Below, piece after piece: positions 1 to 45,308 of a DNA stretch of 45,308 bases. The stretch is from an uncultured Gammaproteobacteria bacterium (lineage in GTDB: Bacteria; Pseudomonadota; Gammaproteobacteria; Pseudomonadales; UBA5518): NCBI GenBank assembly GCA_903928015.1, contig CAIYPF010000059.1:1-45308 (forward strand). Reading direction: 5' to 3'. Below the pieces are notes generated by a model. That model searched no databases, was not told the DNA's origin, and saw nothing but the letters and a program-made list of their open reading frames with translations. The number at the start of each line of letters is the position of its first letter. The stretch's first letter is position 1. The translations under genes and the position numbers were made by a program.

Positions 1-1263
1 CTCTGGGAGCGCCGCACCGCCGCCGTCCCCCGCGGCGTGGGCAGTGCCACGCAACGCTTCGCCGACCGCGCCGAGAACGCCGAGATCTGGGACGTCGAGG
101 GCAAGCGCTACATCGATTTCGGTGGCGGCATCGGGGTGCTGAACACCGGCCACCGCCACCCGCGCGTGATGGCGGCCATCGAGGCGCAGCTCCAGCGCGT
201 GATCCACACCTGCTTCCAGGTGATGCCCTACGAGCCCTACGTGGAACTCGCCGAGAAGCTGAACGAGATCGTGCCGATCAGCGGGCCCTGCAAGTCCATC
301 TTCCTGTCGACCGGTGCCGAGGCGGTTGAAAACGCGGTGAAGATCGCGCGCGTCGCGACCAAGCGCCCGGGCATCATCGCCTTCAGCGGCGGTTTTCACG
401 GCCGCACCATGATGGGCATGGCGCTCACCGGCAAGGTGGCGCCCTACAAGATCGGCTTCGGGCCTTTCCCTTCAGACGTCTACCACGCGCGCTTCCCGCA
501 CCCCTACCACGGCGTGAGCGTCGCAGACACGCTGGCCGACCTCCACCACCTCTTCAAGAGCGATATCGAGCCCTCGCGTGTTGCGGCCATCATCGTCGAG
601 CCCGTGCAGGGCGAGGGCGGTTTCACCGTGGCGCCGCCCGAGCTGATGCGGGCACTGCGCGCGATCTGCGACGAGCACGGCATCCTGCTGATCGCCGATG
701 AGGTGCAGTCCGGCTTCGCGCGGACGGGCCGCTTCTTTGCGATGGAACACTACGACGTGGAGGCCGACATCCTCACCGTGGCCAAGTCGATCGGTGGCGG
801 TTTGCCGCTCTCCGGCGTAGTGGGGCGCGCAGAGATCATGGACGCGCCCGCGCCCGGTGGCCTCGGTGGTACCTACGCGGGCAACCCCGTTGCCTGTGCC
901 GCGGCCTGTGCCGTGATCGACGTGATCCGTGAAGAGGGCATCGTGCCGCGGGCGCAGGCCATGGGCGAGCGTTTCCGCGCGCACGTCGGCGCACTGGCTG
1001 CGGACCCCGCGAACGGCATCGGCGAAATCCGTGGCCTGGGCGCCATGGTGGCCTTCGAATTCGTCAAACCCGGCACCCATGAGCCGGACGCGGATCGCAC
1101 CAAGGCCGTTACTGCGCTCGCCGCGGAGCTTGGCCTCGTGCTGCTCAGCTGCGGTGTCTACTACAACACCATCCGCGTGCTGGTCCCCATCACGGCCAGC
1201 GATGCCATCTTCGAGGAAGGCCTCGCCATCCTTGCCAGGACGATTGCCGAGACGCGCGTTTGA
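1..1263 (+). CDS. gabT: 4-aminobutyrate aminotransferase, 5' end outside window
   Basis: PLP-dependent class III aminotransferase, expected to convert 4-aminobutyrate and 2-oxoglutarate to succinate semialdehyde and glutamate in the GABA shunt. The reading frame is open from base 1 (LWERRTAAVPRGVG), which matches the E. coli GabT N-terminus from about residue 6, so only a few residues are missing. A GTG at 37 is an internal codon, not the start. Landmarks by eye are GAEAVENAVKIARV (cofactor phosphate region), EPVQGEGGF, ADEVQSGFARTG (PLP-binding Asp), the Schiff-base lysine in TVAKSIGGG (codon at 784) and GGTYAGNP. Similarity to GabT runs the full length, including the C-terminal LLSCGVYYNTIRVLVP block. 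The stop overlaps the next gene by four bases (TTGA, 1260-1263), implying co-transcription. Related substrates such as 5-aminovalerate cannot be excluded. Confidence 0.95.
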   Translation, partial: LWERRTAAVPRGVGSATQRFADRAENAEIWDVEGKRYIDFGGGIGVLNTGHRHPRVMAAIEAQLQRVIHTCFQVMPYEPYVELAEKLNEIVPISGPCKSIFLSTGAEAVENAVKIARVATKRPGIIAFSGGFHGRTMMGMALTGKVAPYKIGFGPFPSDVYHARFPHPYHGVSVADTLADLHHLFKSDIEPSRVAAIIVEPVQGEGGFTVAPPELMRALRAICDEHGILLIADEVQSGFARTGRFFAMEHYDVEADILTVAKSIGGGLPLSGVVGRAEIMDAPAPGGLGGTYAGNPVACAAACAVIDVIREEGIVPRAQAMGERFRAHVGALAADPANGIGEIRGLGAMVAFEFVKPGTHEPDADRTKAVTALAAELGLVLLSCGVYYNTIRVLVPITASDAIFEEGLAILARTIAETRV

Positions 1264-2552
1264 GCCTCGGGCCCGCCGCGGCACGCGTCGGGCATCTGCT
1301 GCGGCTGCTCGCGCTCGTGTGCTGCGCGACAGGCGCAGCACAGGCGCGTGCCGAGCCCGGACGTGCGGGGGAACTGTTTGCCGCGCTGCGCCCTGCCGTG
1401 GTGCAGGTGCGCGTGATCGATCTTGCCTCCGGCGACAAGGCCGTCCTCGGTTCGGGTTTCCAGATCTCTGCAGACGGGCTGGTCGCCACCAATTTCCATG
1501 TGGTGGCCGAGGCCGTCCACGAGCCCGGTCGCTACCGGATCGAGTATCCCGGTGAAGACGGTGCTGCCGTAGCCCTGCACCTGCTCGACGTGGACGTGGT
1601 GCACGATCTGGCGATTTTGCGCGCCGCCACCCCGCTGCCCGGCGTGCTGGCGCAGGCGAGCAGCGAACTCTCCCAGGGCGAGCGCATTTTCTCGATGGGC
1701 AATCCGCTCGATCTGGCGATGACGATTGTCGAGGGCAACTACAACGGTTTTGTTGCGGGCGCACGCTACCGCAAGATCCTGTTCTCCGGTTCGCTGAATT
1801 CAGGCATGAGCGGCGGCCCCGCGCTGAACCAGCGCGGCGAGGTGGTGGGCATCAATGTTTCGCACGGTGGCGAGCAGATCAGTTTCCTCGTGCCGGTCAG
1901 TTATCTCGCGGCACTCCAGAAAAAGGCGCTGGACCCGGGCCGCGCCGGCAAAGACATGGCCGCGCGCATCACCGAGGCGCTGCTCGCCGATCAGGACGGG
2001 TATTTCGGCGCCTTGCTCGCCGAGACCTGGAGCAGTCAGCCGCTGGGTCACTTCCGGGTGCCGGGCAGTCTGGGCAACACGGTTCAGTGCTGGGGCGCAT
2101 CTGACGAGATCGACGAGGAGCTTTTCGCGCACATAGGCCAGGAGTGTGGCTCGGATGACACCGTCTTCGTGGGCGAGGGGGTGGAGACGGGCGGACTGCG
2201 CTACTCCTTCCACGCCTACAGCTCGGAGGATCTGGGTCTCGTGCGCTTCTACTCCCTGCTGGACGGCCAATACGCCCACAGCGAATGGTTCGCCGACACG
2301 GATGCCGAGCAGATGGGGAATTTCGACTGCCGCGAGGATTTCCTCACAGGGCAGGGCATCGAGTGGCGCGTCAGCGTGTGCGCGCGGCGTTACACGGAAT
2401 TGCCGGGCATCTTCGACATGAGCGTGGCGATGGTCACCACCTCTTACGCGCAGGAAGGGTTGGTGGCGAACCTCGCGCTTAACGGCGTCAGCGAGCCGCG
2501 CGCGCGGGAGTTCCTGCGCCGCTTCGTGGAGTCTGTCTCGTGGGCGCCCTGA
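1260..2552 (+). CDS. secreted trypsin-like (S1C/HtrA-type) serine protease
   Basis: A 430-residue exported serine protease. The TTG start at 1260 overlaps the gabT stop and gives a classical signal peptide (hydrophobic LLRLLALVCCATGAA, likely cleavage after ARA near residue 31). The chymotrypsin-fold triad is visible: His80 in TNFHVVAE, Asp116 in VVHDLAIL and Ser184 in GMSGGPAL, with the SMGNPLDL strand between. No PDZ domain is recognisable after the protease domain, which ends near residue 220, so it is not a classical DegP/DegS. The remaining 200 residues contain four to five cysteines (QCWG, ECGSD, DCRED, SVCARR) and may form a disulfide-stabilised periplasmic domain of unknown function. 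Its stop overlaps the start of the FHA-like membrane gene, so the two products are probably made together and may act together at the envelope. Confidence 0.85.
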   Translation: MSLGPAAARVGHLLRLLALVCCATGAAQARAEPGRAGELFAALRPAVVQVRVIDLASGDKAVLGSGFQISADGLVATNFHVVAEAVHEPGRYRIEYPGEDGAAVALHLLDVDVVHDLAILRAATPLPGVLAQASSELSQGERIFSMGNPLDLAMTIVEGNYNGFVAGARYRKILFSGSLNSGMSGGPALNQRGEVVGINVSHGGEQISFLVPVSYLAALQKKALDPGRAGKDMAARITEALLADQDGYFGALLAETWSSQPLGHFRVPGSLGNTVQCWGASDEIDEELFAHIGQECGSDDTVFVGEGVETGGLRYSFHAYSSEDLGLVRFYSLLDGQYAHSEWFADTDAEQMGNFDCREDFLTGQGIEWRVSVCARRYTELPGIFDMSVAMVTTSYAQEGLVANLALNGVSEPRAREFLRRFVESVSWAP

Positions 2553-3499
2553 TGCTGCGCCTCTCGGCGCGTCACGGCCGCGGCGTGGAGTTCCACCGCA
2601 TCGCGCCGGAAGGGCTCAGCGTGGGCCGGGGTCTTGGCAATGCGCTGATCGTGTCCGATCCCTATCTGGGCGCAGAACAGTTCCGCCTGCAGCCCGATGA
2701 CGGGACGCTCTGGCTGGAGGTGCTGGATTGCACCAATCCGCTGCGCGTCAACGGTATGGTCCGGGCGCAGGAGCGCGTTGCGCTGCGTGCCGGTGATCGC
2801 ATAGAGATCGGGCGTTCGGTGTTCACGGTGCTGGATGCTGCTGCGCCGCTGCCGCCCGCGCTCTCGCTGGCGGCCTCGCCCTGGGAGAGGCTCGGCCTCT
2901 GGCGCGCGCCCATTGCGCTGATGCTGTTGCTGCTCGCGGGAGTGGTGGTCGGCGGCATCGACTTCCTGAAGAGCACCGGAGCGCCGCAGTGGGACGAACT
3001 CGCGCTCGCGGGTTTGACCATCTGTTCCATGGCGCTCGGCTGGGCGGCGTTCTGGTCCGCGCTTGCGGGGCTGCTCGGCCTGCATGCGGATTTCTGGGTA
3101 CATCTGGCGCTCGCAGCCATCACCGGCCTGCTGTGGTTCGGCGGCATGGAGGCCTTGACCTACGTGGCGTATGCCCTGGCCGCAGACGCGGAAGGCTTCC
3201 TCGCTGCGGCGGGATGGCTGATGGGAGCGGCGTTGATGTACCTGCTGCTCTCAAGCGCGCTCAGCCTCTCGACGCCGCTTCGTCATCCGGTGCTTGCCGC
3301 CCTGGCTGCCACTGCAGGCGCTTACGCGCTGATGGGCCTGCAGGACGTGGCCGAGCGGGACGACTTCGTGGCGCAGCCCCAACCCTATACGGTGCTGCGC
3401 GCGCCCTTCGCGAGGCTTCGTCCGGCGCTCGATTACCCCGCCTTCGAAGCGGAGGTGGGTGAGTTGTTCGCGGGGCTTCCCGAGGCCGAGGAAGACTGA
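2552..3499 (+). CDS. FHA-like domain membrane protein
   Basis: About 315 residues. The ATG at 2552 shares one base with the upstream TGA (TGATG), favouring translational coupling; an in-frame GTG at 2540 is the alternative. Residues 1-95 look like a forkhead-associated domain: VGRGLGNALIV, then NPLRVNG, then RAGDRIEIGRSVFTVL. The phosphopeptide-reading Ser-x-x-His of canonical FHA domains (YVSRRHA) is replaced by YLGAEQF, so phosphothreonine binding is doubtful. Residues about 110-280 contain five or six hydrophobic segments, placing the protein in the inner membrane with the FHA-like part probably cytoplasmic. The 3' end overlaps the opposing dehydrogenase gene by 67 bases. The role is unknown; context suggests a partner of the upstream secreted protease. 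Confidence 0.75.
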   Translation: MLRLSARHGRGVEFHRIAPEGLSVGRGLGNALIVSDPYLGAEQFRLQPDDGTLWLEVLDCTNPLRVNGMVRAQERVALRAGDRIEIGRSVFTVLDAAAPLPPALSLAASPWERLGLWRAPIALMLLLLAGVVVGGIDFLKSTGAPQWDELALAGLTICSMALGWAAFWSALAGLLGLHADFWVHLALAAITGLLWFGGMEALTYVAYALAADAEGFLAAAGWLMGAALMYLLLSSALSLSTPLRHPVLAALAATAGAYALMGLQDVAERDDFVAQPQPYTVLRAPFARLRPALDYPAFEAEVGELFAGLPEAEED

Positions 3500-5004
3500 G
3501 CGGCGCGCGAGAGCAGGAAGATGGCGAGCGCCCGGCGGTCTTCTTCCGAGAGCGGGTACACCGGCATCGGCGCACGCGGCGTGATGAAGAACGCAGCCAG
3601 CGTATCCACCCCGTAGCGCTCTCCAAGACTCTGCAGCTTGTTGCCCGCCGGCGTTCCTGCCGCGTGGCAGCCCGCGCAGGCGAAGCGCGCCACAAGCGGC
3701 TCTGCACGCGAGGTGGCCGCGGCAATGTCTGCCGCGCTGATGCCTGCCAGCGGGTCGCCCGTCAGTACAGGCTTTTGGGCGGCTGGCGCCGCAACGCTGC
3801 TTTGCGCGGAACTCGCACCGCGCCACAGGCGGTACACCGCGCCCGCGTAGTCATCGCTCACGAAGAGCTCCCCTGCGGGCGATTCCGCGATATCCACCGG
3901 GCGGCCGATGACGTTGCCGTCTTTCTCGAAACCGCTGATGAACGGCGTCTCGGAGATGATCCCGTCCGCTGCCCACTCGAGCCGTACCACCTTGTAGCCA
4001 TCGGCTTTGCTGCGGTTCCAGGAGCCGTGCAGCGCCACCAGCGCCGAGCGTGAAAGCGAGGCCTTCTGCTGATGCCGGAGGAAGTGGATGCCAAGAGGTG
4101 CGTTGTGCGCGCGGAAGCCGTGCGCCGGTGCCAGCGCCGTCTGCAGCGCCGCTGCGTGTCCTGCGCCGTTGTCGGGGTCCAGCACGTTGAAGCCGTTCAC
4201 GAAGGGCCAGCCGTAGAAGCCTCCCTGCACGATGCGGTTCAGTTCGCAGGGCGGGAAGTCGTCACCGAGCAGGTCCCGGCCGTTGTCGGTGGCGAAGAGT
4301 TCACCGCTCCACGGCGCCCAGTCGAAGCCCACGCTGTTGCGCAGGCCCGTGGCGTACACCGCGAGCTCCGAACCGTCCGGCTTGGCACGGAGCATCGTGG
4401 CGCGCCACGGGTGCTCCTCGATGCAGCTGTTGCAACTGGAACCCACGTGCACATACAGCCAGCCATCCGGCCCGATGCGCACGCTGCGGCTCCAGTGGTT
4501 GCCGCCCTCGGGCAGCCCGGTGATCACATGGGTGTAGTCGCCCGTGATGCGACCCGCCTGCACATCGAAGGGCACGCGGCCCACGGCGCCGGTCTCGCCC
4601 ACGTAGAGATAACCCCCGGAGACCTCCACGCCGTGCGGGCGATCGAGGCCGGACATCAGCACCGATTGGGAGTCCGGGTGGCCGTCACCATTGGCGTCAC
4701 GGCCCAGCAGCGTGATCTGCCCGAGGCGCGGCTGGCTCACGAGCAGGTCACCGGCCTCGGTGAGCCGCAGTACGCGCGCCTCCGGTACGGCGTCGGCGTA
4801 GAGGCCGAGCTGCCAGCCGGTCGGAGCCATGAGTTGCTGTTTCACGGTGGCCGGTTCCGCGCGTGGGCCGGGCGTGCCGCTCACGGAGTTCCACATCATC
4901 TTCCAGCTGGTGATTTCCACGTCCCGGGTGAGCAGCGCCGCTACCCCGACCAGTCCCAGCAGGGTTCCGGAAATGGCAATCAGGGCGGTCTTGAGGCGTG
5001 GCAT
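3433..5004 (-). CDS. PQQ-type sugar/sorbosone dehydrogenase with C-terminal cytochrome c domain
   Basis: A 523-residue exported protein. I place the start at ATG 5004 because GGAG precedes it by a suitable gap and the sequence opens with a signal or anchor (MPRLKTALIAISGTLLGLVG). A longer in-frame start at 5073 lacks a signal. Residues about 60-400 form a glucose/sorbosone dehydrogenase-type beta propeller (DRPHGVEVSGGYLYVGE, NHWSRSVRIGPDGWLYV, GLRNSVGFDWAPWSGELF). The family oxidises sugars or related alcohols with PQQ in the periplasm. A C-terminal domain carries one heme c site (CAGCH) and a plausible distal Met (PRAPMPVYPL), so electrons could pass directly to the respiratory chain. No PQQ synthesis genes are in the window. 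The last 67 bases run antisense through the FHA-like gene. Confidence 0.85.
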   Translation of the reverse strand: MPRLKTALIAISGTLLGLVGVAALLTRDVEITSWKMMWNSVSGTPGPRAEPATVKQQLMAPTGWQLGLYADAVPEARVLRLTEAGDLLVSQPRLGQITLLGRDANGDGHPDSQSVLMSGLDRPHGVEVSGGYLYVGETGAVGRVPFDVQAGRITGDYTHVITGLPEGGNHWSRSVRIGPDGWLYVHVGSSCNSCIEEHPWRATMLRAKPDGSELAVYATGLRNSVGFDWAPWSGELFATDNGRDLLGDDFPPCELNRIVQGGFYGWPFVNGFNVLDPDNGAGHAAALQTALAPAHGFRAHNAPLGIHFLRHQQKASLSRSALVALHGSWNRSKADGYKVVRLEWAADGIISETPFISGFEKDGNVIGRPVDIAESPAGELFVSDDYAGAVYRLWRGASSAQSSVAAPAAQKPVLTGDPLAGISAADIAAATSRAEPLVARFACAGCHAAGTPAGNKLQSLGERYGVDTLAAFFITPRAPMPVYPLSEEDRRALAIFLLSRAAQSSSASGSPANNSPTSASKAG

Positions 5005-5092
5005 CGTTGTATCTCCGGATGCGTGTGTTGCGATGGCTTGCGGGCGATGCCGCGGGCGCTGATCCATTGTCACAGGGGTGGCTGCGACCCTT

Positions 5093-5101
5093 TGCTATAG
5101 T
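5093..5101 (+). promoter_or_regulatory. extended -10 promoter for the YjdF-like gene
   Basis: TGCTATAGT is an extended -10 element (TGn plus five of six TATAAT bases). A TTGTCA lies upstream, but its 23-base spacing is too long for a normal -35. The element sits 30 bases before the ATG at 5132, in the 127-base divergent gap between the dehydrogenase and the YjdF-like gene. Called by eye. Confidence 0.4.
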
Positions 5102-5131
5102 ACCCGGGCAACCCGCCCGGAGAAGCAGAAG

Positions 5132-5749
5132 ATGGTCACGGCCAGCCGCAAAGAACTCCTCTTCCTGCTCGTGGTGACAGTGCTCGCGCTGCTCGCCGCC
5201 CTCTGGAAACCCTACGACCTCGCCACGTATTTCCTCGAAGTCTTCCCCGTGCTGATCGCCATTCCCCTGCTGTGGGTGACGCGGGGGAACTTCCCGCTCA
5301 CCCGCCTCGTGTATTGGCTGATCACCTTTCACGCCCTGATCCTGATCCTCGGCGGGCATTACACCTATGCCCGCGTACCGCTGGGGGATTGGGTGCGGGA
5401 TGCCTTCGATCTGGCGCGCAACCCCTACGACCGTCTGGGGCATCTGACGCAGGGCTTCGTCCCGGCCATGATCGCCCGCGAGATCCTGCTGCGCCGCTCG
5501 CCGCTGGTGCGCGGCAAGTGGCTTTTCTACATCGTCACCTGCATCTGCATGTCGGTGAGCGTGCTCTACGAATTCATCGAGTGGTGGACGGCCGTGATCG
5601 CCGGTGGCGGCGCGATCGAGTTCCTGGGCACGCAGGGCGACGTGTGGGACACACAGTGGGACATGTTCCTCTGCACCTGCGGGGCGATCGCGGGGCAGTT
5701 GATGATGGCGGGGGTGCAGGACAGGCAGTTGGGGGCGGTGCGATCGTGA
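5132..5749 (+). CDS. yjdF: YjdF-like DUF2238 inner-membrane protein
   Basis: A 205-residue polytopic membrane protein. The ATG at 5132 is chosen because GGAGAAG lies directly upstream and the protein then aligns with the N-terminus typical of DUF2238/YjdF; the frame continues upstream to 5078 but without a ribosome site. Family-typical segments are ILGGHYTYARVPLGDW, NPYDRLGHLTQGF, SVLYEFIEWW and LGTQGDVWDTQWDM, where the acidic and His/Tyr residues are strongly conserved. About six transmembrane helices are visible. The biochemical role of the family is not established. It is transcribed divergently from the PQQ-type dehydrogenase and converges with the thioredoxin-like gene 21 bases downstream. 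Confidence 0.88.
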   Translation: MVTASRKELLFLLVVTVLALLAALWKPYDLATYFLEVFPVLIAIPLLWVTRGNFPLTRLVYWLITFHALILILGGHYTYARVPLGDWVRDAFDLARNPYDRLGHLTQGFVPAMIAREILLRRSPLVRGKWLFYIVTCICMSVSVLYEFIEWWTAVIAGGGAIEFLGTQGDVWDTQWDMFLCTCGAIAGQLMMAGVQDRQLGAVRS

Positions 5750-5770
5750 CGCCCGGCGCGGCGTGGCGCG

Positions 5771-6213
5771 TCAGCCCCCGCTCATTGCCGCCCCAAGCGT
5801 CGCAGTAGTCTGCGGCCCGATCAGCGTCTGGCGCAGCTTGCCGTCGGGTCCGATCACGTAGGTTGAGGGCAGCACCTGCGGTTTCTCGAAGCCGAAGCGC
5901 GTTGCCGCGTCACCTTCGAAGAGCGCGGTCTCGATCCCCAGCGCCTTGGCCTGCTCCTGCAGGGCAGCGCCCGAGACACCGTCGAAATTCACCATCACCA
6001 CGCGCGCCTTGCCGGCGTGTTCGCGGTGGAAGTCGTTCAGCTGGGGAATCTCCTCGGTGCAGGGCTTGCACCACTCGGCCCAGTAGTTGACGAACAGCCA
6101 CTCGCCATCGGGCTGTGCCAGCGGGTCGGCGTTCTCAGGCGCGCAGGACGCCGTGAACAGCGCGCAGACGAGCAGCACTGCGGCGGCACGGAAGGAGGCG
6201 GGCAGGGTGATGC

Positions 6214-6217
<4 letters not shown>
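5771..6217 (-). CDS. TlpA-like thioredoxin-fold protein, probably envelope-anchored
   Basis: A 148-residue thiol-disulfide oxidoreductase of the TlpA/ResA group. It starts at ATG 6217, forming an ATGA overlap with the yihY stop (6214-6217). The N-terminus (SFRAAAVLLVCALFTASC) is a signal peptide ending in a cysteine. The lipobox is imperfect (TASC), so lipid anchoring is likely but not certain. The active site is WAEWCKPC, followed by the usual EEIPQLNDFH helix, and a cis-proline lies in LPSTYVIGPDG. The protein should act in the periplasm, reducing or isomerising disulfides or supporting cytochrome c maturation. Translational coupling to a BrkB/YihY membrane protein is notable, but the functional link is unknown. 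Confidence 0.88.
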
Positions 6218-8495
<2,278 letters not shown>

Positions 8496-8511
8496 TACAG
8501 GGAAAGCCTCC

Positions 8512-10368
8512 ATGCCAGATGTCATCGATTCCACCCGCGAGCGTCGCCCCGGCCTGCTGCGGCGCGTCTTCGGCGGGCTCTGGGCCGCCGTCACATGGGT
8601 GCGGGTGGCGCTCGCCAACCTGCTGTTCATCGGACTTCTGTTGCTGATGTTCGGCGCGATCTCGCACGACAGCCTGCCGCAGGTGCCCGAGCGCGGCGCC
8701 CTGGTGCTCGCCCCCTCCGGCCAGATCGTCGAGCAACTGGATTTCGCCGATCCCTTCGCGCAGGTGTTCGACAGTTCCAACAAGCCCCCGCCGCAGACGC
8801 TGCTCTCGGACGTGCTGGACGCCATCCACCACGCCACCGACGACACGCGTATTGCTGCCATCGTGCTCGCCACCGACGCGCTCTCCGGCGCGGGCATTAC
8901 CAAGACCCGCGATATCGCCACCGCGCTCGAGGCCTTCCGCGCCACGGGCCGCAAGGTGATCGCCGTGGGCGATGCCTACAACCAGGACCAGTACCTGCTC
9001 GCCGTGCAGGCCGACGAGATCTGGATGCACCCGATGGGCTTCGTCGAGCTCACGGGCTATGGCGGTTACCAGAACTACTTCCGGGGCCTCTTCGACAAGC
9101 TGAAGATCGACGTGCACGTCTTCCGCTCGGGCACTTTCAAATCCGCCTTCGAGCCGCTGGAGCGCAGCGACATGTCCGAGGCCTCGCGCCTCGAGACCGG
9201 CGAGTTGTTGCAGGAAATCTGGAGCGCAGCCACCGGCATGATCACGCAGCGCCGCCAGTTGCCGCCCGAATCTGTCGACCATTACGCGAACTCGCTCGGA
9301 GAGATCCTTGGTCGGCACAAGGGCGATGCGGCGGCGGCGGCCATGGAGCACGGCCTCATCGACGCGATCAAGACCCGTACCGAGGTCGACGAATCCCTCG
9401 CTGAACTGGTGGGCAAGGACGACGACGGGCGATTCACCCGCACCGGCTTCCGTGAATACCTCCGTGCCGTGCGCCCGCTCGGCATCAGTGACGGCGCGGG
9501 CAAACCGGCCGTCGGCCTGATCGTGGCGAGCGGCACCATTCTCGATGGTGAGCAGCCCCCGGGCAGCATCGGCGGCGACACCCTCGCGCAAATGGTGCGC
9601 GATGCCGCCGACGACGATGAGGTGAAGGCGCTGGTGCTGCGCATCGACTCGCCCGGCGGCAGCGGATTCGCCTCGGAGGTCGTGCGCGAGGCCTTGCTGG
9701 AATTCAAGCAGACCGGCAAGCCGCTGGTGGCATCCATGAGCAGCGTCGCGGCCTCGGGCGGGTACTGGATCGCCGCGCCCGCAGACGAGATCTGGGCCGC
9801 GCCCACCACCATCACCGGCTCCATCGGCGTGCTGAGCGCGTTCCCGAGTTTCTCGCGCGGGCTGGGCGAGATCGGCATCACCACCGACGGCCTGGGCACC
9901 ACCGCCATCGCAGGTGGACTCGATCCCTCGCGTCCGCTCTCGCCGCAGTGGGAGCAGATCCTGCGGCTCTCCAACGACAACGCCTACCAGCGTTTCCTCT
10001 CGATCGTGTCCGAGGGGCGCGGCATGCCGGTGGAGAAAGTCGCGGAGATCGCCGAGGGCCGTGTGTGGACCGGCACGCGCGCCCTGCAGAACGGGCTGAT
10101 CGACAAGCTGGGCAGCCTGGACGATGCGGTGAAATCCGCCGCTGCGCGGGCAAAGCTCGAGGACTACGACACCCGTACTCTCGAGCCGCCGGGCGATTGG
10201 CGTCAGGAAATCGTGCGGGCGCTTGCGGGAGGCCAGAGCGCCATGCTTCGCCGTTTTGGCGCGGTATTCGGCGTGGCCGGACTCGATCGCGAGCCCTTGC
10301 TTCTCCTGCTGCAGGGCGCCGATCCCATGGCGCCCTACGCCTTCTGCTCCGCCTGCGTCGCGCCCTGA
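8512..10368 (+). CDS. sppA: signal peptide peptidase SppA, 67K type
   Basis: A 618-residue membrane-anchored serine protease that degrades released signal peptides. It is the duplicated long form. A membrane helix (VALANLLFIGLLLLMFGAI) lies near residues 30-50, followed by two ClpP/crotonase-like halves. The Lys-Ser dyad is intact: Lys210 in RSGTFKSAFEP of the first half and Ser415 in SVAASGGYW of the second, matching E. coli Lys209 and Ser409. The ATG at 8512 follows GGGAAAG. The C-terminus ends in YAFCSACVAP. The next gene begins directly after the stop in the same frame. Confidence 0.95.
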   Translation: MPDVIDSTRERRPGLLRRVFGGLWAAVTWVRVALANLLFIGLLLLMFGAISHDSLPQVPERGALVLAPSGQIVEQLDFADPFAQVFDSSNKPPPQTLLSDVLDAIHHATDDTRIAAIVLATDALSGAGITKTRDIATALEAFRATGRKVIAVGDAYNQDQYLLAVQADEIWMHPMGFVELTGYGGYQNYFRGLFDKLKIDVHVFRSGTFKSAFEPLERSDMSEASRLETGELLQEIWSAATGMITQRRQLPPESVDHYANSLGEILGRHKGDAAAAAMEHGLIDAIKTRTEVDESLAELVGKDDDGRFTRTGFREYLRAVRPLGISDGAGKPAVGLIVASGTILDGEQPPGSIGGDTLAQMVRDAADDDEVKALVLRIDSPGGSGFASEVVREALLEFKQTGKPLVASMSSVAASGGYWIAAPADEIWAAPTTITGSIGVLSAFPSFSRGLGEIGITTDGLGTTAIAGGLDPSRPLSPQWEQILRLSNDNAYQRFLSIVSEGRGMPVEKVAEIAEGRVWTGTRALQNGLIDKLGSLDDAVKSAAARAKLEDYDTRTLEPPGDWRQEIVRALAGGQSAMLRRFGAVFGVAGLDREPLLLLLQGADPMAPYAFCSACVAP

Positions 10369-10377
10369 GGTTTCTGC

Positions 10378-11418
10378 CTGCGCGCAGCCTGCCTGCTCCT
10401 CGTCGCCTTGCTGCTGGGCGGCTGCCAGACCAGCTCTTATCTGGGGCAGGCCGCGCTCGGGCAGGCGCGTCTCCTTGCCGCGCGCGAACCACTCGGCCGC
10501 GTTATCGCCGACACATCGCGTCCGCAGCAATTGCGTGATCGGCTGGCGCTGGTGGGCGAGCTCCGCGCCTTCGCGCACACCGAACTCGCCATGCCCGATG
10601 TGCAGGGATTCGACAGCTACGTGGCGACCGGCCGGCGCAGCGTGGTCTGGAACGTGGTGGCGGCGCCCGAGTTCTCGGTGCAGCCGCTGCGCTGGTGTTT
10701 TCCGGTGGCCGGCTGCGTGAGCTATCGCGGGTATTTCTCCCGCGCCGCTGCGCAGCGCTTCGCACACGGGCTCGCCACGCGCGGCAACGACTCCTGGGTC
10801 TACGGCGTCAGCGCCTATTCCACGCTCGGCTGGTTCCGCGACCCGGTGCTCGATACCTGGGCATCCCGCAGCGAGGTCGCCGTCGCGGCGCTGGTTTTCC
10901 ACGAATTCGCCCACCAGATGGCGTGGTCCACCGAAGACACGGGATTCTCCGAGGCCTACGCGCAGGTGGTTGAACGCGAGGGTGTGCGGCGCTGGCTCGG
11001 CGCGCGTGGCGAGAGCGCTGCCTTCGAGGCCTATCTGCGTGGCCAGACGATCGACAGGGAGTTCGCCGATATGGTGCAGCGTTCGCGTGAACGTCTCGCG
11101 ACCATCTACGCACAGCCCCTGGATGCCGCAGGGCTGCGGCTGCTCAAACAGGAAGAATTCGCCCGCCTGCACCGTGAATACGCCGACGCAAGCCGCCACT
11201 GGCCGCCCGAGGAACGCATGGACCAGTGGATGGGCGCAGGTCTCGACAACGCCCGCCTCGCGAGCGTGGCAAATTACGAGGAGCGCGTGCCGGCGCTGCA
11301 GGCACTGCTTGCGCGCGCTGGCGGCGATATCGCGGTGTTTCACGCCGAGGCGCGCCGTATCGCGGCGCTGGATCGGCGTGCCCGCACTGCAGAGCTCGAT
11401 GCCCTCGCGAAGCCCTGA
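10378..11418 (+). CDS. predicted zinc aminopeptidase lipoprotein (COG4324/DUF2265)
   Basis: A metallopeptidase-like protein of about 346 residues. The HEXXH zinc motif is intact (HEFAH, 10900-10914), followed by the family's GFSEAYAQVVEREGVRRWL; WCFPVAGCVSYRGYF and DTWASRSEVAVAALVFHEFAH are typical of COG4324. It begins in the same frame as sppA, just past that gene's TGA at 10366. The lipoprotein signal (CLLLVALLLGGC, lipobox LGGC) starts before the first standard start codon (TTG 10408), which would leave only five residues before the lipid-modified Cys. I therefore place the start at CTG 10378, which has GAGGT just upstream at tight spacing. A frameshift or a different unusual start is possible. 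The protein is probably anchored on the periplasmic side. Confidence 0.75.
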   Translation: MRAACLLLVALLLGGCQTSSYLGQAALGQARLLAAREPLGRVIADTSRPQQLRDRLALVGELRAFAHTELAMPDVQGFDSYVATGRRSVVWNVVAAPEFSVQPLRWCFPVAGCVSYRGYFSRAAAQRFAHGLATRGNDSWVYGVSAYSTLGWFRDPVLDTWASRSEVAVAALVFHEFAHQMAWSTEDTGFSEAYAQVVEREGVRRWLGARGESAAFEAYLRGQTIDREFADMVQRSRERLATIYAQPLDAAGLRLLKQEEFARLHREYADASRHWPPEERMDQWMGAGLDNARLASVANYEERVPALQALLARAGGDIAVFHAEARRIAALDRRARTAELDALAKP

Positions 11419-11490
11419 GCCGAGGCCGTCTCGCCGCCCCGGCGCGATGCGGACTATTCTCAGCTCAGCCAACAGACGTACGGAGACGCC

Positions 11491-11841
11491 ATGCGCAAAC
11501 GCATCGCCAGTATCGGTTTCGCCCTCGAGGGCATCGTGGCGATGCTGCGCACGCAGCCCAATTCATGGATCCATGCCGCGGCCACGGTAGTGGTGGTGGC
11601 GCTTGGCCTGCACCTTGGCGTCCATCGCATCGAGTGGGCCTTTCTGGTGTTTGCCATCGCGCTGGTGTGGGTGGCCGAGGCGCTCAATACCGGCATCGAA
11701 TTCCTGGCCGATGCCGCGGTGCCGGATCCGCACTCGCTGATCAAGCACGCCAAGGACGTGTCCGCTGGCGCGGTGCTGCTTGCCTCCATTGCCGCCGCCA
11801 TCATCGGTGCGCTGGTGTTCCTGCCTTATCTGCTGCGCTGA
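11491..11841 (+). CDS. dgkA: diacylglycerol/undecaprenol kinase family protein
   Basis: A 116-residue integral membrane kinase with three transmembrane helices. The family signature EALNTGIEFLAD (catalytic Glu and metal-binding region) and IKHAKDVSAGAVLLASI are clear. Members phosphorylate diacylglycerol or undecaprenol with ATP, recycling lipid carriers. The N-terminus (RKRIASIGFALEGI) resembles the variant often annotated diacylglycerol kinase family protein rather than E. coli DgkA, so the lipid substrate is uncertain. The ATG at 11491 follows GGAG. It stands alone between the aminopeptidase and tex. Confidence 0.85.
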   Translation: MRKRIASIGFALEGIVAMLRTQPNSWIHAAATVVVVALGLHLGVHRIEWAFLVFAIALVWVAEALNTGIEFLADAAVPDPHSLIKHAKDVSAGAVLLASIAAAIIGALVFLPYLLR

Positions 11842-11966
11842 GCGGGAGCGGCGCGCAGGGTCCACGACGCACTCGCCGCCCTCAAAAAGGGGGCGCAGCG
11901 CAAGATGGTTGAGCGTGGTGACGCGGCGCATAATCCGCGGCCCGCAACCCTCCCGGAACCTGTCTC

Positions 11967-14309
11967 ATGCTGTCCATAGAAGCCCGCATCGCCACGGAAC
12001 TCGGTGTGCGCACCGCGCAGGTCGAGGCGACGGTGCAATTGCTGGATGGTGGCGCCACCGTGCCCTTCGTGGCCCGCTACCGCAAGGAAGTCACGGGCGG
12101 GCTGGACGACGTTCAGCTGCGTCAGCTGGAGACGCGCCTTTCGTACCTGCGCGAACTCGAGGAGCGGCGCAACGCGATCCTCGAGAGCATCGCCGAGCAG
12201 GGCAAGCTCGAGCCCGCACTGGAAGCGGCCATCCGCGATGCCGACACCAAGGCCCGGCTCGAAGATCTCTACCTGCCCTACAAACCCAAGCGCCGCACCA
12301 AGGCACAGATCGCCAAAGAAGCAGGCATCGAACCGCTCGCCACGCGGTTGCTGGAGGATCCCTCGCGCGATCCTGCCACCGAGGCCGCGCCCTTCCTGAA
12401 CGAAGAGGCGGGTTTTGCCGACATCAAGGCCGTACTGAACGGCGCGCGCGACATCCTGGTCGAGCGCTTCGGCGAGGACGCCACGCTGGTGGGCCGTGTG
12501 CGCGAACTGCTGCGCGAGCAGGGCGAACTGCAGGCGCGCGTGCTTCCCGGCAAGGAAGCAGAGGGCGCCAAGTTCGCCGATTACTTCGCGCATTCCGAGC
12601 CGCTCGCCAAGGCGCCTTCGCACCGCGCGCTCGCGATGTTCCGGGGTCGCAACGAAGGCATTCTCGGTATCGAGGTCGATCTGCCCGGCGCTGCAGAGAT
12701 GCCCGCACATCCCTGCGAGACCCTCGTGGCGCGGCATGCAGGCATCGAGGATCGGGGCCGCGCGGCCGACGGCTGGCTGAAGGAGGTCGCACGCTGGACC
12801 TGGCGCGTGCGGCTCTCGGTGCACGTGGTGAGCGATCTGCTCTCGGAGTTGCGCGAGAACGCCGAGGCCGAGGCAATCCGCGTCTTTTCCGCAAATCTCC
12901 GCGATCTGCTGCTCGCAGCCCCCGCCGGGCGGCGCACCACCATCGGCCTCGATCCGGGTCTGCGCACCGGCGTGAAGGTGGCGGTGCTCGATGACACCGG
13001 CAAGCTGCTCGAGTACGCCACCATCTATCCGCATGTGCCGCAGAACCGCTGGGACGACTCCGTGGCCACGCTGGCGGCCCTTGCCCGCAAGCACGGGGCC
13101 ACGCTGTTCGCGATCGGCAACGGCACCGCCTCGCGCGAGACGGACAAGCTCGCCGCCGAGGTGATGCGCCTGCATCCCGCCCTTGGCCTCATGCGCGTGA
13201 GCGTGAGCGAGGCGGGCGCTTCCGTGTATTCCGCCTCCGAGCTCGCAAGCCGCGAATTCCCCGATATCGACGTGAGCATCCGCGGTGCGATTTCCATCGC
13301 ACGGCGCTTGCAGGATCCGCTGGCGGAACTGGTGAAGATCGAACCCAAGGCGATCGGTGTGGGCCAGTACCAGCACGATCTCAACCAGTCGCGTCTGGCA
13401 CGTGGGCTGGATGCCGTGGTCGAAGATTGCGTGAACAGCGTGGGCGTGGAACTGAACAGCGCATCGGCAGCGCTGCTGCGCCGGGTGTCGGGCCTCGGCG
13501 AGTCGCTCGCCAACGCGATAGTCGTGCACCGGGACGCGCACGGCCCGTTTGCGAGCCGTGCCGCGCTGCGTGCCGTACCGCGTCTGGGCGAGCGGGCCTT
13601 CGAGCAGTGCGCGGGCTTCCTGCGCGTGCGTGATGGAGAGAATCCGCTGGATGCATCGGCGGTCCATCCCGAGTCCTATCCGGTGGTCGAGCAACTGGCC
13701 AACGCCGCAGGGTGCTCGCTGCACGAGTTCGTGGGCAACGCCGTGCGCGTGCGGGATCTGGATCCGCGGCGTTTCGCCGATGCCGGCGTGGGCGAGATGA
13801 CGCTGCGCGACATCCTGAAGGAGCTCGAGAAGCCCGGCCGCGATCCGCGTCCGGAGTTCCGTGGCGCGAGCTTTCGCGAAGGTGTGGAGAAAATCTCGGA
13901 CCTCGAGACAGGAATGATCCTCGAGGGCGTGGTGAGCAACGTGGCGAACTTCGGCGCCTTCGTGGACATCGGCGTGCACCAGGACGGGCTGGTGCACATC
14001 TCCGCGCTCAGTCACCGCTTCGTGAAGGACCCGCGCGAGGTGGTGAAGGCGGGTGATGTGGTGAAAGTGAAGGTGCTGGAGGTAGACGTACCCCGCAAGC
14101 GCATCGCGCTCACCATGCGTCTGGACGACGAGGCGCGTGCCGCCGGCAGTGCCCCGCGAGAGGCAGATCGCCGCCCCCGCAACGCCGAGGCAGCCAAGGG
14201 CTCTGGTACCCGCGATCGGCAGCAGCCCTCCCAGCCTCCGGCGTCGAAGGGGCCCCGCCCCGGGACACTGGGCGAGCTTCTGCTGGCAGCCCAGAAGACA
14301 AAGAAGTGA
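11967..14309 (+). CDS. tex: Tex transcription accessory / RNA-binding protein
   Basis: A 780-residue cytosolic nucleic-acid-binding protein of the Tex/YhgF family. Domains in order: helical N-terminal Tex domain with [18 protein letters not shown], a YqgF/RuvC-like fold beginning at [19 protein letters not shown] (about residue 315), helix-hairpin-helix repeats ([33 protein letters not shown]), and a C-terminal S1 RNA-binding domain ([20 protein letters not shown] to KRIALTMRL, about 650-715). A basic, proline-rich tail follows. Length and order match the family. A CATAAT at 11929-11934 is a possible -10, without a good -35. Confidence 0.96.
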
Positions 14310-14382
14310 AGCACTCGCCTCTCAAATACAAATAGGAACGCTTCGCATTCAGCTTTGCGTTTGATAGAGTCCCGGATCAGTG

Positions 14383-14397
14383 ATGGCCGCCGGCCAT
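14383..14397. other. small inverted repeat ahead of the porin gene
   Basis: ATGGCC-GCC-GGCCAT forms a six-base-pair hairpin 18 bases before the porin ATG, within the 106-base gap after tex. No T-run follows, so it is not a standard terminator. It could influence translation or be fortuitous. The rest of the gap is locally AT-rich (around 14316-14340) with no clear promoter. Confidence 0.3.
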
Positions 14398-14415
14398 CTG
14401 TACCGGGGACCCGCC

Positions 14416-15651
14416 ATGACGATTCGCCAACTCAGCGCCGCGCTGCTCGCGGCCTCGCTCTGTCAGCCTGCCCAGGCCGCCGCGCCCGGTCCGGAGGAAA
14501 TGTGGGCGCTTATCCAGAAACAACAACTCGAGATCGAGGCGCTCAAGAAGCGCCTTGCCGAGTCGGATAACCGCATCCAGGACACGGTGCTGATGGTCGA
14601 GGCCACGGCCGACAAGGTGGAGTCCACGTCGGTGGCGCTGGCTCCGCAGGCCCGCTGGGTCGAGAAGACCCGCGTGGGCGGCTACGGCGAGATGCATCTG
14701 AACAAGCTGCAGAACGACCGTGACGGCGGCGACGACAAGGACCAGATCGATTTCCACCGCATGGTGTTGTTCGTCGATCACCAGTTCTCGGCGCGTACGC
14801 GCTTTGTCTCGGAGCTCGAGCTGGAGCACTCCGTCACCGGCGAGGACAACGGCGGGGAGTACGAGCTCGAGCAGGCCTATGTCGAGCACGACATCGGCGG
14901 CGGACAGCGGATCAAGGCCGGACTCTTTCTGGTACCCGTGGGCTTGCTGAACGAAACCCACGAGCCCGACACCTTCTATGGGGTGGAGCGCAACAACGTC
15001 GAGCGCAACATCATTCCCGCGACATGGTGGGAGGGAGGTGTGGCCGCGGCGGGCGAAATTGCGCCGGGGCTTTCCTACGATGCGGCGCTCACCTCCGGGC
15101 TCGGGCTCGATCCGGGCGAGGGGCAGTGGAAGATCCGCGACGGCCGGCAGAACGTTTCCGAGGCGGACGCGTCATCGCCTGCGTGGACGGGGCGTCTGCG
15201 CTACACGGGGATCGCGGGCCTCGAACTCGGCACCAGCCTGCAGTACCAGGGCGACATCTATCAGGGCGCGCTGCCCGACAAGATCGATGCCTGGCTCTAC
15301 GAGGCACATCTGGCCTTGCGGCGCGGGCCATTCGGACTGCGCGCGCTCTATGCGGGCTGGGACATCAACGAAGACATCGAGGCCTTTGCCGCGGGTGCTG
15401 ACCGGCAGGAGGGCTGGTACGTGGAGCCTTCGTGGCGCTTTGACGAGCGTTGGGGGGTTTTTGCCCGCTACAGTGACTGGGACAATCAGGCCGGTGGCGG
15501 GCTCGATACGGGCTACTCGCAGTGGGACATCGGCATCAACTACTGGCTGGAGGAAGGCGTTGTGCTCAAGCTCGATTACCAGCGTCAGGACGCACCCGAG
15601 GGCAAGGACCAGCTCGATGGCCTGAACCTCGGCGTCGGCCTCAGTTTCTGA
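14416..15651 (+). CDS. outer-membrane porin, phosphate-selective porin-like
   Basis: A 411-residue outer-membrane protein. The ATG at 14416 follows GGGGA and gives a signal peptide (MTIRQLSAALLAASLCQPAQA). A short coiled coil comes next (EEMWALIQKQQLEIEALKKRLAESD), as in many OprO/OprP-like porins. The barrel has alternating strands such as GGYGEMHLNKL, RFVSELELEHS, YELEQAYVEHDIG and IKAGLFLVPVGLLNETHEP. The chain ends in NLGVGLSF with the terminal Phe expected for assembly by the Bam complex. The substrate cannot be read from sequence. It overlaps the FMN-binding protein gene by one base (TGATG) and is the first gene of a three-gene operon. Confidence 0.82.
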   Translation: MTIRQLSAALLAASLCQPAQAAAPGPEEMWALIQKQQLEIEALKKRLAESDNRIQDTVLMVEATADKVESTSVALAPQARWVEKTRVGGYGEMHLNKLQNDRDGGDDKDQIDFHRMVLFVDHQFSARTRFVSELELEHSVTGEDNGGEYELEQAYVEHDIGGGQRIKAGLFLVPVGLLNETHEPDTFYGVERNNVERNIIPATWWEGGVAAAGEIAPGLSYDAALTSGLGLDPGEGQWKIRDGRQNVSEADASSPAWTGRLRYTGIAGLELGTSLQYQGDIYQGALPDKIDAWLYEAHLALRRGPFGLRALYAGWDINEDIEAFAAGADRQEGWYVEPSWRFDERWGVFARYSDWDNQAGGGLDTGYSQWDIGINYWLEEGVVLKLDYQRQDAPEGKDQLDGLNLGVGLSF

Positions 15652-16187
15652 TGCGCTCCCGGGCCCTCCTGCGTGGCGTCTCGCTGGCCTGCGCGCTCGC
15701 GTTCCACGCAGCCGCCCACGCGGAGGAGTATCTCGACCGAGACCAGCTGCTCGCGCTTGCCTTTCCGGGCGGCGCGGCCGAGCAGCAGACACTCTGGCTG
15801 AACGATGCGCTGCGCGAGAAAGCCCGCGCCGAGGTGGGCCTCGCGCCCGGTACGCTGCGCGTGCGCTACTGGCAGTCGGGTGCGCGCACTGCGTGGATTC
15901 TCGAGGAAATCGGCAAGGAACAGCCGATCACGCTGGGCATCGTGGTGGAGGCAGGGCATATCGCCGATCTTCGCGTGATGGCCTTCCGCGAGAGCCGCGG
16001 CTGGGAGATCCGCCACGATTTCTTCACCCGCCAGTTCGCGGGCGTGGGGCTGGATGCCGGTGGCAAGCTCGATCACCCCGTCGATGGCATTACCGGCGCC
16101 ACGCTCTCCGTGAATGCCACCGACCGCGCGGCCCGGCTCGCGCTGTGGCTCGCCCGCCAGGCCGATACCCGTGCAGCTGCTCGCTGA
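15651..16187 (+). CDS. exported FMN-binding domain protein
   Basis: A 178-residue secreted protein. The start at 15651 shares its A with the porin stop, and a signal peptide (LRGVSLACALAFHAAAHA) follows. The C-terminal FMN-binding domain ends with DGITGATLSVNA, whose TGATLS matches the motif where ApbE covalently attaches FMN to Thr in NqrC/RnfG-like proteins. Preceding segments (EEIGKEQPITLGIVVEAGHIADLRVMAFRESRGWEI) fit the same domain. It is probably a periplasmic one-electron carrier. No ApbE transferase is in the window. The 3' end overlaps the PepSY gene by 17 bases. Confidence 0.85.
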   Translation: MRSRALLRGVSLACALAFHAAAHAEEYLDRDQLLALAFPGGAAEQQTLWLNDALREKARAEVGLAPGTLRVRYWQSGARTAWILEEIGKEQPITLGIVVEAGHIADLRVMAFRESRGWEIRHDFFTRQFAGVGLDAGGKLDHPVDGITGATLSVNATDRAARLALWLARQADTRAAAR

Positions 16188-16959
16188 GACCCCGCCCCGC
16201 ACCCGAGCCGGCGCACGACGCGCCGCGTGGCTCTGGCGCTGGCATCGCCGCGCCGGCGTGATCGCCTCGCTGCTGCTGCTGATGCTCGCGGTGACGGGCC
16301 TCGCCCTGAATCATTCCGAGGGACTGCGGCTCGACAAGCGCGCCGTCGGCTGGGATTGGCCTTATGCGCTCTACGGCACCTCTGCTGCGGGTTCCTGGAA
16401 GGGTTTCGGTGCGGGCGCGGCGTGGGTGCTGCAGGCGGGGGAGGGCAGACTTTTCCTCGACACGCGCGAGATCGGGCGCTGCGAGGGGCCCATCACGGGT
16501 GCGATGGTCTTGCGGGAGATGCTGCTGGTCGCCTGCGAGCGCGAACTTCTGCTGCTCACGCCTGCGGGTGAACGCATCGACGCCCTCGACGCTACGGCAG
16601 GTCTTCCCGTGCCGGTGGCCGGGCTGGCCCTGCGGGGCGACGAAGCCCTGTTACTGGCCGCCGGGCAGTGGCAGCGATTTGATGCCGATGCCATGAGTCT
16701 TGCGCCCGCGCCGGACGCAGACCTGCAGCCTTTGGCGCCGGCCACGCCGCCCCCTGAACTGCTGGAGGCGCTGGGCCGCGCCTCCGGCTGGCTCAACTGG
16801 GAGCGATTCCTGCTCGATCTGCACAGCGGCCGGCTCTTCGGCCGGGCCGGTGTGCTGCTGGTGGACGTGGGCGGCGTGCTCTCGCTGCTGCTCGCGCTGA
16901 GCGGAGTCCTGATGTGGGCGTCGCGCCAGCGCCGGGCTCAGAAGCCCAGTTCGCGCTGA
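16171..16959 (+). CDS. PepSY-associated transmembrane protein
   Basis: A 262-residue membrane protein. I prefer the GTG at 16171 (VQLLAETPPRTR...) over the ATG at 16114, because the upstream residues are arginine/proline-rich and read from the other gene's frame. The pattern is WLWRWHRRAGVIASLLLLMLAVTGLALNH, then a roughly 170-residue periplasmic region, then a second helix (GVLLVDVGGVLSLLLALSGVLMW). This layout of two helices with conserved His residues is typical of PepSY_TM proteins tied to ferric or flavin reductases. LNWERFLLDLHSGRLFGRAG resembles the second conserved HxxSG element. With the FMN-binding protein it could pass electrons across the inner membrane. Confidence 0.75.
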   Translation: MQLLAETPPRTRAGARRAAWLWRWHRRAGVIASLLLLMLAVTGLALNHSEGLRLDKRAVGWDWPYALYGTSAAGSWKGFGAGAAWVLQAGEGRLFLDTREIGRCEGPITGAMVLREMLLVACERELLLLTPAGERIDALDATAGLPVPVAGLALRGDEALLLAAGQWQRFDADAMSLAPAPDADLQPLAPATPPPELLEALGRASGWLNWERFLLDLHSGRLFGRAGVLLVDVGGVLSLLLALSGVLMWASRQRRAQKPSSR

Positions 16960-17321
16960 GCCTCGGCCATGTCGAAGTAATCCCGCCACGCGAGGATCTT
17001 GCCGTCGCGCAATTCGAACACACCCATCACGCGCAGCGCCGCCCAGCGCCCGTCCTGCAACTGGAAGCGGTCGGTGCGCTCGTTCATCACGACGCCCGTG
17101 GCGGGGTTCTCGGCCTGCTGGTGAACCACGAATTCCACGCCCTGCGCCATGCCGAGAAAGCCGCCGATCATCGCCCTGATGGCCTCCGTGCCGCGGTTCG
17201 GCGGGTCCATCGGCACGTTCGTGTAAACGGCCTCCGGAGCGAAGAAAGACATGATGCGATCAAGGTCCTTTGCGCCCCATGCCGCGATGAACTCGTCGAT
17301 GATTCCGCCGTTGCCTGCCAT
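16938..17321 (-). CDS. limonene-1,2-epoxide hydrolase-like (SnoaL-fold) protein
   Basis: A 127-residue protein of the NTF2-like superfamily closest to limonene-1,2-epoxide hydrolases. The start at 17321 has GGGAGG upstream. The frame is open far beyond it (to 19274), but that extension is antisense to other genes. The Arg-x-Asp and Asp triad of the Rhodococcus enzyme is matched by eye in NERTDRF and WRDYFD, so catalysis of water addition to an epoxide is plausible. The physiological substrate is unknown, possibly a terpene- or lipid-derived epoxide. It is divergent from the GFA-VOC gene and its 3' end overlaps the PepSY gene by 22 bases. Confidence 0.82.
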   Translation of the reverse strand: MAGNGGIIDEFIAAWGAKDLDRIMSFFAPEAVYTNVPMDPPNRGTEAIRAMIGGFLGMAQGVEFVVHQQAENPATGVVMNERTDRFQLQDGRWAALRVMGVFELRDGKILAWRDYFDMAEAQRELGF

Positions 17322-17402
17322 GCCTGCGCCTCCCGGTGATAAGGTTCGGGGCGCGAGACTAGCATCCCTGCCGGTCTGCGCGAGCATCCTCCGGAGAGCG
17401 TC

Positions 17403-18140
17403 ATGAGCACCGGCCGTTGCCTCTGCGGCGATATCCGTTTCGAGACCCGCGCCACACCGGCGTGGATTGCCTACTGCCACTGCGCGAGTTGCCGCCGCCA
17501 CACGGCCTCTCCGGTGGCGTGTTTCGTCAATATCCCGCTGTCCTCCGTGCACTTTGTCGGCGAGCGCGCACGCTATGAGTCCTCGCCGGGCGTCACGCGC
17601 AGCCATTGCGCGCGCTGTGGTACGCCCATCGCCTATGAAAACGGCAAGCGCCCCGACGAGATAGACATCTACGTGAACGTCTTCGATCATCCGGAAGAGT
17701 TCGCGCCGGGGCTGCACGTGTTCGAGGCCGAGCGGCTGCCGTGGTTCGACACCGCTGATCGCCTGCCGCGTGCCGCCGGTGGCGGGCCTGCGGTGGCGCC
17801 ACCGAGCCGCTTGGGCGGATTCATCATCGACTGCAGGACGGACGACCTCTGGTCCGCGGCGCGTTTCTGGGGTGAGGCACTGCGCCTTCCGCTCGCCGAA
17901 TTGCCGGGTGCGCAGGGGCAGAGCTACGTGAGACTGGAGAGCCGTGGCCTGCACATCGAGGTGCAGCGCGTCGAGCATCCGAGCCGCGTGCATCTCGATA
18001 TCGAGGCCGCTGACGTGGAAGCGGAAGCGCAGCGGCTCGAGGCCTTGGGCGCCGCACGCGTGGCGGCCGTGCACGACTGGATCGTGATGCAGGCGCCGGA
18101 CGGGCAGCGGTTTTGCGTGGTGCCCCAGGCCGGCGTGTGA
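17403..18140 (+). CDS. GFA/CENP-V-type zinc protein fused to a glyoxalase/VOC domain
   Basis: A 245-residue protein of two parts. Residues 1-130 are a GFA domain with the zinc-binding cysteines CLCGDIRF, CHCASCRR and HCARCGTPI. Residues about 140-245 (GGFIIDCRTDDLWSAARFWGEALRLPL to DWIVMQAPDGQRFCVV) have the beta-alpha-beta pattern of the Glyoxalase_6/VOC fold. GFA was named for a proposed role with S-hydroxymethyl-glutathione, but most members have no proven activity. VOC enzymes act on diverse small molecules. The fusion suggests a carbonyl or thiol-adduct detoxification enzyme. ATG 17403 follows GGAG. I cannot say how common the fusion is. Confidence 0.85.
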   Translation: MSTGRCLCGDIRFETRATPAWIAYCHCASCRRHTASPVACFVNIPLSSVHFVGERARYESSPGVTRSHCARCGTPIAYENGKRPDEIDIYVNVFDHPEEFAPGLHVFEAERLPWFDTADRLPRAAGGGPAVAPPSRLGGFIIDCRTDDLWSAARFWGEALRLPLAELPGAQGQSYVRLESRGLHIEVQRVEHPSRVHLDIEAADVEAEAQRLEALGAARVAAVHDWIVMQAPDGQRFCVVPQAGV

Positions 18141-18149
18141 GAAACAGCA

Positions 18150-18256
18150 GTCGGGGGCATGGCCCCCTCCTACGGGAAAACGGGCGGCCGTACGGGGATG
18201 CGGGTTGTCGGGGGCATGGCCCCCTCCTACCGGTAGGAGCGGGCCATGCCCGCGAC
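18150..18256. repeat. REP/BIME cluster, three palindromic copies
   Basis: Three 24-base REP-like copies lie between the GFA-VOC and DUF1214 genes. Copies at 18150-18173 and 18207-18230 read GTCGGGGGCATGGCCCCC then TCCTAC. The third, at 18233-18256, is inverted (GTAGGAGCGGGCCATGCC then CGCGAC). Each forms a stem around CATG. Copies two and three are head-to-head with two bases between, as in BIMEs. No REP-associated tyrosine transposase gene is in the window. The 156-base gap holds nothing else clear beyond the downstream ribosome site. Confidence 0.8.
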
Positions 18257-18296
18257 AGCAGCCTCTCCCGCAGCGAAACATGAAAGGAGAAACGGG

Positions 18297-19406
18297 ATGA
18301 GCATGTCCACGGATTCGCGCACTGCGCTCGGTGAATTGATCGCGCTGTTGCAGGAGGTCGATGCCCGCTGGGCCTCGCCCGAATGGAATCTGCATTCCGC
18401 AGACGACGTGGCCGGTGCACACCGCGCGCTGATGCACATGCTGGAGGGCGGGATCGCCGGCATGTTCGAGAGCGACCCGGCACATCCGGATTTCCGGCGC
18501 ATCGTTTCGCCCTGGCGCAAATTCACCGGCGACAACCCCGATGCCATTTACTTCGATACGCCGGTGAGCAGCGACTTCATCTACACCGTGAGCGGCCGCA
18601 CCGCGGGTGCGGTCTACGTCTCCATCACGGTGGAGTCGGGCACGGAGGACGGCAGCATGGCGAGCAGCATCCTTGCCGTGATCAACGACACGCAGTTCGA
18701 TATCGACGCCGCCGGCCAATTCAGCCTGCGCGTGGGCGGCGAGCCTTCCGAGCGCAACTGGCTCCCGCTTCCGCCCGGCGCCGCGCGGCTCACCACACGG
18801 CATTACTTCGAAGCCACGCAGCCCGCAGCCTGTGATCCCGCGATCGGGGATCTCCTGCAGATCCGTCGTGAGGGTGAACCGGCGCCGCCCGCCGCGGCTG
18901 GCGACAGGTCCGTCGCGGCAGGCATCCGCCGCGTCGCGCAGTTCGTGCGCAGCCGCACACTCGAGCAGCCACCGATGAGCGCGCGCACGCCGCCTGCCTT
19001 CGTGTCGCTCATGCCGAACAGCTTCCCGCCGCCCGTGCCGCCGGGCGAGATGGGGCTCGCGGCCTTCGATGCTGCCTATTCGATGGCGCCGTTCTTCCTC
19101 GGCCCCGACCAGGCACTGCTGATCACGGGGCGCTGGCCGCAGTGCCGTTTCGGCAATGTCTGCCTGTGGAACCGCTTCCAGCAAACGCTCGATTACGTGA
19201 ACCGCCCGGTGTCGATGAACCGTGCGCAGACGGTGCTGGAGGAGGACGGCAGCTTCCGCATCGTGCTGGCACACCGCGATCCCGGCGTGCCGAACTGGCT
19301 CGATACCGAGGGGCGTGCCTTCGGCATCGTGTTCTGGCGGTTTTTCCTGCCCGAGGGAGCGATAGAGACGCCGCTCGCGCAGCTGATCGAATTGCCCGCG
19401 TCCTGA
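18297..19406 (+). CDS. DUF1214 domain protein
   Basis: A 369-residue protein. The start ATG 18297 (MSMSTDSR) follows AAGGAG. The in-frame ATG at 18246 lies inside the REP palindrome and is rejected. The second half contains DUF1214-type features: FDAAYSMAPFFLGPDQALLITGRWPQCRFGNVCLWNRFQQTLDY and FRIVLAHRDPGVPNWLDTEGR, ending in FWRFFLPEG. No signal peptide is obvious. The family is common in bacteria that metabolise hydrophobic compounds, but its function is not known. It ends immediately against the opposing REC-EAL gene, the two stops forming TGATCA. Confidence 0.82.
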   Translation: MSMSTDSRTALGELIALLQEVDARWASPEWNLHSADDVAGAHRALMHMLEGGIAGMFESDPAHPDFRRIVSPWRKFTGDNPDAIYFDTPVSSDFIYTVSGRTAGAVYVSITVESGTEDGSMASSILAVINDTQFDIDAAGQFSLRVGGEPSERNWLPLPPGAARLTTRHYFEATQPAACDPAIGDLLQIRREGEPAPPAAAGDRSVAAGIRRVAQFVRSRTLEQPPMSARTPPAFVSLMPNSFPPPVPPGEMGLAAFDAAYSMAPFFLGPDQALLITGRWPQCRFGNVCLWNRFQQTLDYVNRPVSMNRAQTVLEEDGSFRIVLAHRDPGVPNWLDTEGRAFGIVFWRFFLPEGAIETPLAQLIELPAS

Positions 19407-20636
19407 TCAGCCGCCCGTGCTGTCGTCGGCGAGTTCCGCGAGGTAGCGTTCCCGCCACGTCGGCAGCCAGTCGGTCAATTCCTGCGCGCGCATCGGTGCG
19501 GCCACGAAATAGCCCTGGCAGAGTTTGCAGCCGGCGGCTTTCACGAAGCGCCAGTCCTCGATGGTCTCGACGCCTTCTGCCGTCACACAGACCCCGAGCT
19601 GTTGGCCCAGCGTCATGCTCGAGCCAAGTGCCGCGCCCGCGTTGCGGTTTTTCCATGCGCCGGTGATCAGGGAGCGACCCACCTTGAGCTCCGTGAACGG
19701 GATGGAGCGCAGTTGCCCCAGCGAGAGGCTGCTGGCGCCGAAGGCATCGAGGCAGAGCCCGAAGCCCATCAGGCGAAGCCGCGCGAGGATCTCGAGCCCT
19801 GCGTGTATGTCTTCCATCAGTCGCCCGCCGCTCACTTCCAGAAGGAGGTGGCGGGGGGCGATGTTCACCTGCCTTGCGAGTTCGGCGACGAGATCGGGGA
19901 ACTGCAGGTCGCTCAGCCAGTTGGTGGACACGTTCACCGACAGGTCCATGGGCAGGCCCTCGTCCTTCCAGCGCCGCGCCTGCTCCAGTGTCTGCGTGAT
20001 GACGTTGACCGTGAGGTCCTCGATGATCTCGTGGTGCTCGGCGGTGGAGATGAACATGCTGGGCGCGAGCAGGCCATCGACGGGGTGTCGCCAGCGCACC
20101 AGTACTTCGGCGCCCACGACCTCGCCGCTCGCGAGATCCACCTTGGGCTGGTAGAAGTTGAGGAGTTCGCCGGAGGCGATTGCCGCGCGGATCTCGGATT
20201 CACTGTAGGCGGGCGTGACCACCGGATTCTGGGCGTTGCGCTCGCGCGTCCAGCCTGCGAGTACGCGGTCGAGTTCATCGGGAAGCACGGGCTTGGAGAT
20301 CGAGCCGAGTATGTCCATGCCGTAGGAGCGCACCAGTTGCTCGGAGGACTGCACGATCCGCTCGTCCACGCCGCTGACCAGCACCACGCTGCCCGTGAAA
20401 TCCCGTCCCTTCAGGTGACGGATGAACTGCAGTCCGTCGAGCTCGGGCATCTTCAGGTCGAAGAGCACGATGTCTGCGCCCGGGGCGTCGAGCAGGCTGA
20501 GCGCGCGGTAGCCGCTGCTGCAGGTCGTGACCTGCGTGTAACCGAGGGAGTTCAGCGTGTCGGCGAGGAATTCGAGCATCAGGGGCTCGTCATCGAGCAC
20601 CAGAACCCGGACGCCGGTCTTGTCGATCGAGGGCAT
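19407..20636 (-). CDS. response regulator REC-EAL with degenerate EAL motifs
   Basis: A 409-residue response regulator. The REC domain (about 9-125) has the acidic pair DDE and phospho-acceptor Asp60 in VLFDLKMPELDG. The EAL domain (about 145-395) contains the first Glu (AEVLVRW), Asn (NVSTNWL), Lys (ELKVGRS), Glu (TAEGVET) and Gln (LCQGYF). Two sites differ from active enzymes such as RocR: the EVTES loop reads EVSGG, losing the second Glu, and DDFG reads DAFG, losing a metal-binding Asp. It probably does not hydrolyse c-di-GMP and may bind it as a receptor or scaffold. The start at 20636 has GGAG. It is divergent from the HD-GYP/hybrid-kinase operon. Confidence 0.9.
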   Translation of the reverse strand: MPSIDKTGVRVLVLDDEPLMLEFLADTLNSLGYTQVTTCSSGYRALSLLDAPGADIVLFDLKMPELDGLQFIRHLKGRDFTGSVVLVSGVDERIVQSSEQLVRSYGMDILGSISKPVLPDELDRVLAGWTRERNAQNPVVTPAYSESEIRAAIASGELLNFYQPKVDLASGEVVGAEVLVRWRHPVDGLLAPSMFISTAEHHEIIEDLTVNVITQTLEQARRWKDEGLPMDLSVNVSTNWLSDLQFPDLVAELARQVNIAPRHLLLEVSGGRLMEDIHAGLEILARLRLMGFGLCLDAFGASSLSLGQLRSIPFTELKVGRSLITGAWKNRNAGAALGSSMTLGQQLGVCVTAEGVETIEDWRFVKAAGCKLCQGYFVAAPMRAQELTDWLPTWRERYLAELADDSTGG

Positions 20637-20729
20637 GGTGGCTCCGTCTGTGACCGGCTCCTCCGGCCGTCTGGAAGCCGCTCGACGCTTTTACACCGCC
20701 CGTAGGGGAATGCACGTACGTCCCGAGCG

Positions 20730-20758
20730 TTGCCGCACCGCGGCAGTGACAACATAAT
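20730..20758 (+). promoter_or_regulatory. sigma-70 promoter for the HD-GYP/hybrid-kinase operon
   Basis: TTGCCG (-35, 20730-20735), a 17-base spacer and CATAAT (-10, 20753-20758) lie about 90 bases before the HD-GYP ATG. An inverted repeat TGCCGC-ACC-GCGGCA (20731-20745) overlaps the -35 and could bind a regulator. Called by eye; the best-spaced promoter in the window. Confidence 0.5.
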
Positions 20759-20848
20759 GGCCGTTTACTGATTCGGCAAATGCGGGCAGCGTGTCAATTG
20801 CACCCGGCTGCTCGGGCCAGACGCCGCAAAATCGAGTGGAGGAACCCT

Positions 20849-21976
20849 ATGTCTGCCGTTATGTCGTCCCCGGCAAGCCCGGCGCGCCGTACCGTGATGG
20901 TGGTGGACGACACCCCCGAGAACCTCACGCTGCTCGGCGAGATCCTCATGCCCCATTACGGTGTGCGGGTGGCCAGTTCCGGTGCCCGTGCGCTTGCGGC
21001 CGCCCGCATCGATCCACGCCCCGACCTCATCCTTCTCGACGTCATGATGCCGGTGATGGACGGCTACGAGGTCATCTCCAGGCTGCGCGCGGATCCGGAG
21101 ACCGCAGACATTCCCGTGATCTTCGTGACGGCGCTGGCGGCCACCGACGACGAGGCCAAGGGCCTCGAACTCGGCGCAGTCGACTACATCACCAAGCCCG
21201 TACGGCCCTCGATCGTGCTCGCGCGTGTGCATGCGCACCTCGACCTGAAGGACGCCCGCGACATCCTGCGCAACCAGAATGCCTGGCTCGAGGGGGAGGT
21301 CCGGCGCCGGATGTCGCAGAACCAGATGGTCCAGGACGTCAGCATGCGCGCCCTTGCCAGCCTTGCCGAGGCCCGCGACAACGAGACCGGCAACCACATC
21401 CTGCGCACCCAGAACTACGTACGCGTGCTGGCGAGCCAGCTCGCGACCTTGCCGCGCTACGCGGATCTCCTGACGCCCGAGATCATCGAGACCTACACCA
21501 AGGCCGCGCCCCTGCACGACATTGGCAAGGTTGGCATCCCCGACCACATCCTCCACAAGCCGGGCAAACACACGCCCGAGGAGTGGGAGATCATGATGAC
21601 CCACGCCAAGATCGGATCCGACGCCATCTGGCGCGCGATCCAGGACGAGGACGACCGCGTCGCCCTCGATTTCATGTACGTCGCCATGGAAATCTCCCAC
21701 TACCACCACGAGAAGTGGGACGGGAGCGGCTATCCCGAGCGTCTCAGCGGCGATCAGATCCCGCTGCCCGCGCGGCTGATGGCGCTCGGTGACGTCTTCG
21801 ACGCGCTGATCAGCAAGCGCGTGTACAAGCCCGCGTTCCCGATCGAAAAAGCCACCGAAATCATTCTGGAGGGGCGTGGCAAGCACTTCGACCCCGAGGT
21901 GGTCGATGCCTACGTCGCGCGCATCGACGACTTCCGCCAGATAGCCCTCCGTTACACAGACTCGCCAGAAGAATGA
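20849..21976 (+). CDS. two-component response regulator, REC-HD-GYP c-di-GMP phosphodiesterase
   Basis: A 375-residue RpfG-like protein. ATG 20849 follows GGAGG. The REC domain (about 16-130) has DDTPEN, phospho-acceptor Asp64 in [12 protein letters not shown] and the switch Thr and Lys (FVTAL, ITKP). The HD-GYP domain contains His223-Asp224 in [32 protein letters not shown] with Gly294-Tyr295-Pro296 intact, and [19 protein letters not shown]. All expected metal ligands seem present, so it should hydrolyse c-di-GMP to GMP under phosphorylation control. It is the first gene of a four-gene operon, its TGA overlapping the next ATG (ATGA), so the following kinase is a likely phosphodonor. Confidence 0.95.
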
Positions 21977-24900
21977 TCCATCCAGCGCGGCCAGTGTCCC
22001 GGACCGCAGGTCCGGGAGGTCGCGTGTGGTGCCTGCGCCTGCTGCAGCGCAGCCTCGTCGCCCTGCTGCTCTGCGCCCCTCTTGCCGCGATGGCCGCCGA
22101 TCATGTCCGCATCGGCGTGATAGGTGTCGATTTCGGCGCCCGCGACGCCGCACGCCTCGAGGAGTTGATGGCCGATATCGAGGCCTCTTACGGCGATGGC
22201 AGCACCGTCGAGGCCCGGATACTGGATTACGACGGGCTCGAGACGGCGATACACGCCCGCAACGTCGACTTCGTGGCCGTAACCCCGCCTGATTATCTCC
22301 GCTACGCCCACGGCGGCCATCTGGGCCCGCCCATCGCGGCTGTAGTCCAGATGCGGCGGGGGCGTCAGGTGCAGGAGATAGCGGGAGCGATCCTCGTGCG
22401 CGCCGACCGCCAGGACCTGCGCACCGTCGAGGATCTTGAAGGCAAGCGCATCGCGGCGGTGTCGCCGCACTCCCTCGGCGGATATGTGGCGCAGGTCTGG
22501 GAATTCCATCGTCGCGGTATCGAAGTCCCCGGCGAAGAGCGCCTGATCTTCACGGGCTTGCCGCAGAAGAACGCGCTTGATGCGCTTGAAGAAGGCCGTG
22601 CCGACGCGATGTTCGTCACCGCCGGCATGCTCGAGTACTGGATCAACAGCGGCATCGCCCGCCCCGGGCAGTTGCGGGTGCTCGGGGCCCGTGACCTCCC
22701 CGGCTATCCGGTTGCGCTGTCCACCGCGCTCTATCCCGGCATGGCCCTCGCACCACTCTCCGGCGTCGACGAGCACCTCAGCGAGCGCTTGATGTCGGTG
22801 CTGTTGCGCGTTTCCGTCCGTGCCGGATCGCCGGGGCTTTTCAGCGTGAGCGGCTTCGGCCTGCCGCAGGATTACCGGCCGGTCGAAGCCGTGATGCGCG
22901 AACTGCGCATGCCGCCCTTTGACCAGGGTGCTCCCGTCGGCTTCGCCGAGATCTGGCGTGATCACCGCCCCCTCACGATCGAACTCGCTCTGGCTGCTCT
23001 CACCGTGCTGGTGCTGCTGGTGCTCTCGGCGCTAAGCGCGCGACGGTTGCGCCGTATCAGGGAGGAACTGCGCGAGAAGGCGCGGCAACTCGAGGAGCAG
23101 GGCTCGCGTTTGCGTTTGCTGCTGGACAGCATCCCCGACAAGGTCTGGTTCAAGAATCCGCAGGGCGTCTACGTGTTCTGCAACCCGCCGTTCGCTGCCA
23201 TCTCGGCCGAGGGCGAGACCGGCGTCATCGGCAGGACGGATCAGGATTTCTTTGATCCGGCGCTCGCAGCCCTCCATGCCGAGCGCGACGGCCATGCGGC
23301 GAAGGTGGACCATCCGGTCACCTCCGACGAATGGCTCGTGGGGAGGGGCAAGGGGGCCGCCGGCCTGTTCCAGACCACGCGTGCCGCTGTCCGGAACAGC
23401 GCCGGGGATCTGCTCGGCGTGCTGGGGGTGGCACGGGACATCACCGCCTTGCGTGATGTCGAGATCGCGCTCGGCAAACGCGCGAGCGAACAGTCCTGCC
23501 TTCACGCGGTCTTCCGTGCCACTGAAGACCTCTCGCTCGACCCGCATGCGATGTTCCGCGCGGTGCTCTCCCTGCTGCCCCCGGGCTGGAGCCAGCCCGA
23601 GGCCTTTGCCGCGCGTATCGAGTGGGATGGCCATGTCTTTGCCAGCCCCTCCTATCCGGCGGAGCCTGCCGCCAGCCAGGAAGCCGCGCTATCGGTCGAG
23701 GGCGTGCTGCGGGGCCGGCTCGTCGTGGCCTACCGTTCGCCCCAGCCGCTGCGTTTCGAGGGCCCGTTCCTGCGTGAGGAACGCGAGCTCCTCGAGTTGG
23801 TGGCCACCCGTCTCTGCGAGACGGTGCAGCGCATCGATGGCGCGCGACGCCTGCGCGAGAGCGAGCAGCGCTTCCGCACGCTGTTCACCGACACCCGACA
23901 GCCCATGCTTCTGCAGGCTGAAAACCGCTTTGTCGACGCCAACCACGCGGCTCTGGAGATGCTCGGCTTCGACTCGCTCTCCGAGCTGGTCGGTACAACG
24001 CCGGACGCGCTCTCGCCCGAGTACCAGCCCGACGGCAGCAGGTCGGACGAGCGCGTCGCGGAGCTGGTTCGCCTCGCCAGGGGGCAGGGCGCCACACAAT
24101 TCGAGTGGGAACACATCCGGCGCAATGGCGAGCACTTCTTTGTCGAGGTGCTGCTGACGCCCCTCAACGTCGGCGGCCAGCCCCAGATCCACGTCGCCTG
24201 GCGCGACATCACCGAGCGTCGCCGCGTCGAGCGCGAACTGCGCAAGCTCCATCTCGTCGTCGAGCAAAGCCCCAACGGGGTGGTCATTACCAATCTCGTG
24301 GGCGACGTCGAGTATGCGAACGCCGCATTCCTGGCGCGCAACGGCCTCACGCTTGAGGAGCTCGCCGGCCGCCGCTTCGAACTGCTGGGCGGCGGAGCGC
24401 TCGATGGCGATGCCTTGATCGGCATCCGTACCGACCTTGCCGCCACCGGTTGCTGGCGGGGCGAGCTGCCACGCATCGGCATTGACGGGCGCGAGCGCAT
24501 CGAGAGGGTGCTGGTAAACCTCCTGCGTGACGAGCTTGGCCAGACCGGGCATTTCGTGTGCATTACCGAGGACGTCACTGCCGAGAAGCAGGTGAGTCGC
24601 GAGCTCGAGAACTACCGCGGGCACCTTGAAGAACTGGTTGCTGCGCGCACCGCTGATCTTGAGCGCGCCAACCTTTCCGTGCGGCTGAACGAAGAGCGCC
24701 TGAACCACGCACTCGACGCGAGCAATGACGGACTCTTCGACTGCGATCTCAGGACCGGAAAAGTTTTCTGCAGCCCTGCCTGGTTCCGTCTGCTCGGCTA
24801 CGACCCGGCGACACTTCCCGACGATTTCGACAGCCGCTGGACCAAACTGCTGCACCCCGATGACCTGCCGCGTTCGGAGGCGACTGCCGCCATCGTGTTC

Positions 24901-26859
24901 GAGCGTGGCTGGAGCGACCCGGACGAGTACCGGATGCGCACGGCCGATGGTGCCTGGAAGTGGGTTCTGGCGCGCGGCAAGGTGGTGGCGCGGGACCCCT
25001 CCGGCGCGCCGATCCGGATGGTGGGCACACTGAGCGATCTCGATGCACGCAAGCGGCTCGAGCTGGAGTTGCGCCAGGCGCTCGGACGGGCCGAGGCGGC
25101 GAGCGTCGCCAAGAGTGCGTTCCTCGCCAACATGAGTCACGAGATCCGTACGCCGATGAACGCGATCATCGGCTTCTCGCACCTGCTCTCCCGGGAGATC
25201 CTCGAGCCCGTGCAGCAGGATCGCCTGCAGAAGATCAGCTCCTCGGCCAAGCACCTGCTCGGCATCATCAACGACATCCTCGATCTCTCGAACATAGAAG
25301 CCGAGCGCGTGACGCTCGACGAGAGCGCGCTGAACGTGGTGGCGCTGCTGGCGGATGTGCGGGGCATCGTCTCGGAACGCGCCGAGGCCAAGGGGCTGGC
25401 GCTGCTCCAGGAGCACGATCCCCGACTGTCCGACATGCCCCTGCTGGGCGACGCCATGCGCCTTACGCAGGTACTTCTCAACTTCGCCGGCAATGCGATC
25501 AAGTTCACCGAGCGCGGCAGCGTGACCTTGGCTGTGGGCATCGTTGCCGAGGACTCGGGACGGATGATGCTGCGATTCGAGGTGAGAGATACCGGCATTG
25601 GCATCACTCCGGAGCAGCAGGCGCTCATCTTCCAGCCTTTCGTGCAGGCGCAGGAATCGACCACGCGCCGTTACGGGGGAACCGGGCTTGGGCTCGCGAT
25701 CAGCCGCCACCTTGCGGTATTGATGGGCGGGGATACGGGCGTTATCAGCCAGCCCGGCGTCGGCAGTACGTTCTGGTTCACGGCTGCCCTGCGCCCCGCG
25801 CAGGGATTGCCCCTGTCCCTCGAGGTTCCGCAAGCGCAGCACGATGCGCGCATCCCGCCCTCGCTCGCCGTGCTGCTGGTCGAGGACAACGAGATAAACC
25901 GCGAGGTGGCCCTTGAACTGCTGCATGTGATGGGCGTTGAAGCCGATGTGGCGGTCGATGGCGCACAGGCCGTCGCCATGGCCGTGCGCGGCTACGACCT
26001 CATCCTGATGGACGTGCAGATGCCCGTTATGGACGGGCTCGAGGCCACGCGCCGCATTCGCGCCACGCAGGGGGGACGTTCTGTCCCCATTCTCGCCATG
26101 ACGGCAAACGCCTTCGACGAAGATCGGCATCTCTGCCTCGAGGCCGGCATGAACGGTCACGTCGCCAAGCCGGTTGATCCCGAACAACTGCGGATGGCGA
26201 TCCTCGCCGCGGTGGGCGTCAGCACCGATTCCCCGCCCGCTGTGGTGGCTGCGGTTTCCGGTTCCGGTGCATTGCTCGACATGCAGGCGGGGCTGCGCGC
26301 ATTCGGCGGCTTGCGACCGAACTACGAGCGGATGCTGCGTCGCTTTCCCGCGTTGCACCGCAGCGATGCACAGCAGTTCCGCCAAGCACTCGAGGCCGGG
26401 GATGACGCGGGCGCGCGCCGCGTCGTCCATACCCTGAAGGGCGTGGCGGCCACGCTGGGGGCGCATGCGCTTCGCGCCGCAGCGGCAGACTGCGAGCAGT
26501 GGTTGCAGTCGGGCAAATCCGGCCACGACACGGATCACGCAAAACGCCTGGACGAGGTGCTGGCAGGGAGCATCGAGGCCATCCAGGCCGCATATCCCGC
26601 CGAGGTGCAGGCGCCGCGCGGGAGTCTCGCTCCGGTGCTGAGCAACGAGCAGGCGGCCGAGCGCATGAGCCGTCTCGAGTGGCAACTCGCGCACGATGAC
26701 ATGCGGTCCGGCGAACTCTGGCAGGAGCTGGAGCCCTGGTTCGTGGCGGAGTTCGGGGTGCAGGCCGCATCAACCCTTTCCCGCGCGGTGGAGGACTTCG
26801 ATTTCCCCGCTGCCGCAGAGCAGCTGCGCAGGCTGCAGACACCGGAAAAGGCCCACTGA
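21973..26859 (+). CDS. giant hybrid sensor kinase: PhnD-like sensor, multiple PAS, HisKA-HATPase, REC, Hpt
   Basis: A 1628-residue membrane hybrid kinase. Domains by eye: signal region to about 41, a PhnD-like periplasmic binding domain (about 44-290, [15 protein letters not shown] to [18 protein letters not shown]), transmembrane helix about 334-356, PAS (about 377-500), a GAF-like stretch (about 505-620), three more PAS units (about 635-755, 765-880, 910-1030), HisKA with His1056 ([12 protein letters not shown]), HATPase ([27 protein letters not shown]), REC with Asp1347 ([13 protein letters not shown]) and Hpt with His1486 ([14 protein letters not shown]). It can carry a complete His-Asp-His relay. 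The ligand of the PhnD-like domain is unknown; the family includes phosphonate, phosphate and other small-anion binders. The ATGA start overlap couples it to the HD-GYP regulator; the next gene starts two bases after its stop. Confidence 0.92.
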
Positions 26860-26860
26860 C

Positions 26861-29800
26861 ATGTGGTTGCTGCCGGGGATAGAGATCGAATTCACCGGCC
26901 CGGCAAGCACACTCGAGCATGCTTTCGAGAGCAGCTACGACCCGGTTCTGGTGACGGCCTCGGTGCTGGTGGCCGTGTTCGCGTCTTTCTGTGCCCTTGA
27001 AACCGTGCTCAGACTCGGGCGCGGCACGCTGGGTCGGGTCTGGGTGGGCATGGCGGCGCTCATGCTCGGTGCTGGCGTGTGGGCCATGCATTTCATCGGG
27101 ATGCTGGCGTTCCGGCTTTCCTGCGGCGTGGGTTACGACACCACCATCACGGCGCTTTCCATGCTGCCTGGCGTGGCTGCCGCGGGGGTCGCCCTCGGCG
27201 TGATCACAACCCCGCAGTTGAGCCGTAGGCGGCTCGTCTTCGGTGCTGTGGTGCTGGGCGCGGGCATCGGCCTGATGCATTACTCCGGGATGGCGGCGAT
27301 TCGCTTCGCGGGTCAGCTCCGCTACGACCCCGCGCTGTTCCTGCTGTCGCTGCTGGCGGCAGTGCTGCTGGCGCTGCCGGCTCTCTCCACACGCAATTTC
27401 GTCGAGCGGCTGCATCTGGGCAGCGTGCCGTTCCTGGGTTCTGCAATCGGTGCTCTGGTGCTGGGTCTTGCCATCTCCGGCATGCACTACATCGCCATGG
27501 ATGCAGCGTTCTTCCTGCCCGAGGACGGCGCGCCGGCGGTGGCCTCGGCAAGCCCGCACGCCATCGCGCTTGCGGTGGGCGTCACTGTGTTGTTGCTGCT
27601 GGTCTTCGGTCTGGTGCTGATGGTGCTGGGTTCGCGCATGAGCGATGCGCGCACGCGGCTCTACGCCATGCTTTCCGCCACCAGCCAGGGATACATCCTG
27701 GTGGATGGTTCCGGACGGGTGGCGGATTCCAACCCCGCGATGGATGCCATGCTGGGTCTTTCGCCGCGCGGACGTCGCGCCGACGCGCTGCTCGACGCTG
27801 CCGTGCTGGCAGGCGATTTCCGCGGCGAACTCGAGCTGCGCCGTGCCGACGGCAGCACGCTGCCCTGCCTGGTGATCGCGCGCAGCATCGAGAGCCCCGA
27901 CGGCAGTGGCCACATTTCCTTTGTGCTCTTCACCGACATCACGCCTGAGCGCGACGCCGCCCGGACGATGCGCCTTGCCAAGGAAATGGCCGAGGATGCC
28001 GCACGGGTGAAGTCGGATTTCCTCGCCAACATGAGCCATGAAATCCGCACGCCCATGAATGCGGTGGTCGGGCTCACGCACCTTCTGCTGAAGACCGAGC
28101 TCGCCCCGCGGCAGCAGGATTTCGCGCGCAAGATCGGGCAGGCCGGGCAGCACCTGCTCGAGATCATCAACGACATCCTCGATTTCTCGAAGATCGAGTC
28201 CGGCAAGCTCGGGCTCGAGCGCGTGGAGTTCGAACTCGAGCGCGTGCTGGACAACGTGGTGACGCTGCAGGTCGAGAAGTCCGCTGAAAAATCGCTGGAT
28301 CTCCTGCTCGACATAGACCCCGGGCTGCCGGAATACCTCTACGGCGATCCGATGCGACTCGGGCAGGTGCTGATCAATTTCGTGAGCAACGCGGTGAAGT
28401 TCACCGAGACGGGCGAAGTGACGCTCGAGGCGAGGATGCTCCGCAAGGACAGCAGCGAGGTGTGCATACGCTTTGCCGTGACTGATACCGGCATCGGCCT
28501 GACCGAAGAGCAGATCGGCAGGCTGTTCCGCAGTTTCGAGCAGGCTGACTCCTCCATCACACGCAAGTACGGCGGCACAGGCCTCGGTCTGGCGATCGTC
28601 AAACGGCTCGCCGCGCTCATGGGAGGCGAGGTCGGCGTCGAGAGCGTGCCCGGCAAGGGCTCGACTTTCTGGTTCAGCGCCTCATTCGGTCACAGCCCCC
28701 GGCGCAAGCGCCAGTGGCCGCCCCCGCAGGACCTGCACGGACGGCGCGTGCTCGTGGTGGATGACAACGCCCACGCGCGCGAGGTGCTCGCCTCGCAACT
28801 CGGCGCCATGAGCTTCGAGGTGGCGGAGGCGAGCTCCTGCGACACCGCGCTGGAATCGGTGCGGCAGGCCGCAGGCGAAGATCGCCCCTTCGACATCGTC
28901 CTCCTCGACTGGCGCATGCCCGGGCACGACGGGCTCGAGACGGCGAGGCGCATTCTCGGGCTGGGTCTTGATCACACGCCGCGCCTTGCCATCGTCACGG
29001 CCTACGGGCGCGATGAGTTGCGGCAGGAAGCGCTCGACGTGGGCATAGACAACATCCTTCTGAAGCCCGTGACGCCTTCTACCCTTTTCGATACCGCCAT
29101 GCAGTTGCTGGGCAACAGGCCCGATGTGGCTGTGCCGGAGTTCAGTGACGAGGAAGCGCAGCGGCGTTCGCTGGAGAGCATCGCCGGGGCGCGCGTGCTG
29201 CTGGTGGAAGACAACGCACTGAACCGCGAGGTTGCCACCGAGCTGCTCGTGGAAGCCGGTTTGCTGGTGGACATGGCCGAGGACGGCGAGCAGGCGCTCG
29301 CCCGGCTCCGCGAGGGCAGCTACGAGGCGGTGCTGATGGACATGCAGATGCCCGTCATGGACGGTCTGGTCGCAACACGTGCGATCCGGGCCATGCCGGG
29401 CCTGGCGAGCCTGCCGGTGATCGCGATGACCGCCAACGCCATGGAGTCCGACCGCCAGCGCTGTCTTGCTGCCGGCATGAACGAACACATCGCAAAGCCC
29501 ATCGATCCGCGGCAGTTGTGGGCAACGCTGCTCGTCTGGATCAAGCCGCGCAGCGCCTCCGTGGCCCGCCCGCGGCAGCTGCGCGTGGCCGATGTGTCGG
29601 TGCCGCCGGCCCTTCTCGCCGTGCCCGGGCTCGACGTCCGCATCGGGCTTGATCGTCTCCTCGGCAAAACGGCGTCCTATCTCGGGCTTCTGCGCCGTTT
29701 CGCGGCCAGCCAGAGCGCGGCGGAACGGGCTATCGGCGAGGCGATCTCGAGCGGCAATAGCGCCGAGGCACGACGCCTTGCGCACACCTTGAAAGGGCTT

Positions 29801-30220
29801 GCCGCCACCATTGGTGCCATACCGCTGCGTGAGGCTGCCGCGCGTCTGGAGTTTGCGCTCGAATCGGCACAAGCACCCGATGCGGTGGAGAGCGCGCGCA
29901 TCGACACCGCACTTGCTTTGCATGACCTTCTGGAGCCGCTGCTGGCGGCCCTGCCCGCGGTTGTGCTTCCGGCCGCACACCCGGGGACCGTAGAGACCGG
30001 ATCATTGCGTCAGGCCTGTGCAGCCCTTCAGGCAGCACTCGTCGAGGGCAGCTTCGAGGCCCACTCCCTGCTGGCACAGCACGATGCGCTTTTGGCTGCG
30101 GCCTTCGGCGAGCGCGTCGTGCCCATCCGTACTGCCGTGGGGAATTTCGATTTCGATGGAGCGCTGCAGGCCCTCGCCGCCGCACTGGCCGCAGCAGATG
30201 CGGCAGGTGCGAAGGCATGA
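26861..30220 (+). CDS. MHYT-domain hybrid sensor kinase with two receivers and Hpt
   Basis: A 1119-residue protein starting at ATG 26861, one base after the previous stop; the longer frame from 26696 is antisense-like. The N-terminus is a seven-helix MHYT sensor with three motifs: [20 protein letters not shown] and [14 protein letters not shown] domains are proposed to bind copper through Met and His and sense O2, CO or NO. A short PAS-like segment follows, then HisKA His393 ([12 protein letters not shown]), HATPase ([27 protein letters not shown]), REC1 with Asp683 ([13 protein letters not shown]), REC2 with Asp827 ([13 protein letters not shown]) and Hpt His975 ([13 protein letters not shown]). 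Both receivers look intact. Its ATGA overlaps the REC-Hpt gene. Confidence 0.93.
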
Positions 30221-31047
30221 GCATTCGTGTTGGCCCCGGATCCGGCGGCGCTGCTCCGCGCCGCGGCGCCCGCGTGCTGCTGGTCGATGACGACGTTCTC
30301 AGCCAGGAAGTGGGCTGCGGCATGCTCGAGGAACTCGGTCTGGATGTGCGCGTGGCCGGCGACGGCGCCGAGGCGGTCCGGCTCGCGCAAGCGGGCGGCT
30401 GGGATCTGGTGCTCATGGACATGCAGATGCCGGTGATGGACGGGCTGGAGGCCACGCGCATCATCCGCGCGCTGCCGGATTGCCGGAGCCTGCCGATCAT
30501 CGCGATGAGCGCGAATGCCTTCCCGGAGGACCGTCTGCGCTGCCTTGCTGCGGGCATGAACGACCAGGTGCCCAAGCCCGTCGATCCCGCCCAGTTGCGT
30601 GCGGTGCTTGCCGAATGGCTGCCTGTCGCGGGTGCCGGGCAGCAGCTTGCAGCCGCGCTGCGGCCCGAGCCCGATCCGGTAAGGCGTCGCGATCAGGAGA
30701 CTCATGTCATCGACGTGGAGGCGGGGCTGCGTTTTTTCGGCGGGCGAACAGATGCCTACCACCGGATGCTGCAGCGATTTGCGCAGCTGCGCAGCGGCGA
30801 TGCAGGTCTTCTGCGCTCGGCGCTCGCCGACGGCGATCTCCCGCAAGCAGGCCGTATCGCGCATTCGCTGAAGAGCATGGCCGCCACGTTGGGGGCAACG
30901 CAGTTGCACGGCGCCAGTGCGGCGCTCGAGGCGCTGCTGGAGCAGGGGGGCGCGGTAGCGGTCAGCGACGGGACGGATGCGCTGGAGCGGGCGCTCGCGG
31001 CAGCCTGCCGCGACATCGCGAGAATCTCGCCTGTGCCCGCCGCCTGA
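30217..31047 (+). CDS. REC-Hpt phosphorelay protein
   Basis: A 276-residue cytosolic protein with no output domain. The REC domain (about 18-135) has DDDV, Asp68 in [18 protein letters not shown] and PKPVD. The Hpt domain (about 160-270) has His216 in [17 protein letters not shown]. It resembles the C-terminal REC-Hpt halves of the two upstream kinases and probably arose by duplication from one. It could shuttle phosphate between the kinases and the REC-HD-GYP or REC-EAL proteins, or act as a phosphate sink. The start overlaps the MHYT kinase stop (ATGA, 30217-30220). It is the last gene of the operon, 12 bases from the convergent cyclase gene. Confidence 0.92.
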
Positions 31048-31062
31048 GGGCCGGAGGCCTCA
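31045..31062. terminator. shared palindrome between convergent stops
   Basis: The 18 bases from the REC-Hpt TGA to the cyclase stop (TCA on the + strand) form TGAGG(G)CC-GGA-GGCCTCA, a near-perfect hairpin with one bulge that contains both stop codons. No T-run follows on either strand, so bidirectional termination is only a possibility. Confidence 0.3.
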
Positions 31063-32055
31063 ATCGCGTTCCGAGGGGTATCCCTGCAGCAGCATCTGCA
31101 CGAACTGCCGGATGTCGAGGTCGTTCTGCACGGTGACCGCAGTGAATTCGATGGCCGTCATGGCGTGGCCATTGCGCGCGCTGGTGTGCAGCACCTTCCC
31201 GTAGACATCCACCTCCCGGTAGCCGAGCGGCGAGAGGTCGAGCGCCAGCTTGATGTCTGAAAAGGGGGGGAGCGGAAGATGGAGTTCCGCGAGGATGCCC
31301 TGATAGCCGATGTCCCGGGCAATGCCCTGATGAACAGCGTCCTGCACGCGCTTGCCTTCGAGCACCTGGTAGTTGAACGGCATCTCCACGCGCACCCGGT
31401 GGCTGCGGCGCAGGTCGCGGCGACTGATCTCGAGGCTGAGCCCGGGAATGGCGAGCAATTCGTAGACCTGCACCGGGCCGGGCTGTCCCTTGAGGTAGGC
31501 CTGCATCACCTCGCCGGTGAGGGCGAAGTCCCCCGCTGCGGCGCGCGTGCTCTCTCCCAGCAGCACCTGCCCCCTGAGGCTGAGCGATTCGATTCTCGAG
31601 GCGAGGTTCACCGCATCGCCCACCACGCAGTATTCGCGGTGCCGCGGCGAGCCCAGCCAGCCGGTCATCACCCGTCCGGTGTTCACGCCCACGCCGCAGA
31701 AGATGCCGGGCAGTCCGCGCGCCTCGTTCGTGGCGTTGAGTGCATCCATGGCGATCTGCATCGATGCCGCGCAGGCCAGAGCCTGCCGCACGTGATCGGT
31801 ACAGGGCTCCGGCGCGCCGAAGACGGCCATGATGGCGTCGCCCATGAATTTGTCGACGGTGCCGCCGTGTGCGAGCACAACGTCGCTCATTGCCGCGAGG
31901 AAGGCATCGAGCACCTCGATCAGCGTCGTGCCGTCGTGTTCGTTGCCCATTGCCGTGTAGCCGCGCAGGTCTGCCAGCAGGATGCTGACGTCCCGTTCAC
32001 GGAATCCGAGGGCATCGGCGGCAACGCCGGTGACTGTGCTGGTGCTGGTCTCCAC
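31060..32055 (-). CDS. class III adenylate/guanylate cyclase fused to PilZ domain
   Basis: About 331 residues from the GTG at 32055, preceded by GGGAGG; a GTG at 32103 is the alternative but has no ribosome site. The cyclase domain (N-terminal two thirds) has metal Asp residues in LLADLRGYT and KFMGDAIMAVFG, a Lys in that segment matching adenylate rather than guanylate specificity, and the transition-state Asn and Arg in GDAVNLASRIE. The C-terminal roughly 115 residues look like PilZ: RRSHR gives RxxxR, and DIGYQG fits D/NxSxxG except that Ser is Gly. If PilZ binds c-di-GMP, cAMP synthesis would be tuned by it. No transmembrane segment is visible. The gene converges on the phosphorelay operon and is divergent from the acyl-CoA ligase. 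Confidence 0.88.
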   Translation of the reverse strand: METSTSTVTGVAADALGFRERDVSILLADLRGYTAMGNEHDGTTLIEVLDAFLAAMSDVVLAHGGTVDKFMGDAIMAVFGAPEPCTDHVRQALACAASMQIAMDALNATNEARGLPGIFCGVGVNTGRVMTGWLGSPRHREYCVVGDAVNLASRIESLSLRGQVLLGESTRAAAGDFALTGEVMQAYLKGQPGPVQVYELLAIPGLSLEISRRDLRRSHRVRVEMPFNYQVLEGKRVQDAVHQGIARDIGYQGILAELHLPLPPFSDIKLALDLSPLGYREVDVYGKVLHTSARNGHAMTAIEFTAVTVQNDLDIRQFVQMLLQGYPSERD

Positions 32056-32239
32056 GATCCTCCCGCCGAGTCCGGAGCATGTACCGCCCAAGCATAGTTC
32101 CACGCAGGCCGTCGCGGCCAGACAATGCGGCCGGTTCGCGTGCGGAACCTGTGGTTGCGCGAGGTCTCTGCGCTATCATCGCGGCATAACACCGGCCCAG
32201 ACCTCCGGGCGGCTTCCGCCCCGCAAAAGGAGCGCGACG

Positions 32240-33778
32240 ATGCCCGATTCATTGCAGCCGGATATCGGCTTAGGCACCAACATCCTGCGCCGCTGCGCGC
32301 TGACGCCCGCACTGCCGGCGTTGAGCTTCGAGGGCGTCACCCTCGACTACGCCGCGCTTGGCGCGCGTATCCGGCTGCTCGCCGGAGCCTTGCGCCGCGC
32401 CGGTGTGAACCGCGGCGATCGTGTGGGCTTCCTCGGTGCCAATCACCCCGTGTTCATCGAGGCCATGTACGCCACGGCCGCCATCGGTGCGATCTTCGTT
32501 CCGCTGAACTTCAGGCTCACAGGCCCGGAGCTCGAATTCATCATCGGCGACGCCGGCCTGCACACGCTGCTGGTGGATGACTTGCGCATGCCGGTGATCG
32601 ACGACATTCGCGCCGCGCTGCATTGCCGCCACTTCGTCGCTGCCGAAACGCCCGCGGCCGGCTGGATCGCGCTCGCGGAATTCGCCGCCGATGCCACGCC
32701 GCTCGCCGAGCCCGAGGGCGTCGGCATGCAAGACACCGCGCTCATCATGTACACCTCCGGCACCACCGGACGCCCCAAGGGAGCGATGCTCACGCACGGC
32801 AACTTTTTCTGGAACAACGTCAATTCGCGTTTCAGCCCGGAGAACCTGGCCTCGGAGGTGAGCCTGAGTTGCGCGCCGCTCTTCCACATCGGCGGCCTCA
32901 ACGTCACCACCATGGTGACCTTCCAGACCGGCGGGCATGTGGTGCTGCTGCGCAACTTCGAGCCGGGTGCGGTGCTTGAGGCGATCGCCAGCTACCGCGT
33001 GCAGACGATGTTCGGCGCGCCGGCAATGTTCCTCTTCATGGCGCAGCATCCGGATTTCGAGGCCGCTGACCTCTCCAGTGTGGAGGTGCTGGTCGGTGGC
33101 GGTGCGCCGGTGCCGGAGCTGCTGGTGCGCATCTACAAGGCCCGTGGCGTGAAGCTCTGCCAGGGTTACGGCCTCACCGAGACCGCGCCCTTTGCCACTT
33201 TCCTCGGCAGCCGCTGGATCGAGTCCAAGCCCGGTTCCGCCGGACTGCCGCCGCTCTACGGCGAGGTGCGTGTGGTGGATGCGTCCAACCAGCCGCTGCC
33301 GCACGGCGAAAAAGGCGAGGTGTGCGTGCGTGCACCCAACGTGATGCGCGGCTACTGGAACCGCCCGGAGGCCACGCGCGAGGCCATCGACCGGGAGGGC
33401 TGGTTCCACACCGGCGACATCGGCTACTTCGACCACGAAGGATTCCTCTTCCTCTGCGACCGCGTGAAGGACATGGTCATCACCGGTGGCGAGAACGTGT
33501 ATCCGGCCGAAGTCGAGGGTGTGCTCTGCGAGCATCCGGCGATCGCCGAGGTGGCCGTGATCGGGCTTCCCGACCAGAAGTGGGGCGAGGCCGTGACGGC
33601 CGTGGCACGGCTGAAAGACGGCGCCTCGCTCTCGCTGGAGGAGTTGCGTGATTTCGCCTCCACCCGGCTCGCGCGCTACAAATTGCCGCTGCGTCTGCAC
33701 CTGGTGCCCGAACTGCCGCGCAATCCCGCAGGCAAGGTGCTCAAGTACCAACTGCGTGCCCGATGGGGGAACCCATGA
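32240..33778 (+). CDS. AMP-binding acyl-CoA synthetase
   Basis: A 512-residue ANL-superfamily ligase, converting a carboxylic acid, ATP and CoA to acyl-CoA and AMP. ATG 32240 follows AAAAGGAG. A hairpin GGGCGG-CTT-CCGCCC (32207-32221) sits just ahead of the ribosome site. The P-loop-like motif YTSGTTGRPKG starts at residue 171. CQGYGLTETAPFAT, DREGWFHTGDIGYFDHEGFLFLCDRVKDMVITGGENVYP and the C-terminal Lys in NPAGKVLKYQLR (adenylation lysine) are present. The order is typical of medium/long-chain or aryl-acid ligases; the exact acid is unknown. It overlaps the CorA-like gene by four bases (ATGA). Confidence 0.9.
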   Translation: MPDSLQPDIGLGTNILRRCALTPALPALSFEGVTLDYAALGARIRLLAGALRRAGVNRGDRVGFLGANHPVFIEAMYATAAIGAIFVPLNFRLTGPELEFIIGDAGLHTLLVDDLRMPVIDDIRAALHCRHFVAAETPAAGWIALAEFAADATPLAEPEGVGMQDTALIMYTSGTTGRPKGAMLTHGNFFWNNVNSRFSPENLASEVSLSCAPLFHIGGLNVTTMVTFQTGGHVVLLRNFEPGAVLEAIASYRVQTMFGAPAMFLFMAQHPDFEAADLSSVEVLVGGGAPVPELLVRIYKARGVKLCQGYGLTETAPFATFLGSRWIESKPGSAGLPPLYGEVRVVDASNQPLPHGEKGEVCVRAPNVMRGYWNRPEATREAIDREGWFHTGDIGYFDHEGFLFLCDRVKDMVITGGENVYPAEVEGVLCEHPAIAEVAVIGLPDQKWGEAVTAVARLKDGASLSLEELRDFASTRLARYKLPLRLHLVPELPRNPAGKVLKYQLRARWGNP

Positions 33779-34743
33779 TTCGCGTCCTGCTCCGCAATCC
33801 CGACGGCAGCCACGAGTCAGGGGACGAGTCGCTCCTCGGGCGCTGGGATCCTGCCTCGGGCGTGCTCGCCTGGGTCGACATCGATCGCCACGACGATCAG
33901 GCCGCACGCAACCTCATGGCGGGACGCTTCGGCATCGACCCTCTCGCCGTCTCTGACGCCCTGCGCGAGCGGCATCCGCCCAAGATCGAGTGGTTCGACA
34001 ACTGCCTTTTCCTGCTGGTCAAAGGCTTCACCGCCGAGACCGCCGACATCAATTTCTCGGTGGTGCACATCTCGCTCTTCGTGGGGCGGGGATTCCTGCT
34101 CACGGTGCACCGCCTTGCTTCGCCCTCGGTCGATGCGCTCTTCGCCGAGCCTGCAGCGGCCGCGGATGCGCTCGCCACCGGAACATCGCATCTGGCCTAC
34201 CGCGTGCTGCGGCGCGTGGTTGACCGCTACGCGCCGGTGATCCTCGGGCTGGAGCAACGCCTGGACGAACTCGAGGAGGAGATCGCCGGCAACCCCGGTG
34301 ACGATCTGCTGATCGAGTTGCAGCGCTATGTGATCCGCCTGCGCAAGCTCCGTCGCACCTTTGGTTACCAGCAGTCCTGTTTCGCGGAGTTGCGGCAGTC
34401 GGTCTCGCCACTGCTGCACGCGCGGGCCGCGCACGAATTCCAGGATCTCTTCGAGCACATGGAGCGCATGGCGAGTCTCTCGACACTGCTGCAGGAACTC
34501 GCGCGCGATCTGCTGGAAGGGCATATCTCGCTCTCGGGCCACCGCCTCAACTCGATCATGAAGACGCTTACCATCGCTTCCGTGATCTTCCTGCCGCTTA
34601 CCTTCCTTGCAGGGATCTATGGCATGAATTTCGAGAACATGCCCGAGCTCCATGCCGAAGACGGCTATTACCTGCTGCTCGGTGGCATGACTGTCATCGC
34701 TGGCGCGCTGATGTGGACCTTCCGCCGCGCCCGCTGGATCTGA
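33775..34743 (+). CDS. CorA/ZntB family divalent cation transporter
   Basis: A 322-residue inner-membrane protein of the CorA superfamily. I use ATG 33775, in ATGA overlap with the ligase and after GGGGAA; an ATG at 33763 is also in frame. A cytoplasmic alpha/beta domain (about 1-140) and a long helix (RVVDRYAPVILGLEQRLDELEEEI) lead to two C-terminal membrane helices. The first ends in the family GMN motif (AGIYGMNFENMPEL, Gly283-Met-Asn285). Mg2+, Co2+ or Zn2+ are possible substrates. Coupling to an acyl-CoA ligase is unexplained; ligases need Mg2+, but this may simply be compact packing. Confidence 0.9.
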   Translation: MIRVLLRNPDGSHESGDESLLGRWDPASGVLAWVDIDRHDDQAARNLMAGRFGIDPLAVSDALRERHPPKIEWFDNCLFLLVKGFTAETADINFSVVHISLFVGRGFLLTVHRLASPSVDALFAEPAAAADALATGTSHLAYRVLRRVVDRYAPVILGLEQRLDELEEEIAGNPGDDLLIELQRYVIRLRKLRRTFGYQQSCFAELRQSVSPLLHARAAHEFQDLFEHMERMASLSTLLQELARDLLEGHISLSGHRLNSIMKTLTIASVIFLPLTFLAGIYGMNFENMPELHAEDGYYLLLGGMTVIAGALMWTFRRARWI

Positions 34744-34767
34744 ACCCATTCACGCCGGAGTACGAAC

Positions 34768-35952
34768 ATGAACACGCCTGCAGTCCTGATGCCTGACATC
34801 GACTTCTCCCGTGCCGACCTGCCGGACCTCCACCGCGTGCTGGACGAACTCCGCGAGGCAGGCCCCGTGGTGCGCGTGATGCACCACGGTGGACCCTGCT
34901 GGCTGATCACCCGTTTTGCGGAGCTGAAAGAGGCGTTCTCGGACGAAGAGCATTTCCCCAGCGAAGCCGCCTACCGCGTGCACAGTGAGCCCTCGATGGG
35001 CCGCACCATGCAGACCATGTCCGGTGAACAGCACCGGATGAACCGCGGCCTCGTCTCCAACGCCTTTTTCCCGAAACAGGTGCGCGGCTACATCGAGGCG
35101 ATCATCGAGCCCGAGGCCGAGCGCTGGCTCGCTGCCATCGAGGGCAAGTCGCGGGTAGACATGGTGCAGAGCTTCTCGCGCCCGTTCCCCTTCTCCGTGA
35201 TCACGCGGATGCTGGGCATCCCCGTGCACGACGAGGGGCTCTTCATGGAGTGGGCCGTCAAGCTGATCGATTATCCCTGGGACCCCGAAGGTGCGATGCG
35301 CGCCAAGGCCGGCTTCGACGCCTACATGCTGCCGCTGATAGCGCAGCGGCGCGCGGCCCCCGGCGACGACATCGTCTCCCTGCTTGCCCGCGCCGAACTG
35401 GAGGGGCAGGCACTGACAGACGAGGAGATCATGTCTTTCTTCCGCCTGCTGTTTCCGGCGGGATCGGACACGACCTACAAGAACCTGGGCAGCCTGCTCT
35501 CGTATGTGCTCGCGGATCCTGCGCTGCGGGAGCGCGCGCAAGGCAGTGACGCGGACCGCGAGGCGATCGTGCAGGAGGGGCTGCGCATCGAACCGCCCAC
35601 CTCGCTGCTGCCGCGGCGCTGCGGCAAGGACCGTATGCTCGGCGGGCAGCAGATACGCGCCGGCGACTGGATTCTCTTCGGCATCACGCCCGGCAACAAC
35701 GATCCTGCCGTGTTCCCCGAGCCGCGTCGTTTCGATCCCGACCGCAGCAACAAGAACATGGCGTTCGGCCATGGTGTGCATTTCTGTCTTGGCTCGCACC
35801 TCGCGCGGCGTGAACTCGAGGCCGCACTGAAGCTGGTGCTGCGGCGCTATCCGCAGATGCGCCTGGTGCCGGGCGAGCCGGTGGAGATCGTGAGCGCGGT
35901 GCTGCGCGGACCGCGCGAGTTGTGGGTGGAACCAGGGCCGCGCGCGGCCTGA
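34768..35952 (+). CDS. cytochrome P450
   Basis: A 394-residue soluble bacterial P450 monooxygenase. ATG 34768 follows GGAG. The I-helix oxygen-activation motif is PAGSDTTY, the K-helix ExxR is EGLRIEPP, and the heme-ligand Cys340 lies in FGHGVHFCLGSHLARREL. No membrane anchor is present, as expected for class I enzymes that take electrons from a ferredoxin. No ferredoxin or ferredoxin reductase gene is nearby; the only small redox protein is rubredoxin about 4 kb away. Placement between an acyl-CoA ligase and a thiolase-like protein suggests hydroxylation of a lipid, steroid or terpenoid. The CYP family cannot be assigned by eye. Confidence 0.95.
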   Translation: MNTPAVLMPDIDFSRADLPDLHRVLDELREAGPVVRVMHHGGPCWLITRFAELKEAFSDEEHFPSEAAYRVHSEPSMGRTMQTMSGEQHRMNRGLVSNAFFPKQVRGYIEAIIEPEAERWLAAIEGKSRVDMVQSFSRPFPFSVITRMLGIPVHDEGLFMEWAVKLIDYPWDPEGAMRAKAGFDAYMLPLIAQRRAAPGDDIVSLLARAELEGQALTDEEIMSFFRLLFPAGSDTTYKNLGSLLSYVLADPALRERAQGSDADREAIVQEGLRIEPPTSLLPRRCGKDRMLGGQQIRAGDWILFGITPGNNDPAVFPEPRRFDPDRSNKNMAFGHGVHFCLGSHLARRELEAALKLVLRRYPQMRLVPGEPVEIVSAVLRGPRELWVEPGPRAA

Positions 35953-35977
35953 GTGTTTTCTGGCAGAGGCAGTATTG

Positions 35978-37456
35978 ATGGACACGTCGGTGATTGATCC
36001 GCGCACGCCGGTGCTGGTGGGCGTGGGTGTGGTGCAGCAGAAAGAAAAGGATCCCGCACGCGCGGTGGAGGCGGTGGCGCTGATGACGCGCGCCGCGCTC
36101 CTTGCCGGGGATGACAGCGGTGCGCTCGCGCTGCTTGCGGAGCTGGATCGCATCTCCGTGCCGCAGGGCCTGTGGAGCTACTCGGATGCTGGCCGCATGG
36201 TGGCGCACGGGATCGGCGCCGGCCGTGCGTCCACCACCTGTGCGCAGGTGGGCATCCTCCAGCAGTCGCTGATGAGCGCGGCCTGCAGCCGCATCGCCGC
36301 CGGCGAGAGCCGCGTCGAGATGGTGCTGGGCGGAGAAGCGCGTTTCCGGCAGTTGCAGGCGCAGATTGCCGGTCAGGAGGCCCCGGAGACAGCCTTCTCC
36401 GGGGCGCCGGACGAGTGGCTGAAGCCCGAGGCCGAACTGGTGCTCGATGAGGAAGTGAACGGCGGCCTGGGCTACATGCCGGTCGGCTACTACGCGATCA
36501 TCGAGAGTGCCTTCCGGCAATCGATGGGTTGGGGCGTGGAGGAGCACCGCGACCGCATGGCCGCGCTCTACGAGCGCTTCAGCGAGATCGCCGTGCAGAA
36601 CCCCGACGCCTGGAAGCGCGAGCGGGTGGCCGCGGAGCAGATCCGCAACGCCTCCGCGAAGAACCGCATGCTGGCCTTCCCCTACACCAAGCTCCACAAC
36701 ACCTCGTGGAATGTCGATCAGGCCGCGGCGCTGCTGTTCTGCTCGGCGGGCGTGGCCAGCGAGCTGGGCATACCGCGCGAGAGATGGGTGTTTCCCCGCT
36801 CCGGCACCGAGTCCAATCACATGCTCGCGCTCTCGCAGCGGCCCGAGTTGCACCGCTGCCCCGGCGCGCAACTGGCAGGACGGCGTGCGCTGCAGCTGGC
36901 CGGTATCGGTGCGGAGGAGCTTGATCTCCTCGAGCTCTACTCGTGTTTTCCCATCGCCGTCGAGAGCTATGCCACCGAGATCGGCATCCCTCTCGAGGGG
37001 GATCTCACCGTCACCGGCGGCATGCCCTTCGCCGGAGGTCCGCTCAACAACTATGTGCTGCAGGCAACCGCACGCATGGCAACGCTGCTGCGCGAGCGCG
37101 GTCAGGGTACAGGGCTCGTCACCTCGGTCTCGGGTTACCTCACCAAGCAGGGTTTCGGCGTGTGGTCGATGTCGCCCGGCGAGGGCTTCGCATTTGCCGA
37201 CGTTACCGAAGAGGTCGCAGCGCAGACGCCCGCGCGTACGGTGTCCGCGCTTGTGGATGGCCCCGTCACCATTCGCGGCTGCACCGTGATGTACCAGGAG
37301 GATCGCGCCCTGTGCGCCGTGGCGGTAGTGGATCAGGCCGATGGCTCGCGCAGTGTCGCGAACAGCCAGGATACCGCCGTGATCGCGCGCGTGGAGACCA
37401 GCGAATGCTGCGGCATCAGCGCGCGCGTCGAAGGCGGACAGTTGAAGCTCGATTGA
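35978..37456 (+). CDS. thiolase-like protein type 1 (TLP1/SCP2-thiolase-like)
   Basis: A 492-residue thiolase-superfamily protein with the extra C-terminal domain of TLP1 proteins (about 415-492, ALVDGPVTIRGCTVMYQEDR). ATG 35978 is preferred over the adjacent TTG. Family-typical segments are TPVLVGVGVVQQKE, LDLLELYSCFPIAVESYATEIGI, TGGMPFAGGPLNNYVLQATARM and GYLTKQGFGVWS. The canonical thiolase nucleophile motif (NxxCxSG) is not seen, and the catalytic GHP His is replaced by GGP, as I recall for TLP1. Classical acetyl-CoA thiolysis is therefore uncertain; a carrier or retro-aldol-like role in CoA-ester catabolism is possible. It follows the P450 by 25 bases and probably shares its transcript. 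Confidence 0.85.
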   Translation: MDTSVIDPRTPVLVGVGVVQQKEKDPARAVEAVALMTRAALLAGDDSGALALLAELDRISVPQGLWSYSDAGRMVAHGIGAGRASTTCAQVGILQQSLMSAACSRIAAGESRVEMVLGGEARFRQLQAQIAGQEAPETAFSGAPDEWLKPEAELVLDEEVNGGLGYMPVGYYAIIESAFRQSMGWGVEEHRDRMAALYERFSEIAVQNPDAWKRERVAAEQIRNASAKNRMLAFPYTKLHNTSWNVDQAAALLFCSAGVASELGIPRERWVFPRSGTESNHMLALSQRPELHRCPGAQLAGRRALQLAGIGAEELDLLELYSCFPIAVESYATEIGIPLEGDLTVTGGMPFAGGPLNNYVLQATARMATLLRERGQGTGLVTSVSGYLTKQGFGVWSMSPGEGFAFADVTEEVAAQTPARTVSALVDGPVTIRGCTVMYQEDRALCAVAVVDQADGSRSVANSQDTAVIARVETSECCGISARVEGGQLKLD

Positions 37457-37874
37457 GCGCCGATGTGCAGGAGGGGCCGGTGCCTCCGACTGTGCCTGTT
37501 GATGCGCTTCTGTCGCGGGCATGGCTCGTTTTCACGAAAAGATGTCGCGGGCATGGCCCGCTGGCGAATGCCTCGAACGAGCGATTCGGGCCGTGGCTCC
37601 TCCCGGTGAGCGGCCTTCAGCCGCGAGATCGTCGGGAACGATCTCGCGGATGCAGGCAGCCGACGCACAGGGATGTGCGGCGGCGTGAGCGAACAGGGAG
37701 GAGCCACGGCCCGAAGCGCGGCAGCTGCAATCCGAATCGCGGAAGCTGCAATCCGAAGCGCGGAAGCTGCAGTCCGCCGCGCGGAAGCTGCAGTCTGCCG
37801 CGCGGAGGAAGCAATCCGCAGCCAGGAAGCAGCAATACAGAGGCGAGCAATCCAGACGCCGAACGAAGCGCCTC
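37457..37874. repeat. gene-free mosaic of REP-like palindromes and nested inverted repeats
   Basis: This 418-base gap between convergent genes has no convincing coding region. In order: two REP-core copies (TCGCGGGCATGG at about 37513 and 37545) around a TTTTC-AC-GAAAA hairpin; a perfect 20-base inverted repeat with arms at 37585-37604 and 37696-37715 (TTCGGGCCGTGG... / ...CCACGGCCCGAA); inside it GCGGC-CTTCA-GCCGC (37610-37624) and a perfect 12-base stem CCGCGAGATCGT / ACGATCTCGCGG (37621-37649). These last two share bases 37621-37624 and so cannot form together. The 21-base tandem repeat listed separately follows. Confidence 0.8.
37717..37842. repeat. 21-bp minisatellite, about six copies
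   Basis: Tandem units of 21 bases begin at 37717, 37738, 37759, 37780 and 37801, with a decayed sixth at 37822. The consensus starts CGCGGAAGCTGCAATCCG. Because 21 is a multiple of three and units lack stops, several frames are open. One + strand frame (37673-37918) gives heptads such as AAIRIAE, AAIRSAE, AAVRRAE. I treat this as a repeat, not a gene: there is no ribosome site and the frame runs antisense into the PHA-protein gene. Confidence 0.85.
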
Positions 37875-38153
37875 TCAGCCCAGATGCTCGTCCAGATAGC
37901 GCTCGATCTCCCGCGTGAGCGCGGATTTGAGCATCAGCATCAGCACCCCGAGTTTCACGTCGACCAGGATGTCCTTCTGCTGCAGCGTGAGGCGCGCATC
38001 GATGCCGCCGGAATAGCTGTAGTGCACGGTGTCGCCTTCCCAGCGGAAATCCCCGCCGTACTCGGACTTCAGCTGTTTCGCCAGCGCCTCGGTGCGCTTG
38101 CGCAGCGTCTTGCGATCGAGCGCATGCTCGCGCTGCAGATAGATCCGGCTCAT
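37875..38153 (-). CDS. polyhydroxyalkanoic acid system family protein
   Basis: A 92-residue protein matching the small PHA_gran_rgn family linked to polyhydroxyalkanoate metabolism. The start ATG 38153 (MSRIYLQREHALD) follows AGGAG; the frame continues upstream without support. Conserved features are REHALDRKTLRKRTEALAKQL, DTVHYSYSGGIDARLTLQQKDILVDVKLG and the C-terminal amphipathic LKSALTREIERYLDEHL. Its exact role is unknown; relatives are thought to associate with granules or regulate them. No PHA synthase is in the window. It is divergent from the patatin gene and faces the repeat-rich gap at its 3' end. Confidence 0.85.
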   Translation of the reverse strand: MSRIYLQREHALDRKTLRKRTEALAKQLKSEYGGDFRWEGDTVHYSYSGGIDARLTLQQKDILVDVKLGVLMLMLKSALTREIERYLDEHLG

Positions 38154-38235
38154 GAGGGGCTCCTGCCGTTTCGTGGCATTCTGTTGCAGCGGCGAGGCAT
38201 TGCCAATCGGTAGTGGCACAGGCAAGGGCATCACG

Positions 38236-38241
38236 GATAAT
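38236..38241 (+). promoter_or_regulatory. -10 element, possible leaderless start of the patatin gene
   Basis: GATAAT (five of six) lies six bases before the ATG at 38248, with GTGGCA (four of six) 17 bases upstream at the -35 position. Transcription would begin at or next to the ATG, giving a leaderless mRNA. This agrees with the lack of a Shine-Dalgarno sequence. Confidence 0.35.
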
Positions 38242-38247
38242 CCGCGC

Positions 38248-39828
38248 ATGAGGAACACTCGGCACAGCAGCAGCGCAGCGCCCGACGCCACGGTGGCGGG
38301 AATGCTGGCCGGACTCATGCCGGATTTCAGCGCCATGGCGCAACGCAACCAGCGCCTGCGGCAGTTGCAGACGGACATGGACGGCGCCACCACCTATGCC
38401 GCCTGGCGCGAAGCGGCCATGCGCTGGGACGAGGTGTCAGGCCTCGAGGCCTGGAAGCTCGAAGACGCCTCGCCCTTTTACGACTACCAGCTGATCCAGC
38501 GCCGCCTTGCCCAGATCCTGGCCGCGCGCGAGGGTGGATACATCCGGCGCCTGATGTTCCTGCTGCAGGAAGGACTGCACGGCAATCTCGGCAACATCTC
38601 CAACCCGCTGCTCTACCAGTGCTGCCGCTTCGGCACCAAGCGGCTGATCGAGCGCTACTTGGACGAGGTCTGCGAATCCCTCGCATTTCTCGCGGAATCG
38701 GGCAGCCAGCATGTGCCTCGCGAAGACCTGCTGGAGTTTTTCGGATCGACCAGCCAGACCTTCGGCCAGTCCTGCCTGATGCTGAGCGGTGGCGCCGCAC
38801 TCGGCATTTACCACTTCGGTGTCGTGAAATCGTTGTGGGAGAACGGCCTGCTGCCGCACGTGATTTCCGGCTCCAGCGCGGGCTCTGTCGTGGCAGCCAT
38901 GCTGGCCACGCACGACGAAGCCGAACTGGGTGAACTCATGCAGTCAGGCGAAGGGCTGGTGGAGCTGATCCGCTGGAACGAAAAGCCCTTGCCGTACCTG
39001 TTCGATGTGGCGCACTTCGACAGCGAACTCGGACGCCGGGTGCGCGATATGAGTTTCCGTGAGGCCTGGCAGCACAGCGGGCGCGCCGTGAACATCACCG
39101 TCTCTGCCGAAGGCCGCCACGCCGAGGGCAGGCTGCTCAACCACAGTACCTCGCCGAACGTGCTGGTCCGCAGCGCCGTGCGCGCCTCTTGCGCCGCGCC
39201 CTTCCTGATGCCGCCGGTGGAACTGCTGGCGCGCACCATGGGAGGCGAGACCATTCCCTACCTGAAGGGCACGCGCTTCCTCGACGGCTCCATCGGCGAC
39301 GATCTCCCGATCCGCCGCCTCACGCGGCTCTACGGCGTGAACCATTCCATCGTGAGCCTGGTGAATCCGCTGGTGCTGCCCTTCGTGTCGCGCAGCGTCC
39401 AGACGTCCGATGCCATGAGTGCGGTGGCGGGGCGTGCCATGGTGCGGTTGCTGAAGGAGGGCGCGAATCTGTCGCTGGAGGCGCTGCAGCGCGGCATTCC
39501 CTCTGCCAACGCGAGCCTCGCGATCCAGAAATTCCAGTCGGTGATGATGCAGGACTACCGCGGCGACATCACGCTGGTGCCCCCGCGCAGGCTCGCGCAC
39601 CTCTACCGCATGCTGCGCAACCACTCCCCGGCCGAGGAGCGGGAGTTTGTGGACATCGGCATGCGCATCACCTGGCCCTGGCTGGAGATGATCAAGAACA
39701 CCACGGCCATCAGCCGCTGCTTCCGATCCTGTATCCTCCGCCTGCAGACCCGCGCGCGTCCGGTGAGACGGACGGATGCCAAGGCGAAACGCGGGGGCCT
39801 GCGCCGACACAGTGGAGAAAAGACATGA
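38248..39828 (+). CDS. patatin-like phospholipase with DUF3336
   Basis: A 526-residue lipid acyl hydrolase. The N-terminal about 190 residues, including YAAWREAAMRWDEVSGLEAWK, match DUF3336, which precedes patatin domains in a family that includes yeast Tgl triacylglycerol lipases. The patatin domain has the oxyanion GGAALGIYH, nucleophile Ser210 in SGSSAGS and Asp346 in FLDGSIGDD, so the dyad is intact. Likely substrates are membrane phospholipids or stored neutral lipids. No signal peptide is visible, so it is probably cytosolic or membrane-peripheral. The ATG at 38248 lacks a ribosome site; an upstream in-frame start at 38152 is unlikely. The 3' end overlaps rubredoxin by four bases (ATGA). 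Confidence 0.9.
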   Translation: MRNTRHSSSAAPDATVAGMLAGLMPDFSAMAQRNQRLRQLQTDMDGATTYAAWREAAMRWDEVSGLEAWKLEDASPFYDYQLIQRRLAQILAAREGGYIRRLMFLLQEGLHGNLGNISNPLLYQCCRFGTKRLIERYLDEVCESLAFLAESGSQHVPREDLLEFFGSTSQTFGQSCLMLSGGAALGIYHFGVVKSLWENGLLPHVISGSSAGSVVAAMLATHDEAELGELMQSGEGLVELIRWNEKPLPYLFDVAHFDSELGRRVRDMSFREAWQHSGRAVNITVSAEGRHAEGRLLNHSTSPNVLVRSAVRASCAAPFLMPPVELLARTMGGETIPYLKGTRFLDGSIGDDLPIRRLTRLYGVNHSIVSLVNPLVLPFVSRSVQTSDAMSAVAGRAMVRLLKEGANLSLEALQRGIPSANASLAIQKFQSVMMQDYRGDITLVPPRRLAHLYRMLRNHSPAEEREFVDIGMRITWPWLEMIKNTTAISRCFRSCILRLQTRARPVRRTDAKAKRGGLRRHSGEKT

Positions 39829-39998
39829 GCGATTTCAGGAAGTGGGAGTGCGTGATCTGCGGCTTCATCTATGACGAAGCACTCGGCCTGCCCGATCACG
39901 GCATTGCGCCCGGCACCCGCTGGGAGGACGTTCCCGAAGACTTCGAATGCCCTGATTGCGGCATCAGCAAGTTCGATTTCGACCTGATGGAAGGTTGA
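39825..39998 (+). CDS. rubredoxin
   Basis: A 57-residue one-iron electron carrier. The Fe(Cys)4 ligands are Cys9 and Cys12 in WECVICGFIY and Cys42 and Cys45 in FECPDCGISK. The sequence between (GLPDHGIAPGTRWEDVPEDF) is textbook rubredoxin. The start ATG 39825 overlaps the patatin stop and has GGAG upstream. Rubredoxins supply electrons to alkane hydroxylases, some oxidases and peroxide-reducing enzymes; no AlkB or rubredoxin reductase is in the window. Coupling to a phospholipase is unusual. It might support the nearby P450, but that is speculation. Confidence 0.96.
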   Translation: MSDFRKWECVICGFIYDEALGLPDHGIAPGTRWEDVPEDFECPDCGISKFDFDLMEG

Positions 39999-40017
39999 TC
40001 GGCGGCGCGGCGCTTCC

Positions 40018-40716
40018 ATGGAGCATTGGCAGAACTTCTCGCCGCTGCACCTGGCGACTGTGCTGTGCTTCGCCATCGCCTGGGGGCTGCTCTGCCTGCG
40101 CGGCAGGGCCCTTCGCGGCACGTTGGCCGAGCCTCCCTGGCGTGCATCGCTCGCGCTGGTCGTCCTGTGCTGCTGGCTTTTCGCCAACGGCGTGCAGCTC
40201 CTTCCGGGGCGCTTTGACGCGGCGGTGGTGTTGCCCGTGCAGGTCTGCGACATCGCGGGTCTTGTCGCGGCACTGGCGATCTGGCGTCCGGGCGGATTGC
40301 CCGGCGCCATCCTGCACTTCTGGGGGCTGGGTTTCAGTGTGCAGGCGATCCTCACGCCCGAGTTGCTGCACGGCCCTGCACACGTCGATTTCTGGACCTT
40401 CTGGCTGCCGCACGCGAACCTGAGTGGAGCAGCCTGTTATGCCCTGGTGGTGGAACGCTACCGCCCGCGCTGGGCCGATGCGCGTGCCGCCTTCTGCTGC
40501 GCGCTCGCGTATCTTGGCCTGATGCTGCCTTTCGACCTGCTCACGGGTTTCAACTACGGCTATGTAGGCCCGGCCAAGCCCGGCAATCCCTCGCTGATCG
40601 ACTTCCTCGGCCCCTGGCCATGGCGGGTGGGCGTGATGGTGCTGCTGACGGCCGCGGTCTTCGCGCTGCTCGCCTTGCCCTCGGCCCGCGCTCAGAAACC
40701 CCGGAGCGTTGCGTAG
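40018..40716 (+). CDS. YwaF/TIGR02206-like integral membrane protein
   Basis: A 232-residue protein with about six transmembrane helices. ATG 40018 follows rubredoxin by 19 bases. LPVQVCDIAGLVAALAIW, FWGLGFSVQAILTPELLHGPAHVDFWTFWLPHAN and the GFNYGYVGPAKPGNPSLIDFLGPWPW segment match the YwaF/TIGR02206 family, which includes the TMEM164 relatives; TMEM164 is described as an acyltransferase in animals. In bacteria its function is not established; an acyl-transfer role would fit the lipid-rich neighbourhood but is inference. The last 25 bases overlap the opposing acyl-CoA dehydrogenase gene. Confidence 0.78.
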   Translation: MEHWQNFSPLHLATVLCFAIAWGLLCLRGRALRGTLAEPPWRASLALVVLCCWLFANGVQLLPGRFDAAVVLPVQVCDIAGLVAALAIWRPGGLPGAILHFWGLGFSVQAILTPELLHGPAHVDFWTFWLPHANLSGAACYALVVERYRPRWADARAAFCCALAYLGLMLPFDLLTGFNYGYVGPAKPGNPSLIDFLGPWPWRVGVMVLLTAAVFALLALPSARAQKPRSVA

Positions 40717-41831
40717 CGATTGCGGTGGAAGGCGCTGTCGCCCAACAACTGCATGCAGACCCGCGAGCGTTTGAGGAACAGCCCGATATCCAGTTCGTCG
40801 GTGGTGCCCATGCCACCGTGGAGTTGCACGGCCTCGTTGGTGATCAGTTCCGAACCGTCGTTGGCGCGCGCCTTCGCGAGGCTGGCGAGCAGCGGCAGCA
40901 TCGCGGCATTCGTGTCCACTGCATCACAGGCCGCGCGCACGGCGGTGCGCAGGAGTTCGAGCTCCGCGAACATCAGCGATGCGCGGTGCTGCAGGGCCTG
41001 GAAGGTGCCGATCACGGCGCCGAACTGCTCGCGCTGCTTGAGATAGGCCACTGTCCGGTCGAAGCATTCCTCCGCTCCGCCCAGCATCTCGGCCGAAAGC
41101 GCCGCGCGCCCGCGGTCCAGCACCTGTTGCAGCACGGGCCAGGCGTTGCCTTCTTCGCCCAGCAGGCAGGACGCATCGACGTCCACGTCGCTGAAGCTGA
41201 TGCGTGCGGCATTGCGGCTGTCCATCAAGGCGAGCTTCTGCCGGCTGATCCCGGGTGCGCCCGCGTCGACGAGGAAGAGACTGAGTCCCTGCTCATCGCC
41301 GGCGTTGCCACTGCTGCGCGCCACTACGAGCAGGCGCTCGGCGCTGTTGCCGTCGGCCACGAACTGCTTCACGCCGCTCAGGCGCCAGCCCGTAGCGCTG
41401 CGCACGGCGGGCATGGCTGCGCCCGTGGGGTCGTGGCGGTGCGATTCCTCCAGCGCCAGCGCCAGTCGCAGTCCACCGGTTGCGATCAGCGGCAGGAATT
41501 CTTCTTTCTGGGCATCACTGCCTGCGAGCTGCAGCGCGCTCGCGCCCAGTACGCAGGTGGAAAAGAGCGGAGATGCAGCGAGTGTGCGGCCGCACTCCTG
41601 CAGCAAGAGCCCCATGCCCGCAAAACCGAAATCCAGCCCGCCGTACTGCTCGGGGATCGTGATGCCGGCCCAGCCGAGCTCTGCCATGCGCGACCACAGG
41701 TCCATCGAATAGCCGAGCGGATCGCGGCCGTCGCGCAGTTCGCGCATGGCAGCGACCGGCGCGCACTCGCGGAGGAATTCGCGTGCAGTGTCGGCGAGTT
41801 GGCGCTGTTCGTCTGAAGGTACGAGTGACAT
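40692..41831 (-). CDS. acyl-CoA dehydrogenase family protein, subunit-like
   Basis: A 379-residue flavoprotein of the acyl-CoA dehydrogenase fold, probably introducing a 2,3-double bond into an acyl-CoA with FAD. The start ATG 41831 follows AGGAAG. Features are GWAGITIPEQYGGLDFGFAGMGLLLQECGRTL, AEMLGGAEECFDRTVAYLKQREQFGAVIGTFQALQH (FAD contacts) and QLHGGMGTTDELDIGLFLKRS. The Glu-Gly-Thr catalytic motif of medium-chain enzymes is not seen near the C-terminus. Together with the paralogue 27 bases upstream in the operon, this resembles heteromeric dehydrogenases of steroid catabolism (FadE28/FadE29-like), where only one subunit holds the catalytic base. Confidence 0.88.
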   Translation of the reverse strand: MSLVPSDEQRQLADTAREFLRECAPVAAMRELRDGRDPLGYSMDLWSRMAELGWAGITIPEQYGGLDFGFAGMGLLLQECGRTLAASPLFSTCVLGASALQLAGSDAQKEEFLPLIATGGLRLALALEESHRHDPTGAAMPAVRSATGWRLSGVKQFVADGNSAERLLVVARSSGNAGDEQGLSLFLVDAGAPGISRQKLALMDSRNAARISFSDVDVDASCLLGEEGNAWPVLQQVLDRGRAALSAEMLGGAEECFDRTVAYLKQREQFGAVIGTFQALQHRASLMFAELELLRTAVRAACDAVDTNAAMLPLLASLAKARANDGSELITNEAVQLHGGMGTTDELDIGLFLKRSRVCMQLLGDSAFHRNRYATLRGF

Positions 41832-41858
41832 GTCGGTGTCTTCCTGCTGGCAATGCGT

Positions 41859-43055
41859 TCAGATCACGCCGGGCAGGCCGAGGGCCCGCTTGGCGATGAT
41901 GTTCAGCTGGATCTCCGAGCTGCCGCCCGCGATGCTGAGCGCCTTGGTGCTCAGCATGCCGCGCGCGGTGTCGATCTCGGCGCCGGAGAACTCCTCGCCC
42001 TCCCATCCCAGCCCCTGGCTGCCCATCATGGCGACCATGAGTTCGTTGCGGCGCTTTTCTTCCTCGGTGCCGCAGTACTTCATCACCAGGGCGGTAAGGC
42101 CGGTGCCGGTGCGCGCCTTGGACTCCTCGATGATGCGTTGCTGCGTGAGGCCGATGGCGTGCATCTGCATCTCGTGGCGGGCGAGGCGGTCGCGCATGAC
42201 CGCATCCTCCACCTGGCCGCTCGCCGAGACCGGCAGGTAACGTTTGGCGCATTCCACAGCGCCGTAGGCGCGGGTCGCGCTCTCGACGCCGATCTCGGAC
42301 ATCAGCTTGCGCTCGTGTTTGAGCAGTGCTTTTGCCACGCCCCAGCCGCCGTGCAGCGGGCCCACGAGGTTGCTGCGCGGCACGCGGACGTTGTCGAAGA
42401 AGGTCTGGCAGAACTCGGAGTGGCCGCTGATCAGTTCGATGGGGCGCACCGTGATGCCGGGAGAGGCCATGTCGATCAGCAGGAAGCTGATGCCCTCCTG
42501 CTTGCGGGCGGCGGGGTCGGTGCGCACCAGGCAGAAAATCCAGTCGGCGCGATCGGCCTGCGAGGTCCAGATCTTCGAGCCGTTGATCACGAAGTGGTCG
42601 CCATCGATGTCGGCGCGCGTCTGCAGGCTCGCGAGATCCGAGCCCGCGCCCGGCTCGCTGTAGCCCTGGCACCAGCGCGCACGGCCTTGTGCGATCCCGG
42701 GCAGATGCAGTGCCTTCTGTTCCGCGTTGCCGAATTCGAGCAATGCGGGCCCGAGCATCCAGATGCCGAGGCTGAAGAGCGGGGAGCGGCAGCGCAGCCG
42801 TCGCATCTCGTCTTTGATGATGCGCGCCTCCTGTTCGCCAAGTCCGGCGCCGCCGTATTCCTGCGGCCACTCCGGCACCACCCAGCCCTGGTCGCGCATG
42901 CGCTCGAACCACAGCTGCGCATCGGGAGAGGGGAAGCTGCCATTGCGGCCGCCCCAGTACTGCTCGCCCGGTGTGATGGGCTGGCGCTGGCTGGCGGGGC
43001 AGTTCTCTTCAAGCCAGCGTCGCACGCTGGCGCGGAAATCGGTGGTCTCGCTCAT
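41859..43055 (-). CDS. acyl-CoA dehydrogenase family protein, partner subunit
   Basis: A 398-residue acyl-CoA dehydrogenase starting at ATG 43055 (MSETTDF) after AAAGGTG; a longer in-frame start at 43136 is rejected. RWCQGYSEPGAGSDLASLQTRA, KIWTSQADRADWIFCLVRTD and the C-terminal SIAGGSSEIQLNIIAKRALGLP are typical. At the position of the MCAD catalytic Glu (YEGTSQIQ) it has AGGSSEIQ, so the base, if present, must lie elsewhere, as in isovaleryl- or steroid-type enzymes. It is first in the minus-strand operon, divergent from the SDR across an inverted repeat. The substrate is unknown; a branched or polycyclic acyl-CoA would fit. Confidence 0.9.
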   Translation of the reverse strand: MSETTDFRASVRRWLEENCPASQRQPITPGEQYWGGRNGSFPSPDAQLWFERMRDQGWVVPEWPQEYGGAGLGEQEARIIKDEMRRLRCRSPLFSLGIWMLGPALLEFGNAEQKALHLPGIAQGRARWCQGYSEPGAGSDLASLQTRADIDGDHFVINGSKIWTSQADRADWIFCLVRTDPAARKQEGISFLLIDMASPGITVRPIELISGHSEFCQTFFDNVRVPRSNLVGPLHGGWGVAKALLKHERKLMSEIGVESATRAYGAVECAKRYLPVSASGQVEDAVMRDRLARHEMQMHAIGLTQQRIIEESKARTGTGLTALVMKYCGTEEEKRRNELMVAMMGSQGLGWEGEEFSGAEIDTARGMLSTKALSIAGGSSEIQLNIIAKRALGLPGVI

Positions 43056-43110
43056 GGTGATGCACCTTTGATGAGGGCTTGCGCATGGTAATCCATCGAT
43101 CTGCGGCCGC

Positions 43111-43154
43111 GAATGACCGTTGGCGTCGCGCCGCACTGGCAGGGCCGGTCATTC
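43111..43154. promoter_or_regulatory. perfect inverted repeat, possible operator between acyl-CoA dehydrogenase and SDR
   Basis: GAATGACCG (43111-43119) and CGGTCATTC (43146-43154) are perfect inverse complements separated by 26 bases, inside the 157-base divergent intergenic region. This arrangement could bind a TetR- or GntR-type repressor controlling both operons. No regulator gene is adjacent. Apart from this and the SDR ribosome site, the intergenic region shows nothing clear. Confidence 0.45.
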
Positions 43155-43212
43155 CTTCATTAACATGCGCGGGCCGGCGCGTTGCCGGTGCAGTTACCGC
43201 GAGGAGTCCGGC

Positions 43213-43962
43213 ATGAAGCGTCTCGAAGGCAAGGTGGCGCTGGTCACGGGTGCCGGATCAGGCATAGGCCGCGCTGTCTCGCTGCGTCTGGCAGCCGAGG
43301 GTGCGCGGGTCTTCTGCGTGGATCTGCAAGACGAACCCCTGGAGCAGACCTGTGAAGCGGTGCTCGGTGCCGGCGGCGTGGCGCTCGCCCGCCGCTGCGA
43401 CGTGAGCAGCGAGGCCGATGTGCGCTCCAGCGTGGCGGCCGCGGCAACCGCTTGGGGACGTCTTGATCACCTGAGCAACATGGCCGGCATCCTGCGTTTC
43501 GACAACTTCCACGAGATCGCGCTGGAGGATTTCCGCCGCGTGATCGACGTGAACCTCTTCGGCACCTTCATGTTCTGCCGCGAAGCGATTCCGCACCTTC
43601 TCAAGGTGGGCGGCAACATCGTGAACACGGCCTCGACCTCCTCGCACGCGGGATTGCCGTGGGGCGGGGTCTATTCCGCCTCCAAGGGTGCCGTGCTCGC
43701 CATGACGCGCACCATCGCAGTGGAGTACGGCCGCCTCGGTCTGCGCGCCAACAGCGTCTCGCCCGGCGATATCGCCACGCCCATGTCCAAGCACGTGAAG
43801 ATGCCCGCGGGCGTGGACTTCAGCTGGATGGACCGCTGCAAGGCGTTGCACGGCCCGCGTCCGCCCGAGGTTGTTGCCGGCGTGGTCGCGATGCTCGCCT
43901 CGGATGATGCCGCGCACATCAACGGCGAGGACATCCGCGTCGACGGCGGCACGCTTTCCTGA
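43213..43962 (+). CDS. short-chain dehydrogenase/reductase (SDR)
   Basis: A 249-residue Rossmann-fold NAD(P)H-dependent oxidoreductase. ATG 43213 follows GAGGAG; the in-frame start at 43120 is unsupported. The cofactor motif is TGAGSGIGRA; an Asp after strand two (FCVDLQDE) suggests NAD(H) preference. NMAG replaces the usual NNAG. Catalytic Tyr154 and Lys158 are in YSASKGA, with the Ser in NTASTSSHAG. The end (HINGEDIRVDGGTLS) is classical. It probably oxidises a 3-hydroxy or steroid-like alcohol, in line with the divergent acyl-CoA dehydrogenases. The amidotransferase gene follows 9 bases later. Confidence 0.93.
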   Translation: MKRLEGKVALVTGAGSGIGRAVSLRLAAEGARVFCVDLQDEPLEQTCEAVLGAGGVALARRCDVSSEADVRSSVAAAATAWGRLDHLSNMAGILRFDNFHEIALEDFRRVIDVNLFGTFMFCREAIPHLLKVGGNIVNTASTSSHAGLPWGGVYSASKGAVLAMTRTIAVEYGRLGLRANSVSPGDIATPMSKHVKMPAGVDFSWMDRCKALHGPRPPEVVAGVVAMLASDDAAHINGEDIRVDGGTLS

Positions 43963-43971
43963 GGCCGCCCC

Positions 43972-44691
43972 ATGACGCACTCTGTCGGCATACTCGTGGT
44001 AGGTGAGCCGCCCGCGGAACTCGCCGGGCGTTATGCCGGTTACGGCACCATGGTCGAGGAACTCCTGGGTGCCGCAGACGGCGAACTCGGATTCCGGCAG
44101 TACGATGTCCGCGCCGGGGATTACCCTGCCGCGCCCGATGCGCACGACGCCTGGCTCATCACGGGCAGCCGTCACGCCGCCTACGAAGACCTGCCCTGGA
44201 TCCACTGGCTCGCGACGTTCATCCGCGAGCTCGACGCCCGGAAGATCCCCTTGGTCGGCATTTGTTTCGGCCACCAGCTGATCGCCCGCGCGCTCGGTGG
44301 AGAGGTGGTCAAAGCGCCGCAGGGCTGGGGCGTGGGAGTGCACGAGGCCGGCATCACAGCGCGTGCGCCCTGGATGGACGCCGACGCGAGCAGCGTGAGC
44401 ATGGTGGTGAGCCACCAGGATCAGGTGACGACCCTTCCCCCGCAGGCCGAGCCTCTCGCTTCCAGCGCATTCTGTCCGGTTGCCATGTACCACGTAGGCT
44501 CGCACATCTTCGCGATGCAGGCGCACCCGGAATTCAGTCGCGAGTACTCGCGCGATCTCATGGAAGTGCGCCGCGGACTGATCGGCGACGAGCGCATCGA
44601 TGCCGGCATGGCTTCGCTTTCCGCAGGCACCGATTCCGCCCGCGTCGCGCGCTGGATCGCTGCCTTCCTGAATCACGCATGGACGCACTGA
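43972..44691 (+). CDS. class I glutamine amidotransferase (GATase1)
   Basis: A 239-residue stand-alone amidotransferase-like protein. The triad is intact: Cys98 in VGICFGHQLIARALGG, and His185 and Glu187 in MQAHPEF. It resembles GMP-synthase-type glutaminases annotated as glutamine amidotransferase or gamma-glutamyl hydrolase-like, such as the YfeJ/GuaA-like group. It may hydrolyse glutamine or a gamma-glutamyl amide such as gamma-glutamyl-GABA; the latter would link to the GABA enzyme at the left edge, but there is no direct evidence. It lies 9 bases after the SDR and overlaps the next gene by 13 bases. Confidence 0.88.
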   Translation: MTHSVGILVVGEPPAELAGRYAGYGTMVEELLGAADGELGFRQYDVRAGDYPAAPDAHDAWLITGSRHAAYEDLPWIHWLATFIRELDARKIPLVGICFGHQLIARALGGEVVKAPQGWGVGVHEAGITARAPWMDADASSVSMVVSHQDQVTTLPPQAEPLASSAFCPVAMYHVGSHIFAMQAHPEFSREYSRDLMEVRRGLIGDERIDAGMASLSAGTDSARVARWIAAFLNHAWTH

Positions 44692-45308
44692 GCGAGGCAC
44701 TTCTCGAGCCCCGCGCCTATCCCCACCGGGTCGACCAGGTCCGCCTGGTCGAGACCCACATCTCCCGCGTGTTCCTCGCCGGTGATTTCGCCTACAAGCT
44801 GAAGAAACCCGTTTTTTTCGGCTTTCTCGATTTCCGTTCGCTGGAAGCGCGCAGGCATTTCTGTTTCGAGGAATTGCGGCTCAACCGTCGCTTCGCGCCG
44901 GGGCTTTATCTCGATGTGGTTGCCATCGTCCGCGGGCCCGATGGGCCGCGCGTCGCGGGCGAGGGCGAAGTCATCGACTTCGCCGTGAGGATGCGCCGCT
45001 TCCCCGATGGCGCCCTGCTCGCCGAGCGTGCGCAAGCGGGCACGGTGCCGGCGTCCGTGTGGTCCGGCCTTGGCGCGACACTTGCGCGTTTGCACCGAGA
45101 TCTGCCGCGAGCGCCTGCCGCAGACGAGGAGCGCGACGGCGTGCCGCCGCATTTCCGCGACGCACTGTCCGAGAACTTCCGTCAGTGCCGTGCTTTTTTG
45201 CGCGATCGCGAGGATGTCGCTCTCCTGAACGCAGTGGAGGAGCGCACCTGGGCAGACTGGCGTCGATTCGAGGGCCTGCTGTGGCGCCGGCATGAGGCCG
45301 GCTGCAGA
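44679..45308 (+). CDS. aminoglycoside-phosphotransferase-like protein (COG2187 type), 3' end outside window
   Basis: At least 210 residues, open to the window edge. ATG 44679 (MDALSEALLEPRAYPHRVD) overlaps the amidotransferase stop by 13 bases. THISRVFLAGDFAYKLKKPVFFGFLDF with LEARRHFCFEELRLNRRFAPGLYLDVV is the N-terminal signature of COG2187 proteins, which join a kinase-like domain to a P-loop ATP-binding domain. Here only the first part, plus RMRRFPDGALLAE and ARLHRDLP, is visible; the expected Walker A region lies beyond the edge. The physiological substrate is not known, and the name does not imply antibiotic resistance. Confidence 0.8.
   Translation, partial: MDALSEALLEPRAYPHRVDQVRLVETHISRVFLAGDFAYKLKKPVFFGFLDFRSLEARRHFCFEELRLNRRFAPGLYLDVVAIVRGPDGPRVAGEGEVIDFAVRMRRFPDGALLAERAQAGTVPASVWSGLGATLARLHRDLPRAPAADEERDGVPPHFRDALSENFRQCRAFLRDREDVALLNAVEERTWADWRRFEGLLWRRHEAGCR

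Follow-up and report, generated by a model that had tools for sequence, protein, structure and literature searches.

Miniature folding repeats are common in bacteria. The closest described system, YPAL, is a miniature intergenic insertion described for Yersinia and Erwinia, and an effect on RNA stability has been suggested for it (PMC2229807). The motif CANGGAYG, which recurs below, is the published site of RsmA in RsmV (PMC9308961) and agrees with the CsrA site RUACARGGAUGU obtained by SELEX, mostly in 6-nt loops (PMC7652899). Here we describe a locus in a 45,308-nt contig of an uncultured Gammaproteobacteria bacterium (CAIYPF010000059.1; the window), where a repeat between two genes is very probably one copy of a non-autonomous, MITE-like dispersed folding element. 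We found a family of such repeats, its fold, covariation and strand asymmetry within that fold, and the filled and empty states of one site. The family appears to be new, and we found no record of it. Together with look-alikes across the class it makes a clean case, in which the sequence itself reveals fold, strand and loop motif.

The 418 bp between the convergent genes of the locus are made up of REP-like units, the element and a minisatellite. The upstream gene (35975-37456, + strand) is a thiolase-like ORF, also predicted by the gene caller, whose match to Pfam Thiolase_C_1 (4.7e-5) falls under the curated cut-off; it ends 121 bp before the element starts. The downstream gene (37875-38153, - strand; gene caller) encodes a PHA_gran_rgn protein (Pfam, 5.2e-21). 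When positions 37457-37760 were searched against the DNA of the own genome (4.27 Mb, 220 contigs), 63 match rows came back; 42 fell in the REP-like part of the query and the remainder in the element or its tail. The REP-like part, a repeat pair at 37511-37562, holds two units (TGTCGCGGGCATGGCYCG) of a separate family that is abundant in the genome. This family (GTAGGAGCGGGCCATGCCCGCGAC), which occurs in tandem clusters and again in the window at 18204-18259, is an ordinary REP/RAYT set. Like REP units flank the Y1 transposase locus L022 (1122-1985).

The element itself (type A, 149 bp, 37578-37726, + strand) was delimited by genome matches and by R1, a covariance model built from 8 copies, under which it scores 166.5 bits, the window copy being one of the eight. 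At its right end begins a 21-bp minisatellite (37711-37836, + strand; TRF, repeats). On the evidence of its units, the minisatellite is a tandem amplification of the right end of the element, and would have arisen by tandem slippage of the right arm. Of the 30 copies that have enough flanking sequence, 5, among them that of the window, are followed by tail-like units, compared with 4 of 600 flanks after shuffling. The locus shows how a minisatellite can arise from the end of a miniature folding repeat.

An earlier note on this DNA had described nested inverted repeats here. These are real and far beyond chance: folded as RNA, 37578-37726 reaches -105.9 kcal/mol, compared with -66.5 +/- 3.8 in 200 shuffles (z -10.3). 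The 20-base perfect repeat of that note matches at 20/20 positions, 37585-37604 being the exact reverse complement of 37696-37715, and with mismatches allowed the arms extend to 37581-37607 and 37693-37719 (27 nt, 93%). In the fold, two hairpins sit on a three-way junction that is closed by an outer stem of 24 pairs. The left arm of the stem (37581-37604, + strand; fold, covariation) pairs with the right arm (37696-37719, + strand; repeat search, fold). Hairpin 1 (37621-37649, + strand; fold, exact-pairing check) is perfect, with 12 bp; TCGGGAA is invariant in 8/8 copies, and its loop is CGGGA, not ANGGA. Hairpin 2 (37659-37684, + strand; fold, loop counts) carries the loop AGGGAT in the context CAGGGATG, which fits CANGGAYG. 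Loops and junction are conserved in the 8-copy alignment.

Hairpin 2 is the conserved second hairpin and is absent from the earlier note, which had proposed two competing hairpins sharing four bases. Because the note gave no coordinates for them, we took as the competitor GCGGC-CTTCA-GCCGC (37610-37624, + strand), which, by eye, does share 37621-37624 with hairpin 1. The competitor is not conserved: it is intact in 4 of 33 copies, a count in which the script misplaced at least two and probably five copies, none of them intact by eye. The further claim that GCGATTCGG at 37581-37589 can pair with CCGAATCGC at 37732-37740 holds, the two being exact complements. The native partner of 37581-37589 is 37711-37719, with one mismatch, and the partner at 37732-37740 is part of the element's right end repeated in tandem.

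The element has many copies. At E<=0.001, R1 found 15 distinct places in the own genome (19 rows minus 4 minus-strand shadows), the window's, truncated copies and short forms included; several are cut off by the end of a contig or are short forms that lack the head. In the short forms L143 30-103, L146 3001-3060, L110 3001-3070 and L135 3001-3070 the outer stem is kept and the hairpin head is gone, by eye as if the middle had been deleted. Six of 145 genomes searched with the family model matched. Five of the six are from the genus of the window, with 3 to 19 rows each, shadows included; the sixth, G052, is from the same order and gave only a weak match (E 3.6e-5 over that genome). Among named contigs, a scan picked out 19 stretches from three MAGs that appear to be the same genomes as G001, G004 and G005; the genus is represented here by draft genomes only, the three named ones being MAGs. 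For the MAG that corresponds to G004 (CAMAXE01 records; L078-L084, L087, L088 and L092), the label Klebsiella pneumoniae looks wrong given its kinship to the genus. Two subtypes, A (that of the window) and B, have a common architecture. By eye, a B-type copy at L121 2333-2454 seems to carry an extra hairpin inserted in the loop of hairpin 2.

Like a MITE, the element has inverted arms, no coding capacity and many copies. Among the 58 copies used for gene context (those of >=50 bits, G052 left out, from 66 places), 2 overlap a called gene. Copies often lie in inverted pairs, their 5' ends towards each other at a distance of about 100-640 bp and often with REP units between (L097, L102, L103, L107, L109, L113, L121, L134, L142), and between the two inverted copies of L097 the DNA at 3149-3705 resembles a transposase fragment by eye. 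An Rfam search of the window and seven own-genome copies gave, at the element, only matches far under the gathering scores, none above chance; elsewhere in L003 it matched 6S RNA. Plasmids and phages held no match to the element, and viral contigs none to one exact pattern of it.

The window site exists in a filled and an empty state. It is filled in G000 and G001, the G001 copy being broken by contig ends. In G005 the stop codons of the same gene pair are separated by 5 bp, and the gap in G004 is similarly short; neither holds the repeat. These MITE-like filled and empty states come from the window site only. By parsimony, the short gap would be the ancestral state. We made out no target-site duplication at the window site, where three repeats together form the insert. 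Of the 40 copies in the genus whose neighbours are both known, 23 are flanked by convergent genes, compared with a background of 39 of 232; copies between tandem genes are oriented 8 to 7, without bias. Gene context was counted where the gene caller was usable, in the genus (83% coding) and in G391 (73%), smaller sets being left out. Since a tail-to-tail bias has been reported for other intergenic repeats too, as in P. fluorescens (PMC2718517), the convergent bias may only mark where insertions do little harm.

The earlier note had suggested a structured RNA and had called for covariation across relatives. Among 33 type-A copies, in an alignment fitted to the model with few gaps, 31 of 55 pairs changed on both sides, and 96.4% of cells were paired, compared with 85.1% after shuffling; none of 500 shuffles reached the observed values, and slid structures fell to 35-42%. 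The note had set three observations together against its reading, namely no covariation, no transcript and a dispersed family behind both arms; of these, the dispersed family proved true and the absence of covariation false. Mismatches on the + strand comprised 69 G-T and 6 A-C cells (20 and 5 columns), though these are not 75 independent events, as one column gives 13 of the 69 and the copies are related. Because G-T outnumber A-C 69 to 6, the + strand, with its GGGA loops, would be the folding strand. The structured reading is thus supported in the form of a structured single strand. The next 19 rows, aligned to the A model, gave 44 G-T and 21 A-C, with hairpin 2 opposite at 4 to 8; they are 3 truncated A copies, 15 B-type copies and 1 short form.

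The copy of G052, with two CAGGGATG hairpins on a long stem, led to look-alikes of YPAL type throughout the Gammaproteobacteria. An exact head pattern, drawn from this copy, occurred in 18 of 274 genomes of the class, against 1 for the reversed control. With one mismatch allowed, the pattern occurred in 19/19 genomes searched, 18 of them preselected with its exact form, and at 217 places in G391; the reversed control gave one match in the 19. Although arm sequence varies by copy, 52 of 56 class-wide copies have pairing arms of >=18 bases. These 52 arms, which include orthologs and near-identical copies, show 40 G-T and 16 A-C, and 21 loci show changes on both sides at 32 of 35 pairs. The proposal that the YPAL-type arms are unique captures of target DNA was dropped, as arms within a genome are often related with compensated changes. 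A model of the heads, R2, built from 21 of the 30 loci L148-L177, matched 54 of 274 gammaproteobacterial genomes at E<=0.001.

With filters off, R2 failed to recognise the copy in the window (14.8 bits, E 0.15, at 37595-37707), and two REP palindromes in the window outscored the element at 21 bits; for comparison, L127 of G052 reached 84.8 bits (E 1.1e-20). In the reverse test, R1 matched 17 of 25 YPAL-type loci at E<0.001 on the head strand, but also 4 of 25 on the other strand. The long stem alone therefore scores, and the test is partly specific. Because R2 misses the window element and the reverse test is only partly specific, we do not file the element as YPAL, which it resembles in architecture. 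YPAL itself, known from Yersinia and Erwinia, appears to be a single instance of a kind that spans the class.

One copy-rich genome, G391, was sampled for what follows over 1.2 of 5.1 Mb, with gene context taken from the first 0.4 Mb. An unbiased inverted-repeat scan of 400 kb gave 41 repeats, 27 of them with the head. C1 of G391 (L254-L273) holds 71 heads in 400 kb and another inverted-repeat family with arms CACTGCCATTAAGTTAAG. The arms of the heads show 27 G-T and 5 A-C. Among 70 intergenic heads, 22 lie between divergent, 18 + 17 between tandem and 13 between convergent genes, and 1 further head lies within a gene. Replication-strand bias was weak at best: forward and reverse counts in four blocks were 27/44, 18/23, 17/10 and 8/10, none below p 0.05. 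Outside chromosomes, a plasmid search with the 58-nt head returned one Halomonas record covering 43% of the query, without an annotated feature, and phages gave no match to the YPAL-type head. On viral contigs, 17 of 18 stretches found by the YPAL-type pattern were rejected, having no armed head (by eye, single-sequence folds); one, L195, looks real. Literature searches by the head letters gave nothing relevant by title among the matches listed, and those on Marinobacter or Halomonas repeats found none.

The family and its look-alikes suggest a testable partner, CsrA/RsmA. The + strand RNA might bind the protein dimer through its GGA loops, the copies acting as decoys or as 3'-end sites of mRNAs; we regard this as unlikely. 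Among 53 copies of types A and B, 48 have a hairpin 2 loop that fits CANGGAYG. In G391, 60 of 78 loops of YPAL-type heads fit it exactly (N over all 78: T48 G13 C11 A6), the 78 having been picked by their flanks and not by loop letters, and a dozen or so looking like chance matches. The + strand wobble bias and the two CsrA-family genes of the own genome also fit. Against the idea, the loop of hairpin 1 lacks ANGGA, and most SELEX hairpins have <=4 contiguous pairs (PMC7652899), so that very stable stems may be poor ligands. Orientation is unbiased in tandem genes of the genus and of G391 (17 heads on the same strand, 18 on the opposite), which argues against a simple mRNA role, and Rfam models the relative Ysr224 on the other strand. 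We also found no promoter-like site, which is weak evidence, as the scan expects none by chance. Binding of CsrA by the element is a guess. A wider proposal, which we offer as tentative and doubtful, is that dispersed palindromes across the class, with YPAL one case and the element outlying, carry CsrA/RsmA sites on a fast-evolving, always complementary stem and form a distributed CsrA decoy spread by transposition. If this were true, hundreds of copies in at least one genome (217 in G391) would serve as a decoy for the global regulator CsrA. No paper joining YPAL or MITEs with CsrA was among the matches listed, in which few subscription papers were covered.

Perfect arms could also come from mutation bias, template switching repairing imperfect palindromes, and not from selection. 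In the five closest ortholog pairs we counted 5 GT/WC, 2 AC/WC, 6 WC/other, 2 other/other and 1 kept double change. Close orthologs thus change mostly on one side, whereas paralogs differ by many kept double changes, as mutation bias would have it; selection on the fold of each copy is therefore weak or slow. All 20 ortholog pairs together gave 31 GT/WC, 10 AC/WC, 36 WC/other, 79 kept doubles and 5 broken doubles; here the B-type rows had to be fitted to the A model and some of the pairs are uncertain, and we relied on the five. However, a strand-symmetric DNA process would give equal G-T and A-C, and the G-T excess is therefore not predicted by it; the conserved loops and junction speak against it as well. 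We judge this explanation improbable. Recent movement is not seen, since orthologs of many copies occupy the same sites in other species.

It is more doubtful still that a REP transposase (RAYT/Y1) recognises the element as single-stranded DNA and that the element is a kind of REP or BIME. The element often lies among REP-like repeats, Y1 matches occur in 12 of 14 genomes tested, and the strand asymmetry would suit a single-stranded DNA substrate too. However, none of 30 Y1 loci has a YPAL-type head within about 1.5 kb, 4 of the 30 being from the genus of the window, where the YPAL-type pattern would miss type A or B. At the 4 Y1 loci of G000 and G004, R1 gave only 16-22 bits, at two of them (L022, L291), so that the element does not flank RAYT genes there, and G052 and G381 have heads but no Y1 match. 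The relic of REP-like insertions imagined in the earlier note was right in kind: both arms are accounted for by a dispersed family, which a true REP-like family adjoins at 37511-37562, but the element is not tied to Y1/REP transposases at the loci tested. That the element is a bidirectional terminator, the note's double terminator, is very improbable despite its convergent setting and very stable hairpin, as it has no T-run or U-tract, the sole terminator-like site in 37400-37950 lies within the neighbouring REP (0.4 expected by chance), and two relatives with short gaps manage without it.

We therefore return to a MITE-like dispersed element. Its + strand would fold, as RNA or single-stranded DNA, into a long stem bearing two GGA-loop hairpins, and this fold would be what a trans-acting factor recognises during copying. 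We found neither a transposase nor any other partner for the element, Y1 being the only kind sought. Copies would be tolerated, or survive, mostly between convergent genes; read-through transcripts there would form a fold at the 3' end and might gain protection from it, an effect already proposed for YPAL in Yersinia.

Among known systems, YPAL is like the element in being a miniature intergenic insertion with internal inverted repeats and with filled and empty sites (PMC2229807). In the published RU-2 sequence (PMC2759123), a long stem bears CAAGGATG and CATGGATG hairpins, the same head as at the YPAL-type loci. In the element, by contrast, hairpin 1 has the loop CGGGA and the conserved TTTACGGCGT-like strand is absent, so that of the two CANGGAYG hairpins on a long stem that mark the YPAL type, hairpin 2 fits in the 48 of 53 copies given above and hairpin 1 does not. 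The Rfam family Ysr224 (RF02770) matches the minus strand of YPAL-type heads, at best L151 with 51.3 bits (E 6e-9; gathering score 70), but is missing from the matches at the window element, which were taken up to E 5. Judging from L151, L165 and L161, this Rfam family resembles a YPAL-type repeat read on its minus strand, and the sRNA curated there could be transcribed from a repeat. ERIC and other bacterial MITEs resemble the element in size, in dispersed intergenic copies and in folded transcripts (PMC2229807), whereas the element is GC-rich, and TA ends and target duplication were not seen. REP/BIME sequences with RAYT are likewise extragenic and palindromic, but the element is longer, has a three-way junction and shows no RAYT link at the loci tested. 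TwoAYGGAY RNA (RF01731) and sponges of the CsrB/RsmZ type share with it paired GGA hairpins, with predicted or known CsrA binding (PMC4333381); the element differs from them in having no Rfam match and in being a dispersed repeat and not a dedicated sRNA gene.
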